Positions 1 to 64,000 of a DNA stretch of 64,000 bases are shown in pieces (positions within the stretch are counted from its first letter, which is position 1; the number at the start of each line of letters is the position of its first letter). The position numbers were made by a program, and so were the translations under genes. Under the pieces are notes generated by a model. It had not been told where the DNA came from. It ran no database searches and worked only from the letters and a program-made list of their open reading frames with translations. Origin of the DNA: a virus; the IMG/VR virus record IMGVR_UViG_3300042562_003539, positions 1 through 64,000 of that record; one strand, 5' to 3'.

Positions 1-30
1 AAAAAATCCTCTATCTTTAATTATTACCGA

Positions 31-219
31 TCAGACTTTATCAATTTTAGCAACAGGATAAGATTTTGCAACACTTAATCCATGATATTTTGGACGAGTA
101 GGACTTGCAGGGCTAGTTGCTCCTTTAGCCATAATTTTCGCTGGACTCTGTCCAGTTCCCATTCCAAAAGTTCCTGTAGCATGTTTTCTAGATTCTAGAA
201 ATTGTTGAAAAGTAAGCAT
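31..219 (-). CDS. Small hypothetical protein with capsid-targeting-like N-terminus
   Basis: A 62-residue protein of unknown function. It opens with MLTFQQFLES, an aromatic/hydrophobic spacing (F-x-x-F-L-E) that recurs at the start of several neighbours and resembles the N-terminal capsid-targeting peptide of T4 internal proteins. The rest is basic and rich in Gly, Ala, Ser and Pro, with no recognisable fold. The start lies 11 bases upstream of the HNH gene end on the same strand. No strong ribosome site precedes the ATG. A virion-associated role is inference from the N-terminus only. Confidence 0.5.
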   Translation of the reverse strand: MLTFQQFLESRKHATGTFGMGTGQSPAKIMAKGATSPASPTRPKYHGLSVAKSYPVAKIDKV

Positions 220-229
220 GATCTATATA

Positions 230-508
230 TCAATCCCAATGTTCAACTCCATCGAGCCAATAGTGCAAAATCTGTTTGCCTAAAGTTGTTGTGTAGTATC
301 TATCGATTTTAATTATATTCGCATGTATTTTTCTGTGACAAAGAGCGCAGCAAACAACTACATTTTCTTTCACATAACCCGGTCCTTCCTTCTTGTTTCC
401 TTCGATTATTTTGTGGCAGTCAAGAAGGGCATATTCAGAGCAATCGCAAAAACGGCATTTCCCATAAGACAACTTAACATATTTTTTGTTAATTTTTTTC
501 TTACTCAT
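230..508 (-). CDS. HNH endonuclease-like protein
   Basis: A protein of about 92 residues with a compact HNH/zinc-ribbon signature: CRFC, then DCHKI, then an Asn (ENVVVCCALCHRKIH) and a second Cys pair followed by His. The two CxxC pairs would bind structural zinc, and the His-Asn-His residues would form the nuclease site. The reading frame is open further upstream to 718, but that part overlaps the Cys-rich gene on the other strand, so I place the start at the internal ATG at 508; 547 is an alternative. Neither has a clear ribosome site. Free-standing HNH nucleases are common in phages as homing or packaging-linked nucleases; which applies here is not visible. Confidence 0.6.
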   Translation of the reverse strand: MSKKKINKKYVKLSYGKCRFCDCSEYALLDCHKIIEGNKKEGPGYVKENVVVCCALCHRKIHANIIKIDRYYTTTLGKQILHYWLDGVEHWD

Positions 509-560
509 AATGTAATTATAACTGTAGTAGCCTAAATAATTATACATAGTAGGAGCAAAC

Positions 561-791
561 ATGTCTAATTGGATTGATTCATTGTTGGGAGCAATTGCTG
601 TAATTATAATTACAGGTTTTATTTGCGCTGGTTTTGTGAAATCATCTACAAAATGCTTGTGTGAAAAATGCATTTGCCAATGTGGTTGCCCCTGTTGCGC
701 TGTTGAAGGTTGCTGCAAATTAAAGGGTGCTTGCTGCGATCTTTGTACTTGTTGCGAATCATGCGGAAAAACTAACTGTTTTTGTAAATAA
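561..791 (+). CDS. Membrane-anchored metallothionein-like Cys-rich protein
   Basis: A 76-residue protein with a single N-terminal hydrophobic segment (about residues 8-26) followed by a tail of about 45 residues that contains 18 cysteines in C-x-C, C-C and C-x-x-C arrangements. The cysteine density and lack of aromatic residues in the tail resemble metallothioneins. The start is supported by AGGAG seven bases upstream of the ATG at 561. It is followed closely by the ParB-like gene. Metal binding or disulphide cross-linking are both possible; no catalytic motif is present. Confidence 0.6.
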   Translation: MSNWIDSLLGAIAVIIITGFICAGFVKSSTKCLCEKCICQCGCPCCAVEGCCKLKGACCDLCTCCESCGKTNCFCK

Positions 792-804
792 AAGGAAATA
801 TATT

Positions 805-2067
805 ATGAAGAGTTTTGCTGAATTTTACAGACAAGTAAGCAAATATAGACTGTTAAAAGAAGAAGACAGCATGGTTGGAGATGTTGCCTCTTCATTCGCA
901 ATGAGTGGAAATCAATCTAACCTGCCAGCGGGGGCAGACATTGATTTAGGTATGGGTCAAGACCCTGTGCCGCTCTCCAAAATTGCAAGAAATCCAGCCA
1001 TAGCACAATCCTTAGTAAAAAATGGCTTGGATGACGGTGCCGATCCATCAGATGACAAAATTAAAGCAACTTTTGAAAACTTGTTGCCAACTAGTTTTAA
1101 GCCAACACAAGCAACCTTAAAACCAGACAAAGTTAAGGGTATGATAGAAACAGGAATTGATAAGCCTGAATTTTTATCAAATATGGAAGCAATTGTATCT
1201 CAAGACAATGCAATTATGGATGGCCATCATAGATGGGCTGCTGCTCTTGTGTTATATCCACAAACACCAGTAAAAGTTCTTAAAATAGGCTTACCACTAG
1301 AAAAATTAATCACAGTATTAAATGCATATACAGTAGGTGAACTTGGCGTTACGCAAGGAAATGCAGCTGACGGCGATAGTATTACACAAGCATTTGATAA
1401 ATTAAGAAGTCAATTGCCACAAATACCCCAAGAAAAATTGGGTAAAGTACCCGGAGCAAACGGCGACCCTAATAAGGGACTGCAAATTCTTATGGCAAAT
1501 TTGGACGCAATACCAGCAACATCTAAAGCAAATGCAACCAATTTGGATAGAGTAGATATGCCAGTTATTCCTCCAGATGGCATGGATAAAACTGCTGTTC
1601 TAAACGCTCTTCAATCAGCACTAAATGATGGAAAAGTAGATCTTAGAGGTCCTTTGAGTTCAGCAGTTAGAAAAGCACTAATAGACGCTGGAGTTTCAGC
1701 TGGCGGAGTTGGTATGGCAGGCGCTCAAGCAACTCCAACACACAATCAAAATATTCAAGGTCTAACTAATCAAAATCAAAATCAAAATCAAAACAATGCA
1801 GGATCTATTTTAAATTTAAATCAAAATAATAACAAAGGAATTAAAACATCTGGACCAAATGCAAATTCTGCAAATAGAGGAGGTTTTGGCGGAAACGTAC
1901 CTCCTTCCAATAATATGATACCATCAGGAGTTTCATTCTCTTCTCAACCGCAAAACGCATCCACATTCCATCCCGGCTTGAACATGAGTGAACAGCTTCT
2001 AGTTCTTTCTGGTGTTTTGACAATTGAACAAGCAGAGAATAATCTGAATAAAAGAAAAAGACGCTAA
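805..2067 (+). CDS. ParB/sulfiredoxin-fold domain protein with Q/N-rich tail
   Basis: A 420-residue protein. Residues around 135-150 contain DGHHRWAAAL, the phosphate-binding box typical of ParB/Srx-like domains, preceded by the IDKPEFLSN...IMDG stretch of that fold. The N-terminus (MKSFAEFYRQVSKYRLLKEE) has the aromatic spacing and an LKE sequence like T4 capsid-targeting peptides and protease sites. The C-terminal part has a low-complexity run of Gln and Asn (about residues 330-360). The start at 805 follows AAGGAAAT; an upstream in-frame start inside the Cys-rich gene is unlikely. It may bind DNA or nucleotide; ParB-like phage proteins vary in function, so none is assigned. Its stop overlaps the hldE stop on the other strand. 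Confidence 0.65.
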   Translation: MKSFAEFYRQVSKYRLLKEEDSMVGDVASSFAMSGNQSNLPAGADIDLGMGQDPVPLSKIARNPAIAQSLVKNGLDDGADPSDDKIKATFENLLPTSFKPTQATLKPDKVKGMIETGIDKPEFLSNMEAIVSQDNAIMDGHHRWAAALVLYPQTPVKVLKIGLPLEKLITVLNAYTVGELGVTQGNAADGDSITQAFDKLRSQLPQIPQEKLGKVPGANGDPNKGLQILMANLDAIPATSKANATNLDRVDMPVIPPDGMDKTAVLNALQSALNDGKVDLRGPLSSAVRKALIDAGVSAGGVGMAGAQATPTHNQNIQGLTNQNQNQNQNNAGSILNLNQNNNKGIKTSGPNANSANRGGFGGNVPPSNNMIPSGVSFSSQPQNASTFHPGLNMSEQLLVLSGVLTIEQAENNLNKRKRR

Positions 2068-3455
2068 AGTTTTTTAATTTTTTCAATAATGCTTGTTGTA
2101 CTGATGCCCTCCACAAGAGGGCATCTTTTTATTTCTGGGACAATTTTATAACCAACAACGTCCTCTTCCTTATAATCTGCGCCTTTTACTAAAACATCAG
2201 GGCTAATCTTTTTGATAAGTTCTAATGGTGTATCATCATCAAACACAACAACATAATCAACATATTCACATGCTGCAAGAACAGAAGCACGATCCTTAAC
2301 CGACATAATCGGTCTTTTGGGTTTTAATCTTGCAACACTTTCATCTGAATTGAGGCCAACTACAAGTTTATCGCCTTGTGATTTGGCGAATTTCAAGCAA
2401 TCAATATGCCCCATATGCATGATATCAAAACAGCCATTAGTAAAAACCAATTTATAATCTCTATTGCAAAACATATTGATTTCATCATAAGGTATAACCT
2501 TTGCGCCAATTGGATCAATAGAGTGAATAATAGAAAATCTATCTAAAGGTTTGTTATGTTTATTCAAAACATATAATGTACCAGCCTTAAATGCAATATC
2601 GGCAGATTCTTGAAGAGAAAATCCCCTACACATTGCCATTGTCAAGAATGTTATAAAGGCGTCTCCAGCACCAATTACAGATTCGGCAACAGCAGGGCTT
2701 ACTCTTGGTCTAATCTCAGTTATTCCGCCTTTTTCAAAAACACTAATTCCTTGTCCTGCCTGAGTAATGACAACAGAACATTCCAAGAATTCTGACAAAT
2801 AAAGACCAGCATCACGAACATTATTTTTCCCACTTAATTTCAATGCTTCTTCTTGATTTGGTTTCAGAACAGTACATCCACGCCAACGAGTCAGATCGCC
2901 ATTTTTTGGATCAACAACTGTGATTGGGAATTTTTTAAGATATTCGTTTTTGAAAAAATTAAATATTCCTTTCCCATAATCTGAAAATATAACGGCCTGA
3001 AAACCATTAAAAACAAACTTATCAAACAACGATTCGGTTTTTAAAAACAAATCATCATCACTAAAGCCATAATTATTTTTTTCTATATCAATTCTTGCAA
3101 CCTGAACATTTTCACTAAAATACCTTCTCTTCCTAGAAATATCATGAGCGATATCTACTGAATAATGGGTATTGATTTTTGTGTTTTCAAATATACTTTT
3201 CGCTTTATAATCTAACAAGCAACCAAGATTAACTTTAGCATTAAAATTCTTGAATTGATGAACGACATTTGCGGCTCCACCGGGAAGAATTTTTGCTTCA
3301 TGTTCTTTGCTATGCATGATGGGAATTGGACATTCAGGACTTATTCTTTTAATTTTAACGTCATAGTATTCATCAATGATTGCATCACCAATTACTCCAA
3401 TATTAAGAGTTTGGCCGTTTTTATCGCTTTCTAGAAATTGTAAAATGCTTTTCAT
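2064..3455 (-). CDS. hldE: Bifunctional heptose-7-phosphate kinase / heptose-1-phosphate adenylyltransferase
   Basis: A 463-residue protein, close to the usual length of HldE (about 475). Residues 18-320 form a PfkB-type sugar kinase: VIGDAIIDEY near the start, PGGAANV at 58-64 and the GAGDAF anion hole/catalytic Asp at 262-267. Residues 335-463 form a nucleotidyltransferase with FTNGCFDIMHMGH (338-350) and VKGADYKEEDVVG near 423-435. Together these convert D-glycero-D-manno-heptose 7-phosphate to ADP-heptose via the 1,7-bisphosphate (GmhB phosphatase step not seen here). ADP-heptose feeds GT9 heptosyltransferases, and GT9-like genes occur at 19.4, 21.5 and 43.4 kb. All active-site motifs look intact. 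The gene ends overlapping the ParB-like gene by four bases. Confidence 0.93.
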   Translation of the reverse strand: MKSILQFLESDKNGQTLNIGVIGDAIIDEYYDVKIKRISPECPIPIMHSKEHEAKILPGGAANVVHQFKNFNAKVNLGCLLDYKAKSIFENTKINTHYSVDIAHDISRKRRYFSENVQVARIDIEKNNYGFSDDDLFLKTESLFDKFVFNGFQAVIFSDYGKGIFNFFKNEYLKKFPITVVDPKNGDLTRWRGCTVLKPNQEEALKLSGKNNVRDAGLYLSEFLECSVVITQAGQGISVFEKGGITEIRPRVSPAVAESVIGAGDAFITFLTMAMCRGFSLQESADIAFKAGTLYVLNKHNKPLDRFSIIHSIDPIGAKVIPYDEINMFCNRDYKLVFTNGCFDIMHMGHIDCLKFAKSQGDKLVVGLNSDESVARLKPKRPIMSVKDRASVLAACEYVDYVVVFDDDTPLELIKKISPDVLVKGADYKEEDVVGYKIVPEIKRCPLVEGISTTSIIEKIKKL

Positions 3456-3465
3456 TTGGTATAAT
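3438..3465 (+). promoter_or_regulatory. Sigma-70-like promoter candidate
   Basis: TTGTAA, a 16-base spacer and a perfect TATAAT on the + strand, about 20 bases ahead of a short reading frame with a strong ribosome site at 3485. It overlaps the first codons of hldE, which runs the other way. Confidence 0.4.
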
Positions 3466-3477
3466 GTCCAAAAGGGA

Positions 3478-3536
3478 GAAAGCCATGATCACAATGATTG
3501 TTCTAACATTACAAATTATAGCCAATCATGGCTTTC
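3478..3536. repeat. 12-bp inverted repeat over a start codon
   Basis: GAAAGCCATGAT (3478-3489) and ATCATGGCTTTC (3525-3536) are perfect reverse complements separated by 35 bases. The left arm contains the ATG of the small + strand frame at 3485, so the hairpin would mask it. On the - strand it lies just after thyX but lacks a T tract, so a terminator role is less likely. Confidence 0.5.
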
Positions 3537-3583
3537 AATTAGTTGATCCTAAGCCTCATTCTGTTTTGTCGGAGGAACATTGA
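3485..3583 (+). CDS. Possible 32-residue hydrophobic peptide
   Basis: A short frame starting MITMIVLTLQIIANHG, preceded by AAGGGAG at ideal spacing and by a sigma-70-like promoter. The first half is hydrophobic, like a membrane or leader peptide; the rest is polar. Its last third overlaps the end of thyX on the opposite strand. The promoter, ribosome site and hairpin are visible, but there is no homology-type evidence, so it could equally be a regulatory or chance frame. Confidence 0.35.
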   Translation: MITMIVLTLQIIANHGFQLVDPKPHSVLSEEH

Positions 3584-4457
3584 TTCCAAGAATCTTGGCT
3601 TTCTCTATCCATTCAGACTGTTCACGCTTGTTGTCACTGACAACATGTTGGAATTCGGTATGAGCAAAAGATTGAAATTTCTGGATGTAGCTTTTTAGTG
3701 CTTCTGTTTCGAGTCTTGTGAGTTTTATTGCTCCACGCATAGGATGATAATCTTCCCATGCTTCAAGTGCTACTGGAACAATTTGGCGTAAAATATCAAT
3801 AATTGCTTCTGCATAAACTCTGATTTCCTTTTGGGCATGGCTATCTGCTCTTAGTGCCAAAAAGTGAAAAAGATTGTGAAGATCAATTTTCCAATAAAAT
3901 TCTGTGTATAAGTTGAGAGGGAGAACCATTCTTGCTTGTTCTCTTGAGACACCTGCATGAATCATATACTCATAAAAATCATAAGCTGAATTGCAATCAT
4001 TGGTAATTTTACCTGCTGAATAGTTAGCTGTTATTTCGTCGATAGTGCCATCTCCGCCTTGCTTATTGTTTTGAGATTGGGATCTTAAATCGCTGGCCTG
4101 AGGGAAATAAAATTCGTCCTTCATAACCGAATAACGACCTGAAATTTCATTTGTTGAACTCATGCGGTGCCTTGCCCATTGACGGCAAACAAAGATAGGC
4201 ATCTTGCAATGAAATTTTAGGGTTACCATTTCTAATGGAGTAGTGTGTTGGTGTCTGAGAAGGTAGCGAATAAGTCCACGGTCTTCATTAACGGTTTTAG
4301 TTCCATCTCCATAGCTTACTCTTGCAGCCTGAACGATTGCATAATCCGCAGTTTTACCTTCAGGAACATTCCTTGGCATTACATCGACGAGAGTAACATG
4401 CCCTTTATCAAGGCAATTAATTGTCTTGTTGACAACAGAATCCATAATATCAGACAT
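3549..4457 (-). CDS. thyX: Flavin-dependent thymidylate synthase
   Basis: A 302-residue ThyX. The family signature RHRxxSxNExSxRYS is present as RHRMSSTNEISGRYS at about 96-110, with the following EFYFP and upstream LRHQHTTPLE motifs. ThyX methylates dUMP to dTMP using methylene-tetrahydrofolate and FAD/NADPH, replacing the T4 td-type synthase. It is somewhat longer than the 220-250 residues usual for bacterial ThyX, with a C-terminal extension. The start at 4457 follows AGAGG at seven bases. A clear promoter lies 32 bases upstream. Together with dCMP deaminase, dNMP kinase and PyrB it forms a phage pyrimidine set. Confidence 0.95.
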   Translation of the reverse strand: MSDIMDSVVNKTINCLDKGHVTLVDVMPRNVPEGKTADYAIVQAARVSYGDGTKTVNEDRGLIRYLLRHQHTTPLEMVTLKFHCKMPIFVCRQWARHRMSSTNEISGRYSVMKDEFYFPQASDLRSQSQNNKQGGDGTIDEITANYSAGKITNDCNSAYDFYEYMIHAGVSREQARMVLPLNLYTEFYWKIDLHNLFHFLALRADSHAQKEIRVYAEAIIDILRQIVPVALEAWEDYHPMRGAIKLTRLETEALKSYIQKFQSFAHTEFQHVVSDNKREQSEWIEKAKILGINVPPTKQNEA

Positions 4458-4488
4458 GACAGAACCTCTTGAAATGTGATCCTGTCAA

Positions 4489-4517
4489 ATTATAAAATAA
4501 TTAACTTCAACTGTAAA
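4489..4517 (-). promoter_or_regulatory. Sigma-70-like promoter for thyX
   Basis: On the - strand: TTTACA, a 17-base spacer and TATAAT, ending 32 bases before the thyX ATG. Five of six -35 bases and all -10 bases match the consensus. Confidence 0.6.
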
Positions 4518-4532
4518 GACTAACTTTTGATA

Positions 4533-4922
4533 TTATTGAGAAACAGCGTTAAATGCCTGTGTTTTACTTATATTATATTTTTCAATAATCGGAGCAGCAA
4601 TCTGAGAAATTAAATTCATCGCATGATTCTTGTTCATTTTATGTTTATCAAGAACCATAAGCATTTTATTAAGAGCATTCTGAATTGACTTTGTGAATTC
4701 AGCAGTTTCTTTCTGAACTTCTTCATCAGGAGAAGGAGTACCACCAGCAGGAGCAGGAACGCCACCACCAGCAGGAGCGCCACCACCAGCAGGAGCGCCA
4801 GCATCAGCAGGAGTAGGAATGCCAGCAGGAGGGGTAGGGACTGGATTCATTGCATCTTCTTCGTAAAAATCACTTTCGCTGATAATTCCTGACAAGAACT
4901 GGATATACTTTTGATTATACAT
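4533..4922 (-). CDS. Hypothetical protein with Pro/Gly/Ala hinge
   Basis: A 129-residue protein of unknown function. The N-terminus (MYNQKYIQFLSGIISESD) has the Y/F-I-x-F-L pattern shared by other small proteins here and an ISE sequence like a T4 prohead-protease site. Residues 26-66 are a low-complexity Pro-Gly-Ala linker with PAGGG repeats; residues 70-129 are predicted helical and basic. AAGGAA precedes the ATG. The layout (cleavable peptide, flexible hinge, helical domain) suits a packaged or prohead-core protein, but this is inference. Confidence 0.55.
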   Translation of the reverse strand: MYNQKYIQFLSGIISESDFYEEDAMNPVPTPPAGIPTPADAGAPAGGGAPAGGGVPAPAGGTPSPDEEVQKETAEFTKSIQNALNKMLMVLDKHKMNKNHAMNLISQIAAPIIEKYNISKTQAFNAVSQ

Positions 4923-4946
4923 GATATTCCTTTTATTTATGTATGA

Positions 4947-5108
4947 TTATTTTTTCTTTTTTTTCTTTTCTACTTCTCTGCCGCCGATAATAATTGGTTC
5001 TGGATACATCTTTTGCACAGTGCCGCCAAATAGTCTCGTTGGAACATGAGCAACACCAGACGTGCTTGTTCCAACTTCTCTTAATTTAATCCATTCTCTA
5101 AATTTCAT
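4947..5108 (-). CDS. Small hypothetical protein, lysine tail
   Basis: A 53-residue protein beginning MKFREWIKLREVGTS and ending in a run of lysines. The start has GTGAGGC seven bases upstream. The N-terminus again shows an F-x-x-W-I spacing followed by an acidic residue, as in the neighbouring genes on both sides, which supports it as a real member of this group. The poly-lysine tail could contact DNA. Function unknown. Confidence 0.5.
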   Translation of the reverse strand: MKFREWIKLREVGTSTSGVAHVPTRLFGGTVQKMYPEPIIIGGREVEKKKKKK

Positions 5109-5121
5109 ATTAGCCTCACAT

Positions 5122-5568
5122 TTATGGAGATCCGCCAGCGGCGCTTTGAATGGCTGGTTGCCAACCGCCTGTCAAAAAGTCTTGCAAATCTTTTCTTTTC
5201 ACAAAATATTTACGTCTATCTTTATATTTGCTTTTATTTGCAACATTTCCCTTGAGATAGCTTCTATCTTTATCACCATGAACTAATTCTATATCAGCGC
5301 CAGCCTGTGTCATTGATCCCTTAGAAATTTTCCAAGGTTGCAACTTATAAAGAACTTCTTTGCCTTTGGTTCCTAGAGGAAAATGTGAAGAAACCCATGG
5401 TTCGCCAGAAAAAGTATTTTTAATATCACTCCAAGTCATATTTTCTTCATCTTCTAATGAAGCAAAATAATCTTGTTTTTTTGAGTCGCCAGATGCTACG
5501 ATATCTTTTTCTTGAGATGGGTCCATCTCCTCAAAAAATTTCTTAAATCCTGAAAATGAAGGTCGCAT
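5122..5568 (-). CDS. Hypothetical protein with capsid-targeting-like N-terminus
   Basis: A 148-residue hydrophilic protein starting MRPSFSGFKKFFEEMD, again aromatic residues three to four apart followed by acids. The middle is acidic (SLEDEENMTW) and the second half basic (KSKYKDRRKYFVKRKDL). No known domain is recognised. It sits first in a run of three - strand small genes ending at 4533, all with similar N-termini, which suggests related roles or localisation. Confidence 0.55.
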   Translation of the reverse strand: MRPSFSGFKKFFEEMDPSQEKDIVASGDSKKQDYFASLEDEENMTWSDIKNTFSGEPWVSSHFPLGTKGKEVLYKLQPWKISKGSMTQAGADIELVHGDKDRSYLKGNVANKSKYKDRRKYFVKRKDLQDFLTGGWQPAIQSAAGGSP

Positions 5569-5636
5569 AATTTATATATTATCTCTAGGCTTTTTTACAA
5601 AATAAAGCAAAACTGTAAATTTAATGTCTGCTGCTT

Positions 5637-5690
5637 CTATTTGACTGCTTCGCATCCAAGTTTAGCAAAATTCAAATTATACAAGGCCAT
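5637..5690 (-). CDS. Possible 17-residue micro-peptide
   Basis: ATG at 5690 preceded by AAGGATAATA, coding 17 residues (MALYNLNFAKLGCEAVK) before a stop. It lies alone in the 183-base gap between divergent genes. Only the good ribosome site supports it. Confidence 0.2.
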   Translation of the reverse strand: MALYNLNFAKLGCEAVK

Positions 5691-5751
5691 TATTATCCTT
5701 TTTTGAAATTATTATTTATATATATGTTGTAAAACATTTACAGGTAAAATT

Positions 5752-6144
5752 ATGAACTCTCCTTCTTTTTCATCATTTCGTGACTTAATGGATCGCTGGG
5801 ACATCCAGCTTGAACACATTGATTCAATGAATGATCTTTTAGACAAGCACGAACTAATACTTTTCTTTAAAAAAGGGGACGAGTATTTTGGTGCTCCTGA
5901 AGACAGCAGGCTTATATTTGCCAAACTCAAAACTGATACAGAAGATGATCCAATGATGCCGGGATTTCGTCAAGAAGCACGGTTTCCTGCATTTAATTTA
6001 ATTAAATTTTTAAGTAATGATCCTGAAAAATCAACAGAAAGTGTATTTGGCATCAAAGATCTACCGAAGATCACTGTCTGTCCCCGTGAAGAAGCTATCG
6101 ATAATATGATGAAATTCTCCAAAAAGAAATCAAAAAAGAAATGA
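5752..6144 (+). CDS. Hypothetical protein upstream of gp4-like nuclease
   Basis: A 130-residue protein of unknown function, beginning MNSPSFSSFRDLMDRWD and ending in a lysine/serine-rich tail (KFSKKKSKKK). The middle contains aromatic and charged residues without a known motif. AGGTAAAATT precedes the ATG. Its TGA overlaps the next ATG by four bases, so the two are translationally coupled and probably act together. Confidence 0.6.
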   Translation: MNSPSFSSFRDLMDRWDIQLEHIDSMNDLLDKHELILFFKKGDEYFGAPEDSRLIFAKLKTDTEDDPMMPGFRQEARFPAFNLIKFLSNDPEKSTESVFGIKDLPKITVCPREEAIDNMMKFSKKKSKKK

Positions 6145-6812
6145 CGCTACCATTTTCAAAAGATAATGGAAAAAGAAAATACACATGTTTTGTGTGCGGA
6201 GTTGTTCATGAAAATTTTGAAGACTATAAAGCGCATATCATCGAATCTCATGAAGAAGGCAGAGAATACATTTTATGTCCTCTTGCTCGTTGTGGCTGTC
6301 CCGTTCGTTGTGTGCGAACTCATTACAAAGCGATACACCCACATGAAAAAAATATACCGAAAAACGGACAGATGAAGGCTATTATATGGAAAGACCAGTC
6401 TGCGAAGACTGGTAAGCTTAAACAACGCAAGCCGAAGTTCAGAGAAGGATACATGATGTCCAACAAGAACGGAGGCAAGGAAATGCATTATCGATCAGGG
6501 ATGGAATGCGATGTTTACGAATGCTTGGAGGCAATGCCAGAAGTTATTGGATATGAAGTGGAGCCACTTAAAGTCCAATATACATTTGAAGGAAACATTC
6601 ATGAATATAACCCTGACTTAAAGGTTATGTTCGATGACGGAAGAATTGAAATTTGGGAAATCAAACCGGCAAATCAAACAACATTGCCAAGGAATAATGC
6701 GAAATGGACAGCGTGCAACCAATATTGCCAGCAGAGAGGATTAGGATTTATGGTCTTGACAGAAGTCGGGATGGGCAAACTAAAACAAAGGATCAAAAAT
6801 CTCCCTCGATAA
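6141..6812 (+). CDS. Zinc-finger plus TnsA/gp4-like PD-(D/E)XK nuclease (head completion)
   Basis: A 223-residue protein. Residues 14-38 hold a C2H2 finger (C16, C19, H32, H37); 46-66 hold a second Cys/His cluster (C46, C51/C53, C57, H61, H66). Residues 115-223 match the layout of T4 gp4 head-completion proteins and TnsA nucleases: an RSGMECDVYECLE helix, NPDLKV with D159, then EIWEIKP supplying E173-x-K175, and a KWTACNQYC helix plus FMVLTE strand. In T4, gp4/gp50 act at head completion before tail joining. The zinc-finger front is not typical of gp4, which is shorter, and may give DNA or portal targeting. The family call rests on motif layout. Confidence 0.7.
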   Translation: MTLPFSKDNGKRKYTCFVCGVVHENFEDYKAHIIESHEEGREYILCPLARCGCPVRCVRTHYKAIHPHEKNIPKNGQMKAIIWKDQSAKTGKLKQRKPKFREGYMMSNKNGGKEMHYRSGMECDVYECLEAMPEVIGYEVEPLKVQYTFEGNIHEYNPDLKVMFDDGRIEIWEIKPANQTTLPRNNAKWTACNQYCQQRGLGFMVLTEVGMGKLKQRIKNLPR

Positions 6813-6970
6813 AAATACTAGATGAACTAGTTACATACAAATGCTCAAACAGAGAAAGCGGAATACGCTGGCTTCAAGGAGCACATCCTGAAATGGGAAC
6901 GATAATTGAAGGCAAAAATGGTTATGAAACTGTTCAAAAATTTACTCGATATTGTGATCATATCCGATAA
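6704..6970 (+). CDS. Doubtful frame after the gp4-like gene (possible frameshifted extension)
   Basis: After the nuclease stop at 6812, the -1 frame stays open to 6970 and encodes a protein-like stretch (LDELVTYKCSNRES, then TIIEGKNGYETVQKFTRY). The only start is an ATG at 6704, deep inside the nuclease gene. No canonical slippery heptamer is seen near the stop. It may be a separate overlapping gene, a C-terminal extension lost by frameshift or chance. Confidence 0.25.
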   Translation: MDSVQPILPAERIRIYGLDRSRDGQTKTKDQKSPSIKILDELVTYKCSNRESGIRWLQGAHPEMGTIIEGKNGYETVQKFTRYCDHIR

Positions 6971-7619
6971 ATTCAAGAAAAAAACGACTTTTTAAAATAT
7001 AAGGAACAACAGATTCCCTTATCTTCTTATGCAAATCCTCAATGCTTCCATCATTCTTGATGAAATAATCAAAATATCTCAATTCATGTGGAACAGTTAT
7101 TCCATATCTCATTATGTTGCTTGAATAATCAACAGGACCTTCTTTCAAATTTCCAGAAGCCCATTGAAGCAATGGTTTTACTTGTGATTCACTTGGATTG
7201 GGGTCATCATTCAAAAATCCCTGTCGATATATCAAAAAAACAAGTCCATTTTTAGATTTAACGGCTTCTGCTTCTGAGAAGTACCTTGAATCAGAAATAA
7301 TTAAATTTTTTGTTTTGTCTCTTAAAGCGATATCAATCCAAATATCTGGACGAATTTGTCTGAATCCATCACCAATAAATTGCAAGGCCTTACGAACAGG
7401 CATTGATAAATTAGGAGGACACTCATCTTTAGTCTTCCATTCTTCAATAAATTGTCGATCAACTTCAAATGTTTTACAAAAAGTATCTTTTACTGCGTTT
7501 GCAAATGCAGTACGCTCCCATATAATTTTATTAGGCATACTATTTAATTCTTTTTGCAGATAATCACAAAAAGTATCTTTACCATTTTGAGCTTGGCCTG
7601 TAGCTGAAATGATTTTCAA
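6942..7619 (-). CDS. Deoxynucleoside monophosphate kinase, T4 gp1-like
   Basis: A 225-residue P-loop kinase. GQAQNGKDT at residues 8-16 is the phosphate-binding loop, in the G-x4-GKDT form of T4 gp1 family dNMP kinases. Further matches are AFANAVKDTFCKTF, the FIGDGFRQIRPDIWI segment and a D-x-R (ISDSRYFSE) typical of the lid/substrate region. It would phosphorylate dTMP, dGMP and modified dCMP to diphosphates. Translation starts with TTG at 7619 preceded by AAGGAG. A strong promoter overlaps the start of the divergent gene at 7660. Confidence 0.85.
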   Translation of the reverse strand: MKIISATGQAQNGKDTFCDYLQKELNSMPNKIIWERTAFANAVKDTFCKTFEVDRQFIEEWKTKDECPPNLSMPVRKALQFIGDGFRQIRPDIWIDIALRDKTKNLIISDSRYFSEAEAVKSKNGLVFLIYRQGFLNDDPNPSESQVKPLLQWASGNLKEGPVDYSSNIMRYGITVPHELRYFDYFIKNDGSIEDLHKKIRESVVPYILKSRFFLEFIGYDHNIE

Positions 7620-7638
7620 TTTATTTCTCCTTAACTAA

Positions 7639-7667
7639 ATTATAAGCGGAGTTTAAGTTATGTTCAA
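7639..7667 (-). promoter_or_regulatory. Sigma-70-like promoter for dNMP kinase
   Basis: On the - strand: TTGAAC, 17 bases, TATAAT, ending 20 bases before the TTG start. The -35 end overlaps the first codons of the divergent + strand gene at 7660. Confidence 0.6.
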
Positions 7668-7929
7668 GAAAAAACCTGTAGAAAAAGTATGCGGCAATTG
7701 TCTTTTGTACAACCATGAAAAAAAAGAATGTAAAGTTGCAGTTCTCGTCGAAGGACAAGAATATCATCTTCCTGTTTTCCATCGTGATAAATGTCATCTA
7801 GAACAACTAAATATACCAGTCCAACAAGTAAGATGGTGGGTCGAAGATGAAAACGGCAACCAAACTGAAGGCAATGGGACAGTAAAAGTAGAATATCCCA
7901 CGGGATTTTTCGGCGAAGAAAGGAAATAA
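7660..7929 (+). CDS. Hypothetical protein with Cys/His metal-binding motif
   Basis: An 89-residue protein. CGNCLLYNHEKKEC (residues 11-24) followed by FHRDKCHLEQL gives a Cys4/His pattern that could hold one zinc ion. The C-terminal half is a polar beta-like segment (VRWWVEDENGNQTEG). GGAG lies eight bases before the ATG. The stop overlaps the start of the next gene by one base, so the pair is co-translated. Function not recognised. Confidence 0.55.
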   Translation: MFKKKPVEKVCGNCLLYNHEKKECKVAVLVEGQEYHLPVFHRDKCHLEQLNIPVQQVRWWVEDENGNQTEGNGTVKVEYPTGFFGEERK

Positions 7930-8606
7930 TGGCTGGAAACTGTACTCCTCCTTATGCATGTGGAACAGGTGGGTTTTGCAATTGTAATTGCAAATGCATA
8001 CGTCCATGTGGGAATTATTCTTGTTGTGTCGAAAACATAACGTATAAATACACAATATATTTTAATTACGCTGAAAAACCATGCTGTCCAACAGCAACAG
8101 TAAATGTTGACATTGAATTTTTACTAGAAACCGATGGATGTTGCTTCACTCCATATGAAAGTCCACTCGGCACCATGATGGAACTTCGTGTAGTAGGAAA
8201 TGGAGTTCTCAAAATAACGCCGGGATCACATTATCAAGATTCAGGTTGTTTTTGTGTGCCAACTGATCTATCTTGTGATGTTCCGGGCACTAAACCAATA
8301 GTATATGCGACAATATTAAATATTACTACAGGATATTCTTGCACACTGTCAGAAGCAGCTGCATTGGCTGGAGAAAATCTAGAATGTGGCGTCAATGATT
8401 GTGATTCAATACAAATTTTTTTCCAACCAACTGCAAGCTGGCCGGGAACTTGTTGTTGTGCTGGTGGCCCTAGTGGATACATACTTGGCAATGATATTGG
8501 AAATACTTGCAGCAGTGGTATGCCCATGAGAAGAAATAGAACAACTATGCTTGGACTAAAATATCAAATTTTATCACGCATTAAAAAAGTTCGCTACAAG
8601 CCTTGA
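7929..8606 (+). CDS. Cysteine-rich hypothetical protein
   Basis: A 225-residue protein with about 23 cysteines. The first 35 residues carry a dense cluster (CNCNCKC, CC); more CC and CCC motifs occur at 50-70 and near 185, between beta-rich stretches. The tail is basic (RRNRTTMLGLKYQ...KKVRYKP). There is no signal peptide and no transmembrane segment. Disulphide-stabilised virion surface protein or metal-binding protein are both possible. It is coupled to the preceding small Cys protein and converges on the helicase gene with a 13-base overlap. Confidence 0.6.
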   Translation: MAGNCTPPYACGTGGFCNCNCKCIRPCGNYSCCVENITYKYTIYFNYAEKPCCPTATVNVDIEFLLETDGCCFTPYESPLGTMMELRVVGNGVLKITPGSHYQDSGCFCVPTDLSCDVPGTKPIVYATILNITTGYSCTLSEAAALAGENLECGVNDCDSIQIFFQPTASWPGTCCCAGGPSGYILGNDIGNTCSSGMPMRRNRTTMLGLKYQILSRIKKVRYKP

Positions 8607-10615
8607 GCCTGTTGAATAATTTTTTTAACTGCATCACCTTTCATATTAATTATTTTACCAAGTTTTTCTGCATCAGTATTAGCAATGTCTTTAGCAGTTT
8701 TTATTCCTGCATCATATAACTTATTGGCTCTAACACGTCCAATATTATCAATCTTACACAAATTAATCAAGTGTGCAGGAACACCATAAGCTATTCTTCC
8801 CTCAAGAGTTTTTAACCACCCAGAACGATTCCAAGAACCTCCCATGCTATCTAAAGCTATCAAAATCTGAGATAATCTATTGAAATCGAACTGTAAATTT
8901 CTTTGAAAGCTAGCCAAAGCTTGTGAGTTAGTGCCATTCAAGAGTGAATAGTAACAGTATCCAGCCTTAATGGCTCCATCGGCTAAGAATTTACCAGTAA
9001 ACTTCAATCTAGCCTGATTGGCGTACAAGCTCATTTCGTCTTTCTCTGCTTTGTTAACAATGTTAGACCTTTGACTGTCAATGTTGCCTAGTGCCAATGA
9101 AAGAAGATGATCATCATTCTCTTTTCCAGAATCAAACAAAGACTTGAAGTTAAAATACAAATCGCTTACATCAAAAGGACTTATGTAAAACATACTGGCA
9201 ACTTTGCCAATTGTTCTGGCATTCCACTTATCATCCTCTAAGCCAATGGCACCGCATTTTCTCAATAATTCAAGAGTAGAATCAACAACGCTATCATCGA
9301 ATGACTTATTTTGAAAATAAGCCAATGATCTTTTAAACCACTTGCGAACATCATCTGTGGTTTCAATTCCGCCAAAATAAATTTCACTAACCAAGTGAAA
9401 CGCCAATGTTTTATAATTATTGCCATATTTTTCGAGAAGCTGAGATTCTATTCTGTTCGGCTTGTTGAATTTTTGCTTATATAAACTCACTTGGCTTTCT
9501 GGAACAAGAACATAAGCATCTCCCATGGGATCGATGCCATATCTTCCTGATCTACCGCACATTTGAATAATTTCATGAGATTCGACTTCGTCAACACCAC
9601 GATTGACACCTAAGATAATCACTCTTCTGGCAGGCATATTAAGACCTGCTGCCAAAGTACTTGTTGCAACAACTACTTTGAATTTTGGATCGTTACGGAA
9701 TTTATCTTCTACTTTTGCTCTTTCTGCTGATTCGAGGTCAGAACTATGAAATTGGCAATCAATTCCTGCTGATTGAAGTTCTTTCTTCATCATTTCGCCA
9801 GTTCTTTTGGTATGAGTAAAGACGATGAACTTATCATCTTTATACCATTCGACAATATCCATTGCCTTATTGATTTTTTCTTGCTCTAGGAGATCATATC
9901 TTTTTATGCTGTCGTCATATGTTTCATAATGGATTGTAAGAGGAACAGGTCTATATTCTGACCTTAGAACAAATGTCTGCTTTTGATTAAGGCTATAACT
10001 TACCCATTCTGCAAGTTGTTCTACGTTTGGCATTGTTGCGGAAAGGAGAACGATTCTGGCAGTTGGATTGATTTGAGTGAATTTCATCAATCCGACTTCT
10101 AGGTGATCTCCACGATTTTGAACTCCGATTGTGTGGAATTCATCGATGACAAGAGTCCCAATTTTCTTGAGAAATTGACTTTGTTCTGAATTGTGTGATC
10201 TGCTTCTATGACTAAGCATTTCACTTGTCATGATGATAATATCGGCATCATCAAGCTCTTTGGTTCTTTCTTTGGTGAGTCTGTAATCGCCTGTGCAGAT
10301 GCTTATTTTTAGGTCAGAGAGGTGATATTCTGGATTTGTCCAATCGGTCACCTTTTCACGGGCCAAGGCTCTGAGAGGGGCAAGGAACATTCCTTTTCCT
10401 CCTCTTTCACGAATTTCTTGAGAGAGAAACTGTTCTGCAATCACGGTTTTACCAGCACTTGTCCTTGCTGCGACAAGTGTATTGCAGTCTTGATTATAGA
10501 AGTCCATGATCCTGCTTTGGACAGGATTGAATTTTTCAAATTTCCATTTAGCGAATGGAAATTCCGATGTGGCTACGCAAACATCTTGATCTGAAACTTT
10601 AATGATGGGCGGCAT
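8594..10615 (-). CDS. Ski2/Hel308-like superfamily 2 DNA helicase
   Basis: A 673-residue helicase. Motif I is ARTSAGKT (about 50-57), motif II is DEFH (158-161), motif III is LSATMPN, motif V is TSTLAAGLNMPA and motif VI is QMCGRSGRYG. A winged-helix and ratchet region follows, ending in helix-hairpin-helix elements (IDNIGRVRANKLYDAGI, then INMKGDAVKKII). This order is that of Ski2-like Hel308/Brr2 helicases, which unwind forked or lagging-strand DNA in 3'-5' direction. T4 phages use UvsW and Dda rather than this class; a UvsW-like gene is also present at 41.6 kb. Start follows AGAGG. Well supported as a helicase; the precise role is inferred. Confidence 0.88.
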   Translation of the reverse strand: MPPIIKVSDQDVCVATSEFPFAKWKFEKFNPVQSRIMDFYNQDCNTLVAARTSAGKTVIAEQFLSQEIRERGGKGMFLAPLRALAREKVTDWTNPEYHLSDLKISICTGDYRLTKERTKELDDADIIIMTSEMLSHRSRSHNSEQSQFLKKIGTLVIDEFHTIGVQNRGDHLEVGLMKFTQINPTARIVLLSATMPNVEQLAEWVSYSLNQKQTFVLRSEYRPVPLTIHYETYDDSIKRYDLLEQEKINKAMDIVEWYKDDKFIVFTHTKRTGEMMKKELQSAGIDCQFHSSDLESAERAKVEDKFRNDPKFKVVVATSTLAAGLNMPARRVIILGVNRGVDEVESHEIIQMCGRSGRYGIDPMGDAYVLVPESQVSLYKQKFNKPNRIESQLLEKYGNNYKTLAFHLVSEIYFGGIETTDDVRKWFKRSLAYFQNKSFDDSVVDSTLELLRKCGAIGLEDDKWNARTIGKVASMFYISPFDVSDLYFNFKSLFDSGKENDDHLLSLALGNIDSQRSNIVNKAEKDEMSLYANQARLKFTGKFLADGAIKAGYCYYSLLNGTNSQALASFQRNLQFDFNRLSQILIALDSMGGSWNRSGWLKTLEGRIAYGVPAHLINLCKIDNIGRVRANKLYDAGIKTAKDIANTDAEKLGKIINMKGDAVKKIIQQAQGL

Positions 10616-10636
10616 GACAACCTCTTGATTTTTTTG

Positions 10637-10664
10637 ATTATAGCAAATTAATCAAGGTTTTCAA
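10637..10664 (-). promoter_or_regulatory. Sigma-70-like promoter for the Ski2-like helicase
   Basis: On the - strand: TTGAAA, 16 bases, TATAAT, ending 22 bases before the helicase ATG. It overlaps the very end of the small membrane protein gene. Confidence 0.6.
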
Positions 10665-10882
10665 TATGGAATTTTATCATTGAACATATCGAGGATTTTT
10701 TTGTTCTCTTGGAATCTTCGGCCATCATTTTTATTTGTTGCTCTATCAAAGCTATCAAACATAATAATGGTGTCTGCTGCACCTTCACGATAGCCGTGAG
10801 ATTGTCCCCAATAAAATCCAAGAGCCAAGCAGGTAATACCAGCAAGGCTCATTGGAATTAAATGTAATGCGTACTTAATCAA
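10661..10882 (-). CDS. Small single-pass membrane protein
   Basis: A 73-residue protein with one hydrophobic helix (about residues 4-26, LIPMSLAGITCLALGFYWG) and a polar, charged C-terminal part. The N-in or N-out orientation cannot be told. Its start overlaps the previous gene stop by four bases (ATGA), which favours it over a competing frame in the same place. Small membrane proteins with one helix are common in phage early regions. No function recognised. Confidence 0.55.
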   Translation of the reverse strand: MIKYALHLIPMSLAGITCLALGFYWGQSHGYREGAADTIIMFDSFDRATNKNDGRRFQENKKILDMFNDKIPY

Positions 10883-11133
10883 GCAACTGCACCCAATCTT
10901 TTTTCATGTTCCTTATTAACTGCAAAGTAAACCATATCAATCATATCATACAATTCAAAACATCCATCCGCAGAATCGAACCATTTATCAATTTCTCTGA
11001 TGTTGCCGAGAAATTCAACTGATTCACCTAAATCGCCACCCAATCTTTGACTGAGTCTGCCATGTAAAAATCTAACATGGTCGTCAGAAAGTTTCAAGCA
11101 GAACTCTCTTAGATAAACTTCTGGCTTCTTCAT
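10879..11133 (-). CDS. Small hypothetical protein
   Basis: An 84-residue, largely helical protein (MKKPEVYLREFCLKLSDD...). I choose ATG 11133 because GTGAGG lies six bases upstream; an earlier GTG at 11145 would bury that ribosome site in coding sequence. It is divergent from the gene at 11157 with only 23 bases between starts. Function unknown. Confidence 0.55.
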   Translation of the reverse strand: MKKPEVYLREFCLKLSDDHVRFLHGRLSQRLGGDLGESVEFLGNIREIDKWFDSADGCFELYDMIDMVYFAVNKEHEKRLGAVA

Positions 11134-11156
11134 ATTTAACCTCACGGGAGAAAAGT

Positions 11157-11483
11157 GTGGATATTTTTAATGCTGACAAACTAGAATCTCTTTTAGTCGC
11201 CAACTGGACACACTTTATTAACAGTTCCAAGCTGATGGCGTATGTACTGAAAAACGTACAAGAAAACGCTAACTGCCTCGATATTATATCAAGCGAAAAA
11301 ATAAAAAACAAAGGTATACGAGTCACCTTATCAAGATTCCATTTAAATAAAAATGGATTCTTGATTTGGGTTGAATTTAATACGCCAGTTGCCAACAGCA
11401 AGTATGCTGAAGGTACAATGGAATTAAATTTAAGTTTTGATGGCACATTAAATTTCATTACCATGAATGGTAATTTAATTTAA
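11157..11483 (+). CDS. Hypothetical protein, GTG start
   Basis: A 108-residue protein starting at GTG 11157 with GGGAG ten bases upstream. The N-terminal half is helical (ADKLESLLVANWTHFINSS), and the C-terminal half looks like alternating beta strands (GIRVTLSRFHLN, FLIWVEFNTP, GTMELNLSF). No known motif. It converges on the next gene with a four-base overlap. Confidence 0.5.
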   Translation: MDIFNADKLESLLVANWTHFINSSKLMAYVLKNVQENANCLDIISSEKIKNKGIRVTLSRFHLNKNGFLIWVEFNTPVANSKYAEGTMELNLSFDGTLNFITMNGNLI

Positions 11484-11779
11484 ACAACATCCAATCTTCT
11501 GATATTATCGCCGTCTCTGTCTATAAATTTATCTTCAAAAACCAAAACTCTCTCATCATCTGAGAATCTTAAGCCCATATTATACGCATCCAAACTTGTT
11601 GATCTTCCCTCTCTGGAGGCAATGACCCAACAATAATCATCTTTTCTTACTAATTCTCCATTTTTATTTTCTTGAGTAGTACCAATTTCCAATTTAACGC
11701 TATCTGGCAGAAGTATCTCTAGTTGTCCGTACTTTAGAAGATGCTCTACAATAAGAGCCTGAATTTTTCTTTTTTTCAT
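11480..11779 (-). CDS. Hypothetical protein
   Basis: A 99-residue protein with a basic helical start (MKKRKIQALIVEHLLKYG) that could be a small DNA-binding element, followed by a beta-rich acidic part. GAGGG precedes the ATG. The gap upstream (11780-11888) contains a weak TTAACA-17-TATATA promoter-like pair on this strand and a short CGTCA/TGACG hairpin. Not recognised. Confidence 0.5.
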   Translation of the reverse strand: MKKRKIQALIVEHLLKYGQLEILLPDSVKLEIGTTQENKNGELVRKDDYCWVIASREGRSTSLDAYNMGLRFSDDERVLVFEDKFIDRDGDNIRRLDVV

Positions 11780-11888
11780 GTTTGGACCCTCGTTAAAGGA
11801 AAACGTCAGTATATGACGCTGCGAAGTTATATATTGTTTTTTTATTTGATTGTTAAAATCTTCGCACCAAACTTCATGTTTTGAAAAA

Positions 11889-12353
11889 TTAAAAGAAATC
11901 TACATTTTTAGGTTGCATGTATATATACTGGAACCCTTCATACTCGCAAGATTCTGTGTCATATTGATTGGGAATTGGAACTGGTTTTTCAGATCTATCT
12001 AAGCAAACAGACCAAATATAAATCTTCCTATGATCTTTAAAAATTTCAATTAATGATAAGTGCTTTGACCCAAGAAATCTTTTGCCAATTTTGCAAATTA
12101 AATTAAATGGCAAGAATGGGTGTTTTGTGTTATGAATTTGTAGAGTTTCAATAAGATATTCATTGTAATCTGATTTTTGATAATGTAAAAAAAGATTATA
12201 ACCATCTATGGTAACTTCTCTTGCCTTGAAGATTGCCAAATCATCCTCCCAAGTAATCAGTGTTTTGGGATAATTAAAAGGAACAAGTACATTGCCAAGG
12301 TTTTTCATTTCCTTGATTATTTCATCAAGTTTTGATGATTTGCAAAAACTCAT
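11889..12353 (-). CDS. Hypothetical protein
   Basis: A 154-residue protein with mixed helices and strands, aromatic-rich in its last third (IYIWSVCLDRSE, EYEGFQYIYMQP). TAAGG precedes the ATG. It follows the amidoligase gene by 25 bases on the same strand and may be co-transcribed. Partner genes of amidoligases are often small uncharacterised proteins, so a link is possible but not shown. Confidence 0.5.
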   Translation of the reverse strand: MSFCKSSKLDEIIKEMKNLGNVLVPFNYPKTLITWEDDLAIFKAREVTIDGYNLFLHYQKSDYNEYLIETLQIHNTKHPFLPFNLICKIGKRFLGSKHLSLIEIFKDHRKIYIWSVCLDRSEKPVPIPNQYDTESCEYEGFQYIYMQPKNVDFF

Positions 12354-12378
12354 AAAACCTTAAGTTTAATTAACAATG

Positions 12379-13401
12379 TTATATACGAAAATTAGGATTA
12401 AATATATCATCATAATTTATTGACATTTCGCCATACTCAGAACACATATCTTCAATTTCTTTTTGAGCAAACCTTCTAGCACTACTACCCATTATACCAT
12501 TTGATTTTTCATAATTGCAATTTAAATGCAAACGATCAAGAAACCATTCATATACTTGAGTCAATCCCGGTGAAAGATTGTATTTTGAATTGAATCCAAG
12601 AAAATCAAAAACATCTCGTGGATCAAGCCAACAATAACCAGACCAAGGATCTCCAGAGTAATAAGAGTTTGGCACGCCAAACTTTAAGGCTCTATCAATA
12701 AAATGTAATAAAAGTCTGATGTAATTCTTTGCCGTCCATGGATCAAGACAGCATTCTCCATCCATGATTCTAAACTCAATCGTTTTTCGTTTGTTGTTGT
12801 AATAATGATAAGTGTTAATTGTATAATACTTGCAGCAACCAAGCTTGCGAATCAAATAATCATTAGAATGAAATCCATCTTCAACTCTTTCAAAAATTTC
12901 CGATTGCCCCAGCAACTGACAATACTGATTGCGCTTGCGGCTTGTTGGCATTGAATCCATAAAAACTGGCTCACATTTAATCCACCAAGTAATAATGTTT
13001 GCCAATTCTTGCTCGCTAAGATCACTCACATCAACATGAACGTGAAAGCTGCATCTTTCATCAGCATTGATTTTATTATCGTTCCCAAGCGCATCAATTA
13101 CCTTACAAGTTTCCATAAGTCCAGCCCAGCCCTTAAGCACTGGTGTGCATATTTCGATGCCACAACTACTGTCAGGTTTGATAATCCAATCACTATTGTT
13201 GTGGTCATATGCCCATTTGTGTATTTTAACTATTTTTTCAGAAGATTTTTGTACTAAATTTGCTACATAATATGTGCCTTCTGGCAATATTCCATCATTG
13301 TGACCAAGCGGCCTATTCCTAAAATCAAATGCATTGATTTCAATTTCCGCACCAAATCTTCGGAGGTTGTTTATATCAATATTTTCTTTGATAAATTCCA
13401 T
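12379..13401 (-). CDS. Amidoligase-family (COOH-NH2 ligase) enzyme
   Basis: A 340-residue protein with the amidoligase/glutamine synthetase-like layout: RRFGAEIEINAFDF near the start (Glu pair for metal), DSSCGIEICTPVL, then CSFHVHVD and KTIEFRIMDG (Glu/Arg of the second metal and substrate site). The family joins carboxyl and amine groups at the expense of ATP, making amide cross-links on peptides, proteins or cell-wall material; phage members have been noted but substrates are mostly unknown. ATG 13401 is chosen because AGGGGG sits six bases upstream. A good promoter precedes it. Confident on family, not on substrate. Confidence 0.78.
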   Translation of the reverse strand: MEFIKENIDINNLRRFGAEIEINAFDFRNRPLGHNDGILPEGTYYVANLVQKSSEKIVKIHKWAYDHNNSDWIIKPDSSCGIEICTPVLKGWAGLMETCKVIDALGNDNKINADERCSFHVHVDVSDLSEQELANIITWWIKCEPVFMDSMPTSRKRNQYCQLLGQSEIFERVEDGFHSNDYLIRKLGCCKYYTINTYHYYNNKRKTIEFRIMDGECCLDPWTAKNYIRLLLHFIDRALKFGVPNSYYSGDPWSGYCWLDPRDVFDFLGFNSKYNLSPGLTQVYEWFLDRLHLNCNYEKSNGIMGSSARRFAQKEIEDMCSEYGEMSINYDDIFNPNFRI

Positions 13402-13419
13402 CGAAAACCCCCTGTTCAC

Positions 13420-13448
13420 ATTATAAGAATAGCAACTTTGAGTAGCAA
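13420..13448 (-). promoter_or_regulatory. Sigma-70-like promoter for the amidoligase gene
   Basis: On the - strand: TTGCTA, 17 bases, TATAAT, ending 19 bases before the ATG at 13401. A + strand TATAAT at 13465-13470 may serve the divergent gene at 13509, but its -35 is poor. Confidence 0.5.
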
Positions 13449-13508
13449 TTTATTAAATCAAACCTATAATTATTTACAAAGGCGTCGTAAAGACACAAGG
13501 AGCAATAC

Positions 13509-13967
13509 ATGAAATGCCTCTTAATTGAAACTAAAGATAAAAGAAAATTTTTCACTCATAAGAAAAATTTCAGTCAACTTATTGAATTTTGCAAAATTTT
13601 TAAAGCAAATTTATCAATAGTCAACATGAAAGAAGGTGCGATTTTAGATCTAGAAGAATTAGTTCCTGCTCTTTGCAACCCAAAACAAAAAAAACAAAAC
13701 TATGAATATGTCGTTATAGAAAATAAAATTTCACCATGTTGTGAAAAACCAAACAAACGTGAAATGGCAAAAAAAATTCAAAACAATATTAAAAATAATT
13801 TTTTAAGTAATAAAATAATTGTTTTGAAAGAACTTAAAGGAAAATATAACAAATATGGTTTTAGTGACGCAAATCTTTGCAATTATGTAAAGAAAATTAA
13901 AAACGAACTTTCAAAAGAAGGATATACTTTTTCAAAAATAGCAGCAGGAGCATATAAAATTTTATGA
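13509..13967 (+). CDS. Hypothetical protein, possible winged-helix C-terminus
   Basis: A 152-residue basic protein. The first 60 residues form a small alpha/beta unit (MKCLLIETKDKRKFFTHKKN, then LSIVNMKEGAILDLEELV). The last 60 residues (IIVLKELKGKYNKYGFSDANL, then LSKEGYTFSKIAAGAYKI) alternate helices and a beta wing, as in winged-helix DNA-binding domains. AAGGAG precedes the ATG. The stop overlaps the start of the glycosyltransferase by four bases. A regulatory role is a guess. Confidence 0.55.
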   Translation: MKCLLIETKDKRKFFTHKKNFSQLIEFCKIFKANLSIVNMKEGAILDLEELVPALCNPKQKKQNYEYVVIENKISPCCEKPNKREMAKKIQNNIKNNFLSNKIIVLKELKGKYNKYGFSDANLCNYVKKIKNELSKEGYTFSKIAAGAYKIL

Positions 13968-15016
13968 AATATGATATAGACATTGTTGTTCCTGTAGAAA
14001 CATCAAATAGAACCATCAAAACAAGAATTAATGATTTTAAAAAATATGGGTTTATTAATACAAATAAAATTAAAGCACGATTGAACTTGCTGGCCAGTGA
14101 AGACAATAATGACGAATTTGAATGGCTAAGTACTGGGTGGCCAGAAAATATTGAAATAAATATAATTCATTGCCCCTACAACCATGTCGCTCAAAAGATT
14201 TATTACTTTTATCATAAGTATCTAAAAGCCGATATAGCTAAATGGTATATGAGAATAGATGAAGATAGCGTCAATGATCTTGAAGGGTTAATTCAAAATT
14301 TAGATCGGTATTTTGATTATGAGAGAGAATATCATATTGCAAGTAGATTGCTTTATGACATTTACCCATTAGATCAAAAGCTTTTAACAATACTTGGTTT
14401 TGGCTGGTGGTATCGTAATAGTACATTATGGCCAAACATTGAATCACCAGCACATGAACAAGAAATCAGCATTACCAGTAATGCCGCAATCAAAAAAGTC
14501 ACCGAAAACCCAAAAGCCAATAAGTATTTTCAACTAAGAAAAGAATTTCCCGAAGGATATGGCGATCACGGTCTTTGTCATGCTTTGCGAATGTCGAAAA
14601 TTTATGGAGTAGAAGTCAAATTTATAAGTCACGAAAGTGACTTATGGCTTCACAGTTATTTTGGTGGCCACAAAAATCACGTCCACTGGGTTGGTAGAGA
14701 CAAATGTCCCAAATATATGGAATGGATGGACTATTACGAAAAAACAACTTTTTCAGAAATTGAAAATAAAGTATTCTTAATTGAAGATAAAGAAAATAAA
14801 AATGCAAATAAACTTGTAAAGTTTTTCCCAGATCAAAAAATTAAATTATATAATGAAATAACTTCTGATTCAGAAAACAATAACACAGTAGGACTATGGT
14901 GTAAAAAAGAAGACAAAATAATCATTATTCTTGATAGCCTACAAAAAGTTGCACACTTTACAAAAAATAATGACATTTATACTTATGAAAAAATTTCTAT
15001 GATAGAAATCAATTAG
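13964..15016 (+). CDS. GT-A-like glycosyltransferase
   Basis: A 350-residue protein. The start (YDIDIVVPVETSNRTIKT) is a Rossmann-like strand and loop as in GT-A enzymes, and WYMRIDEDSVNDLEGLI around residues 91-107 gives the acidic D-x-D-type metal/nucleotide-sugar site. The last 90 residues (from about 260) look like a small separate domain. Together this suggests transfer of a sugar from a nucleotide donor, with unknown acceptor. The gene overlaps the previous stop by four bases and ends inside a perfect terminator hairpin. Confidence 0.65.
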   Translation: MKYDIDIVVPVETSNRTIKTRINDFKKYGFINTNKIKARLNLLASEDNNDEFEWLSTGWPENIEINIIHCPYNHVAQKIYYFYHKYLKADIAKWYMRIDEDSVNDLEGLIQNLDRYFDYEREYHIASRLLYDIYPLDQKLLTILGFGWWYRNSTLWPNIESPAHEQEISITSNAAIKKVTENPKANKYFQLRKEFPEGYGDHGLCHALRMSKIYGVEVKFISHESDLWLHSYFGGHKNHVHWVGRDKCPKYMEWMDYYEKTTFSEIENKVFLIEDKENKNANKLVKFFPDQKIKLYNEITSDSENNNTVGLWCKKEDKIIIILDSLQKVAHFTKNNDIYTYEKISMIEIN

Positions 15017-15043
15017 GAGGCAGCAATTTGCTGCCTCCTAATT
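15011..15043. terminator. Bidirectional terminator hairpin
   Basis: AATTAGGAGGCAGC (15011-15024) pairs perfectly with GCTGCCTCCTAATT (15030-15043) around a five-base loop. It lies between convergent genes ending at 15016 and 15050 and includes the TAG of the upstream gene, so it can stop transcription from both sides. Confidence 0.85.
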
Positions 15044-15049
15044 TTCTCA

Positions 15050-16267
15050 TTATCCTTCCAATTCTTCGTCGATACTTTCATCGTCATAAGAATCAGTTTC
15101 GCTTAATTCAACATCAGAATCATCTTCTGCCCTACTAGCAATAGCCAGCTTATAAGGCTCAAGATACGCATCGACCTGATCAGATGAATTAGCATCAATG
15201 AGTGCTGGACACTTCAATAAAATGTCCATGGGTACATCGTTACGATCCATACTTGCACGGAATTTAACTTCTTCGCCATTAGAAAAAGCAGGCTTGACCT
15301 TGAATGATCCTGTTCCTGCAATTTCAATCCTATCAGCATCTAACAAACAAGAAAGAAGACCACTAATTGGATTAATTCCCTTATCAAAAAGAAGCTGAAC
15401 ATTCTCAGACTCCACAAAAGGTCTGTGAGTCTTGTTTTTAACATTCTTGAGCTTCACATTGATGCCAAGAATCTTCTTCTTCTTAGCACTTATCTTCTTT
15501 TCTATTTTCTGCATTGTCTTGGTTTCAAGACGACAAGACGCATAGAAAGGAAGGGCATTTCCACCACCAGCAGTTGTTTTGGTGGGAATGTAAGTTCCAA
15601 TTTTATCACGAGTCTGATTGAGAATCACAACTGTTGCGTTGTGTTTCTCCATGACCGTGTTAAGTTTTCTTAATTCTCTTGAGCAAATTTTAGCTCTTTC
15701 TCCGGGTTGTTCATTTCCGCCTACTATCTTCTTGAACTGTTCTTTCGTGTAGTTTTCTGGCAATGCAACTTCACGAAGTTCACGGGCAGAAGGACTTACC
15801 CCAATCGAGTCATAAACAATGACGATTGGGACTTCATTGTTCGTTTTTTCACGGGCTTTTTCAATAACCCTATACATTGTTGAAAAAACTGCTTCCAGTG
15901 TTTCTGGAGTATGTCTTACAATTCGCTTCAGATTACAATGGCTTGCAATCTGAATGAATTCTTTATTGGCGCTATTCTCACAGTCCATAAGAATAGGAAT
16001 GCCTTTGACTTTCTGTGTGCCGAACAAAATATTGGCACCGAGCAGAGACTTGGATGAACTGTTTGGACCGTATATTTCAGTCAATTTTCCACCGGGAATT
16101 CCTCCCGTGATGAATTGACCTGAACAAATATAATTAAGTGCTAGACTTCCTGTGTCAACGAAATACTTAACTGAGTCGATTGCATCAAGAACATCGCCTC
16201 CAGTTTCTTCTGCGAGATTTTCAAAAAAATTATCATCAACGCCTTCACTTGCTTTTTTCTTTGCCAT
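15050..16267 (-). CDS. uvsX: UvsX/RecA-like recombinase
   Basis: A 405-residue strand-exchange ATPase. The P-loop is GPNSSSKS (67-74); like T4 UvsX (GPSKSFKS) it lacks the Gly before Lys found in bacterial RecA (GPESSGKT). Walker B region is VPIVIVYDSIG, followed by a long L1 region and a VVILNQTRDKIGT strand with the TAGGGNALPFYASCRLE loop shared by RecA proteins. The C-terminal 30 residues are very acidic, as in RecA. It would coat ssDNA and drive recombination-dependent replication with gp32 and a UvsY-type mediator. ATG 16267 follows AAGGTGG; in-frame residues upstream lie in the terminator. It is read after ssb through a terminator. Confidence 0.92.
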   Translation of the reverse strand: MAKKKASEGVDDNFFENLAEETGGDVLDAIDSVKYFVDTGSLALNYICSGQFITGGIPGGKLTEIYGPNSSSKSLLGANILFGTQKVKGIPILMDCENSANKEFIQIASHCNLKRIVRHTPETLEAVFSTMYRVIEKAREKTNNEVPIVIVYDSIGVSPSARELREVALPENYTKEQFKKIVGGNEQPGERAKICSRELRKLNTVMEKHNATVVILNQTRDKIGTYIPTKTTAGGGNALPFYASCRLETKTMQKIEKKISAKKKKILGINVKLKNVKNKTHRPFVESENVQLLFDKGINPISGLLSCLLDADRIEIAGTGSFKVKPAFSNGEEVKFRASMDRNDVPMDILLKCPALIDANSSDQVDAYLEPYKLAIASRAEDDSDVELSETDSYDDESIDEELEG

Positions 16268-16300
16268 AACACACCACCTTATGTTGAGAGAATGAAAAAA

Positions 16301-16334
16301 AATGGGTGTCCAGATTATGCTCTGGACACCCATT
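16301..16334 (-). terminator. Intrinsic terminator between ssb and uvsX
   Basis: AATGGGTGTCCAGA (16301-16314) and TCTGGACACCCATT (16321-16334) form a 14-bp perfect stem with a six-base loop; on the - strand a run of eight T follows. It sits directly after the ssb stop and 33 bases before the uvsX start. No separate uvsX promoter is visible, so uvsX may depend on read-through. Confidence 0.85.
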
Positions 16335-16343
16335 CTGTTTTGA

Positions 16344-17345
16344 TTACATGCCTGAAAGTTCTTTCAGGAAGTCGTCATCGGCTAGATCATCGCTTGGTTT
16401 TGATTCTTCTTTAGCAACAGAAGGAGTGCTGCTGACAACCAATTCTTCTCGAACTGTCTCAACGACTTTAGGCTTGGAAGGAGTAGCAGAGCCTGCGTTC
16501 CTGAATTCATCAAGTTCGCTATCGGTGCCACTTGCATCACCTTCTTTGACCATACCAAGATGAACACGAAGTGCGTGCTTGAGTTCATCTTGCGTTTTAA
16601 CTACACGAAGAGCCTGAAGATCATGGATGTTTTCCAACCACGACTTCAATTCATCGAGACTTCCAGCTGGTGTTGGTTCTTCAAACTTACTATTGTCATA
16701 GTTGGGGTATTCAGCGCCACCTCCACCTTTAACAACTTTCTTGACAACTCTAAAGTCACGTCCATCCCTTGGATGAGTAATGTCACCCAATGGTTTTTCT
16801 CCAGCGGCTTCATCCCCACGCATTGCACGAATAATCTTAGAATGAGTCGTTTTACCACAAGAATAAATCTTAGGGCCAACATTCTTTTTGATGTTGCCAT
16901 CTTTATCCTTTTCAGATCGAACAATTACATTGTAATAGTATCGTTCGACAGGCTTGATTGCTCTTGCCTGATTCTGAAGGTCTTCTTGTTCTTTGCCATG
17001 TTTTCCTTCAGATTTTTGCCACAAATCTGAATAGTACTTGCAAATGATACAGTCGCCCATCCAACGCTCGCCCTTATCCGTTTGCACTAAATTGCGAGGG
17101 CAATGATAGGTTTTCTTTTGGCGAGTAGATGGATTATTCAATGTGTGAACACGAGTTGCACACCATACAACTCCGCCTTTTTTTCGTGGCATAATACGCA
17201 TAATTACAAAGCCATCACGATCAGGCATCTTGACAAACTTTTCAAGATAATCACCACTGTTTCCAGCGGCAACACCTTCTTCAGAGACTCTTTTAGCCTC
17301 TTTGTTAATCTCATTCAAATCCAGTGGTTCAAAGTCTAGTGACAT
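16344..17345 (-). CDS. ssb: gp32-like single-stranded DNA-binding protein
   Basis: A 333-residue gp32-type protein. It has the basic N-terminal self-assembly region, an OB-fold core with the zinc ligand pattern His67-Cys82-Cys99-Cys102 (T4 gp32 uses His-Cys-Cys-Cys), the RYYYNVIVRSEKD strand and the PKIYSCGKT segment, and an acidic C-terminal tail ending DDLADDDFLKELSGM that recruits replication proteins. It would protect ssDNA and organise the replisome and recombination proteins. Start follows CGAGGAC. It lies between two intrinsic terminators, so its transcript is likely monocistronic with partial read-through to uvsX. Confidence 0.9.
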   Translation of the reverse strand: MSLDFEPLDLNEINKEAKRVSEEGVAAGNSGDYLEKFVKMPDRDGFVIMRIMPRKKGGVVWCATRVHTLNNPSTRQKKTYHCPRNLVQTDKGERWMGDCIICKYYSDLWQKSEGKHGKEQEDLQNQARAIKPVERYYYNVIVRSEKDKDGNIKKNVGPKIYSCGKTTHSKIIRAMRGDEAAGEKPLGDITHPRDGRDFRVVKKVVKGGGGAEYPNYDNSKFEEPTPAGSLDELKSWLENIHDLQALRVVKTQDELKHALRVHLGMVKEGDASGTDSELDEFRNAGSATPSKPKVVETVREELVVSSTPSVAKEESKPSDDLADDDFLKELSGM

Positions 17346-17367
17346 AGTGTCCTCGTTGTAAAAAGTA

Positions 17368-17401
17368 AAAGTGACGGTAGCCTCATCAGCCCCGTCACTT
17401 T
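17368..17401 (-). terminator. Intrinsic terminator upstream of ssb
   Basis: AAAGTGACGG (17368-17377) pairs with CCGTCACTTT (17392-17401), loop of 14 bases, followed on the - strand by TTTTACTTTTT. It would end transcripts coming from the gene at 17450. A weak GATAAT -10-like box just upstream could instead make it a leader hairpin. Confidence 0.65.
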
Positions 17402-17449
17402 ATTATCGACAAAAATCACTAAGACTTTAATGAATTTTGAAAAATATTT

Positions 17450-17902
17450 TTATTTTTTATTTATATCAAAATTTTCACTAGCTGCTTCTGCAAGATCATT
17501 TGCTACTTTTTCCATGCTTAAAGCCTTTTCGTGAAGGGCGTCCATCTTTTCCTTCATGGTTTTGTAGCCTTCTGATTCTAATTTATCATTGATATTCTTG
17601 CGGTTAGACTGTTCGTTTTCGTACTCTTGCTCTAAATTCTTCAAAATTTCCAAATTATGCTTTAATTTTTCACTTATTTTCTTTTCTCTTTCTGCCTGCC
17701 TAATTTTAGCCAATTCAGCATTTCCCGGCAGGGCAGGTGGTGTGTATCCGTATTCTATCTTGTGCATTTCTCTCTCTTTACTTCTTTCGTTCTCGACCAA
17801 TTTTCTCTCTCTTCTTATTTCTTCTCTTTGTTCTAAAACTTTCTTTCTAACAGATTCTTCACGAACCTTACGCTTTTCTATTTGCTTTCTTGATAGTGAC
17901 AT
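17450..17902 (-). CDS. Highly charged coiled-coil protein
   Basis: A 150-residue protein made almost wholly of charged helices (KQIEKRKVREESVRKKVLEQ...), broken once by a Pro/Gly turn (YGYTPPALPGN, about 51-61). A long coiled coil is likely. AAGGAG precedes the ATG. It is three bases downstream of the previous gene and ends at a terminator. No enzyme motif; a scaffold or adaptor role is possible. Confidence 0.6.
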   Translation of the reverse strand: MSLSRKQIEKRKVREESVRKKVLEQREEIRRERKLVENERSKEREMHKIEYGYTPPALPGNAELAKIRQAEREKKISEKLKHNLEILKNLEQEYENEQSNRKNINDKLESEGYKTMKEKMDALHEKALSMEKVANDLAEAASENFDINKK

Positions 17903-17905
17903 ATG

Positions 17906-18682
17906 TCATCTCCTTCTCAAATCAGGCATACCCGGATCATTGGATGATTTGCCCCAATAAAGATTTCCACCATCTTTTTCTTCTGGGGTTTCAGAAAAAT
18001 TTAATTCTCTATCAGCAACAAGATTAATATTGGCTGGCACAAAATAAATGTCTGAAACAACCTGCTCACGCCCAGTATCATCCTGCACAACAAACATTTC
18101 TCCGACACCTGTTGGCGATGGACGTTTTTCAGTTATTGGATATTTCTTATTGACCGTAAATTTCAAATTCTTCTGTTTTGCTTGATGTAAATGCAATGCT
18201 TCTGGCAAAAAAACCATTACGTCAACAAATCTTTTGACAGATTTATTATTATTGTTTTTCACATTGTGAGGATGGGTAGCAGCGGCTGAAAGCTGCTGTG
18301 CTGGCATATTTGAGCTACTTGGCTGAAATTCCGTTACCGTATATTGCTGTTGTGTTGATGGGGCTGATAGTTGCTGTAATTCTTCAACAGCAATGAATGA
18401 TGAATCTTCACCAGCCCCATCAAAAGAAAACTTTTTATTTTTTATGATAATTCCACTTTTTGATTCTTTGAAACTTATAAATTTTTTGGTTAACTCATAA
18501 ATCTCAACATCAATGATAAGAATATCTCTTCTTGCCATCTGTGCCATGATAGAAGCTGCTACTTTTTCAACAGGCACATCGTCAAATGGATCGCCAACCT
18601 TTTTCTTAAAAGTTTTTGTTTCTTCCTTATTATATTCACCATCAATTTTTTCATAATAGTGATAACAGCACTCAAATCCCAC
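17906..18682 (-). CDS. Hypothetical protein with Gln/Ser-rich middle
   Basis: A 258-residue protein starting with GTG at 18682 after a strong AGGAGG. An N-terminal alpha/beta part (to about 100) is followed by a low-complexity linker rich in Gln, Ser, Ala and Asn (about 105-150, includes STQQQYT and HNVKNNNNKS) and a C-terminal beta-rich part. No family is recognised. It is co-transcribed with the coiled-coil gene. Confidence 0.55.
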   Translation of the reverse strand: MGFECCYHYYEKIDGEYNKEETKTFKKKVGDPFDDVPVEKVAASIMAQMARRDILIIDVEIYELTKKFISFKESKSGIIIKNKKFSFDGAGEDSSFIAVEELQQLSAPSTQQQYTVTEFQPSSSNMPAQQLSAAATHPHNVKNNNNKSVKRFVDVMVFLPEALHLHQAKQKNLKFTVNKKYPITEKRPSPTGVGEMFVVQDDTGREQVVSDIYFVPANINLVADRELNFSETPEEKDGGNLYWGKSSNDPGMPDLRRR

Positions 18683-18725
18683 AAATACCTCCTGTCCACT
18701 CCATTAAATTAGTCTAAAATTTTAT

Positions 18726-19355
18726 TTATTTTTGTAAAATTCCAGTTCCATTGCGAGTTGAAAAAATGATTGGCTCTCTATTTTTACTAAAAGCAAATGC
18801 ATTAAAAGCTTCTTTTGTTGGTTCGTGATAAATAATATTTTCACAAACCATTATACCATTTTCACTTAGGTGCGGCCAGAAAAATTCCATATATTCAAGT
18901 TGCTTATCATATGCTTGCTCCATCGTGATTATAATCATATCATAAGGTTTTGATAAATTTTTATCAAGTAAATCATCATAAATCGTACCAAAATGAAAAA
19001 CTATTGGACCCTTGAAGTATTTTTTAATATTCCTTTGACCAATTTTTGAAGAAAAATAATAATCTTTTTTATTTTCACGAAAAGCTAAAAATTTTTCTAC
19101 AGTTTTACAAGAAATCATAAAGCATCCAGAAAACAGACCCAAATCAAAACCAACTTCCAACAAAGATTTAGGCTCTAAGTACTTACCAAGATGATAATAA
19201 AAAGCAGTAAATTTTGGATCAGAATAAGATGGTGATTTTCTAGAATCCTCATTAATCATACAGAATCGATCAAGCAATAACTTACCACTAATTAATTCTT
19301 TTTTCAAATGAACATCTACATCCAACTTAAGTTTTTTCAAATCAATTTGTTTCAT
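18726..19355 (-). CDS. Class I SAM-dependent methyltransferase-like protein
   Basis: A 209-residue protein. SLLEVGFDLGLFSGCF near residues 63-78 matches motif I of Rossmann-fold methyltransferases, although the usual GxGxG is relaxed. IVFHFGTIYDDL and PYDMIIITMEQAYD fit motifs II-IV, and HLSENGIMVCENI fits the post-motif strand seen in glycan and small-molecule methyltransferases. It is divergent from the sugar gene at 19382 with 26 bases between starts. A role in O-methylating sugars is inferred from context. Confidence 0.6.
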   Translation of the reverse strand: MKQIDLKKLKLDVDVHLKKELISGKLLLDRFCMINEDSRKSPSYSDPKFTAFYYHLGKYLEPKSLLEVGFDLGLFSGCFMISCKTVEKFLAFRENKKDYYFSSKIGQRNIKKYFKGPIVFHFGTIYDDLLDKNLSKPYDMIIITMEQAYDKQLEYMEFFWPHLSENGIMVCENIIYHEPTKEAFNAFAFSKNREPIIFSTRNGTGILQK

Positions 19356-19381
19356 AAAATTTCACTCTTATATTAGAATAG

Positions 19382-20209
19382 ATGTCAGACTTACATATTT
19401 ATTTTGAAACAGGAGCCATTGGAGACACAGGACTAAATCTGTGCAGGGCTAATATTGCCATGTGTGCCATTGGTCACGATGCATCAATAATCCATACATC
19501 ACCAATTTTTAAATCACATGGAAAAGAAACAAAAACAAATCCTAATGTAAAAGTTATACTTGAAAGATGCAAATTTATCAAAAAAATTGAATATGATGTT
19601 GATTATAATGAAAAAAATTCATTTTATTTCAGCAAAAAATATAATTGTCAAATTTATCAACCAATGCTCACACGAGACGAACACGACATAAAAGAATGGA
19701 TTGATTTAAAAGACTTTACACCAGAAATTAATACAAAAAATAAAATAGCAGTTCTTCAACCAGTAAGTATCGATCTAAAGCCACAGCAATTTATAGATTG
19801 GTATATACCAATATGGGACAGATGCATAGGATTATTACATGAAAAAGGCTATGATATTTACATGGTTGGTGGGCAAAATGATCCGATAGAAAAAACAATG
19901 AAAAAAGAAAGTATTGAAAAAACAAAAAATAAAATTGGATCTTGGTCGATATTAGAAGCATTGGCATTTACAATTTATCGTGCTGATATTGTTCTTGCTT
20001 GTGACAGTTGGGCTGCTATCTGGGGACCAGCAGCGAAAATTCCAACATTCACCGCATGGGGCTATAGAATGGAAAACAATATTGATTTTTGGGTTACTGG
20101 ATTTCTTGGAAATAGAAATTATTACAAATACGGTTGGAGTTCACAAAAAGAATACTGTGACGCATACTTAGCGGGATGTTTGAGTGATCATCTAGCTGGG
20201 GGTAAATAA
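19382..20209 (+). CDS. GT9-like (heptosyltransferase-fold) glycosyltransferase
   Basis: A 275-residue GT-B-type protein. The second half carries GT9 features: a PVSIDLKPQQ strand-loop, YDIYMVGGQNDP, then ADIVLACDSWAAIWGPAAKIP, which takes the place of the DTGPMHLAAALGTP donor-site motif of heptosyltransferases. The first half (ETGAIGDTGLNLCRAN) resembles the GT9 Gly-rich acceptor loop. Donor could be ADP-heptose, given hldE at 2-3.5 kb, but other NDP-sugars are possible. One base separates it from glf, suggesting one sugar operon. Confidence 0.65.
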   Translation: MSDLHIYFETGAIGDTGLNLCRANIAMCAIGHDASIIHTSPIFKSHGKETKTNPNVKVILERCKFIKKIEYDVDYNEKNSFYFSKKYNCQIYQPMLTRDEHDIKEWIDLKDFTPEINTKNKIAVLQPVSIDLKPQQFIDWYIPIWDRCIGLLHEKGYDIYMVGGQNDPIEKTMKKESIEKTKNKIGSWSILEALAFTIYRADIVLACDSWAAIWGPAAKIPTFTAWGYRMENNIDFWVTGFLGNRNYYKYGWSSQKEYCDAYLAGCLSDHLAGGK

Positions 20210-20210
20210 A

Positions 20211-21335
20211 ATGCCTGAATTTGACTTTATGATTGTGGGATCAGGATTCTTTGGTGCCACTTTTGCAAGAAAAGCAACAGATGCTGGCAAAAAGTGCCTT
20301 GTAATTGATAAAAACAATCACATTGCTGGCGCAACATATGATCGAAAATGGGACAATGGCATTATTGTAAGTGAATATGGAGCGCACATATTCCACACTC
20401 AAAGCGAAGAAGTCTGGGACTTCATTAATAAATTCACAACAATTATGCCTTTCACAAACAAACCAAAAGTTTTATCTAAAGGAAATGTTTATTCATTCCC
20501 AATTAACATGATGACTCTTCATCAATTATGGGGAGTTATCAATCCAGAAGAAGCATACCGTAAACTGCAAGATGTGCGGATACCATGCGAAAATCCTAGA
20601 AACTTTGAAGAATGGGCTTTAGACAGAGTTGGCAAGGAAATCTATGAATTATTCTTTTATGGATACACTAAAAAACAATGGATGAAAGAACCTAGAGATC
20701 TTCCAGCCTCAATAATTCAGAGACTGCCAATAAGACTTACTTATGAAGAAAATTATTTCACAACAAAATATCAAGGCATTCCAAATGAAGGATATTCAGC
20801 AACAATAAAAAATATGCTTGATGGAATTAAAACAGAACTCAATACTGATTTTTTTACAATTAGAAACAAATGGCGTGATTATGCCAAACATCTGATCTAC
20901 ACAGGACCAATAGATAAGTTTTACGACTATGAGTTTGGATCTTTGGAATACAACACTTTAAGATTTGAACACAAAAAAATGCATGGCGACTATCAAGGGA
21001 ATGCTGTGTTTAATCATGTAGACATGTCTGTGCCACATATCAGGACAATAGAGCATAAGCATTTTTACAAAAACAATCCAAAACATTATGAAGTCAAGCT
21101 GCAATCGAAAGAAGAAACTGTTGTCTCATATGACATTCCAGTTGCATTTAAAGATCATCCCGAACCTTACTATCCAATCAGAGATGATAAAAACAGCGAA
21201 CTATACAATAAGTACGCAGATCTTAAAACAAACCACAAAGAAATCACTTTTGGAGGAAGGCTTGGTGAATATAAATATCTGGACATTGACCAGACAATTG
21301 CTTCAGCATTAACTAAGTTTAAAACATTTGTGTAG
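20211..21335 (+). CDS. glf: UDP-galactopyranose mutase
   Basis: A 374-residue UGM, normal length. FMIVGSGFFGATFA is the FAD-binding loop; YGAHIFHT, FFYGYTKKQW, RLPIRLTYEENYF, YTGPIDKFYDYEFGSLEY and GRLGEYKYLDIDQ follow in the order known for bacterial Glf proteins, including the Arg and Tyr residues that bind UDP-Gal. It converts UDP-galactopyranose to UDP-galactofuranose, the donor for galactofuranose in surface glycans. It sits downstream of a GT9-like gene. All key motifs appear intact. Confidence 0.95.
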   Translation: MPEFDFMIVGSGFFGATFARKATDAGKKCLVIDKNNHIAGATYDRKWDNGIIVSEYGAHIFHTQSEEVWDFINKFTTIMPFTNKPKVLSKGNVYSFPINMMTLHQLWGVINPEEAYRKLQDVRIPCENPRNFEEWALDRVGKEIYELFFYGYTKKQWMKEPRDLPASIIQRLPIRLTYEENYFTTKYQGIPNEGYSATIKNMLDGIKTELNTDFFTIRNKWRDYAKHLIYTGPIDKFYDYEFGSLEYNTLRFEHKKMHGDYQGNAVFNHVDMSVPHIRTIEHKHFYKNNPKHYEVKLQSKEETVVSYDIPVAFKDHPEPYYPIRDDKNSELYNKYADLKTNHKEITFGGRLGEYKYLDIDQTIASALTKFKTFV

Positions 21336-21365
21336 AGAGGCTAAACCAACAAGGTTAACCTCTCT
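21334..21365. terminator. Probable terminator after glf
   Basis: AGAGAGG (21334-21340) pairs with CCTCTCT (21359-21365), extended by a further three A-T pairs across one mismatch. The stem spans the glf stop and the stop of the small - strand frame. No T tract follows, so strength is uncertain. Confidence 0.45.
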
Positions 21366-21474
21366 GTCTCGATTTCAAGTTTTTAATTAAACTTATTTGA
21401 ATTGCCTTTGAAAAGTGCCTCAAAGCATCCTTTTCCTGCATTAAGGTTTCAGGTATTACATAATGATCCGACAT
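21355..21474 (-). CDS. Possible small protein of 39 residues
   Basis: A short frame (MSDHYVIPETLMQEKDALRH..., basic end KSRQRG) fills most of the 203-base gap between glf and the next GT9-like gene. Composition looks protein-like, and it ends in the hairpin shared with glf. The ribosome site is weak. Function unknown. Confidence 0.4.
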   Translation of the reverse strand: MSDHYVIPETLMQEKDALRHFSKAIQISLIKNLKSRQRG

Positions 21475-21538
21475 CCATACAGACAGCCTGAACTTTTATA
21501 ATTGTAATACCGAGGTAGTAAAAAGAGACAATATATAT

Positions 21539-22489
21539 ATGTTTCCTTATGTTAAGAAAAAACAAATTGAACCAATAAGTCTAAAAGAACACTTTCTGAG
21601 AAGAAATAAGGTTTTAATTAAAAGAAAGTATGGTGGTCATGGTGATATCATCATGCAAAGAATGATGTTTGAAGATTTTCAAAAACACATGCCAGAAATA
21701 GAATTAACCTACACATGTCCTAAATTATATAAAGATTTTGCAAATAATCACCCATTTGCAAAATGGGTGCCTATAGAAGAAATCAATGAAAGAGATTATG
21801 GCATTATTTTTGACATAAGCACAGCTTGTCGTGTTCATGAAAGTAAAATGGGCGGGAGAAATACTGACCATCGCAGTGACATATGGGCGAAAAGTTGTGG
21901 TGTAGAACTTACGAATCACAACTGTCACATGGAAATTAATGATGTAGATCTTTATAAAAAATTTATTGAAGAACTTAATCCACAAAAACTGCCAACTGTT
22001 TTATTCGCAACTCAATCAACAAAAGACAATTTCGGCCAAGCTAAAAGTCTGCCAGAAAAAACTACCTACCAAACAATAAGCAAACTCAAAGAGCTTGGGT
22101 TCTTTGTTTTTACAATTCACAAAGAGCCAATTGAAATATTCACACTAACAAATACTGTTCAATTTATTAATATAGAACTTTCTGCTTGGGCAGGATTGAC
22201 AGCAGCAGCAGATTATGTCATATCGATTGACACAGGAACATTTCATCTTGCTGGAGCTTTAAAAAAACCATTAGTAGGAATTTTTTCATTTACCGATGGA
22301 AAAGTATACGGTAAATATTACAAATTCACATTGGTTCAAAGACATCGTGACAATGGCAATTGGGATTGTGGTCCATGCTATAATTGCACAATCTGTCCAA
22401 AATCAAAAGAAATTATAAAACCTTGTATGAGCGATATTAGATTTGAAGAAATAATCGATGCTTTTCAAAAAGAATGTAAAGCTAATTGA
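21539..22489 (+). CDS. GT9-family glycosyltransferase (heptosyltransferase-like)
   Basis: A 316-residue GT9-type enzyme. KYGGHGDIIMQRMMFEDF near residue 30 is the family's G-D-x-x-x acceptor-side loop, and SAWAGLTAAADYVISIDTG followed by TFHLAGALKKPLVGIF is the donor-site motif (DTG-x-x-H-L-A-G). A Cys-rich stretch near the end (CGPCYNCTICPKSKEI) is unusual and could bind metal. GT9 enzymes normally use ADP-heptose, which the hldE product of this phage could help supply. The ATG at 21539 follows an AT-rich stretch with a -10-like TATAAT at 21498. It overlaps the deaminase gene end by eight bases. Confidence 0.82.
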   Translation: MFPYVKKKQIEPISLKEHFLRRNKVLIKRKYGGHGDIIMQRMMFEDFQKHMPEIELTYTCPKLYKDFANNHPFAKWVPIEEINERDYGIIFDISTACRVHESKMGGRNTDHRSDIWAKSCGVELTNHNCHMEINDVDLYKKFIEELNPQKLPTVLFATQSTKDNFGQAKSLPEKTTYQTISKLKELGFFVFTIHKEPIEIFTLTNTVQFINIELSAWAGLTAAADYVISIDTGTFHLAGALKKPLVGIFSFTDGKVYGKYYKFTLVQRHRDNGNWDCGPCYNCTICPKSKEIIKPCMSDIRFEEIIDAFQKECKAN

Positions 22490-23378
22490 CATCTACCGCT
22501 TTCTTTAACCAAACATTATCTAAATCAAATTCACGAATTTTAATTCCAGACATTAAAATTATATCTTGTCTCATTTTATTTGTTTCATCGTTTTCCGTAA
22601 TAGAACCAACTCTCTTGGCATAAATTATTTCATTTATGCCAAAATTGATAATTCTCTGCAAGCAATTAACGCATGGAGTTCCTGTTATGTATATTTTAGA
22701 TCCACCTATGGTAAGTGGATTTGTGGTACAGTTCAAAATGGCATTCTCTTCTGCGTGAATCATCCATAATCTTTTTTTATCTCTTATTTTATAAGGAATT
22801 TTGCTCTTATCCGATCCACGAATTGTCGCATTATATCCAGTTCCAATAATATGATTTTGACTGGTAACGATCACAGATCCATGTCTAATATCAGGATCAT
22901 CTGATCTTAAAGAAACATCAAATGCTATGTTTAGAAAGTATTCATCAAAAGTAGGCCTTTCAATTTTCCCAATAGAATAATTATTTAAAAAGCATCTTCT
23001 GCAATATTCAAGAAAAACATCATCTGTGAAACTACCTCGCATAATACTTAAATTTTTATGTATCCAACGAACATTCCCTTCAATATATCCAAGGGAACGA
23101 TCTATCATGTCTAAAAAGACAGAAGAAAAATCACCTTCTAAATCAAATGAATTAAATTCTAATGGCATTCCAGACAGGCTACATTTTCCGTTTTGATTCA
23201 GAAATAAATTCCACAAATATTGCGGTGACAAATCAAAAGGTATTTTTTTGCCTATCGTATTTTTCTTCAAGTTGTCAACATAAACAAGTGGCAAATCTCC
23301 ACATTGTCTTTTTTCATCATTGCCAAGAACAGGAATATCATTGCTGATAAATCCTGTCAAATCATTATTTTCTACCAT
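22482..23378 (-). CDS. dCMP deaminase fused to an HNH-like N-terminal domain
   Basis: A 298-residue protein. Residues 145-298 are a deoxycytidylate deaminase: HAEENAI (208-214) and TPCVNC (234-239) provide the zinc ligands and catalytic Glu. Residues 50-132 match small HNH-like phage domains: LWNLFLNQNGKCSLSG, FLDMIDRSLGYIEGNV, then RWIHKNLSIMRGSF. Such domains normally have SLDRID-x-x-x-GY-x-x-GNVxWVHK; the pattern is kept, but nuclease residues may be degenerate. Ordinary dCMP deaminases are about 150-190 residues. It would make dUMP for ThyX; the N-terminal half may bind nucleic acid. It lies after the GNAT gene on a common promoter. Start follows GAGG. Confidence 0.85.
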   Translation of the reverse strand: MVENNDLTGFISNDIPVLGNDEKRQCGDLPLVYVDNLKKNTIGKKIPFDLSPQYLWNLFLNQNGKCSLSGMPLEFNSFDLEGDFSSVFLDMIDRSLGYIEGNVRWIHKNLSIMRGSFTDDVFLEYCRRCFLNNYSIGKIERPTFDEYFLNIAFDVSLRSDDPDIRHGSVIVTSQNHIIGTGYNATIRGSDKSKIPYKIRDKKRLWMIHAEENAILNCTTNPLTIGGSKIYITGTPCVNCLQRIINFGINEIIYAKRVGSITENDETNKMRQDIILMSGIKIREFDLDNVWLKKAVDVN

Positions 23379-23395
23379 TAGATCCTCAACATGTC

Positions 23396-23899
23396 CTATG
23401 CATTCTTCTTAGCCTTATAGTTTCTTTTCACAATATTTTTTTTGACTTCATTCATATCAAGAACGAATTCATAAGCATCGTGAAGTGGACCAAAATAATT
23501 TTTACGAACCTTTATTGCAGTAAAACTAATTGCCTTTAAAAATTGATGACAATTTAAGTTTTGATCACTGACAATCACATTTATTTTATTTCTCGGACCT
23601 TGTGTTGAAGATCTAATTTTTGTTATCAAATATTGGATCATGCGATTCCCATAGCCCTTACGACACATTTTGGGATCAACAGCCAAACTTATAACATTAT
23701 AACAATTTTTACCCAAACTGAAAATAAGATACCCAATTATATTATGATCTTTTTCAATAACAAGACCAACATTGTCTTTATTTTTAAGACAAATATCAAA
23801 ATCCCTTTCATCCCAAGGAAAAGGAAAACATTGATTTTCTATCTCAATGATTGAAGAAATGTCGCTTTGCAGTATCCATCGCATCGTCGGTTCTGACAT
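23396..23899 (-). CDS. GNAT-family N-acetyltransferase (RimI-like)
   Basis: A 167-residue GNAT protein. The family pattern is clear: IEIENQCFPFPWDERDF (alpha1-alpha2), NIIGYLIFS (beta4), ISLAVDPKMCRKGYGNRMI (motif A, acetyl-CoA pyrophosphate loop R-x-x-G-x-G), and FLKAISFTAIKVRKNYFG (motif B). It resembles RimI, which acetylates protein N-termini, but the target here is unknown. ATG 23899 is preferred because AAGGGG lies nine bases upstream; a good promoter follows further up. It heads a two-gene operon with the dCMP deaminase. Confidence 0.82.
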   Translation of the reverse strand: MSEPTMRWILQSDISSIIEIENQCFPFPWDERDFDICLKNKDNVGLVIEKDHNIIGYLIFSLGKNCYNVISLAVDPKMCRKGYGNRMIQYLITKIRSSTQGPRNKINVIVSDQNLNCHQFLKAISFTAIKVRKNYFGPLHDAYEFVLDMNEVKKNIVKRNYKAKKNA

Positions 23900-23921
23900 G
23901 TTATGTCCCCTTCCTAGAGAC

Positions 23922-23949
23922 AATATACAAAATAAATAATTTAAGTCAA
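23922..23949 (-). promoter_or_regulatory. Sigma-70-like promoter for GNAT/dCMP deaminase operon
   Basis: On the - strand: TTGACT, 16 bases, TATATT, ending 23 bases before the GNAT ATG. Confidence 0.55.
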
Positions 23950-23951
23950 TC

Positions 23952-24455
23952 TTATTTTAAATAATCTTCAAATGTGCAAGAATTTTTATTAGCATCGGTT
24001 TTATTAGCATCGGTATCGTAAATATCACGATTAAGAACTTTCATTTCTTGTCTTAAAGAATGACCTCTATTTTGTACATTTTCATGATTCTTGTCCCATG
24101 CTTTCAAATGAGCCTTAATATGCCCGACAACTTCTTTCCTATCAATAACATGTCTTTTTGCAGCAACAACATCAACATTTGCTGTTGAATAAGCCTTGGC
24201 ATAATTATCTGAATTTCCAGCGTCTTTTGATTCAATGAATCTCAAACTATAAATCGCTTCCGAATCAACTTCTGCAATCAATAATTCTTTCTGAGCATAT
24301 TCCAGTTGTTTACCCAAATAATCAACCCATCCATATTCTTTGCTCATATATTCTGGGAGATTATTTTCATTATATTTCATGTTATCAGGGTCGAGAATAA
24401 TCTCTTTGCCCTGAACTGTTACTCGAACTTTTTCCAAAGGTGCATCAATGGCCAT
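23952..24455 (-). CDS. Helical charged protein, possible UvsY-type mediator
   Basis: A 167-residue acidic/charged protein with a short beta start (EKVRVTVQGKEIILDP) and long helices after residue 40. Position and general build (long helices, 140-170 residues, beside replication genes) recall recombination mediators such as UvsY, but no diagnostic motif is seen, so this is only a suggestion. ATG 24455 is chosen for GGAGAG nine bases upstream. It overlaps the small gene before it by eleven bases. Confidence 0.5.
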   Translation of the reverse strand: MAIDAPLEKVRVTVQGKEIILDPDNMKYNENNLPEYMSKEYGWVDYLGKQLEYAQKELLIAEVDSEAIYSLRFIESKDAGNSDNYAKAYSTANVDVVAAKRHVIDRKEVVGHIKAHLKAWDKNHENVQNRGHSLRQEMKVLNRDIYDTDANKTDANKNSCTFEDYLK

Positions 24456-24606
24456 ATAATGACTCTCCAATAAAAAAACAAGCCTTATCAGCAGTAAAAT
24501 AACTACGATCAAATTGATCTGGAGGATGACCTCCATCAGGACCAAGTCCATATTTAGGACTATTATAGATTTTAGCAACATCATTTATGTTTTCAAACTG
24601 TCTCAC
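24445..24606 (-). CDS. Small hypothetical protein
   Basis: A 53-residue protein starting at GTG 24606 with GAGGG eight bases upstream (MRQFENINDVAKIYNSPKYG..., ending CFFIGESLYGH). It fills the gap between two genes on the same strand and overlaps the next start by eleven bases. Composition is protein-like, with Gly/Pro turns. Function unknown. Confidence 0.5.
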   Translation of the reverse strand: MRQFENINDVAKIYNSPKYGLGPDGGHPPDQFDRSYFTADKACFFIGESLYGH

Positions 24607-24608
24607 AA

Positions 24609-24782
24609 TTATCCCTCAAATTGCTGACCATTAATTGTCAAACTTACCTTGTTGGGATGGATAGTACGAATAATATTGGCGGCTTCTTGCGGAGAATTAG
24701 CCTCAACTTCGTCAACCAAAACTTGAGTTGGATGATTGACATATTCATTCAGAACATTTTCAAAAACTTTATATTTAGCCAT
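24609..24782 (-). CDS. Small hypothetical protein downstream of the DnaB-like helicase
   Basis: A 57-residue protein (MAKYKVFENVLNEYVNHPTQ...KVSLTINGQQFEG) with alternating strands and a helix. GAGGC lies upstream of the ATG. It starts two bases after the helicase stop and its own stop lies two bases before the next start, so all are probably one transcript. Small, beta-alpha-beta-like; not recognised. Confidence 0.55.
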   Translation of the reverse strand: MAKYKVFENVLNEYVNHPTQVLVDEVEANSPQEAANIIRTIHPNKVSLTINGQQFEG

Positions 24783-24784
24783 TT

Positions 24785-26314
24785 TTATGCCTCGTAGGTG
24801 TCTTCTTCTGGAACAAATCCCTTTTTACTGCGCTGCTTCTTGCCCGAAGGAGCATCGCCTACATTGTCCATAGTAACTTCTCCAGCTTTCTTTTCCTGAA
24901 TCAAGTTCATTCTTTCACGATATGTATCCTTCGATATTTCAAACATGTCAAGAGTACCAATCTTATAATCAAAGCCAATCTTAAATGCAAACCTTGACCG
25001 ACCATTCCTGTGCTTAATGACAAAAACCCTTCCAACTTCAGCATCTTTTTCAAGAACTTGCTGATTAATTGACCAGAAAGCATCAAGAGGTTTGAACTGA
25101 TCAAAGCTAGTGCCAATATTAGATTCATCAATATATTGACCAACTTCAAGTTTTGCAGCACTTTGGTTTGGCTGAACACATGTAAATGTACAATGACCTT
25201 TTTCAACTCCATAACCACGAAGATCACGCAAAATACGATAAGCACTTTCATATTTTTTAACTGATGGATCGTCTTTCATTTCACCAACATAGTCAACAAT
25301 TAAAACATTAGGCTTCCATCCTCTTAATTCTAATTGCGCCATATATGCTCTAATTCCATTGACATCAATCTGACCGCCGGGAAACTGTTTGACGTGCAAT
25401 AGATTTGGATCTTCTTTTTCCTTTTTGAATTCTTCAATAGTTGCTTTAATTTCATCCTTCATATCACGAAGATTATTGATGTCCATCTTGGCAAACTGAC
25501 TTGTAAATCTCTGAACAATACCAAGCTCATCCATTTCCAATGTAATATAAAGAACCTTATGGCCAAGTAAAACATTCTGAACAGCAGTTTTTACTAGAGC
25601 TAGAGACTTACCAGTTCCCGGCAAGCCAATCCAACTTCCAATCTGACCAGCAAACAATCCGCCGCCCGTCAAGGCATTGTCAATCGCTGGGAAACCCGAT
25701 GTGAATCTATCTTTACCAATGAATACATCATCCATACGACGAAACATTTCGTCAATATTCATGAAGTATTCAAGACCCGGTTCGTAAGACCTATCCACGA
25801 GCATGGCTTCACGCATTTTTTCGTAAACAAAACTCCATGTTTTTTCATCTTCAGGAGCCTCTTGCATTTTTTCCAAACTAGAATGGAAAGCAAGCTTTAC
25901 AGCTTGAACTTTAGCAAAATATGTTACCTTGTCTATCAGGTATTCACGAGAATCAACTCCCGGGACATAATAGTCATAAACACTTTTCAATTCAGCTTGA
26001 TAATGCAACTGAATTGTACGATCACGATCTTTAAGGGCATTAGATAATTCTTGCTGAAGTATCCAATCCTTTGGTATAGACTTTTTGGTGCTAAAATATT
26101 CAAGAAGAATACGACAAATAATTACATGAGCCTCATTGCTAAAATATTCAGGTTTAATTTTATCCATCGACTGAACAAGCATATAATCATCAGTCAAAAT
26201 CATCGCCAACAATCTGCGCTGAAAAGTATCATCCCATGCAAATTTAGGCCTAATGACTTCTGGGTCAGTCATTGATTCAAGCTTGGCTTGTTCTTCTGGT
26301 GTGAGTTCACGCAT
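24785..26314 (-). CDS. Replicative DNA helicase, DnaB/gp41-like
   Basis: A 509-residue RecA-fold hexameric helicase. An N-terminal helical domain (about 25-150) like DnaB is followed by GLPGTGKS (230-237, Walker A), VLYITLEMDE (motif 1a), VLIVDYVGEM (Walker B), CVQPNQSA (motif 3) and FVIKHRNGRSRF (motif 4 with Arg finger). It would unwind the fork 5'-3' and pair with the phage polymerase and a primase that is not in the window. ATG 26314 follows AGGA; a TTG one codon earlier is possible. The upstream region carries a structured element ending in a T run. Confidence 0.9.
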   Translation of the reverse strand: MRELTPEEQAKLESMTDPEVIRPKFAWDDTFQRRLLAMILTDDYMLVQSMDKIKPEYFSNEAHVIICRILLEYFSTKKSIPKDWILQQELSNALKDRDRTIQLHYQAELKSVYDYYVPGVDSREYLIDKVTYFAKVQAVKLAFHSSLEKMQEAPEDEKTWSFVYEKMREAMLVDRSYEPGLEYFMNIDEMFRRMDDVFIGKDRFTSGFPAIDNALTGGGLFAGQIGSWIGLPGTGKSLALVKTAVQNVLLGHKVLYITLEMDELGIVQRFTSQFAKMDINNLRDMKDEIKATIEEFKKEKEDPNLLHVKQFPGGQIDVNGIRAYMAQLELRGWKPNVLIVDYVGEMKDDPSVKKYESAYRILRDLRGYGVEKGHCTFTCVQPNQSAAKLEVGQYIDESNIGTSFDQFKPLDAFWSINQQVLEKDAEVGRVFVIKHRNGRSRFAFKIGFDYKIGTLDMFEISKDTYRERMNLIQEKKAGEVTMDNVGDAPSGKKQRSKKGFVPEEDTYEA

Positions 26315-26384
26315 CAATTATTCCTGTAGGCTCACACCAGAATAACACAAAAATATGAAATCATCTAGATTAATTTGAAAAAAA

Positions 26385-26480
26385 TGAGCAGCACGCCGTT
26401 AAACTCAGCCATTGCGAACTATGTAAATTAATTAAATGTATTTTATAAAATATGGTCAGGACGGCGAACTATACTGCTCA
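26385..26480 (-). promoter_or_regulatory. Nested stem-loop with T run upstream of the helicase
   Basis: On the - strand: TGAGCAG (26480-26474) pairs with CTGCTCA (26391-26385); inside, CGCCGT (26466-26461) pairs with ACGGCG (26399-26394); a further CCAT/ATGG and a self-complementary ATTTTATAAAAT lie within. Seven T follow directly. ATAGTTCGC occurs twice. It ends 68 bases before the helicase ATG. It can be a terminator of the upstream genes or a leader attenuator. Confidence 0.55.
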
Positions 26481-26496
26481 AAATATTATATTGATC

Positions 26497-27048
26497 TCAA
26501 TGCAGGAAATCAAACTCGCTTAATGAAACCATACCACTACGAATTGATTTTTCACGGGTAATTCTTTTACCCATGCTCTTCTGACCATTCCAAACAATTG
26601 CCTTGCAATATGTCGTGAACTTAGTGTCAATCTTCAAAGGAGCATCTTTTTTAGGCTGCTGATCCTTTGGAACAAATCTATTGATAATGTTTTCAAGTAA
26701 ATTTTCTTGAAAGCAACCATATTTCTGTCGGTTGGCTCCGTGACGAGTTCTATTCTCCCAAAGATTTTGAAGCTCTTCCAAAACTTTTTGAATAAAATTA
26801 TCACTCACATACTTCTTAGCTACATCAAGACATCTCTCGATATAAACTTGCCTCTTGTAATAGCTTCCTGCCCTAAGCATACTCATCTGAAGCTCTTGCT
26901 TTATATCTTCTGCGTCATCAATAAAATTATTATTGCTATTCTTCTTTTTCAATTCATGCGCTGCGTGCCAACAAAGCTTGGAAAACTTTTTATCAAGATC
27001 AAAAAATTCAATTTCAGTAATTGGAAAATTGTGAACAATCTCAATCAT
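26497..27048 (-). CDS. Possible sigma-factor-like (gp55-type) protein
   Basis: A 183-residue helical protein. DDAEDIKQELQMSMLRAG resembles sigma region 2.1-2.2, and FTTYCKAIVWNGQKSMGK resembles the region 2.3-2.4 helix (F-x-T-Y-x-x-x-x-W). The size matches T4 gp55 (185 residues), the late sigma factor. These resemblances are weak and based on pattern alone. AAGGAG precedes the ATG, and the gene follows the polymerase by ten bases. Confidence 0.4.
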   Translation of the reverse strand: MIEIVHNFPITEIEFFDLDKKFSKLCWHAAHELKKKNSNNNFIDDAEDIKQELQMSMLRAGSYYKRQVYIERCLDVAKKYVSDNFIQKVLEELQNLWENRTRHGANRQKYGCFQENLLENIINRFVPKDQQPKKDAPLKIDTKFTTYCKAIVWNGQKSMGKRITREKSIRSGMVSLSEFDFLH

Positions 27049-27058
27049 TTCTTCTCCT

Positions 27059-28372
27059 TTAAGACGTTTTTATCACTTTCAAATCGTTAAGATTGCGTCC
27101 ACCACGACATGAAACCTTCAGTCGAAGTTTAGGACAAAGTTCAGATTCGCTTGTAAGCGCATCCATGCTTTTCTTGAAAATTTGTTTCCAGTTATCTTTA
27201 GTTACATAAATAACGTAACCGTCATGTACAGTATAAGCAATTTGAGCTTTGCCTTCCAACGCAAAATATAATTTAATCAACTTTTCTAGGCATATCGTTG
27301 CAGCAGGAGACTGCACAGCAAAATTTCTAGCAAGATATTCCTTGCCAACCTCAAAGTTTGTTCTTCGCTTACCGAAGATATCCTTTGCGTATCCATCTTT
27401 TTTAACTTTGCTTTCGCAATCGGCAACAAATGAAATAGCAGTGGGAAACAAAGAACTAATTCGCTCCACCACTTTCTCAGCCACATCAGCCGCCAAACCA
27501 CATCTCAAAGAAAGTGATCGGGCCGACTGTCCATATATAACAGGCAAGAAGCATTTTTTTGCCAATTCCCTATCATTTTTTTCTGGATCACTTGACATCA
27601 AGACCTGAAACAGTGCCGAATAAATATCATCACACTCACACAAACGCAATAGTTTAGAGTCTTGACTAGAGTTGGCTAACACAAAAACTTCCATACCCTT
27701 AAAATCAAAACTCATAAATAAATTATCACAACCAATCGGCTTCAAAACATCTTTCAAATCAGATCCCATTGTATGCGGAACAAATGATTTTTTGTAAGCC
27801 CCATGACAACGTAATCGACCGTTTTCCTGACCATCAATCTCGTAGTAAGCGTGTACTTTGGCAGCACGTTCTACATCCAATATTCCTACACTCTCAAGAT
27901 GAGGCAGAACTGTCGTCATTAACGGTAAATGAATCTTACGATAAATGTTTTCACTTTCTTTCCACAAACCCGACGAAACCAAATGCTTAATCCTATTCAT
28001 CGCCTCAACAAACGAAACAGGAGCAACTTTTTTAATACCACTAAATGATTCTAATATCTTTATATCAATTATAGAAGCCTTTATATCAAGACTCTTGCCA
28101 GTCTTACACAAAACATAGCTTGAAAAGTTCTTCCAATTCCAAGTAAAAACCTTTTTATCTTTTGAAAACAATGATAATTGCAACATACTCAAAATTAAAG
28201 GCAATGTATCATCACGAATCATTACTTGAAACGAAACACCATCAGAAAGCATGAACTGAAGCTCATTCTCCAAGTCTTTTTCAGCAATGTCCATGATCTC
28301 TGGATTAAACCGCAAGAAAACGGCTTTCTGATCAATTCCAGATAACAACTTGGCCAGAGATTCAAAATTCAT
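27059..28372 (-). CDS. Compact family A DNA polymerase
   Basis: A 437-residue PolA-type polymerase. Thumb motif NGRLRC (184-189), motif A SFDFKGMEVFVLA with catalytic D223, motif B R268-x3-K272-x7-Y280G, and motif C TVHDGYVI with D384 are in order. Bacterial and T7 enzymes have HDE in motif C; here Glu is replaced by Gly385. The N-terminal 120 residues (VFTWNWKNFSSYVL, SIIDIKILES) look like a remnant 3'-5' exonuclease fold without the acidic catalytic residues. It is much shorter than PolI Klenow (about 600). Start follows AGGAGG. A DnaQ-like exonuclease at 40.9 kb could proofread in trans. Confidence 0.87.
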   Translation of the reverse strand: MNFESLAKLLSGIDQKAVFLRFNPEIMDIAEKDLENELQFMLSDGVSFQVMIRDDTLPLILSMLQLSLFSKDKKVFTWNWKNFSSYVLCKTGKSLDIKASIIDIKILESFSGIKKVAPVSFVEAMNRIKHLVSSGLWKESENIYRKIHLPLMTTVLPHLESVGILDVERAAKVHAYYEIDGQENGRLRCHGAYKKSFVPHTMGSDLKDVLKPIGCDNLFMSFDFKGMEVFVLANSSQDSKLLRLCECDDIYSALFQVLMSSDPEKNDRELAKKCFLPVIYGQSARSLSLRCGLAADVAEKVVERISSLFPTAISFVADCESKVKKDGYAKDIFGKRRTNFEVGKEYLARNFAVQSPAATICLEKLIKLYFALEGKAQIAYTVHDGYVIYVTKDNWKQIFKKSMDALTSESELCPKLRLKVSCRGGRNLNDLKVIKTS

Positions 28373-28454
28373 AGATCGTTCCTCCTAGGCCCAATTCTGC
28401 AAAACTTTTCCAGTTAAAACAAGACCAATTTATTTTTGAAATTTTTATTTACAA

Positions 28455-28890
28455 TCAAACTTTGGAACGGGATGCTGACCTAAATGGTAATTGCTGTATA
28501 AGTCAGTAAGAATAATGACTTATTAGGTAAACAAGATTAGTAGAGCAAAAATTTAGCGTTTAAGCTTATTCTTTTTGTTACTGTCTTATTCACTTCAGCT
28601 TTTACCTTTTGGTTGGTGAAGACTTGCGTACTTTTTTTTGCAGTAAACCTAAGATCGAATAGTCCATGGCATTGTGTTTGTTTGGGAGACACAGGAGCCA
28701 TGAAAGTCAGCATAAATTCTATTCGACTTTACCTCTACTGCCGTGAGAACAATGCTACCCGTAATAGCATTTGTTGTAGAACAACTACAAAGACCTGCCC
28801 ATGGTATGGGCCTCACAGGTTAGGCACCTTCATCAACTCAGGTAGTACGAAACCATTGTTGAATCCAGTTGGGGGATTGCCAACCATATT
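28455..28890 (+). ncRNA. Candidate structured non-coding RNA
   Basis: No convincing gene lies between 28373 and 28935. The stretch instead holds nested inverted repeats. ACCTAA (28478)/TTAGGT (28523) enclose TAAGTCA/TGACTTA. CGAATAG (28656)/CTATTCG (28719) enclose CATGGC (28665)/GCCATG (28697) and TTGTGT/ACACAG. TACTGCCGTGAG (28736-28747) pairs with CTCAGGTAGTA (28837-28847), closing a multi-branch region with AACAATGCTA/TAGCATTTGTT, TTGTAG/CTACAA and CCTG-CCCAT/ATGGG-CAGG hairpins. GTTGG/CCAAC follows. Two helices use a U-G pair that would be an A-C mismatch on the - strand, so the + strand is favoured. It does not match tmRNA, RNase P or group I cores that I can recognise. Ends are uncertain. 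Confidence 0.55.
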
Positions 28891-28935
28891 CTACAGATTA
28901 AAGCATGAATGTCAAATATTATTTGCCCCAAAATG

Positions 28936-29823
28936 TCAAAAAACTTGCTTCAACCATTCAATTTTTTGATCATAATTAAAAATAATTTCTGGAAACTCTA
29001 CTGGCAATTCATTAAAAGAACTTCTATCCTCAGGCAATATTTCCCTTACTTTTTCAATCAGCCTTTCATAACAAACACTACCGAAACTACTATTTTTAGT
29101 TTTTTGTATGCTTTCTTGATTAGTTCTATCTAACATCTGTACATCACTAGCAAAACTTAACCAAAATGATATTTTACTTTCTTGATGAAGTTTAAGAAGA
29201 TTGAATTCAAGAAGTAGGTCTTCTCCCAATAATTGTTCTTCATCGTACCTTATCATGTTGCTTAATTTTTTACTATAAAATACATGTCCACCTAAATTTC
29301 TTGCTGCCTTATGACCTAATGTAAATATATCATGCTTTTCGGGTCCATACTTATATCCAAGATTAATAATATTCATGCCCCAACATACTGCATATTTATT
29401 TTCTCCAATCTGATTAGAGCCGTTTGTTTGTTCATTTAAAACTTGATCTGAAGGCTTGACAATTAAAACATCAGTTCCCGGGTGATGCCTCATGTGTTTT
29501 TCAATTTGAATTGCGCCTGTTGGGTAAAATAGGTCGTCTCCATCAGTGAGACTCAGACCATCATATTCTGAGTTTTGCAAAAAATCTAATACAGAGTTTT
29601 TACCCTTACTCGGAGTGCCATTTGATTCTGTAACTTTATATTTGACATTCTCTTTTTCGCACCATTCTGAAAAATGAGAAACAAATTCTTGATTTTGAGA
29701 ATTGATAATTGCAACTGTTTCTATTTCAATGGATTCGGTTGAAAATTGATTGCGACAAGAATTTGTGGCACGAATTGCCTTGTCCATATCACGACTAACT
29801 AATGGGCAAAATGCTATTTTCAT
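28936..29823 (-). CDS. GT-A glycosyltransferase-like protein
   Basis: A 295-residue protein. MKIAFCPLVSRDMDKAI with IETVAIINSQ fits the first strands of a GT-A fold, SKGKNSVLDFLQNSEYDGL a typical helix, and LSLTDGDDLFYP (about residues 91-102) the D-x-D metal/nucleotide-sugar motif. The C-terminal 120 residues are helical. Substrate and acceptor are unknown. AAGGT precedes the ATG. It is divergent from the gene at 29863. Confidence 0.65.
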   Translation of the reverse strand: MKIAFCPLVSRDMDKAIRATNSCRNQFSTESIEIETVAIINSQNQEFVSHFSEWCEKENVKYKVTESNGTPSKGKNSVLDFLQNSEYDGLSLTDGDDLFYPTGAIQIEKHMRHHPGTDVLIVKPSDQVLNEQTNGSNQIGENKYAVCWGMNIINLGYKYGPEKHDIFTLGHKAARNLGGHVFYSKKLSNMIRYDEEQLLGEDLLLEFNLLKLHQESKISFWLSFASDVQMLDRTNQESIQKTKNSSFGSVCYERLIEKVREILPEDRSSFNELPVEFPEIIFNYDQKIEWLKQVF

Positions 29824-29862
29824 TTAATACATACCTTGCTTTTCCAAATTTAAAGGAGTAAC

Positions 29863-30576
29863 ATGAAGTCTGAAAAAAAAGAGGATGACTACATGTGGCT
29901 CTTAGATGCAGTTGAAAAGTATAATATGGACGATCTTGAGGCAAAAGCTTGCAATCTTTCTGCAATGTGGCTTGAACAGAGCAGAAAAACATTTCCTGAT
30001 TATCGTCACTCAACAATGAAAAAGGGCGACCCTAGAAAGTCTCTCATATTTAAAATAGCATATAAGCTTGCAAGAGAAACTCAGGGAATTCTTGAGAACA
30101 ATGAATATTCACTTTATATCCGTGCTCAGTTAGAAGTTCTTAAATATATAAATTCTGGAAAAGATCATCCTCTTATTGATCCAAACTGCTTAGTTGGCGA
30201 AAGAGCTTGGAAAAGATGGAAGCTTTGGAAGAAAAGGTACGACTCAGTCAAAAATAAACCAGCAGAATCTGTTGCTAATGGAATTGGATTCCAAAAAGCA
30301 ATTGATGGAATTGAAAAAACAAAAGAATTTTTTGCTAAAATATTCGGCTCTGAACACACATTAAACAAAATGCAAGAATGTTATATTAACAATAATATTT
30401 TCCGATGGATTAATCTTGGAAAAATTTCTCCTTATTATCTTGCTATTTCTTCATTTGTTAAAAAAATATTTACAGAAGATGATTATAAGAAAATTAATTT
30501 TGAACTTGATGTTTATATGTCTTGCATTAATGACAATGTCAGAGAAAAATTTAAAGAATTATTTCCTTACGAATAA
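29863..30576 (+). CDS. Hypothetical helical protein
   Basis: A 237-residue, strongly helical, basic protein (for example WKRWKLWKKRYDSVKNK at about 120). AAAGGAG precedes the ATG. Several aromatic-rich helices occur, but no known motif. It overlaps the end of the convergent methyltransferase gene by ten bases. Not recognised. Confidence 0.55.
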   Translation: MKSEKKEDDYMWLLDAVEKYNMDDLEAKACNLSAMWLEQSRKTFPDYRHSTMKKGDPRKSLIFKIAYKLARETQGILENNEYSLYIRAQLEVLKYINSGKDHPLIDPNCLVGERAWKRWKLWKKRYDSVKNKPAESVANGIGFQKAIDGIEKTKEFFAKIFGSEHTLNKMQECYINNNIFRWINLGKISPYYLAISSFVKKIFTEDDYKKINFELDVYMSCINDNVREKFKELFPYE

Positions 30577-31211
30577 TTTTTAAGCCATAAGGCCATAAAT
30601 CCTCTTGATAAACAAGAATCATAATATCCTGTACAATTTGGATGTCGTGCTAGTTCAAAAATATCACTTCTATACTTTTGTTGAATGTGTTGAGGTGTAA
30701 TTACATCGAGACGATATGGTGAAGTATCATGAAATATAGCAACATTATTTAAAATATTACGATCTAAACAAATTTCACATTCTTTTGCACGAATAGTTGT
30801 CTCACTATCAAAAAATCCTATTTCAAATTTATAATTTGTTATATTTAGAAATTCAATGCTATCTGAGCAAATAACTTCTGCATATTTTTTTAAATTATTT
30901 TCTTCTAATATTTCTTCGACTTTGACACATTGTTTGGAATCATTTTCAATACTGATAACTTTTCCAAATCCATTTAGTTTGCAGGCATGAGCTAAAGCTA
31001 AAGTTCCGATTCCCTCATACGCTCCTGTTTCCAAAACTAATTTTGGTTTTAGGACACGAATTGTAGAATGAATCCAATTTAATACTTCATATTCAGTTGA
31101 ACCAATATCAAGAGCATGAAAAAGATGTGATTTTTCTTCTTCTTGATGTGGATGTACCTGATCTTCTCTATTGTACGATGCCCAAGAAGGCATCCATGTT
31201 ATATCTTTCAT
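30567..31211 (-). CDS. Class I SAM-dependent methyltransferase
   Basis: A 214-residue methyltransferase. LVLETGAYEGIGTLALAHA is motif I (E-x-G-x-x-x-G-x-x-T), GKVISIENDS is motif II with the acidic residue binding ribose, and FEIGFFDSETT is motif IV. This combination occurs in small-molecule and sugar methyltransferases of the Methyltransf_24 type. It follows pyrB by five bases on the same strand, so both are probably expressed from the pyrB promoter. Confidence 0.7.
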   Translation of the reverse strand: MKDITWMPSWASYNREDQVHPHQEEEKSHLFHALDIGSTEYEVLNWIHSTIRVLKPKLVLETGAYEGIGTLALAHACKLNGFGKVISIENDSKQCVKVEEILEENNLKKYAEVICSDSIEFLNITNYKFEIGFFDSETTIRAKECEICLDRNILNNVAIFHDTSPYRLDVITPQHIQQKYRSDIFELARHPNCTGYYDSCLSRGFMALWLKNYS

Positions 31212-31216
31212 AAAAT

Positions 31217-32152
31217 TTATATTTCTCTGTAATATTTGTGTAAGGGACTTGTATAGAGGGTGTAATCTAAAAGAGCAGTTCTTATATAAAGACCATTCCT
31301 GACTTGTCTTTCATGATAGTCAGCACGAGAATCATCATCTATGTCTTCACTAATTTCTTCATTTCTAGGGAGAGGATGAAGAATTGCAGCGTTTTCTTTG
31401 ATTTTATTGATATTGGTTTTGTCAATCTTAAAGAAATCTAGAGAACCACTGACACCTTTGAATCTTTCTTTTTGGATTCTGGTCATATAAATGACATCGA
31501 TTTCTGGAAGAATGTCATTTGCGTCACATATTTCAACATTTTTACAAGGAATATTTGCAAGGTATTTTTCAGGTATGCTCAAATCACAATCTGCATGATC
31601 AGTGGCAGCGCAATAATATATTTTGCAACCATAAATGTGAAGAAGTTCAATAAGACTGTGTATTGTTCTTCCGTTTTTAAGATCTCCACACAACATAACC
31701 TTAAGATTACTGACATCTTTCCATTTTTGTTTAATTGTGTGAAGGTCAAGAAGTGCCTGTGTTGGATGTTCCCCAGATCCACTTCCTGCATTAATTACTG
31801 GAACACGAGAATATGCTCTTGCTATTTCTGGCCAGCTTGAATCACCATGACGCATAATTATAGCATCAGAATACTGGCCAAGGGTGCGAAATGTATCCTT
31901 GAGGCTTTCACCTTTGATTAAACTGCTACTTGAAGATGCATCAGCAGCCGTAACACATCTTCCTCCAAGCCAATGCATTGCTCGCTCAAAGGAAAATCTG
32001 GTTCTAGTAGAAGGTTCTGCAAAAAACGAAGAAATACATTTGTTGTTCATTTGGCGACAAAATTCCCAATTCTTTTCAATGTCTGTCGCAATTTCTAAAA
32101 CAGTTTCAATTTGATCTTTAGTGAAGTCGGAAATGGACAAAAAATGACGCAT
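31217..32152 (-). CDS. pyrB: Aspartate carbamoyltransferase catalytic chain
   Basis: A 311-residue ATCase chain, the same length as E. coli PyrB. All key motifs are present: FAEPSTRTRFSFE (carbamoyl phosphate, S-T-R-T at 48-51), ASSSSSLIKGESLKDT (the flexible Ser/Lys loop), IMRHGDSS, GSGEHPTQALLD (His129, Gln132), CGDLKNGRTIHSL, TRIQKERF and LHPLPRNEEI. It condenses carbamoyl phosphate with aspartate, the committed step of pyrimidine synthesis. No regulatory chain (pyrI) is adjacent. ATG 32152 is chosen because the promoter's expected transcription start lies near 32179, so a TTG at 32182 would be untranscribed. Confidence 0.95.
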   Translation of the reverse strand: MRHFLSISDFTKDQIETVLEIATDIEKNWEFCRQMNNKCISSFFAEPSTRTRFSFERAMHWLGGRCVTAADASSSSSLIKGESLKDTFRTLGQYSDAIIMRHGDSSWPEIARAYSRVPVINAGSGSGEHPTQALLDLHTIKQKWKDVSNLKVMLCGDLKNGRTIHSLIELLHIYGCKIYYCAATDHADCDLSIPEKYLANIPCKNVEICDANDILPEIDVIYMTRIQKERFKGVSGSLDFFKIDKTNINKIKENAAILHPLPRNEEISEDIDDDSRADYHERQVRNGLYIRTALLDYTLYTSPLHKYYREI

Positions 32153-32185
32153 TTGTTCATCTCGTAATTTTTTGCTTGACAATTA

Positions 32186-32213
32186 ATTATATGTTGAGAA
32201 CTTAGTACTGCAA
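32186..32213 (-). promoter_or_regulatory. Sigma-70-like promoter for pyrB
   Basis: On the - strand: TTGCAG, 16 bases, TATAAT. It overlaps the last codons of the gene ending at 32202 and fixes the pyrB start at 32152. Confidence 0.55.
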
Positions 32214-33017
32214 GAAAATTTTAATGATATTTTCAACTATTTCATGATCATCTTGCTTTGGGGAAAACATTTCATCCCACTGAGAAGGCTGAACATAAAA
32301 CTTTCTTTCTCTTGAACTACTGTCAATATCGTAGCCAAAACATCTAATCATGCCTTTTTTTGGATAGTAGATCAAATCAATGTTGAACTGTTCAGCCCTC
32401 CCAGTTTTTCCGTTATATGGAGTTCCAACACCTTGGCCTCTGAATTCATAGACAAGCTTGTAATAATTTTCATCCTGTTTCCTTAACTGTGTTGGAAACA
32501 TAATATAAGAAGGATGTTGCTTTTTAGTTGCATACCACAATTTTTGTGCAAGTCGTTCTAATTCTGTGTACCCTTTCTCTGGACCATCAATTTCTTTTTG
32601 ATTTATTTCATTCATTTTTTCATAAACATCATTCGCAATATTAGATTCATTGCTTTGATCATCAAAATCACTTATTGTATGAATGCTTTTACAGATCCAA
32701 CTATCATTTCCTTCTAAGTCTTTTGTTAATCTGCGAGTCACAACTCTCATAGAGCCAAGAGGCGTCAATTCAATTTTAAAGGCACCAGCTTGATCGCCAT
32801 ATTGTATCACATCATTAAAAGTTTGCTTTGCTTCAGTAGCAGGTATAATAGATGGCATTTTTATAAGCTCAGAAATAATTAAATTTGGATTTATTCTTTT
32901 AAATAAGTCATCACCTTTCATTACATCTGTGCCACCTAGAATTTGATCCAGTGGATCGCCAAAACCATAATTGGCCATTTCTTTTACAAGCCAATATTTG
33001 AAAGACAATCTGTTCAT
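32202..33017 (-). CDS. Hypothetical protein with capsid-targeting-like N-terminus
   Basis: A 271-residue protein. The N-terminus MNRLSFKYWLVKEMANYG repeats the F-x-x-W-L...E pattern of other small genes in this window. The remainder mixes helices and strands (TPLGSMRVVTRRL, YYKLVYEFRGQG, GMIRCFGYDIDSS) without a known motif. Start codon is 49 bases from the divergent gene at 33067, which shares the N-terminal pattern. Virion association is inferred from the N-terminus alone. Confidence 0.55.
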   Translation of the reverse strand: MNRLSFKYWLVKEMANYGFGDPLDQILGGTDVMKGDDLFKRINPNLIISELIKMPSIIPATEAKQTFNDVIQYGDQAGAFKIELTPLGSMRVVTRRLTKDLEGNDSWICKSIHTISDFDDQSNESNIANDVYEKMNEINQKEIDGPEKGYTELERLAQKLWYATKKQHPSYIMFPTQLRKQDENYYKLVYEFRGQGVGTPYNGKTGRAEQFNIDLIYYPKKGMIRCFGYDIDSSSRERKFYVQPSQWDEMFSPKQDDHEIVENIIKIFLQY

Positions 33018-33066
33018 GCAATATATACCAATCGCATAAACAGTATTTATTATTGGAATAAATAAA

Positions 33067-33360
33067 ATGAAAAATTTTTCTTTTCAAACTTGGTTAGAAG
33101 ATAAGCAAGATGATTATAATTTTTACAAAGATTTAATTTTAGGAAAATTGAATTATAATAAAAAGAATAAAATTAATAGTGTTTCAACTTCTTTAAAATT
33201 ATGGAATCCGCCTGATAATTTAATAAGCCTACTTGACAATTTAGGCGAATTCAAGAATTTAGATGACAAAATTCAAAAACAGGTTAAAGATAAAATATTA
33301 AGCCAAGAAGGAACATTAGGAGACATTATTGATTTGATGTCCAAAGATAGAAAAAAATAG
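33067..33360 (+). CDS. Small hypothetical protein with capsid-targeting-like N-terminus
   Basis: A 97-residue protein starting MKNFSFQTWLEDKQDD, again F-x-x-W-L followed by acids. The rest is helical and rich in Lys, Asn and Asp (YKDLILGKLNYNKKNK, then KIQKQVKDKILSQEG). It precedes the fibre genes on the same strand. No function recognised. Confidence 0.5.
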   Translation: MKNFSFQTWLEDKQDDYNFYKDLILGKLNYNKKNKINSVSTSLKLWNPPDNLISLLDNLGEFKNLDDKIQKQVKDKILSQEGTLGDIIDLMSKDRKK

Positions 33361-33384
33361 ATGGGTTCGCACGATAAATAAGAC

Positions 33385-33636
33385 ATGGCAACAAAAAAAA
33401 CAACTTGTAATTTACCAGCTGGATTGAGCGAGTGTTGCATCAATCCATCTATTGTTTTTAAATGTCCTCCACATAAATCTTCAGAAGTATGTGTAGACAA
33501 TCAAAGCGATGGAGCTTATGTTCCTCGCACTGTTTCTTATGAAGAAGCATATCGTCAATGTAAGTATATCAAGCAAACAAGTTATCAAGGACAATATAAG
33601 CAATTTGGCAGCGCCTTCTCAAATAGCTTCAAATAG
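33385..33636 (+). CDS. Small Cys-containing protein upstream of the fibre gene
   Basis: An 83-residue protein with six cysteines (CNLPAGLSECC, FKCPPHKSSEVC, YRQCKYIKQ) and a Gln/Ser/Tyr-rich tail. No ribosome site is obvious next to the ATG. It ends eight bases before the first collagen-like gene, and may be a fibre-associated protein. Not recognised. Confidence 0.45.
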   Translation: MATKKTTCNLPAGLSECCINPSIVFKCPPHKSSEVCVDNQSDGAYVPRTVSYEEAYRQCKYIKQTSYQGQYKQFGSAFSNSFK

Positions 33637-33643
33637 GAAAAAA

Positions 33644-35128
33644 ATGATAAATCAAGGTAATCAAGAAAATTTTGATAACAAAGAAGAATTATTAATCAAT
33701 AATTCCGCCTACGTCAAAGCTTTACAGCTTGGAGAACAAGGATATCAAGGATATCAAGGAACTAAAGGAACTCAAGGAACTCAAGGTTATCAAGGACCCG
33801 GAATAGGATCTCAAGGAAGACAAGGACATCAAGGAAGACAAGGAGAGCAAGGAGAGCAAGGATATCAAGGAAGACAAGGAAGACAAGGTCTGCAAGGAGA
33901 AAAAGGACTAACGGGACCACAAGGAGGATTAGGATTAACAGGAGTAAAAGGGGATAAAGGGAATCAGGGTCAACAAGGAGAAAAAGGATCTGTAGGCATA
34001 GGAAACCAAGGACAACAAGGAAATCTAGGACTTCAAGGACGACAAGGAAATAAAGGACTTCAAGGAGACTTTGGAAATCAAGGAGAAAGAGGAAATCAAG
34101 GTTTACAAGGAAGAGACGGTTTTCAAGGCACTATTGGATTTCAAGGTCGTCAGGGATTTCAAGGAAATCAAGGAAATCAAGGTTTTCAAGGATTTCAAGG
34201 TCGCCAAGGATTTCAAGGCCGTCAAGGAGAAAAGGGCTATCAAGGCAGTCAAGGTTTTCAGGGATATCAAGGTCATCAAGGTCGTCAAGGATTTCAAGGT
34301 CGCCAAGGATATCAAGGTCATCAAGGATATCAAGGATATCAAGGTCATCAAGGACGCCAAGGATTTCAAGGTCGCCAAGGATTTCAAGGTCATCAAGGAT
34401 TTCAAGGTCGCCAAGGATTTCAAGGTCACCAAGGATTTCAAGGTCGCCAAGGAGAAAAAGGATTAATTGGAGTTCAAGGAGCAATAGGATTAACTGGGGC
34501 AATAGGCCCACAAGGAAAACAAGGAATAAACGGCTTAGGAGGAGTTGTTGGTCCGAAAGGGTCTCAAGGCGCTCAAGGCGCAATAGGGCCGAAAGGATCA
34601 ACAGGATCAACAGGCCCCAAAGGAGCAACAGGTGCGACAGGCCCCACAGGAGCAACAGGTGCGACAGGAGCAAAAGGATCAACAGGAGCAAAAGGAGCAC
34701 AAGGTTCAGCAGGAGCTAAAAATGCAATTGTTCCAATTATACAAGAATATTCTGAAAAATATGTTGGCTTGTCTTGCGTAGAAATGCCTGAAGTTCGGTT
34801 TGAAGATTTAGTTTTTACAGTTATTGGCAATCAAGGCACTAACAATCATAAAGATTTTATTAAATTAAATGATAGTTTTGTGCAAGTTTGCGATCCTCAG
34901 TCAATTGTCGTCGTCAGTGTAGTTCCATCAGCTCCAATTAACATTGGAGCATACATAGAAGGTGAATTTTTGTTTATCGAAGCAGAAAGCGAAAAGTTAA
35001 TTGAAAATGAAATAAAATTAACAATTAGACTATCAGGAATTAGATTGGGCTTTAGCGGCAGAAGATTTGTTGAATACACATACAAAGAAATGATTAAAAA
35101 CAATCAATTTTGGAATAGTTGGGAATAA
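33644..35128 (+). CDS. Collagen-like fibre protein 1
   Basis: A 494-residue protein. Residues 1-28 are a short head, residues about 29-362 are uninterrupted Gly-X-Y triplets, and residues 365-494 are a globular C-terminal domain. The triplets are mostly G-x-Q ([12 protein letters not shown]), with GPKG/GATG units nearer the end. The C-terminal domain shares [26 protein letters not shown] and RLSGIR with fibre 2 and is probably a trimerising or receptor-binding head. Collagen-like triplets form triple helices and are common in phage fibres. ATG 33644 follows AGGAAAAA; an upstream in-frame start at 33509 would overlap the previous gene. Located at the virion exterior by family analogy. Confidence 0.88.
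   Translation: MINQGNQENFDNKEELLINNSAYVKALQLGEQGYQGYQGTKGTQGTQGYQGPGIGSQGRQGHQGRQGEQGEQGYQGRQGRQGLQGEKGLTGPQGGLGLTGVKGDKGNQGQQGEKGSVGIGNQGQQGNLGLQGRQGNKGLQGDFGNQGERGNQGLQGRDGFQGTIGFQGRQGFQGNQGNQGFQGFQGRQGFQGRQGEKGYQGSQGFQGYQGHQGRQGFQGRQGYQGHQGYQGYQGHQGRQGFQGRQGFQGHQGFQGRQGFQGHQGFQGRQGEKGLIGVQGAIGLTGAIGPQGKQGINGLGGVVGPKGSQGAQGAIGPKGSTGSTGPKGATGATGPTGATGATGAKGSTGAKGAQGSAGAKNAIVPIIQEYSEKYVGLSCVEMPEVRFEDLVFTVIGNQGTNNHKDFIKLNDSFVQVCDPQSIVVVSVVPSAPINIGAYIEGEFLFIEAESEKLIENEIKLTIRLSGIRLGFSGRRFVEYTYKEMIKNNQFWNSWE
33737..34720 (+). repeat. Tandem 9-base Gly-X-Y coding repeats (fibre 1)
   Basis: About 980 bases built from 9-base units such as GGATTTCAA, GGTCGCCAA and GGTCATCAA. Units change length in multiples of three codons, so gain or loss alters fibre length but keeps the frame. 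Confidence 0.9.
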
Positions 35129-35166
35129 GCTATTTTATAATAAATCAAAAAAAGTATAGGAATAAA

Positions 35167-38100
35167 ATGGCAAATCAATGCAATCAATCAGCAACGCAAA
35201 GAACAGAAGAAGAATTATTGTGTGTTTTTGCAGACAATAACCAAGGTGGAATTACCGCACAAGATCTGCGAGATTTTGTTGTTTCGACTCAAATTGGACA
35301 GTCAAAACAAGGACCACAAGGAAACCAAGGGCAATCTGGCTCACAAGGCAACCAAGGCTCACAAGGAAGAGCAGGGTCTCAAGGCGCTCAAGGTGGTCCT
35401 AGTATTGTTGCGGGTCCACAAGGCGCACAAGGTACAAAAGGAAATCAAGGAAATCAAGGATTACAAGGAAATCAAGGAACTATTGGCCTTCAAGGCAGTC
35501 CTGATGGATTCCAAGGAATTCAAGGTCTTCAGGGCGAACAAGGAATCAAAGGTGAACAAGGTCTTCAAGGCGAACAAGGAATCCAAGGTGCTGGATTTCA
35601 AGGAGATATTGGCCTACAAGGCTATCAAGGGTTCCAAGGTCAAGGATATCAAGGACAAAAGGGAAGTCAAGGAATTGATGGAGCACAAGGACAACAAGGC
35701 GTTCAAGGTTTTCAAGGACCGCAAGGTGGAAAAGGCGCACAAGGAACAACAGGCGCAACAGGGATTGGAACACAAGGCGTTCAAGGGCTTCAAGGACTAC
35801 AAGGCAATCAGGGAATTCAAGGCGCTGGATATCAAGGCGCTCAAGGATATCAAGGAAGACAAGGAACTATTGGATTACAAGGAACTATTGGATTACAAGG
35901 ACAACAAGGACAACAAGGCCAACAAGGATTTCAAGGACATCAAGGAAGACAAGGTTTAATAGGAAATCAAGGCGAAAAAGGGTTCCAAGGAGAACAAGGG
36001 CGACAAGGATTTCAAGGACATCAAGGAAGACAAGGTTTAATAGGAAATCAAGGCGAAAAAGGGTTCCAAGGAGAACAAGGGCGACAAGGATTTCAAGGCC
36101 GTCAAGGGTTAACTGGAAATCAAGGATCAACTGGAAATCAAGGCGAAAAAGGGTTCCAAGGAAATCAAGGAAACCAAGGACAAGGATTCCAAGGAAATCA
36201 AGGATTCCAAGGATTCCAAGGAAATCAAGGATTCCAAGGATTCCAAGGATTCCAAGGATTCCAAGGATATCAAGGATTAGGATATCAAGGATACCAAAGC
36301 AACCAAGGATTCCAAGGGCTTCAAGGTTTCCAAGGAAATCAAGGCGAACAAGGGCTTCAAGGTTTCCAAGGAAATCAAGGCGAACAAGGCTATCAAAGTG
36401 AACAAGGATTTCAAGGTGAACAAGGAAGACAAGGAAGACAAGGCGAACAAGGATATCAAGGAGATAAAGGCGAACAAGGATATCAAGGATTTCAAGGAAT
36501 ACTAGGAAGTCAAGGATTTCAAGGAATACTAGGAAGTCAAGGAAATAAAGGAGATACTGGAAATCAAGGCGAACAAGGATATCAAGGAAATCAAGGCTAT
36601 CAAGGTCATCAAGGATTTACTGGAATTCAAGGAGATAGAGGATATCAAGGATATCAAGGTAGACAAGGAAGACAAGGCGAACAAGGCGATGTTGGATTAA
36701 CTGGCAATCAAGGAAGCCTAGGATATCAAGGAGAACAAGGATATCAAGGATTAGGATATCAAGGAGAAACAGGATATCAAGGATATCAAAGCAATCAAGG
36801 ATACCAAGGATACCAAGGATATCAAGGAATACAAGGATATCAAGGACTAGGATATCAAGGAGAAACAGGATATCAAGGATATCAAAGCAATCAAGGATAC
36901 CAAGGAAATCAAGGTGAACAAGGATATCAAGGACTAGGATATCAAGGAGAAACTGGAAATATAGGAGATGTAGGATATCAAGGATATCAAGGAAATCAAG
37001 GTGAACAAGGATATGTAGGACAACAAGGAAGCGAAGGTGAGCGAGGATACCAAGGATATCAAGGAATCCAAGGATTTCAAGGTCGTCAAGGATACCAAGG
37101 AAATCAAGGAGATAGAGGATATCAAGGATTTCAAGGAACTCAAGGAGCACAAGGAGATCTTGGATTAACTGGTTACCAAGGACAAATAGGCTATCAAGGT
37201 CTGCAAGGTGAACAAGGATATCAAGGTTTTCAAGGGTTCCAAGGATATCAAGGACTAGGATATCAAGGGTTCCAAGGATATCAAGGGTTCCAAGGATATC
37301 AAGGGTTCCAAGGATATCAAGGATTTCAGGGATATCAAGGATTTCAGGGATTCCAAGGTACTATTGGAATTACTGGCGCTCAAGGCATAACTGGCGCTCA
37401 AGGATCTCAAGGATTCCAAGGCTATCAGGGAAATCAAGGATTCCAAGGGTTTCAAGGATTCCAAGGTTACCAAGGAAATCAAGGTCATCAAGGTTATCAA
37501 GGGCTACAAGGCTATCAAGGTTATCAAGGGCTGCAAGGATTTCAGGGAAATCAAGGAAATCAAGGGCTGCAAGGTAGTCCCGATGGATTTCAAGGAGGCC
37601 AAGGTTATCAAGGGTTCCAAGGTCATCAGGGAGAACAAGGCTATCAAGGAAATCAAGGATTCCAAGGGTTCCAAGGTCATCAAGGAAATCAAGGATTCCA
37701 AGGGTTTCAAGGTCATCAAGGAAATCAAGGATTCCAAGGGTTCCAAGGAAATCAGGGAGAACAAGGCTATCAGGGAAACCAAGGATTCCAAGGGTTCCAA
37801 GGATTTCAGGGAAACCAAGGCTATCAAGGGTTCCAAGGAAATCAAGGCAATCAGGGAGAACAAGGATTCCAAGGGTTCCAAGGATTTCAGGGAAACCAAG
37901 GCTATCAAGGGTTCCAAGGAAATCAAGGCAATCAGGGAGAACAAGGATTTCAAGGATTCCAAGGATTTCAGGGAAATCAAGGTAATCAGGGAGAACAAGG
38001 GGCTGGTTATCAAGGAAATCAAGGTTACCAAGGAAATCAAGGGCTGCAAGGTAGTCCCGATGGATTCCAAGGAGGCCAAGGCTATCAAGGGTTCCAAGGG

Positions 38101-40242
38101 TTACAAGGAAATCAAGGCTATCAAGGGAACCAAGGCTATCAAGGGTTCCAAGGTCATCAGGGAGAACAAGGCTATCAGGGAAATCAAGGATTCCAAGGAT
38201 TCCAAGGCCATCAAGGAAATCAAGGATTCCAAGGGTTCCAAGGAAATCAGGGAGAACAAGGCTATCAGGGAAACCAAGGATTCCAAGGGTTCCAAGGTCA
38301 TCAGGGAGAACAAGGCTATCAGGGAAATCAAGGATTCCAAGGATTCCAAGGCCATCAAGGAAATCAAGGATTCCAAGGGTTCCAAGGTCATCAGGGAGAA
38401 CAAGGCTATCAGGGAAATCAAGGATTCCAAGGGTTCCAAGGTCATCAAGGAGAACAAGGTTATCAGGGAAATCAAGGTTTTCAAGGATTCCAAGGTCATC
38501 AGGGAGAACAAGGCTATCAAGGAAATCAAGGATTCCAAGGATTCCAAGGTTATCAAGGAAATCAAGGGTTCCAAGGGTTTCAAGGAAATCAAGGATTCCA
38601 AGGATATCAAGGAAACTTGGGATATCAAGGAGATGCTGGTGAATCTGGTGTTCAAGGACCGCAAGGCATTACAGGCACTGGACTACAAGGCAATCAGGGA
38701 TTACAAGGTCCTGCTGATGGATTTCAAGGATATCAAGGATATCAAGGATATCAAGGATCAATAGGGAGTCAAGGTGTTGCTGGAACAGGTGGTCAAGGCT
38801 ATCAAGGAAACCAAGGAACTCAGGGATATCAAGCATATCCTTTTGGATTTCAAGGCAGTCAAGGCAACGTAGGAAGCCAAGGATTCCAAGGACCAGCTAA
38901 TGGTTTTCAAGGAAGACAAGGCGCACAAGGAAGACAAGGATTCCAAGGAAACCAAGGAAATCAAGGAGAACAAGGAAATCAAGGCAATCAAGGAGCAGGA
39001 TTCCAAGGCAATCAGGGATTGCAAGGCCCTGCCGATGGATTTCAAGGATATCAAGGTAACCAAGGATATCAAGGTAACCAAGGATATCAAGGTAACCAAG
39101 GAAGACAAGGATATCAAGGAAGACAAGGATATCAAGGCAACCAAGGAAATCAAGGTTTTCAAGGTCCTGCCGATGGATTTCAAGGCATTCAAGGAAATCA
39201 AGGATCTTTATTTGGTCCAAAATATAAGTATGAGTCGGTATATGGTAATCAAGCTCCATCTGCTGGTTATATTCACTTTAATAATGCAACAATAAGTAAT
39301 GTAACTCAGATTTACATCAAAAAAGTTGATTATAACGGTATAGATGAAGGAAATTACATCGAAGATTTTATTGTAAATAATTACATTTACATTGAATCCG
39401 ACAATACAACAAATTTAGCAATATTTAATTCAAATGGAAGTCCCATTGGCTACCAGTCTGGGGGATATTCTGGATTTCCAATAGATTATTATTCAGTTCC
39501 AGTCAATTTTGTTTCTGGAAACGCATTAGTAAATCAAGAAATTTATAGCTTACTTACAGGAATAACAGGGAATCAAGGTTATCAAGGTTATCAAGGTTAT
39601 CAAGGAAATCAGGGTACAATTGGGGCACAAGGAAATCAAGGTGGACCAGCTGGATTTCAAGGCCAAACAGGAGCACAAGGGCCTAAAGGCGATCAAGGCG
39701 ATCAAGGTGATCAAGGTGAGCCGGGTCCTCTAGGAGAACAAGGTCCTCCCGGCGAAAATGGTTCTGGATTGCAAGGTTCAGCCGGAGCACAAGGCGCACA
39801 AGGCGCAGAAGGTCCACAAGGTGATAAGTATGCGATCCTTCCTGTTGTTACTTCTCAAGGAACTGAATATGTTGAGCTTATATGTGTAGAAATGCCAGAA
39901 GTTAGATTTGAAGATATCGTCATATTCAAGGTTGGTGGACTTGGACATAAAACAGAAAATGTTTCAAAATTTATTGATGATCGGTTGTTACAAGTTTGTG
40001 CCTTTAACACAATAAAACCTGTAAGTGTTGTTCCATCAATGCCAGTTATTGTTGGAGCTTATGTGAGAGACAATCTTATTATTATTGATGTGGAAAGCGA
40101 TAAGCTTATCAATAATCAAATTGAAGTGGTAGTGAGACTTTCTGGAATAAGGGCTGGCGCTGCACATAAGAGATTCGCAACCCATACCTACGAAGAAATG
40201 GTTAGGAATAATACATTCTGGAGTAGATGGAGAGAAGGTTAA
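35167..40242 (+). CDS. Giant collagen-like fibre protein 2
   Basis: A 1691-residue protein. The first 50 residues are a conserved-looking head with [18 protein letters not shown], an element seen at the N-termini of phage fibres and likely to attach to the virion. Residues about 47-1340 are Gly-X-Gln triplets (GYQGFQGNQ and similar) interrupted by [14 protein letters not shown] and GAGFQ. A beta-rich insert (about 1345-1455: [38 protein letters not shown]) is followed by a second short collagen stretch and a C-terminal head (about 1560-1691) related to that of fibre 1 ([35 protein letters not shown]). ATG 35167 follows AGGAATAAA; an ATG at 35119 is inside the previous gene. Confidence 0.88.
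35299..39203 (+). repeat. Tandem 9-base collagen-coding repeats (fibre 2)
   Basis: About 3.9 kb of near-continuous 9-base units (GGATATCAA, GGATTCCAA, GGAAATCAA, GGCGAACAA). Larger near-identical blocks occur, for example the [17 protein letters not shown] coding block near 37,565 and again near 38,041. Confidence 0.9.
35926..36087 (+). repeat. 81-base tandem duplication inside fibre 2
   Basis: Two adjacent, almost identical 81-base copies (27 residues, beginning [19 protein letters not shown]), the clearest recent duplication in the collagen region. Confidence 0.75.
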
Positions 40243-40245
40243 ATT

Positions 40246-40785
40246 TTACAGAATATAACCAAGTATGGTTCCTTCAAAGTCACAACCAACAGAAGCTTCA
40301 TGAGTTACTTTCAAAACGATTGTAACTCCTTCTGGGACTTTGATCGGAGAATAACTGTAAGTTAAATTGAGTGTTAAATTTGCCACTGAACTACGACCAG
40401 CTAGAACTGGATCGCCATCAACATAAAGCTTAAAAAGCGCATTAGCGTTTCCGCTAACATTAACCCCAATAAAATAAAATGTTTTATCTGCTGGAACAGT
40501 ATAAGTAACAACTGTTGTTTCGGTTGATGTTAAAACAAGAGCTACATCTCCAAACGTATTTGCTTCAGTCCCGGGATAACTAGGAACTATTGGCCGAGTT
40601 ACTAAACCGAACTCATCTCCAATAGGATTAGTCACTTGCGCTGGGACTATGTCATCAATACCTTCCCCTGTAATGACAACACGGGGTCTTTTACGATTGG
40701 TCGGAGACGATGGATAAACCACAAGTGATTCATCCATGACATCCCCGCCAACGCCGGGATTAAGTATTGTGTAATCATCAGCCAT
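40246..40785 (-). CDS. Probable virion/fibre-associated beta-rich protein
   Basis: A 179-residue protein. It begins MADDYTILNPGVGGDVMDES, a start I associate with phage structural proteins near tail genes, then a Pro-rich stretch and a beta-sandwich-like C-terminal part (TVVTYTVPADKTFYFIGVNV, ALFKLYVDGDPVLAG, LTLNLTYSYSPIKVPEG). It looks like an adhesion or ornament domain. AAGGAG precedes the ATG. It converges on fibre 2 with a three-base gap. Family not proven. Confidence 0.55.
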   Translation of the reverse strand: MADDYTILNPGVGGDVMDESLVVYPSSPTNRKRPRVVITGEGIDDIVPAQVTNPIGDEFGLVTRPIVPSYPGTEANTFGDVALVLTSTETTVVTYTVPADKTFYFIGVNVSGNANALFKLYVDGDPVLAGRSSVANLTLNLTYSYSPIKVPEGVTIVLKVTHEASVGCDFEGTILGYIL

Positions 40786-40839
40786 ATTTGACTTTTCTCC
40801 TTATATATTTAGCACTTGATGCCACAAAACTTATTCTTC

Positions 40840-40868
40840 TTGAATTTTCTCAAAAACTCCTGTACAAT
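40840..40868 (+). promoter_or_regulatory. Sigma-70-like promoter for the exonuclease-UvsW operon
   Basis: TTGAAT, 17 bases, TACAAT, ending 35 bases before the GTG start at 40904. It could drive the tightly packed + strand genes as far as 47567. Confidence 0.6.
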
Positions 40869-40903
40869 AAGCACTTGGAGACCGTTCTAATGAGGCCAAA
40901 ATC

Positions 40904-41533
40904 GTGAAATTCGCCAGCATTGACATTGAAACAACAGGTCTTTCTCAGGAAAACTGTGACATATTACAGTTTGCTGTTGTTTTGGATGATTTGAAAAACC
41001 CAAAACCACTTGAAGAACTTCCTCGATTCCAAGCTATATTTATGCAGGATAACTATAAGGGTAATCCATTCGCTTTGAGTATGCATTCAGAAATATTCAA
41101 AAAAATTGATATGGCTAAAAAGAAAAATCTGGAATATTGCCCAGACCAAGACATTTATTTCATGCCCATAGATCACTTGCCAACCGCTCTTACCGCCTTT
41201 TTTCTCAAAAATGGTTATAATCAAAATGATAAAAATGGCAATATTTATATAAATCCAGCAGGTAAGAATTTATCTTCTTTCGACATTCCTTTCCTTAAAT
41301 CAAAAATCAAGGATTGGGGAAGCATTTACTTTCTTAATCGCTCTATAGATCCTGCTATATTGTATTTTGATTTGGAAAATGATCATTCTCTTCCTGACAT
41401 GAAAAAATGCATGGAAAGAGCAGGCATCGCAGGAGAAGTTGCCCATACTGCTCTTGAAGACGCTTTAGTTGTGATTAAACTTTTGAGACACAAGTTGATA
41501 AATAAAGAATGTGTTGCGGAAGAAAAAAGGTGA
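40904..41533 (+). CDS. DnaQ-like 3'-5' exonuclease
   Basis: A 209-residue DEDDh exonuclease. Exo I is SIDIETTGL with D7 and E9, Exo II includes SSFDIPFLK, and Exo III is HTALEDALVV (H-x4-D). It would remove 3' nucleotides from DNA or RNA. Since the family A polymerase of this phage lacks exonuclease acids, it is a candidate proofreading subunit acting in trans; RNA turnover is another option. Translation starts at GTG 40904 after TGAGG. It is the first gene of a long + strand operon. Confidence 0.85.
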   Translation: MKFASIDIETTGLSQENCDILQFAVVLDDLKNPKPLEELPRFQAIFMQDNYKGNPFALSMHSEIFKKIDMAKKKNLEYCPDQDIYFMPIDHLPTALTAFFLKNGYNQNDKNGNIYINPAGKNLSSFDIPFLKSKIKDWGSIYFLNRSIDPAILYFDLENDHSLPDMKKCMERAGIAGEVAHTALEDALVVIKLLRHKLINKECVAEEKR

Positions 41534-41643
41534 AAAAGAGGAAGACTACAGGACCAAGATCTGGTCTGACTAAGTCTCGTGCAAAAGTGCAATCTCAGGA
41601 GAAGTTAAAAAAAGATGACCAACATCCTCCGAATCAACAATGA
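41530..41643 (+). CDS. Possible small basic protein
   Basis: A 37-residue frame (MKKRKTTGPRSGLTKSRAKV..., ending HPPNQQ) starting at GTG 41530, overlapping the exonuclease stop by four bases (GTGA) and the helicase start by 29. Basic enough to bind nucleic acid. Supported only by position and the overlap pattern. Confidence 0.35.
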   Translation: MKKRKTTGPRSGLTKSRAKVQSQEKLKKDDQHPPNQQ

Positions 41644-43060
41644 TTATTCTTTTTTCTTGTCTGATGATATGAAAATCAGAACTGAGTTGTGGGACAGATT
41701 ACGTTTCCGTGATAAGAATTACTTTCACAACCGTGCCTACAAGATGAAAAAGTGGGACGGCTTCATCAATTTTTTTGCATTAGAAACAGGTAAATTTTTG
41801 ACTGGTTTGCTTCCTGAAGTTAGTGCTGTCTTGAATCATTTCAAAACAGAATATACAGTTGAAGACTTGAGAACTAAGAGTCTATTCGCTTATCAAGAAG
41901 TTGACAAACTTTTTCTTAATCAATGGCTTCCAGAAACGAACAGTATTGGCGACAAGATCAAGTCTCTTGAGCTTTATGATTACCAAGTTGAAATGATTAA
42001 TCAAGTTGTCAAACATCGCAGAGGTGTTATCTATGCTCCTACTTCTGCTGGAAAATCATTGGTAATGCTCGGTATCCTTAAAACTATTGCTCCTAATACA
42101 CCTACATTGGTTTTGCAGAATAGGGCTAGTTTGGCTCAACAAAATTACGATGAGTTTGTTAAGTGGGGTCTTCCTAATGTTGGATCATTATGGGGTGGAA
42201 GTGTAAATCCAAGTATGATAACAGTTGCAACAGTTCAATCTGTTGCCAAAATGGAAAAAGTATTGCCTAAAATCAAAGTTCTTATTGTTGATGAAATTCA
42301 TGATATGATGAGTACTTTGCCAAAAGCTGTTTATCGTCGTCTCAAGTCTGCTGATATTCGTGTTGCAGTAAGTGCAACTCCTTTCAAATTTGGTGGTAAA
42401 GACCAAGTTCAAAAATTTTATGTTCGTGGTTTTTTCGGGCCAATCTTGAAGATTAAGTCGGCAGAAGGTGGAGTTCTAACTACTTCTGAATTGCAAGACC
42501 GTGGAATTTTGGCAAAGAGCAAGTGTATATTCTATCCAATTCGTGAGCCTAAGATTCCACATGACATTTACATTGATGCAGTAACTCGTGGAATTGCCGA
42601 AAGCTTTCATTTTCATGATGTTGTAACTCGTCTTGCCAAGAGTTTAAGAGGTAGAACTCTTATTCTAGTTGATCGTATTGCTCATGGAGATGCTTTGAAC
42701 AAGCTTCTTCCCAACAGTCTTTGGGTTCAAGGCAAAGACAATGCTGTTACCAGAAAGTCAGTAATTAAAGAATTGCAGAAGGCTAAGGGCGATTTAATTG
42801 CGATTGCAACTCAGCAGATTTTTAATACGGGAATCAATGTTCACCCAAACAATTTAATTAATGCTGCTGGTGGTCAGGCTGATCACATGATTATTCAGCG
42901 TATGGGTCGTGGATTAAGAACAGCCGATGACAAAGAAAGATTGAATTATTTTGACTTTGTTTTTGAAATTAATGATTATCTGGAAGATCACAGCAACAAA
43001 AGAATTGAAATTTTGAAGAAAGAAGGTCATAATGTTGAAATCAAGGAGATAGACTTTTAA
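41615..43060 (+). CDS. uvsW: UvsW-like superfamily 2 helicase
   Basis: A 481-residue SF2 helicase. An N-terminal domain with FHNRAYKMKKWDGFINFF matches the small UvsW front domain; then Q-motif-like LYDYQVEMI, motif I APTSAGKS (141-148), motif II DEIH (226-229), motif III VSATPF, and motif VI QRMGRGLRTAD. T4 UvsW is 503 residues with the same order; it unwinds D-loops, R-loops and forks and switches origin-dependent to recombination-dependent replication. Works with UvsX and gp32, both encoded here. The stop overlaps the next ATG by one base. Confidence 0.88.
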   Translation: MTNILRINNDYSFFLSDDMKIRTELWDRLRFRDKNYFHNRAYKMKKWDGFINFFALETGKFLTGLLPEVSAVLNHFKTEYTVEDLRTKSLFAYQEVDKLFLNQWLPETNSIGDKIKSLELYDYQVEMINQVVKHRRGVIYAPTSAGKSLVMLGILKTIAPNTPTLVLQNRASLAQQNYDEFVKWGLPNVGSLWGGSVNPSMITVATVQSVAKMEKVLPKIKVLIVDEIHDMMSTLPKAVYRRLKSADIRVAVSATPFKFGGKDQVQKFYVRGFFGPILKIKSAEGGVLTTSELQDRGILAKSKCIFYPIREPKIPHDIYIDAVTRGIAESFHFHDVVTRLAKSLRGRTLILVDRIAHGDALNKLLPNSLWVQGKDNAVTRKSVIKELQKAKGDLIAIATQQIFNTGINVHPNNLINAAGGQADHMIIQRMGRGLRTADDKERLNYFDFVFEINDYLEDHSNKRIEILKKEGHNVEIKEIDF

Positions 43061-43365
43061 TGTTGGATTCTCCTGATTTTGAACTTGAATTTTACGATGA
43101 GCAGAATCGTATGATGATGGAGAGGTATGTAGTTGTTTTCAAAAAATGGAAAATTCCTTGGAAGACATATGTCAAAGATGTTGAAAAAAGGCTTAGAAAT
43201 AGAAAATATTGGCTATGGTCTTACTTAGTTGGAATAGAGAAGTTCATTCAAGATATGGGTGAAAATGTTCCATCCAAAGAGTTAGTGGAAAAAGATAAAG
43301 ATTCCCGTATCAGTAGAATTGTAGGGGACTTCTACAAAGTCGAACAATACATCAGGAACCTATGA
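43060..43365 (+). CDS. Small hypothetical protein after uvsW
   Basis: A 101-residue helical protein with many aromatic and basic residues (VFKKWKIPWKTYVKDVEKRL, then KYWLWSYLVGIEKF). It overlaps the uvsW stop by one base and the next start by four, so it is coupled to both. Position next to a UvsW helicase suggests a replication or recombination helper such as UvsW.1-type proteins, but sequence gives no proof. Confidence 0.55.
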   Translation: MLDSPDFELEFYDEQNRMMMERYVVVFKKWKIPWKTYVKDVEKRLRNRKYWLWSYLVGIEKFIQDMGENVPSKELVEKDKDSRISRIVGDFYKVEQYIRNL

Positions 43366-44762
43366 GCCAAGAACCACAAGGCATAAGCGATCTAGAGCCT
43401 TTTATTATTGCTCTTCAAAAAATTGGATATAAAGATCTTGCAATTAAATGTCTTGATGCTTTTTCCGAATCAGCTTCACTATTTGGTCAACATGACAATT
43501 TATCTAAATGTTATTTTAAGATAAAAGAATATAAGAAATCAATAAAGCATGGTAAGGCATCTTTAACCGTTGCTCCAAGCGCACAACATGTATTTGTAAC
43601 AAGAAACAATCTTATAAATGTTTACAACAGTGCCAATATGCCAGAAGAGGCGATGACTTATATCGGTTTTAATGAAGGAGCAGGATCATCTGGAGAGATT
43701 GAACTTCATAAGTCTTATGCTCTTTATTTGTTAAACAGAAAACCTGAAGCTCAAAAAATACTTGAAAACGCATTGTTGAGTGATAATATTCCTGAAGAAA
43801 TTCGTGATAAGATTAAATTCAATCTAGGAACATATTATTTATATGAAGATAAATTCCAAAAAGGGATGAGGCAATTTCTCTTGGGTGGAGCCAAGATGAA
43901 ACTTTGGAATACAGAAGTAATATTCACAAAAAATAATGCTTTGAATCTGCCATTTTGGCAAGGCTCTCCAGATGTAAAAAATCTTGTTGTTTATGCCGAA
44001 GCAGGAATCGGCGATGAGATCATCAATATTCGATTTATGAATCATTTGAAAGAACGTGGCATTAATGCCTATTGGTATGAAGCTACACAGAAAAATAAAA
44101 AAAATGATAGACAAGGAATAACTAATCTTTTTGTAAAAAATGGCTATCCTGTCATTCAAGATTTGGAAGAAGTATTGCATATGCCTGATGTCATGTGGAC
44201 ATATTCAATGCAATTACCAATTTATTTGAATCTTGGCTATGCCGATTTATGGAAAGAACCATATCTAAAACCTTGTCCAGAATTTCAGAACAAATGGAAA
44301 ATTGACACAGATAAGCCGAAAATCGGTATTCGTTGGAAGGGAAGTAAGAATTACGAACAAGATCTACATCGATCCTATCCTGTCTCTCAGCTTTATTCAA
44401 ATATTGGTCATATTGATGCTCATTTCATTAGTCTACAAAGAGATGATGGAGTAGAAGAAACTGTTGATTTCCCTAATGTTGTTGATTATAGTGATAAGCT
44501 AGAAACAATTGAAGATACTTTTGCATTGATCAGTAATCTTGACATTGTTATTACGTCATGCACAAGCATTGCTCATATGGCAGCATCACAAGGCAAGAAG
44601 GTTTATGTTTTTGTACCAATTTCAGCATATTACACTTGGTGCCACTCAGCAGAGAAAAGCCCTTGGTATGGTGAAAATGTAACATTGCTAAGGCAAACAA
44701 AACCAAGAAATTGGGATGAACCCATGGCAAAACTTAAAGATTTGTTAGGGTATTTGAATTGA
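43362..44762 (+). CDS. TPR-containing GT9/GT-B-like glycosyltransferase
   Basis: A 466-residue protein. Residues 1-190 form tetratricopeptide-like helical repeats (for example SASLFGQHDNLSKCYFKIKE and SYALYLLNRKPEAQKILENA). Residues 200-466 form a GT-B-like domain: NLVVYAEAGIGDEIINIRF, KIGIRWKGSKNYEQD, then DTFALISNLDIVITSCTSIA and HMAASQGKKVYVFVPI, which follow the GT9/GT41-like pattern. TPR-linked transferases of this type often modify proteins. AGGAACC precedes the ATG. The stop overlaps the sulfotransferase start. Confidence 0.72.
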   Translation: MSQEPQGISDLEPFIIALQKIGYKDLAIKCLDAFSESASLFGQHDNLSKCYFKIKEYKKSIKHGKASLTVAPSAQHVFVTRNNLINVYNSANMPEEAMTYIGFNEGAGSSGEIELHKSYALYLLNRKPEAQKILENALLSDNIPEEIRDKIKFNLGTYYLYEDKFQKGMRQFLLGGAKMKLWNTEVIFTKNNALNLPFWQGSPDVKNLVVYAEAGIGDEIINIRFMNHLKERGINAYWYEATQKNKKNDRQGITNLFVKNGYPVIQDLEEVLHMPDVMWTYSMQLPIYLNLGYADLWKEPYLKPCPEFQNKWKIDTDKPKIGIRWKGSKNYEQDLHRSYPVSQLYSNIGHIDAHFISLQRDDGVEETVDFPNVVDYSDKLETIEDTFALISNLDIVITSCTSIAHMAASQGKKVYVFVPISAYYTWCHSAEKSPWYGENVTLLRQTKPRNWDEPMAKLKDLLGYLN

Positions 44763-45550
44763 AAACAATATTTTTCTTATCTGGTCTTCCAAGATCTGGA
44801 TCGACACTTTTAGGTTCGATCATAGGTCAAAATCCAGATTTTCATGTTACTCCAACTAGTCCTCTTTTAGATTTACTTTGTTTTGCCAATCAGAATTTTA
44901 ACTTGTTGGAACAAAAATATACCTATGACAAAGATGTAGTTTCTGCTAATGTTTACAAAGGAATTATCGAAGGCTTTTACAAGCATATAGACAAGAAATA
45001 TATTTTAGATAAACATCGTGGTCATCCACGAAACTTGGTTCCTTTGAAAAAATTTGTAACAGATGAACCTAAAATAATTTGTACTGTTCGTCCAGTTTCA
45101 GAAATAATTGCTTCTTATATTAAATTAATTGAAAAAAACAAACAATCTGATAATTTTATTGACAATCATTTGAAATCAAAAAAAATACCAATTAACATTG
45201 GCAATCGTGCCAAGTGCTTATGGGAAGAATACATTATATCTCCATATGAAAGCATGAAGTTTGGACTGAAAAATTATAGAGATAATTTGCATATTGTTGA
45301 GTATGAAAACTTGATAAACAAGCCTGACATTGTGTTGAAACAAATTTATGACTTTTTAGGTTTGCCTCATTATTTGGGTCATCTTTATGAAAACATTCAT
45401 AATTTTTGTGCTGAAGAAAAGGATGCTGCTTGGGGATTAGAAAATTTACATTTAATTAGAACAATCTTAAAGAAGACAAGCACTCCTCCTGATGAGATAC
45501 TTGGGCCATATTTGACTGAATATTATAATCAATTTAATCTGGTGTACTAA
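44759..45550 (+). CDS. Sulfotransferase-like protein
   Basis: A 263-residue protein. FFLSGLPRSGSTLLGSII (residues 5-22) is the 5'-phosphosulfate-binding loop of PAPS-dependent sulfotransferases, and IICTVRPVSEIIASYIK around 100-117 is the 3'-phosphate-binding R-x7-S motif. Later WEEYIISPYESMKFGL and VEYENLINKPDIVLKQIYDF match the family. It would sulfate a sugar, protein or lipid using PAPS. Translation starts with TTG at 44759, four bases inside the previous gene. Phage sulfotransferases are uncommon; it fits the glycan-modifying neighbours. Confidence 0.82.
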   Translation: MKTIFFLSGLPRSGSTLLGSIIGQNPDFHVTPTSPLLDLLCFANQNFNLLEQKYTYDKDVVSANVYKGIIEGFYKHIDKKYILDKHRGHPRNLVPLKKFVTDEPKIICTVRPVSEIIASYIKLIEKNKQSDNFIDNHLKSKKIPINIGNRAKCLWEEYIISPYESMKFGLKNYRDNLHIVEYENLINKPDIVLKQIYDFLGLPHYLGHLYENIHNFCAEEKDAAWGLENLHLIRTILKKTSTPPDEILGPYLTEYYNQFNLVY

Positions 45551-46230
45551 TGCAAATATTAAATGAAACTCTACACGCAAAATACGATCTAGTAGTAGAC
45601 AAAGCCTACATCATCACCATTCGTGGTCATGAAACATCAGAGAAATTAGCTTCTCGATGCCTTGAATCATGTAAAAGAGTAGGACAAAAAGCCGAAATTT
45701 ACGATGCTTTTGATGGTACTGATCCTAATGTTGAAGGAATTAAAGTCCCAGAACATTGCCAAGACGCTACATGGCTTAAATGGCTTCGTCTTGTAAATCA
45801 CGAATTGACAAAACCAGAAGTATGTTGCTTGTTAAGTCATTTTTCCTTGTGGTGCAAATGCATTGAACAAAATAAACCTTTAATTGCATTGGAGCATGAC
45901 GCTGTAATGCTTCAGCCTTTTACAGAACATCAAGCAGTAAATGCAATTATTTATTTAGGATGTAATGAACAAGTAAGAAATAATTTTTGGAGTATCATTC
46001 CTCCTCACGCACAACTTAATCCAGATTATAGGCACATACTCAGAACACATGCTTATAGCATTGATCCTTTTATGGCAAAAAACTTAGTTAGCCATGTATT
46101 GGAAAAAGGAATATTTTCTTCTGCTGATGTGACAATAAGTCTAAATCGCTTCGCAATGTTGTGCTTCGGGATATATGCCATGGATGTTCCCGGCGAATCA
46201 ACAATTCCAGAGAAAGGAAAAGAAAAGTGA
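45550..46230 (+). CDS. GT25-like glycosyltransferase 1
   Basis: A 226-residue protein of GT25 type. DKAYIITIRGHETSEKLASR is the opening strand; CLESCKRVGQKAEIYDAFDG matches the family's KR-x-x...WPAIDG element; CCLLSHFSLWCKCIEQNKP and LIALEHDAVMLQPF correspond to the ACxxSH-W helix and the EDD-like metal/donor site (here EHD). AHAYSID near 175 is also shared. GT25 covers LPS galactosyltransferases and eukaryotic collagen galactosyltransferases. It starts one base from the previous stop and is followed by a paralogue. Confidence 0.78.
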   Translation: MQILNETLHAKYDLVVDKAYIITIRGHETSEKLASRCLESCKRVGQKAEIYDAFDGTDPNVEGIKVPEHCQDATWLKWLRLVNHELTKPEVCCLLSHFSLWCKCIEQNKPLIALEHDAVMLQPFTEHQAVNAIIYLGCNEQVRNNFWSIIPPHAQLNPDYRHILRTHAYSIDPFMAKNLVSHVLEKGIFSSADVTISLNRFAMLCFGIYAMDVPGESTIPEKGKEK

Positions 46231-46913
46231 ATTTACATTACAAATATGAAATTGGAGTTGATTCAGCTTATATCATCTATTTGCCCGACAATGAAAAATC
46301 ATGTCAGTACGCAAATGAATGTGCTAAATCATGTGAAGATGTTGGAATGCCTTGCAAATTATGGCCAGCTTTTGATGGTACTGGTGATGAAATAAAAGTA
46401 CCTGAACATTTGAATAATAAGGATTGGTTGAAATGGATTAAATGCTCAAATCCAACCTTAGATAAAACAGAAATTTCAATTTTTTTAGCTCACATAAGTC
46501 TCTGGGCAGAATGTACTGAACAAGACAAGCCAATTGTTATTCTTGAACATGATGCGATAGTTTTACAAAAAATCACACAACATTTCGCAATGAATGCAAT
46601 CATATACTTAGGAAGTCATGAGCAAGTGGGAAATAACTTCATCTCTAATGCTGTTCCAATTATGATGCAATGGCAAGGACTACGCTGTTTGTGTAGGGCA
46701 CACGCTTATAGTATTGATCCTTTTATCGCAAGAAGGCTTTTATCAAGCGTTATGGTAACAGGAATAAACAAAAGCGTAGATGTTTATATGAGGTCAGATA
46801 TATTCACTCAAATTCAAAATGGTATTTTTGCATATGACAAAAAGAATAGTGAATCAGTGATAAAGAGAAATAAGTCTCCTGAAGATAAAAGAATTTGTGG
46901 CAAAATATTATAA
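46227..46913 (+). CDS. GT25-like glycosyltransferase 2 (paralogue)
   Basis: A 228-residue GT25-type protein, clearly a tandem relative of the preceding gene: AYIIYLPDNEKSCQYANECA, LWPAFDGTG, IFLAHISLWAECTEQDKP, IVILEHDAIVLQK and AHAYSIDPFIARRL. The C-terminal 30 residues differ. GTG 46227 is chosen as start because AAGGAAAAG lies upstream and the codon overlaps the previous TGA (GTGA); a longer open frame inside the first GT25 gene is unlikely to be translated. Duplicate genes may add successive sugars. Confidence 0.75.
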   Translation: MNLHYKYEIGVDSAYIIYLPDNEKSCQYANECAKSCEDVGMPCKLWPAFDGTGDEIKVPEHLNNKDWLKWIKCSNPTLDKTEISIFLAHISLWAECTEQDKPIVILEHDAIVLQKITQHFAMNAIIYLGSHEQVGNNFISNAVPIMMQWQGLRCLCRAHAYSIDPFIARRLLSSVMVTGINKSVDVYMRSDIFTQIQNGIFAYDKKNSESVIKRNKSPEDKRICGKIL

Positions 46914-46920
46914 ATAGGTT

Positions 46921-47070
46921 ATGATGTCATTCTTAAAAAAAATACCTTATTTCATCATGCTTTTAATTTTAAGCATGATTTATTTATCGTGTGGCTATCT
47001 AATAGGTTATTATAATGGATACAATCAAGCCCAAAAAGAATGCGTCGAAACAGGTGAATCCCTTAAGTAA
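46921..47070 (+). CDS. Small membrane protein
   Basis: A 49-residue protein (MMSFLKKIPYFIMLLILSMI...) with two N-terminal lysines, one long hydrophobic segment and a polar tail (NGYNQAQKECVETGESLK). It looks like a signal-anchor or lipoprotein-like peptide (Cys after the hydrophobic run), but the lipobox is imperfect. AGGTT lies upstream; ATG 46924 is an alternative start. Confidence 0.5.
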   Translation: MMSFLKKIPYFIMLLILSMIYLSCGYLIGYYNGYNQAQKECVETGESLK

Positions 47071-47085
47071 CGCACAGGAGAAAAA

Positions 47086-47400
47086 ATGGCTTTAATCACA
47101 AAAGACAGTCCGATCATAGAACCCGCAACAATTGAAAAAATCTATAATGTATGGTGGGTTGAAAACCTTACTCTTGACGCAACACTTACTGCTAGCCCAG
47201 AACCAATTCTAGTTGTTGACTACAGATTATGCTACCTAGATGAAAATGGAAAACCAAACTTTCATCCAACAGAAAGAAGAAGACTTCATATGAGAGATCT
47301 TTTTTCTTATACTGCTACAGACACAACAGTCTATGATGCTGTTTGGAATGCAGTTGATGTTCTTGGTAATATTGGTAAAAGCCAAGGTGTTCTTGACTAA
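47086..47400 (+). CDS. Hypothetical protein
   Basis: A 104-residue protein (MALITKDSPIIEPATIEKIY, then VVDYRLCYLDENGKPNFHPT) of mixed alpha/beta type. CAGGAG precedes the ATG by good spacing. It overlaps the next start by one base. Similar small proteins can be structural, but I cannot assign one. Confidence 0.55.
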   Translation: MALITKDSPIIEPATIEKIYNVWWVENLTLDATLTASPEPILVVDYRLCYLDENGKPNFHPTERRRLHMRDLFSYTATDTTVYDAVWNAVDVLGNIGKSQGVLD

Positions 47401-47567
47401 TGTTCAAAAAATTCTGGTCAATTTGGCGTAAAGCCATGGGTGACGACTTAATGTGTGATGACATTGAATGTCACATAGGAGCCGTCATTCGCACATTCTT
47501 TTGGATAATAAACATTATCACATGCGGATTCATCATGGCAAATTGTATTAGACATTGGAATTCTTAG
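47400..47567 (+). CDS. Small single-pass membrane protein
   Basis: A 55-residue protein (MFKKFWSIWRKAMGDDLMCD, then AVIRTFFWIINIITCGFIMA) with an amphipathic/basic start and one transmembrane segment at about 28-48. Its ATG overlaps the previous stop by one base; its end overlaps the convergent methyltransferase gene by 20 bases. Holin-like size, but one helix only; role unknown. Confidence 0.5.
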   Translation: MFKKFWSIWRKAMGDDLMCDDIECHIGAVIRTFFWIINIITCGFIMANCIRHWNS

Positions 47568-49122
47568 TCATTTCAACATATATGCTAATCTCAGGGAGAT
47601 AATCCATTGTCTCCCTTATTATCTGTAAATTACCTTCATTGAAATTCTTTCTCTCAACACGGAATCCAGCTTCCATACCAATCTGCTCTAAACTACTAAA
47701 ATCATATGCAATCTTGTGACCATCAAATAAGAATGACCACAATTTGAATGTTTGTGCTTTGTTTTGAGAAGCAGTGACATTCATCTGATCCAAAAATTCA
47801 AGATTGTTATCCTTATAATAACTAACTAATTTTTCTGCATCTGGAACAGCAATCCTTATGGTCGCATTTGGTTTCATAATGCGATTACATTCTTTAAGAA
47901 AATTCAATCCTTCATTCCAATCCAGATGCTCAAGCATATGACTGGAAACAATCAAATCAATAGTATTATTTTCAAATGGAAGAGTATGCCTACAATCCAT
48001 CTGAAGGAATTTGTATTGATTTTGAGCGGCATAATCATTCAAATTAACAATGTCTGTGTTGATCCAGCCATTATGCAACATTACCGTAAAACTACCAATA
48101 TTGAGTTTAAGCTTACCATCTCCAGCAGGTATGTTAAGAGCAAGAGATCCTTCTGTTAAATGCTTATTGTCGATAAATTCCTGATTACTCCAAGAAAGAT
48201 TTAGGCTATTTGTGTTTACTCCATGCATTCCTCTGGAAGAAACACGATTTATTTCTTTGAGAATAACAGGAATATATTCTGCTTCAATAAAATCAAAAAA
48301 TCCATGTGATACACATAAATCAAACTGATTGTCTTCAAATGGCCAAGGTGTTTGCCTCACATCAAATTCAGCAACAGAATCACTCACTCTTGTTAAAATA
48401 CAATGCTTGGATATTTCCAGTCCTTTGCAAATTATTTCTTTAGATTCAAACCTTTTAAGCAAATATCCTCTTCCACAGCCAATTTCCAAAACAGAAGTTG
48501 GATTCTTCTTCATGATGTTATTGAAAACAATCCAATTGCTTGGATGGTCACGATAGAATCCAGTGTTCTCACCATAAAAATGAGGATTATCAAAATACTC
48601 TCTATTGAATTCAATTTTATTGGTGGTTTTAGTGGCTTCAATAATCATATCTGTCTCTAATTCCCCAAAAGGCAAGACAACAACATTGGTGAATCCAGCA
48701 TCAGTCATTAACTTAATTGCATATTTTGGACTGAAGCTGTTGCGATGAGTGTTTTCTGGATAATCTTGATCGCCGAAAATAATACAAGAACAGTTATCGT
48801 CCCACTCATCGTGATCAAGAACATATTGCATTTGCTTTTCAGTGTTGGCTGTAATGAAAACAACTTTACCATTGTTCTTGAGAATACGATAAACTTCACT
48901 GATGAATAGTTTTACTTTACGCCAAGAAAGATGTTCAATGCAAAATTGACTGAATACACCATTGTATTCATTGTCTGGTATTGGTAATGGTTCATTAAAA
49001 TCAGCAACTATGTCAATGCTTGTTCCTGAGCGGACATCGAGATTTGGACGGAAATATGGTCTATCTCCTCCTCCTAATTCAATTACCTTGTCGGTTTGAA
49101 TAAATGGAAATGAATAACTCAT
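47548..49122 (-). CDS. Triple-domain SAM methyltransferase-like protein
   Basis: A 524-residue protein with three methyltransferase-like units. Unit 1 (about 1-165): VIELGGGDRPYFRP, IPDNEYNGVFSQFCIEHL. Unit 2 (about 205-325): SVLEIGCGRGYLLKRF, WPFEDNQFDLCVSHGFFDF. Unit 3 (about 330-524): LKLNIGSFTVMLHNGWINTD, LPFENNTIDLIVSSHMLEHL. Units 1 and 2 have the classical SAM-binding loops; the third loop is degenerate (NIGSF). Such fusions occur in glycan-assembly proteins that methylate sugar chains. ATG 49122 overlaps the previous stop by four bases. It is the last gene of the - strand glycan operon. Confidence 0.75.
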   Translation of the reverse strand: MSYSFPFIQTDKVIELGGGDRPYFRPNLDVRSGTSIDIVADFNEPLPIPDNEYNGVFSQFCIEHLSWRKVKLFISEVYRILKNNGKVVFITANTEKQMQYVLDHDEWDDNCSCIIFGDQDYPENTHRNSFSPKYAIKLMTDAGFTNVVVLPFGELETDMIIEATKTTNKIEFNREYFDNPHFYGENTGFYRDHPSNWIVFNNIMKKNPTSVLEIGCGRGYLLKRFESKEIICKGLEISKHCILTRVSDSVAEFDVRQTPWPFEDNQFDLCVSHGFFDFIEAEYIPVILKEINRVSSRGMHGVNTNSLNLSWSNQEFIDNKHLTEGSLALNIPAGDGKLKLNIGSFTVMLHNGWINTDIVNLNDYAAQNQYKFLQMDCRHTLPFENNTIDLIVSSHMLEHLDWNEGLNFLKECNRIMKPNATIRIAVPDAEKLVSYYKDNNLEFLDQMNVTASQNKAQTFKLWSFLFDGHKIAYDFSSLEQIGMEAGFRVERKNFNEGNLQIIRETMDYLPEISIYVEMTKNSNV

Positions 49123-50126
49123 ATCATGCCTCGCCACAATTGGATGTATTGTTCTTTGACCTTGTCCCAAGTGTAATTTTTCGCTTTTGCTTCTGCTTTT
49201 CTGCCAAATTCTTCACAAAGATTTGGATTGTTTTTTAAGTTGTCGATCATTTGTGCAAGCTTTTTGGTGTTTTTCTTCTCAAATACAAAACCACAATCTT
49301 CAACGCAGTCAGATGCTCCAGCACCATCAGAAACAACAACAGGTCTGCCAGAACTCATAGCTTCAAGAACTTCAATCCCAAATCCTTCTGTTGCGCTTGG
49401 CTGAACATAAATAGAGCAACTATTGTAAAAATCTTCCGTAGATTTAACCCAGCCTTGAATGTTAATGTTGCCTTTGCCGAAATGCCTAATCAATGGCAAT
49501 AAACCGGGAGTCTGACTTCCAGCAAGATTCAATATTGCATCTTTGTAGTTTAGAATAGACCAAGCTTCTAACAAATATCGCAATCCCTTATCAGGTCCAC
49601 ACTGACCAAGATATCCAACTGTAAACCTCTTTGGATGTTTCTTGTTTCTAACAGGGATATGACCGTGCGGAATTATTTTTGTATTGTTTATTCCATATTT
49701 ATTATTGGTTTTTTTTGCAACTGATGATGGACATATTACAACATCAGCATTCTTGTAGCAGCTTATGTATTTTTGAAATAAATTTGGATCATTTAAGTGT
49801 GGAAAGTCAAAAGAAGCACCTAAACCTAAAAATTCTTCCCTGCTGATGTCAACATCGTGAGCAGCTACAGTATAAGTTATTTTTACGCCATTTGCTTTTA
49901 ACTTGGTGGTTAGTTCTGGGAATGTGCCAGCATAGAAGTGTGCAAGTTTATACTTGCTGAAATCAATTTCTTGGATTGCCTTTTCTGAATCAAAAGGATT
50001 ATTGGTTGGCTCAGGATTGATAACATCAACTGGACCAAGTTGATTTAACGCTTCAAATTCATGTGCGGTTACTTGACCTCCTCCTGTTTCTGACCCGATT
50101 TTATCATTTGTTACAAATAAAAACAT
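49119..50126 (-). CDS. GT4-family glycosyltransferase
   Basis: A 335-residue GT-B enzyme. The second half has the GT4 core: RFTVGYLGQCGPDKGLRYLL, NINIQGWVKSTEDFYNSCSI, VQPSATEGFGIEVLEAMSSG (E-x7-E with the catalytic-site Glu pair) and RPVVVSDGAGASDCV. The first half (GGGQVTAHEFEALNQLG) is the acceptor domain. It transfers a sugar from a nucleotide donor to a glycan. It lies three bases after a methyltransferase and is coupled to the triple methyltransferase. Confidence 0.87.
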   Translation of the reverse strand: MFLFVTNDKIGSETGGGQVTAHEFEALNQLGPVDVINPEPTNNPFDSEKAIQEIDFSKYKLAHFYAGTFPELTTKLKANGVKITYTVAAHDVDISREEFLGLGASFDFPHLNDPNLFQKYISCYKNADVVICPSSVAKKTNNKYGINNTKIIPHGHIPVRNKKHPKRFTVGYLGQCGPDKGLRYLLEAWSILNYKDAILNLAGSQTPGLLPLIRHFGKGNINIQGWVKSTEDFYNSCSIYVQPSATEGFGIEVLEAMSSGRPVVVSDGAGASDCVEDCGFVFEKKNTKKLAQMIDNLKNNPNLCEEFGRKAEAKAKNYTWDKVKEQYIQLWRGMI

Positions 50127-50129
50127 GAT

Positions 50130-50810
50130 TTAATCCAATGGTTTTCTTAATCTTACATAGCAAGAAACATGAGGCAATCCAATTGTATTCAGTATAGCCT
50201 CATTCATTGATATTGGGCTTCCAACAGAAAAAACCTTACCGTTGATTGTTATTTCTTCGCAAACACCAAGATTGAATACTTCTGTGCTAAAATCTTGAAC
50301 AATTCTTTCCAGTAGATTTGCCCAATCATAAACACGCCAATGAGGTTTGTGTTCAACAAATTTACCACCGAAAGGTGTTGTTAAATAACAAGTTCCACCC
50401 GGTTTCAATAAATCATAAATGTATCGCATGGCAATAACATCGTAATATTCATGCTTCCTGCCTTCTCCATAAGTATTCAAACCAAAATGTTCAATGGCAG
50501 AGACAATAACAGCAGCATCGAAAGTTCCTATGTTTTCACGAATGAAGTAAGATGGTAACCGACAGAAATCAGCAGTAATGTGATTATAGTTTAATTCTTG
50601 ATCAGAATCTCTTAGATCAATGCCTGTAACGTGAAACCCACATTTAGCCATCATACTGGCAAGAGGACTGTGTTGAGATCCAATTTCAAGTATTTTCGAG
50701 CCTTTTGGTTCATCAAAATCAGCAAAAAATAATCCTACTTCTGGATCAAAAGTTTTATATTCTTGAATAATATGGTCAGGTATTTTCACAAATCCCACAC
50801 TTTCAAACAT
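50130..50810 (-). CDS. SAM-dependent methyltransferase
   Basis: A 226-residue class I methyltransferase. SKILEIGSQHSPLASMMAKC is motif I, FHVTGIDLRDSDQ motif II, FDAAVIVSAIEHFG motif IV and LLKPGGTCYLTTPFG motif VI. ATG 50810 is chosen; an upstream TTG at 50828 is possible but less likely. It overlaps the previous gene by 25 bases. Its place between two glycosyltransferase genes points to a sugar substrate. Confidence 0.75.
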   Translation of the reverse strand: MFESVGFVKIPDHIIQEYKTFDPEVGLFFADFDEPKGSKILEIGSQHSPLASMMAKCGFHVTGIDLRDSDQELNYNHITADFCRLPSYFIRENIGTFDAAVIVSAIEHFGLNTYGEGRKHEYYDVIAMRYIYDLLKPGGTCYLTTPFGGKFVEHKPHWRVYDWANLLERIVQDFSTEVFNLGVCEEITINGKVFSVGSPISMNEAILNTIGLPHVSCYVRLRKPLD

Positions 50811-51490
50811 ATTGTGGCAAGAACACAACCGCCGGGAAAACTTGCAGAATAATATTTTTCGTTATTATATTCAGGCACACCAAAATAATTTAATATTTCT
50901 GCTGCCTCATTTTTTCTCATGTAAAAATCAAACTGATTTTCACCTTCTTCTATGATAAAATCAAAAGTTAAATAAAGCTCTCCGTCCTTCTTCAACATTC
51001 CTATCATGTTTTCAATACATTCAATTCTTTCACTACTACTCTGTATGTGTTCTAGAACAGATATGCAATAGATCTTATCAAATTTTTCTTCACTTCTATA
51101 ATCTTGAATTTTAGAATTATAAAACTCAATGTTTTTGAAGCCAAGTCTTTCTGCTGATCTTATAGATTTGTCAAGATAGTCTTGATTCATGTCAATCGTG
51201 ACTACTTTGGCGCATCTTTTGGCAACTGCATATTTGAAAACAGCATATGCTCCTCCAGCATCAAGGCAAACATCGCTTGGCTTCAAATTACTATGCATAA
51301 TTGCCCAAGGATATTCGTATTGTCTGCTCCAGTGCAAACTTGTAAAGCTAGTTGGAACCTCAAAGTTTAGTGGAGCATTTTCATGTGGCTCTAAAATTGT
51401 GCATTCTGGGCATTGAATGTCATAGCTCATCAATTCACGAAGAATTGTTTCGTCAGGACAGCCATAAGTATAAGAAATATGTATTTTCAC
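50786..51490 (-). CDS. SAM-dependent methyltransferase
   Basis: A 234-residue protein. VCLDAGGAYAVFKYAVAKRC replaces motif I (D-x-G-x-x-x-G relaxed to DAGGAYAVF), KVVTIDMNQDYLDKSI is motif II, and FDKIYCISVLEHIQSS motif IV, followed by MLKKDGELYLTFDF. FkbM/UbiE-like small-molecule or glycan methyltransferase. It overlaps the preceding glycosyltransferase stop by four bases and the next gene by 25. Confidence 0.72.
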   Translation of the reverse strand: MKIHISYTYGCPDETILRELMSYDIQCPECTILEPHENAPLNFEVPTSFTSLHWSRQYEYPWAIMHSNLKPSDVCLDAGGAYAVFKYAVAKRCAKVVTIDMNQDYLDKSIRSAERLGFKNIEFYNSKIQDYRSEEKFDKIYCISVLEHIQSSSERIECIENMIGMLKKDGELYLTFDFIIEEGENQFDFYMRKNEAAEILNYFGVPEYNNEKYYSASFPGGCVLATICLKVWDL

Positions 51491-52545
51491 CAGCCACCTG
51501 TGTCTATTGATTCAAAACAAAGATCTTCATATCTTTTAATCATGTTGTCATAAGAAAACTGATTTGCCCATTCAATGCAGTTACTTGATTTAATTGTTGA
51601 AACAGCATCATCTTTGATAAGTTTTTCCATTTCTTCTTGACTGTTCACAAGGAATCCTGTTTCGCCATGCTTGATTGTTTCCTTGCAAGCACCATGATTC
51701 CATGCGATTACAGGCATACCGCATAGTTGAGCTTCAACTGGAGCAAGTCCAAATGGCTCACGGAAGTGTTTATTGGGGTGTAGGAGGGCTTTATTCGTAT
51801 TGAACCATACGCTGCACTCATCACGGTTTTGATGCCCTACATACCTAAGATTGGGCGATACAGAGCATTTGGTCTTAATGCTGTTGAGAAGATCGGGTTC
51901 TCCTGTGATTCTGTCATCTCCGACTAGATCCAATCCAATTTTGCAAGTATTGGCCACATCAACAGCAATATGTGGACCCTTGATTGTGCTTATTCTGGCG
52001 AGGAAGAGATAACGGTCGTTTCTTGTTAATCCTGTGTTTTTATAAAAATTAACATCAACTCCGTTATAAGCGACACGGGATGCGACTTTCAGGTGTGCGG
52101 AGCAACCATCTGATTGGTCCTTGCTGATGCACACGAAGCATGGGAATGGGACGGATGGCGCTGTGCTGTACATAGTGTCTACAGGAGCGTGTAGAACTCC
52201 AAGGATTGGTTGTGGAAGCTTACCTTCCATTTTCAGGATGTAGCTCCATTTTTCCCAACTATGATCGATGATCACATCAAAGCTTGGTAGTTTGTTCCAA
52301 TAACCGCTGTAGGCTTGTCCTTCTGGTTCATATTGTGTTGTTTCATGAATTTCGCAACTACTTGTTGATCCTCTTGGGGCAACAAGCATTACTTCATGAC
52401 CTTTGGCTTTAAGACCTTCAGCTATCTGCCAAGCCAGCATTTCTAGTCCAGAATAGCCCTTTGGGGGGCAATGTAGGACTGTGCTGGATATGACACAGAT
52501 TTTTAACTTTTTCATTGGAGTCGTTGGCAAGTATGTAAGTTTCAT
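51487..52545 (-). CDS. GT4-family glycosyltransferase
   Basis: A 352-residue GT-B enzyme. KICVISSTVLHCPPKGYSGL with EMLAWQIAEGLKAKGHEVML is the typical GT4 N-terminus (Gly-rich loop), and RYLFLARISTIKGPHIAVDV, LRYVGHQNRDECSVWF, NKHFREPFGLAPVEAQLCG and MPVIAWNHGACKETIKHG form the donor half with the E-x7-E motif. ATG 52545 overlaps the previous stop by one base; a later ATG (52515) is possible. Part of the - strand glycan operon. Confidence 0.87.
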   Translation of the reverse strand: MKLTYLPTTPMKKLKICVISSTVLHCPPKGYSGLEMLAWQIAEGLKAKGHEVMLVAPRGSTSSCEIHETTQYEPEGQAYSGYWNKLPSFDVIIDHSWEKWSYILKMEGKLPQPILGVLHAPVDTMYSTAPSVPFPCFVCISKDQSDGCSAHLKVASRVAYNGVDVNFYKNTGLTRNDRYLFLARISTIKGPHIAVDVANTCKIGLDLVGDDRITGEPDLLNSIKTKCSVSPNLRYVGHQNRDECSVWFNTNKALLHPNKHFREPFGLAPVEAQLCGMPVIAWNHGACKETIKHGETGFLVNSQEEMEKLIKDDAVSTIKSSNCIEWANQFSYDNMIKRYEDLCFESIDTGGW

Positions 52546-53198
52546 TAGGCTCTGATCTCCAATGGTTTGAATCCGCCAATTTCACTTTGTCCCAGTCCTG
52601 CATGTCGGCATTGCACACTGGTATCAACATAAATTTTGAATCCATGATTTCTGGCATGTTTGCAGAAAGTAAAGTCTTCGCTTGTTTTTTCAAGATGAGG
52701 AAGATCAGTTCTATCGCATCGCCATTCAAACCATTGGCAACGATTACTGAGTGGAGGTAATTGTTTGATAACATCACGATGTATGAGAAGGCATCCTGCT
52801 CCTACATAATCGACTTCCAGAAGGTCAGGAGCATTAAATTCTTGAATCCATTGAGGACCATTTTCTGATTCTCTCAACATTACAGGGGCAAGTGGTTCGT
52901 ATCTTCTGTAGTACAAGCCACTTACGATTGGCTTCTTGTGTGACATTAGTTTTATGATTGCATCAGGAGGAGGAATAACATCATCGTCAAGGAAGAATAG
53001 CCATTCCCAGCCGAGTTCGAGTAGTTTTAGGCATCCTGTATTGCGAGCATGGTCATATGGCATTCCTTGGAGTGCTGTGACTGCACCGGGAATTTGAAGG
53101 TTTCTGAGTCCGAAAGCCCATGCAACTGGTGCATATTCTCTTGTTAAAATACAGCACAGGACACGATTCTGGTTGATAAGTTCCCATGATCCCGGCAT
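52545..53198 (-). CDS. GT-A glycosyltransferase-like protein
   Basis: A 217-residue GT-A protein. VLCCILTREYAPVAWAFGLR is strand 1, DHARNTGCLKLLELGWEWLF a helix, and FFLDDDVIPPPDAI (residues 68-81) holds the D-x-D metal motif. GLYYRRYEPLAPVML and VDYVGAGCLLIHRDV follow. The C-terminal DFTFCKHARNHGFKIYVDTS resembles the end of the 389-residue fusion at 53279, so the two are paralogues. First gene of the - strand operon; its promoter overlaps that of the + strand gene. Confidence 0.75.
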   Translation of the reverse strand: MPGSWELINQNRVLCCILTREYAPVAWAFGLRNLQIPGAVTALQGMPYDHARNTGCLKLLELGWEWLFFLDDDVIPPPDAIIKLMSHKKPIVSGLYYRRYEPLAPVMLRESENGPQWIQEFNAPDLLEVDYVGAGCLLIHRDVIKQLPPLSNRCQWFEWRCDRTDLPHLEKTSEDFTFCKHARNHGFKIYVDTSVQCRHAGLGQSEIGGFKPLEIRA

Positions 53199-53216
53199 AA
53201 TTGATTCTCATTTGTT

Positions 53217-53244
53217 TTGACAATGGTGTCATTGACATTATAAT
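53217..53244 (+). promoter_or_regulatory. Consensus sigma-70 promoter (rightward)
   Basis: Perfect TTGACA, 16 bases and perfect TATAAT, 34 bases before the ATG at 53279. TGACA-ATGG-TGTCA, a short inverted repeat, lies across the -35 and spacer and could be an operator. Confidence 0.75.
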
Positions 53245-53265
53245 GTAATAGATTTATTTTTTCAA
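53237..53265 (-). promoter_or_regulatory. Sigma-70 promoter (leftward), overlapping the rightward one
   Basis: On the - strand: TTGAAA, 17 bases, TATAAT. Its -10 shares six bases with the rightward -10 (ATTATAAT reads TATAAT both ways), so both promoters cannot be open at once. It would drive the operon starting at 53198. Confidence 0.7.
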
Positions 53266-53278
53266 ATGAGGCTTAAAA

Positions 53279-54448
53279 ATGAACGAGATTCAGTTGATGG
53301 ATGAGCGTGTTGATAATGTCATGAAGCTTGTCAAGGAAATGGAATCTGCTTTTCTTGAAATTCAAATGCCTAGAACAGAATTTGTTCTAAATAAGTTTGT
53401 GGTTGGTCAACACGATCATGATACTCTTGCATATTCTCAATGCGTTTTGGAAATGCAAATCAAATATGATAATTTAAGGAGAGCAAAACTAGGTCGTCGC
53501 AGAATTGAAATTCAAATAAAAGAACTCGAAGACAAGGGAACCGAAATTGATCAAATTGATGCTGATCTGAAAAGAATCGATTTAGAAGAGCAAGACAGGG
53601 CAGTACTAGGCGCTTTAAGAGAATTTGAGGCTCTTTATAAGATTTGGCAAAGATTTCCCAAAAAGTACACACGAGAAGAAATTGATGCAGCACAACCAGA
53701 CTATTGGCAACTTCGTTTGGAACGACAAGCGCAGCAGGATCTTCAGGCAACTGGCAGGGTTGGCGTTGGCAACAGTGAAGCACTTAGACAGATCAATCTT
53801 GCAGCAACTCCAAAGTTGGACCACATCAGGGAAGTTGAAAAGAAGTATTTAGAGGTCGGCGATGTCAAGATTTTGATTGTTGTTCCAACTCGTGAAAAGG
53901 CAGAGAGATTGCCTGTTTTGGAAAATCTAGCAATTCCATCAGGAGTCCAAGTTAAGTTCCTGAATGTATTTGGAAGGACAACCGCAGATGCATATAACGA
54001 AGCGATTCAAACTGCGCTGAATGATGGTTGTGATATGCTTTTGACGGTGGAAGATGATACCTTCCCGCCTACTGATGGATTCCAAAGGCTTTTGGCTCGT
54101 TACCGTGAAATTGGTGATCCTAAAGCTGTTTTGGGTGGTTATTATGTGAAGAAAGTGCCATATCCAGAAGGTGTTCACATTCAGGTTATTGCTGGCAAGC
54201 GTCAGGCATTGACTTTGAATAAGAATGATGTCGGCGTACATGAAGTTTACACTATTGCTCAAGGTTTCACTCTTTTCCCCATTGAATGTTTTCTTCAGAC
54301 AGAATATCCTTGGACAGTGACAACTGCTCATCTCACGCAAGATAGCTTCTTGTCTCAGAAGTTGCGTGAGAAGGGATTTAAGTTGTTGGTTGATGCGAGT
54401 GTTCGTTGTCGTCATGTTGATTTTGCTACTGGCAATTCATACGAATGA
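53279..54448 (+). CDS. Coiled-coil domain fused to GT-A glycosyltransferase
   Basis: A 389-residue protein. Residues 1-185 are strongly helical and charged (MKLVKEMESAFLEIQMPRTE, IQIKELEDKGTEIDQIDADL, DIRLDL-like patterns; likely a coiled coil) and end in VGVGNSEALRQINLAATPKL. Residues 195-389 form a GT-A domain: KILIVVPTREKAERLPVL, TADAYNEAIQTALNDGCDML, LTVEDDTFPPTDGF (E-D-D metal motif) and SFLSQKLREKGFKLLVDASV, related to the 217-residue neighbour. The coiled coil could anchor or oligomerise the enzyme, perhaps on a fibre. GAGG precedes the ATG. Confidence 0.72.
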   Translation: MNEIQLMDERVDNVMKLVKEMESAFLEIQMPRTEFVLNKFVVGQHDHDTLAYSQCVLEMQIKYDNLRRAKLGRRRIEIQIKELEDKGTEIDQIDADLKRIDLEEQDRAVLGALREFEALYKIWQRFPKKYTREEIDAAQPDYWQLRLERQAQQDLQATGRVGVGNSEALRQINLAATPKLDHIREVEKKYLEVGDVKILIVVPTREKAERLPVLENLAIPSGVQVKFLNVFGRTTADAYNEAIQTALNDGCDMLLTVEDDTFPPTDGFQRLLARYREIGDPKAVLGGYYVKKVPYPEGVHIQVIAGKRQALTLNKNDVGVHEVYTIAQGFTLFPIECFLQTEYPWTVTTAHLTQDSFLSQKLREKGFKLLVDASVRCRHVDFATGNSYE

Positions 54449-54455
54449 GGCGATT

Positions 54456-54827
54456 ATGTTTAGAATTTTAGTTCTTGTTTTATTGTTTTTGTCATTGAGT
54501 TTTGTTTGTGCGGAGGAAGCCTCATCATATGATGAGGCTGTTAAGATTGCGAAGAAAGATAAAAAGAAAATTTTCCTTTATTTCGGTGCATCTTGGTGTG
54601 CGCCTTGTCAGGCGATGAAGAAAATGTTTAAGGAAAAAGAGATAAAGGAAAAGCTTGATAAGTTTGTTGTATTGATTGTTGATGTGGATGAGAATCTGAC
54701 TTTGAAGAAAAAGTATAAGGTTAAGAGTATTCCAGATTATCGCATTTTGAATTCAGATCTTGAGGTTGAAAAGAAATTTGTTGGTGGACAGACGAGATAT
54801 AAGTTTTCAAAGTGGTTGGATGATTGA
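54456..54827 (+). CDS. Exported thioredoxin-like protein
   Basis: A 123-residue protein. The first 19 residues are a clear signal peptide (MFRILVLVLLFLSLSFVCA) with an Ala-type cleavage site. The rest is a thioredoxin fold: IFLYFGASWCAPCQAMKKM (C48 and C51), VDVDENLTLKKKYKVKSIPD with the cis-Pro, and KKFVGGQT. It would act on disulphides outside the cytoplasm of the host. Such a function fits the Cys-rich proteins at 0.56 and 7.9 kb, but no link is shown. ATG 54456 follows GAGGCG; a longer upstream frame overlaps the fusion gene. Confidence 0.82.
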   Translation: MFRILVLVLLFLSLSFVCAEEASSYDEAVKIAKKDKKKIFLYFGASWCAPCQAMKKMFKEKEIKEKLDKFVVLIVDVDENLTLKKKYKVKSIPDYRILNSDLEVEKKFVGGQTRYKFSKWLDD

Positions 54828-55414
54828 TGATTAAGTGTGAGTTAGCATTTCCTTCGACGATATATGTTTGTGATTTGAATGATCGTGATTACAGGCAGAA
54901 TTTAATTGATTATACGAGATACCGACAGGCTTCTGATCCTGTCGGTGTTGATAAGACTAATATGGGTGGTGGTTGGCAGAGCCAAGACAATTTTCTTGAT
55001 AATCGTGTATGTTCTGAGTTAAAGCGTGATTTATCTGGTTTTGTTCAAAATATTCGTGAATCTTTGACTATTGTTGAAGAAATAAAAATTTACAATTCTT
55101 GGGTTAATGTTAATCCTTCTGGCGCATATAATGCCAGTCATACACATCCACGAAACATATTTTCTGGTTGTTATTATTTACAGGCACCTGAAAATTCTGG
55201 AAATATTATTTTTCATTCTCCTTTGATTGCGAAGGGGATGCTTGATGCTACTTATAAGGATTTTAGTATAGTTACTGCGAATAATTTAATTTATCCTGCA
55301 ATAGCGGGAAGATGTTATATATTTCCTTCTTGGCTTGTGCATAGTGTTCAGATGAATAGATCTTCTGAAGACAGAATCAGCATGAGTTTCAATATATTTT
55401 TTGATAAGTTTTAG
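54827..55414 (+). CDS. 2OG-Fe(II) oxygenase-like protein
   Basis: A 195-residue protein. A double-stranded beta-helix is suggested by the NASHTHPRNIFSGCYYLQAP stretch (H105/H107 as iron ligands with the SGCYYL strand), GNIIFHSPL, and IFPSWLVHSVQMNRSSEDR with distal His172 and Arg183 for 2-oxoglutarate. The layout matches small phage 2OG-Fe(II) oxygenases, which hydroxylate proteins or nucleic acids. ATG 54827 is used; a TTG one codon earlier is possible. It overlaps the thioredoxin stop. It lies between glycosyltransferases and the giant adhesin. Confidence 0.75.
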   Translation: MIKCELAFPSTIYVCDLNDRDYRQNLIDYTRYRQASDPVGVDKTNMGGGWQSQDNFLDNRVCSELKRDLSGFVQNIRESLTIVEEIKIYNSWVNVNPSGAYNASHTHPRNIFSGCYYLQAPENSGNIIFHSPLIAKGMLDATYKDFSIVTANNLIYPAIAGRCYIFPSWLVHSVQMNRSSEDRISMSFNIFFDKF

Positions 55415-55415
55415 A

Positions 55416-58400
55416 TTAGGCAGGATGATCATAAGGCAATTTGCCTTGAAATCCCGATCTTACAATTCTTGGGCTTGGCATAACAAATAGTCCTCCGCTC
55501 ATAGCGATGCCTATTTGTTGTTGCATATTTCCTGATATGAATGGTGCGCCAGAGGATGCTCCACGCATTCCGCTTTGATTAACGATATTTCCGCCCGATC
55601 CGACATATAATGGTTGTCCTTGGAACCCAGAAATTCCATTATATAGTCCAGAGTTTGCGGCAAATGATCCGACTCTTCCGACATATCCGTAATAATATAC
55701 TCTTCCTGTTGATCCGCTGTTAACAGTTCCGCTTGTTACGCCAATTGCTGGTAATCTCATTCCACTTGCTCTTTGCGCTCTTACCACTCTGCTTCCTGAT
55801 GCTATGCATACTGCTTTGATGCCTGAACATAGTTCCTGAAAAACAAAATAATCAAACATTGGTTGATTTGTATTTATTTCTGCTGTTTCTGCAAGATTGT
55901 ATGGGAATGCTGCATTCTGTCCACTTGCTGTTGTAAGACCAATTGTTCCAGATGAAAGCTTGCTGCTGGTCATGAATTGAGAATAAGTTACTGTATATAA
56001 TGTTCCACCATCAATTCCAGCTAGTAAATTTCTTGCTTGGCTTAGATTTGCACTTGTTTGAGCAGCAGTTGTGTCTGTTGAATATGTCAATTTATCTGCT
56101 GTTGCAACAATTGCGCCAGTATTTCCACCTGCAAAATAACCTTTTGTTCCTTCTGAAATTCCAGCAAGGTAATTTCTTGCTTGACTCAAATTTGCTGTTG
56201 TTTGAGCAGCAGTTGTGTCTGTTGAATATGTTAACTTGTCTGCTGTATTCAAACTGTTTGGTTGATTAACATCAGTAGTTCCACCAGCAAAATAACCTTT
56301 TGTTGTTCCTTCTGAAACTCCCGCCAAGCCGTATCTTGCTTGACTTAAATTTGCGCTTGTTTGTGCAACAGTAATATCTGTTGAATATGTTAACTTTTCT
56401 GCTGTTGAAACAGCAGCTACTCCAGTACTACTTCCACCAGCAAAATAACCTTTTGTTCCTTCTCCAGAACATCCAGCTAATCCATACTTTGCTTGACTTA
56501 AATTTGCGCTTGTTTGTGCAACAGTAATATCTGTTGAATATGTGATTTTATCTGCTGTTGCAACTTCTATGATATTATTAGTTCCGCCAACAAAATAACC
56601 TTTTGTTAAACCTTCTGATGCACCAGCCAAGTTTCCCCTTGCTTGACTCAAATTTGCAGTTGCTTGAGCAACAGTTGTGTCACTAGAATATGTTAATTTG
56701 TATGCTGTTGAAACAACACCACCACTACTATCACCACCAGCAAAATAACCTTTTGTTCCTTCTCCAGAACATCCCGCCAATGCATACCTTGCTTGACTTA
56801 AATTTGCAGTAGCTTGAGCAGCAGTTGTATCTGTCGAATATGTTAATTTATCTGCTGTTGCAACAACAACAATTCCATTAAATCCTCCAGCAAAATAACC
56901 TTGTTTTACTGGATTTGATAATATTTTTTCTCCAATATGCACATTATCTATTTGTCCGCTTCCAATATTTACATATTGTGTAGTATCACCAAAGAATGTT
57001 GGGAATCTTATGACACCGCTTCCTATATTTCCAGATCTTATTGTTTCGTTTGCAAGATGAACAGAAATAGAAACTTGTCCAGAAGCAATATTTCCGCTTC
57101 TTACTCCTGCGTTTGAGAAGTTATTTGTTGTGGCATCGCTGAATACAACACCAGAAACTATATTTCCACTTACAACTGAACCAGAAGCCATATTTGTAAA
57201 TCTAATTTCATTAGCTTCTGTTGTTGTTAGTTTGCCTGATATGACTAGGTAAGGTATAATTAAATAATTTTGTGCGCCATCAATTCCTGCTAAACTATTT
57301 CTTGCTTGGCTCAAATTAGCGGTTGTTTGTGCAGCAGTTGTATCAGTAGAAAATAATAGCTTATCCGTTGTTGTGACAGGACCGTTACCGCCAGCAAAAT
57401 AACCTTCAGTTGATCCTTCTGAAATTCCTGCTAATTCTCTTCTTGCTTGACTTAAATTTGCAGTAGTTTGAGCGGCAGTTGTATCTGTTGTGTATGTTAA
57501 TTTATATGCATTAAATGTTATGGCAAATGTACCACCACCAGCAAAATAACCTTTAGTTCCTTCACCAGAACATCCAGAAATATAGGCTGTTGCCGTGCTA
57601 AGATCCGCTGTTGTTTGAGCAGCAGTTGTATCATTTGAAAATGTTAATTTGTCTGCCGTTACTAAAACGGTGCTACTCTGTCCACCAGCAAAGTAACCTT
57701 TTGTTGTTCCTTCTGAAATTCCAGCAAGATAATATCTTGCTTGACTTAAATTTGCAGTTGTTTGAGCAACAGTTGTATCATTTGAATATGTTAATTTATC
57801 TGCTGTTGATAAACTGTTTGCACCATCAGTAGTTCCACCAGCAAAATAACCTTTTGTTCTTTCTCCTGAACATCCAGCCAATCCTTGTCTTGCTTGACTT
57901 AAATTTGCAGTTGTTTGAGCAGTAGTTGTATTTGTTGAATATACAATCTTGTCTGTTGTTGCAACATGTCCAGAAAACGAGGTTGTTGCTCCACCAGCAA
58001 AATAGCCATTAGTTGTATAATCAGAAATTCCCGTTAATTCATTTCTTGATTGACTTAGATTGGCAGATGTTTGAGCGGCAGTTGTGTCTGTTGAATATAA
58101 TATTTTGTCTGTTGTTGAAACATTTGCTCCTGTAGATCCACCTGCAAAATAACCTTGACTAATTAAAGTGGTTGTTGTTGATATTGATCCACTAACAATT
58201 GAGTTGTTATCGAACATGAAAGCGGTAATACCGCCAGACACATAAAATGCAGTAGGAATTGGCCAAACTCCATTTGCAAGGTTTTGACCTGTTACAGACT
58301 GGAGTGCAAAGTTTCCTGAAGCTAATGCAACATCTGCAAAGTTATAAGCAACAGTTGCATTCGCACCAACCATATTGAAAATAACTGTTCCGCTAGGGAC

Positions 58401-61400
58401 TGCACCACTTGTTACTGATGCATTACCAAAATGTATATTTCCAATTGCACCACTTGCTATGTTTCCGCTTCTAATTGAATTGTTTGAAAAGTCAAATGTA
58501 TAAGCAGTTCCAGAGCTTATAATACCGCTTACTATGGAGTTGTTATAAACAGATATAACAGAACCGCTTCCAAGAAGAACTGTGTTTATTTGGCCAGAAG
58601 ATATTGTATCATTGGTTATTTGACCGCTATTTATTTGTGACCCACCAATTGCTCCACTTGTTATTGAACCACTATGAACAGAAAATTCAGATAAATTTCC
58701 ACTTATGACACATCCAGAACTTATTGGTTGTTGGAAAATAGCATTGCTTGATATGTTGCCGCTGAAAATTGCATTGTTTCCAAATGCTCCCAATCCGCCT
58801 AATACTCCACTGCTGATTGCTCCACTGTAAATAGATTGATCTTGAAAAGCAGGATAAACAATTCTTCCTGAAGCGATAGATCCGCTAACAACTGAATTAT
58901 TGGCAAAATACCCACTTGTAACAGTACCAGAAATTGGCAAAAGTCCACCACTAGTGAAATGAAATCTTCCTATTTCGTTGCTAGAAATATTTCCACTGAA
59001 TATTGCTGCATTGCCAATATTTCCACTTCTTACTTGTCCAGAAAAAAGTACAATTTCTTGAGAAACCAAATGGAAATTATTTATTTGACCAGAAGCTATG
59101 CTGCCGCTGACTACAGTTATGCTGTTAAAGCTTCCACTCGTTGCCATGCCAGAAACGAAATAAGAACCGCTTGAAAAGTGAAATTGTCCGATTTGTCCTG
59201 ATGCGATGTTTCCACTGAATATCGATGCTGCATTAGCAAGGTTTCCGCTTCTTACTTGTCCAGAATAAAGTAAAATACCTTCGATAGAAATTTGGAATCT
59301 TCCAATGTTTCCAGAAGCTATACTACCGCTTACTACTGAATTATCGTCGAAGCTTCCACTCATGGCTAAACCAGAAATGAAATAAGCACCGCTTGCAAAA
59401 TGAAATTGTCCTATTTCGCTTGAAGAAATATTACCACTAAATATTGAGTTATTTCCAAAACTTCCACTTTGCGTTAGTCCAGAAACTAAATAAGCGCCAC
59501 TTGTAAAATGAAATTGTCCAACTTGTCCAGAAGCGATACTTCCACTTCTTGTAGAATTATCTCCGAAACTTCCGCTTTGAGCAAACCCAGAAAATAAATA
59601 AGCACCACTTGCAAAATGAAATCTTCCTATTCGTCCAGATGCTATGCTTCCGCTTACTACTGAGTTATTTCCAAAACTTCCGCTTTTTGTTAATCCAGAA
59701 ACTAAATAAGCACCACTTGTGAAGTTGAATTGTCCAACTTGTCCAGATGCTATGTTTCCACTTACGACTGAATTGTTTCCAAAATTTCCACTCATGGCTA
59801 AACCAGAAATGAAATAAGCACCGTTTGCAAAATGAAATTGTCCTACTTGTCCAGATGCTATATTGCCGCTAAATATTGAGCTATTTCCAAAATCACCACT
59901 TGTTGCTAATCCAGAAATTAAATAAGAACCGCTTGAGAAATGAAATTGTCCAACTTGTCCAGATGCAATATTACCGCTGAAAACATTAGAATAAAACGAT
60001 GTTGTCCCATCAACTCCAGCCAAACCAATCCTTGCTTGACTCAGATTTGCAGTAGTTTGAGCAACAGTTGTGTCTGTTGAATATGTCAATTTATCTGCTG
60101 TAGCAACACCACCACCTGCACTTCCACCAGCAAAATAACCTTTTGTCGATCCTTCTGAAATACCAGTTAATGATTGTCTTTCTTGGCTTAAATTAGCTGT
60201 TGTTTGTGCGGCAGTTATGTCTGTTGAATATGTTAATTTGTCTGCTCTTGCTGTGTTGGAACCAGTACTACCACCAGCAAAGTAACCTTTTGTGCCTTCT
60301 CCAGAACATCCTGCTAATAAAAATCTTGCTAGACTAAGATTTGCGCTTGCTTGTGCAGCAGTTGTGTCTGTTGAATATGTTAATTTGTATGCTGTGACAA
60401 CAACACCACCTGCGTTTCCACCAGCAAAATAACCTTTTGTTCCTTCCCCTGAACATCCAGCAAGATAAGATGTTGCTTGACTAAGATTTGCACTTGCTTG
60501 AGCAACGGTTGTGTCTGTTGAATATGTAATTTTATCTGCTGTTGCCTGCGTTGTTGGAGTTCCGCCACCAACAAAATAACCTTTTGTAGATCCTTCAGAA
60601 ACACCAGCTAAACCATCCCTTGCTTGACTTAAATTAGCTGTCGTTTGAGCAGCAGTTGTGTCTGTTGAATATGTTAATTTATCTGCTGTTGTGACCTTGG
60701 TATCAGTATCTCCACCAGCAAAATAACCTTTGGTTCTTTCTCCAGAAACTCCTGCCAAATCTCTTCTTGCTTGACTGATATTTGCAGTAGTTTGCGCCGC
60801 AGTTGTGTCTGTAGGATATGTCAATTTATCTGCTGTTGAAACATAAATACCATTAAATCCACCAGCAAAATAACCTGCACCGAATTGGGTTAAAGAAACA
60901 CCTATTATTCCGCTTGTTATTTGACCAGATGTAGGAAGAAGTGTTCCGCTTTGAAAATGTATTTTTCCTATTTGACCAGATGCTATATTTCCACTTGTTA
61001 CTGAATTATTCCCAAATTTACCACTTGTTACTAATCCAGAAATTAAATAAGAACCGCTTGAGAAATTAAATTGCCCAATTTGTCCAGATGCAATATTACC
61101 GCTGAAAATAGAGGAACCGCCCATCATTCCACTTGTTATTTGACCAGATGTTGGAAGAAGTGATCCACTTTGAAAATGTATTTTTCCTATTTGACCAGAT
61201 GTTATATTTCCAGATAAAACTGCATTATTGGCAATATTTCCGCTTTGAACTTGACCCGACGAAAGAATAATATTTTCAATAGAAATTTGATACTGTCCAA
61301 TTTGACCAGATGCAATATTGCCGCTTGTTATGGAGTTGTTTCCAAAGTCTCCACTTGTTAATAAACCAGAAATTAAATAAGCACCGCTCGCAAAATGAAA

Positions 61401-64000
61401 TTGTCCTATTTGACCAGATGTTATATTACCACTGAATATCGATGCTACATCGGCAAGGTTGCCGCTTTGCACCTGTCCAGAATAAAGTAAAATACCTTCA
61501 ATGGAAATTTGATATTGTCCAATCTGGCCAGATGCAATATTACCACTTCTTACCGCATTATCACCTAATTCTCCACTTGTAACCAAACCAGAAACTAAAT
61601 AAGCACCGCTCGCAAAATGAAATTGTCCAATTTGACCAGATGCTATATTGCCAGAATTTATAGAATTGTTGCCAAAAACTTTAGTTAATTCTTGTCCAAC
61701 TCCAGCCAATATATCCCTTGCTTGGCTTAAATTTGCACTTGTCTGAGCAATAGTTGCATCGGTTGAATATGTTAATTTATCTGCTGTTGAAACTAATGAT
61801 GGACCAAATCCACCTGCAAAATAACCTTTATTTAATCCTTCTGAAATTCCAGCTAATCCTGTCCTTGCTTGACTTAAATTTGCTGTTGTTTGAGCAGCAG
61901 TTGTGTCTGTTGAATATGTAGTTTTATCTGCTGTTGCAAAACTTCCGCCAGCAAAATAACCTTTTATTCCGTCTCCTGAAATTCCCGACAAATCTCTTCT
62001 TGCTTGACTTAAATTTGCAGTAGTTTGTGCGGTAGTTGTATCGTTTGAATATGTTAATTTTTCTGCTGTTGCCAAATAAGTAGATTCATTTGTAGCACCG
62101 CCAGCAAAATAACCTTTTGTTGATCCTTCTGAAATTCCTGCCAAACTTCCCCTTGCTTGACTGAGATTTGCTGTTGTTTGCGATATACTTGTATCAGTTG
62201 AGTATGTTAATTTATCTGCTGTTGAAACACCATTGGCTGCTCCCAAAGCTGTGGTTCCGCCAGCAAAATAACCTTTTGTTAGATAATGAGAAATTCCCGT
62301 TAAAATCCATCTTGATTGACTAAGATTTGCAGTTGTTTGCGATATACTTGTATCAGTTGAATATGTTAATTTTTCTGCTGTTGATACAATAACACCACCA
62401 GCCACAATTCTACCGCCAGCAAAATAACCTTTTGTTGATCCTTCTGAAACTCCAGCCAAACCTCCTTTTGCGGTAATTAGATTAGCAGATGCTTGGGCAG
62501 CAGTTGTGTCTGTTACATATGTTAATTTATCTGTCGTTGCGACATAACTATTTGTATTTCCACCAGCAAAATAACCTTTATCTCCTCCTCTGGTTGTTCC
62601 AATATTTATTCCAGCATTGAAATCATTTATTTGAAATCTTCCAATTTGACCAGATGCAATATTTCCACTGAATATTGCGTTATCTCCAACACTTCCACTT
62701 GTTACTAATCCAGAAATTAAATAAGTACCACTTGAAAAATGAAAGTTGTTTATTTGACCTGATGCAATATTGCCGCTTGTTATTGAATTATTGCCAAAAG
62801 CAAGCGTGTATTCTTGTCCAATTCCAACTACTTTGAATCTAGCTTGACTTAAATTAGCTGTTGTTTGAGCAGAAGTTGTGTCATTTGAATATGTTGTTTT
62901 ATCTGCTGTTGCAACACGATTAGAAGAATTTGTATCGCCTCCTGCAAAATAACCTTTTGAAGATCCTTCTGAAACTCCAGCTAGATCATATCTTGCTTGG
63001 CTCAAGTTTGCACTTGTTTGAGCAGCGGTTGTGTCAGTCGAAAAAATTATTTTGTCAGCGGTTGTCCTAATTCCGCTTGAAATTCCACCCGCAAAATACC
63101 CTCTATCTTGTCCCGCTATTGCACTTAATGATGTTCTTTTTACACTTAATTTTGCTGTTGTTTGAGTGGCAATTGTATCTGTTGAAAATGTTATTTTTTC
63201 AGCGGTATCAACAATACCTCCTCCAAAAACACTTGAAGTTTGTCCACCAACAAAATATCCTTTGCTAGAACCATCGCTCATTCCTGCAAGATTTCCTCTT
63301 GCTTGCGTCAAATCTGTACTTGTTTGAGCAACAGTTAAATCTGTTGAATATGTTATTTTATCTGTTGTTGAAACATAAGTTAAGGTGCCTGTATCACCTC
63401 CAGCAAAATAACCTTTTGTTCTTTCTCCAGAACAACCAAATAAACTTCTTCTGGCTTGTGTTAAATTCGCACTTGTTTGAGCTGAAGTTGTATCACTAGA
63501 ATATGTTGTCACATCTGTTGTAGAAGATGGACTTGAACTATATCCTCCAGCAAAATAACCTTTGATTGTACCTTCTGAAACTGAAGCCAAACCATGTCTA
63601 GCTTCACTTAAATTTGCCGATGTTTTAGCGGCAGTTGTATCATTTGAATAATTTATTTTATCTGCCGTTGAAACATTACTATTAGTATATCCACCAGCAA
63701 AGTATCCTTGGTTTCCGCCTCTGGATGTAACCAGATTGATCCCAAGACTAAAGCTGGTAATATTACTTATTTGACCAGAAGCAATATTGCCACTTACAAC
63801 TGAATTATTACTAAGATTTCCACTTGTAACAAATCCAGAAATTAAATAAGCACCACTCGCAAAATGAAATTTTCCAACTTGTCCTGATGCTATATTTCCA
63901 CTGAAAACAACATTATCACCTATGTTTCCACTTCTGACTTGCCCAGATTTAAGAACAATGGCATCAGCAGATAAATTATATTGTCCTATTTGACCTGATG
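55416..64000 (-). CDS. Giant multi-propeller adhesin/tail fibre (5' end outside window)
   Basis: An open frame of at least 2860 residues; the start is beyond 64000 and the stop is at 55416. Kelch-like units, each starting KGYFAGG...TADKLTYSTDTT followed by SANLSQARxxLAGxSEG, occur in five groups of exactly six. Between groups lie segments built from a unit of about 35 residues of the form SGNIASGQIGQFHFASG followed by AYLISGLVTSG. The last 185 residues form a separate C-terminal domain (TVTYSQFMTSSKLSSGTIGL, GRVYYYGYVGRVGSFAANSG, SPRIVRSGFQGKLPYDHPA). Six-bladed propellers with beta-helical spacers, likely a virion adhesin. Codon-level repeats are diverged, so the array is not recent. Confidence 0.85.
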   Translation of the reverse strand, partial: SGQIGQYNLSADAIVLKSGQVRSGNIGDNVVFSGNIASGQVGKFHFASGAYLISGFVTSGNLSNNSVVSGNIASGQISNITSFSLGINLVTSRGGNQGYFAGGYTNSNVSTADKINYSNDTTAAKTSANLSEARHGLASVSEGTIKGYFAGGYSSSPSSTTDVTTYSSDTTSAQTSANLTQARRSLFGCSGERTKGYFAGGDTGTLTYVSTTDKITYSTDLTVAQTSTDLTQARGNLAGMSDGSSKGYFVGGQTSSVFGGGIVDTAEKITFSTDTIATQTTAKLSVKRTSLSAIAGQDRGYFAGGISSGIRTTADKIIFSTDTTAAQTSANLSQARYDLAGVSEGSSKGYFAGGDTNSSNRVATADKTTYSNDTTSAQTTANLSQARFKVVGIGQEYTLAFGNNSITSGNIASGQINNFHFSSGTYLISGLVTSGSVGDNAIFSGNIASGQIGRFQINDFNAGINIGTTRGGDKGYFAGGNTNSYVATTDKLTYVTDTTAAQASANLITAKGGLAGVSEGSTKGYFAGGRIVAGGVIVSTAEKLTYSTDTSISQTTANLSQSRWILTGISHYLTKGYFAGGTTALGAANGVSTADKLTYSTDTSISQTTANLSQARGSLAGISEGSTKGYFAGGATNESTYLATAEKLTYSNDTTTAQTTANLSQARRDLSGISGDGIKGYFAGGSFATADKTTYSTDTTAAQTTANLSQARTGLAGISEGLNKGYFAGGFGPSLVSTADKLTYSTDATIAQTSANLSQARDILAGVGQELTKVFGNNSINSGNIASGQIGQFHFASGAYLVSGLVTSGELGDNAVRSGNIASGQIGQYQISIEGILLYSGQVQSGNLADVASIFSGNITSGQIGQFHFASGAYLISGLLTSGDFGNNSITSGNIASGQIGQYQISIENIILSSGQVQSGNIANNAVLSGNITSGQIGKIHFQSGSLLPTSGQITSGMMGGSSIFSGNIASGQIGQFNFSSGSYLISGLVTSGKFGNNSVTSGNIASGQIGKIHFQSGTLLPTSGQITSGIIGVSLTQFGAGYFAGGFNGIYVSTADKLTYPTDTTAAQTTANISQARRDLAGVSGERTKGYFAGGDTDTKVTTADKLTYSTDTTAAQTTANLSQARDGLAGVSEGSTKGYFVGGGTPTTQATADKITYSTDTTVAQASANLSQATSYLAGCSGEGTKGYFAGGNAGGVVVTAYKLTYSTDTTAAQASANLSLARFLLAGCSGEGTKGYFAGGSTGSNTARADKLTYSTDITAAQTTANLSQERQSLTGISEGSTKGYFAGGSAGGGVATADKLTYSTDTTVAQTTANLSQARIGLAGVDGTTSFYSNVFSGNIASGQVGQFHFSSGSYLISGLATSGDFGNSSIFSGNIASGQVGQFHFANGAYFISGLAMSGNFGNNSVVSGNIASGQVGQFNFTSGAYLVSGLTKSGSFGNNSVVSGSIASGRIGRFHFASGAYLFSGFAQSGSFGDNSTRSGSIASGQVGQFHFTSGAYLVSGLTQSGSFGNNSIFSGNISSSEIGQFHFASGAYFISGLAMSGSFDDNSVVSGSIASGNIGRFQISIEGILLYSGQVRSGNLANAASIFSGNIASGQIGQFHFSSGSYFVSGMATSGSFNSITVVSGSIASGQINNFHLVSQEIVLFSGQVRSGNIGNAAIFSGNISSNEIGRFHFTSGGLLPISGTVTSGYFANNSVVSGSIASGRIVYPAFQDQSIYSGAISSGVLGGLGAFGNNAIFSGNISSNAIFQQPISSGCVISGNLSEFSVHSGSITSGAIGGSQINSGQITNDTISSGQINTVLLGSGSVISVYNNSIVSGIISSGTAYTFDFSNNSIRSGNIASGAIGNIHFGNASVTSGAVPSGTVIFNMVGANATVAYNFADVALASGNFALQSVTGQNLANGVWPIPTAFYVSGGITAFMFDNNSIVSGSISTTTTLISQGYFAGGSTGANVSTTDKILYSTDTTAAQTSANLSQSRNELTGISDYTTNGYFAGGATTSFSGHVATTDKIVYSTNTTTAQTTANLSQARQGLAGCSGERTKGYFAGGTTDGANSLSTADKLTYSNDTTVAQTTANLSQARYYLAGISEGTTKGYFAGGQSSTVLVTADKLTFSNDTTAAQTTADLSTATAYISGCSGEGTKGYFAGGGTFAITFNAYKLTYTTDTTAAQTTANLSQARRELAGISEGSTEGYFAGGNGPVTTTDKLLFSTDTTAAQTTANLSQARNSLAGIDGAQNYLIIPYLVISGKLTTTEANEIRFTNMASGSVVSGNIVSGVVFSDATTNNFSNAGVRSGNIASGQVSISVHLANETIRSGNIGSGVIRFPTFFGDTTQYVNIGSGQIDNVHIGEKILSNPVKQGYFAGGFNGIVVVATADKLTYSTDTTAAQATANLSQARYALAGCSGEGTKGYFAGGDSSGGVVSTAYKLTYSSDTTVAQATANLSQARGNLAGASEGLTKGYFVGGTNNIIEVATADKITYSTDITVAQTSANLSQAKYGLAGCSGEGTKGYFAGGSSTGVAAVSTAEKLTYSTDITVAQTSANLSQARYGLAGVSEGTTKGYFAGGTTDVNQPNSLNTADKLTYSTDTTAAQTTANLSQARNYLAGISEGTKGYFAGGNTGAIVATADKLTYSTDTTAAQTSANLSQARNLLAGIDGGTLYTVTYSQFMTSSKLSSGTIGLTTASGQNAAFPYNLAETAEINTNQPMFDYFVFQELCSGIKAVCIASGSRVVRAQRASGMRLPAIGVTSGTVNSGSTGRVYYYGYVGRVGSFAANSGLYNGISGFQGQPLYVGSGGNIVNQSGMRGASSGAPFISGNMQQQIGIAMSGGLFVMPSPRIVRSGFQGKLPYDHPA
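55995..56905 (-). repeat. Propeller group 5 (six kelch-like blades)
   Basis: Six consecutive blades nearest the C-terminus, ending in AGIDGGTLY; mean blade about 50 residues. Confidence 0.8.
57260..58155 (-). repeat. Propeller group 4 (six kelch-like blades)
   Basis: Six blades beginning SQGYFAGGSTGANV and ending AGIDGAQNY. Followed by a spacer of about 120 residues. Confidence 0.8.
59990..60890 (-). repeat. Propeller group 3 (six kelch-like blades)
   Basis: Six blades beginning GAGYFAGGFNGIYV and ending AGVDGTTSF. Followed by the longest spacer, about 610 residues of SGNIASGQ-type repeats. Confidence 0.8.
61675..62593 (-). repeat. Propeller group 2 (six kelch-like blades)
   Basis: Six blades beginning DKGYFAGGNTNSYV and ending AGVGQELTKVF. 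Followed by about 260 residues of spacer repeats. Confidence 0.8.
62797..63720 (-). repeat. Propeller group 1 (six kelch-like blades)
   Basis: Six blades beginning NQGYFAGGYTNSNV and ending VGIGQEYTLAF, followed by a short spacer of about 65 residues. Spacer-type repeats also precede it up to the window edge. Confidence 0.8.

Follow-up and report, generated by a model that had tools for sequence, protein, structure and literature searches.

A predicted phage fibre protein with thirty kelch-like units in five groups of six along a repetitive stalk

The gene at the end of the window (the whole stretch of DNA analysed, 64,000 nucleotides, bases 1-64000 of a virus record of 68,911 bases) very probably encodes a phage tail-fibre-type adhesin in which five six-bladed kelch beta-propellers are arranged along a repetitive stalk and would serve in receptor binding. 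The source is a large aquatic phage, and its record also encodes UvsX-, SSB-, DnaB-, helicase- and polymerase-like genes. The frame (minus strand, 55416-63998) has no stop up to the window edge, and the rest of the record was used to complete it. The full ORF occupies contig 55416-64283, with an ATG at contig 64283, and encodes 2955 aa; the gene thus runs 283 nt past the window edge, which corrects the preliminary description. The domain map of this protein, hereafter the propeller fibre, is as follows.

55416..64000, minus strand: propeller-fibre ORF (contig 55416-64283, 2955 aa; ATG past the window)
Past the window, minus strand: aa 1-95, containing the fibre head MPITFPSSPTSGQRYEFSFNAWIYNG, common to the upstream rod paralogue
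63717..63998, minus strand: N-terminal spacer, aa 96-189 inside the window
62808..63716, minus strand: ring 1, six kelch-like units, aa 190-492
62586..62807, minus strand: spacer between rings 1 and 2, aa 493-566
61683..62585, minus strand: ring 2, six units, aa 567-867
60885..61682, minus strand: spacer between rings 2 and 3, aa 868-1133, with SGNIASGQI-type repeats
60000..60884, minus strand: ring 3, six units, aa 1134-1428 (used for the AlphaFold2 model)
58164..59999, minus strand: long spacer from ring 3 to ring 4, aa 1429-2040, with 36-aa repeats; first part modelled, at low confidence
57273..58163, minus strand: ring 4, six units, aa 2041-2337; 94% identical to L004 ring 3 and missing at the L011 site
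56910..57272, minus strand: spacer from ring 4 to ring 5, aa 2338-2458; L004 and L011 have similar sequence here, near-identical in the first part
56001..56909, minus strand: ring 5, six units, aa 2459-2761; divergent relative to L004 ring 4
55416..56000, minus strand: C-terminal domain, aa 2762-2955, common to the rod paralogue (50% identity) and relatives

The propeller fibre contains 30 units of the GYF[A/V]GG type, which form five groups with exactly six in each, as the preliminary description had claimed and as both the unit count and a refined profile bear out. The GYFxGG motif was found in 30 of 30 units, which are spaced 45-53 aa apart within groups, while the distances from the last unit of one group to the first of the next are 126, 317, 662, and 168 aa. 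Unit length and motif agree with the kelch type, whose repeat is about 44-56 aa long and has a di-Gly behind a hydrophobic strand. The refined profile revealed no hidden seventh unit in any group of the propeller fibre. If 30 units were split freely into five runs, the all-six arrangement would be one of 23,751 compositions. The conserved Trp of strand d is a hallmark of kelch sequences and not a requirement of the fold; the strand d region of the propeller fibre has it at that position in 0 of 30 units, and Ala is usual there.

The grouping in sixes is well supported as a rule of the family that extends beyond this single protein. Relatives were collected from viral contigs in two scans, one with ring 3 (64 loci) and one with a distant ring (55 loci); complete proteins were clustered at 70% identity and their units counted with the refined unit profile. 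Among the complete viral proteins, multiples of six were found in 58 of 62 clusters in the first set and, with sequences identical to the first set left out, in 24 of 28 in the second, so that the number of units is 6, 12, 18, 24, 30, or 36 in 82 of 90 non-redundant clusters. Every 6k junction exceeds all the others in length in 96 of 103 complete proteins with at least 12 units (multiples of six; near-identical proteins not collapsed), with medians of 67 aa at 6k and 48 aa elsewhere (p 4e-101). Many complete multi-ring proteins have short linkers and no stalk repeat between their rings, and the six-grouping is therefore independent of the spacer. Unit numbers per group that varied freely in related phages had been named beforehand as evidence against closed rings; the number was almost always six, and it persists between proteins down to about 26-35% identity. 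The family is almost without annotation, its members being hypothetical or assigned to a PHROG of unknown function, and bacterial genomes yielded one relative, sited in a MAG contig.

Some counts depart from the rule, or appear to. Each of the apparent exceptions L054 and L056 conceals one degenerate unit, L043 can be read as two sixes and a degenerate third group, and L114, L121, and one L067 protein have a gap sized as one missed unit. L083 and L084, with 17 and 16 units, are not multiples of six; together with L085 (18 units) they are identical or closely similar genes from three assemblies. L085 and L084 differ by exactly two units within one ring, flanked by identical sequence, which suggests an assembly collapse or a real deletion in L084. 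The short ORFs L118 (7 units) and L063:5321-5890 (4 units) are also off the rule. In the deposited genome of Synechococcus phage S-SKS1 (L066), the propeller genes are fragmented, with counts that are not multiples of six, and appear to be broken by stops or frameshifts.

Structure prediction of a single group, a check proposed in the preliminary description, which had named folds other than closed rings as a refutation, returned a six-bladed kelch propeller. The modelled fragment, ring 3 and the first part of the next spacer, was chosen to begin at a group boundary, and its alignment (A1) held 117 six-unit groups in register with rows cut at six units; with it, AlphaFold2 placed residues 1-295 at pLDDT 92-98, with four strands per unit. 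The single-sequence model was poor (pLDDT 56.5), and the alignment-based model was used instead. The Foldseek matches listed against the PDB are kelch-domain or SAKe6 entries, with TM 0.93 for the designed SAKe6 and 0.87-0.89 for Keap1, and VIA-align of the ring model gave Z 40.8 and 1.6 A over 275 residues (model residues 2-293). By sequence, and without recourse to the model, the A1 profile matched SAKe6FR at 3.7e-12 and KLHL12 at about 2e-6, and among the 117 relatives 32 matched Pfam Kelch_3 and 31 matched Kelch_KLHDC2. The earlier label "kelch-like" is upheld by these profile matches. Pfam and PHROG scans of the whole propeller fibre gave no kelch match, nor was Pfam Kelch_1 matched in its own record, so the kelch relation is visible at the profile level only. 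The modelled group is predicted to be a closed ring of four-stranded blades. In each ring strand b (GYFAGG) comes first and strand a (R-xx-LAG) last, an order that would allow the usual velcro closure and an exit on the entry side, so that a ring could sit as a side domain within the stalk. We infer the velcro closure (last strand a with first strand b) from this strand order and from whole-ring matches to closed propellers. Closure at six blades would fix the repeat number, and copy number would then change in whole rings only.

It might be supposed that the units form an open solenoid or a stacked beta structure and that recent duplication of whole groups, not closure, produced the sixes. 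Mean unit identity in the propeller fibre is 62% and alike within and between groups, and similarity rises slightly, from 0.618 to 0.637 (permutation p 0.001), when units from corresponding positions of different groups are compared; groups have therefore been copied to some extent. However, six is kept at about 26-35% identity, linkers mark the sixth junction, and known six-bladed propellers match the predicted fold along the full length of the group; we consider the duplication account hardly credible.

With the groups read as closed propellers, comparison of related phages shows, at the level of their genes, that whole rings are gained, lost, or swapped between near-identical flanks. The L004 record comes from a close relative of the source phage (UvsX 97% identical), and the 94% identity between its ring 3 and ring 4 of the propeller fibre goes with shared flanks. 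L011 has a few spacer residues in place of this ring and its short linkers; the upstream flank of the site has 93.8% nucleotide identity (aa 1936-2032) and the downstream flank is near-identical in protein. Ring 5 has diverged from L004 ring 4, and yet identity is 85-97% (40-aa windows) in the spacer that precedes it and in the C-terminal domain that follows. In another pair, rings of different ordinal number match: L014 ring 2 is 95% identical to L015 ring 1.

The most variable columns of the unit lie after GG (the B-C loop) and at the two residues after the conserved Arg (the D-A loop). This variability, with the frame otherwise conserved, was seen in 13 of 13 proteins examined, the propeller fibre and 12 others. 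The kelch topology puts these two loops on a single face, which is the ligand face of Keap1. Variable loops on one face of a conserved frame would give the propeller fibre five different binding surfaces, whose ligands would probably be host surface glycans or proteins. DGR diversification was considered and found no support: a reverse transcriptase (RVT_1) was absent from the 68.9-kb fragment, and the variable D-A codons, which often end in A and include GGA, AGA, CAA, GAA, and TGG, are without the retroelement pattern.

The neighbouring gene upstream (L001:9298-13524, contig 64297-68523, minus strand, 1408 aa) is a pure-stalk paralogue. Its N-terminal head is 79% identical to that of the propeller fibre over 66 aa, its C-terminal domain is 50% identical, and between them it consists of stalk repeat only, 37 aa long with a 5-residue sub-period; it matches tail-fibre PHROGs. 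The spacers had been described as a second, different repeat of about 35 residues, and the expected result as a string of propellers on beta-helical rods. A distinct repeat was found, of 36 aa here and 37 aa in the paralogue, and the string of propellers agrees with the predicted fold; the beta-helical fold of the rods is conjectural, as the spacer residues after ring 3 have pLDDT about 57 in the AlphaFold2 model and a spacer-only profile found no credible solved relative, giving chance-level matches only. A weak match of the A1 profile to a designed solenoid (E about 1e-3) was not repeated with the spacer-only profile.

In L004 the propeller gene likewise follows further fibre-like genes, which form a fibre cluster upstream. 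A fibre cluster and common fibre domains mark the propeller fibre, judged by sequence, as a candidate tail fibre or receptor-binding protein. The cluster, the common fibre ends, and the variable face together give good reason to regard it as an adhesin, and we likewise infer its location in the virion, its receptor binding, a fold for its stalk, and any trimeric state.

Propellers could also be structural spacers or decoration of the virion or tail surface. Phage CBB has kelch-type proteins, one of which (CBB_552) is in the mature virion (PMC5259590), and the fold search lists 'virion structural' proteins of PhiPA3, Phabio, and Noxifer. Nevertheless, variability in the loops of one face suits ligand diversification better than a passive structure, and the rings are swapped between near-identical flanks; a purely structural role therefore seems unlikely to us, though it deserves some weight. 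Alternatively, the rings may bind environmental or non-host material such as mucus, algal polysaccharide, or particles, placing the phage in its niche and not on its final receptor. A fibre with several different rings would be well fitted to weak, multivalent binding of glycans, and the relatives are aquatic, for example Synechococcus phage S-SKS1 and a seawater single-cell virus. We judge this niche role improbable, and slightly more so than a structural one.

The system may be modular, with complete six-bladed propellers as interchangeable cassettes on a stalk, whole rings being gained, lost, or exchanged through recombination within common repeats and each ring bearing a diversified face, to give combinatorial multi-receptor fibres without a retroelement; our confidence in this broader proposal is evenly balanced. 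Should the rings be receptor binders, a fibre of this kind would carry several different heads exchanged as whole domains, and host range could change by a route distinct from point mutation or retroelements. Propeller fibres also offer a natural test of the constraint that ring closure places on the growth of repeats: nothing keeps single units from recombining, and yet hardly any number but a multiple of six persists in the 90 protein clusters.

The propeller fibre resembles Keap1, KLHL12, and the designed SAKe6 in predicted fold, blade number, the GG strand, the following Y/D and R positions, and profile-level sequence, but lacks the canonical kelch Trp and a BTB domain and carries several rings per chain on a stalk. 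The receptor-binding protein of Staphylococcus phage phi11 reportedly uses a beta-propeller for host recognition at the phage tail; it is said to have one propeller per chain, of a family and blade number that differ from those of the propeller fibre. Kelch genes of S-SKS1 and of Kyanoviridae virus AG-345-L05 belong to the same unit family by sequence. They are hypothetical or unannotated and the S-SKS1 copies fragmented; the AG-345-L05 genes are three-ring, with short linkers joining the rings in place of a stalk repeat. Phage CBB (CBB_550, 552, and 554; PMC5259590) likewise has kelch propellers from a large phage, one in the virion, and one CBB kelch protein is among the fold search matches; these proteins are distant in sequence and are not described there as ring strings on a repeat stalk. 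In WRAP, from Nostoc Npun_R6612, 14 tandem blades split into two closed seven-bladed rings (PMC6805158), but it is of WD40 lineage, has near-identical blades, and has no stalk between its rings. A kelch-repeat protein is present in cyanophage P-HM2 (PMC3037559), marine long-read viral data are enriched in kelch repeats (PMC9238414), and the amplification of single blades into propellers is an established process (PMC9218822). Phage virions with kelch propellers and propellers in tandem have both been described before; our search of the open literature found no description of a multi-ring kelch fibre with whole-ring exchange.

Other long or repetitive fibre-like genes were observed. Two collagen-like fibre genes lie side by side at 33509-40242 of the window; their products, of 539 and 1707 aa, have a very high content of G-x-Q-G-type repeats. 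A 726-aa fibre-like protein at L004:2086-4266 has stalk repeats at its end and an N-terminal region lectin-like in look, with no Pfam match. The L014 record (G002:C1, about 97383-98960, minus strand) has an open frame of 5059 aa that carries the stalk repeat and shares its region with the L014 propeller gene.
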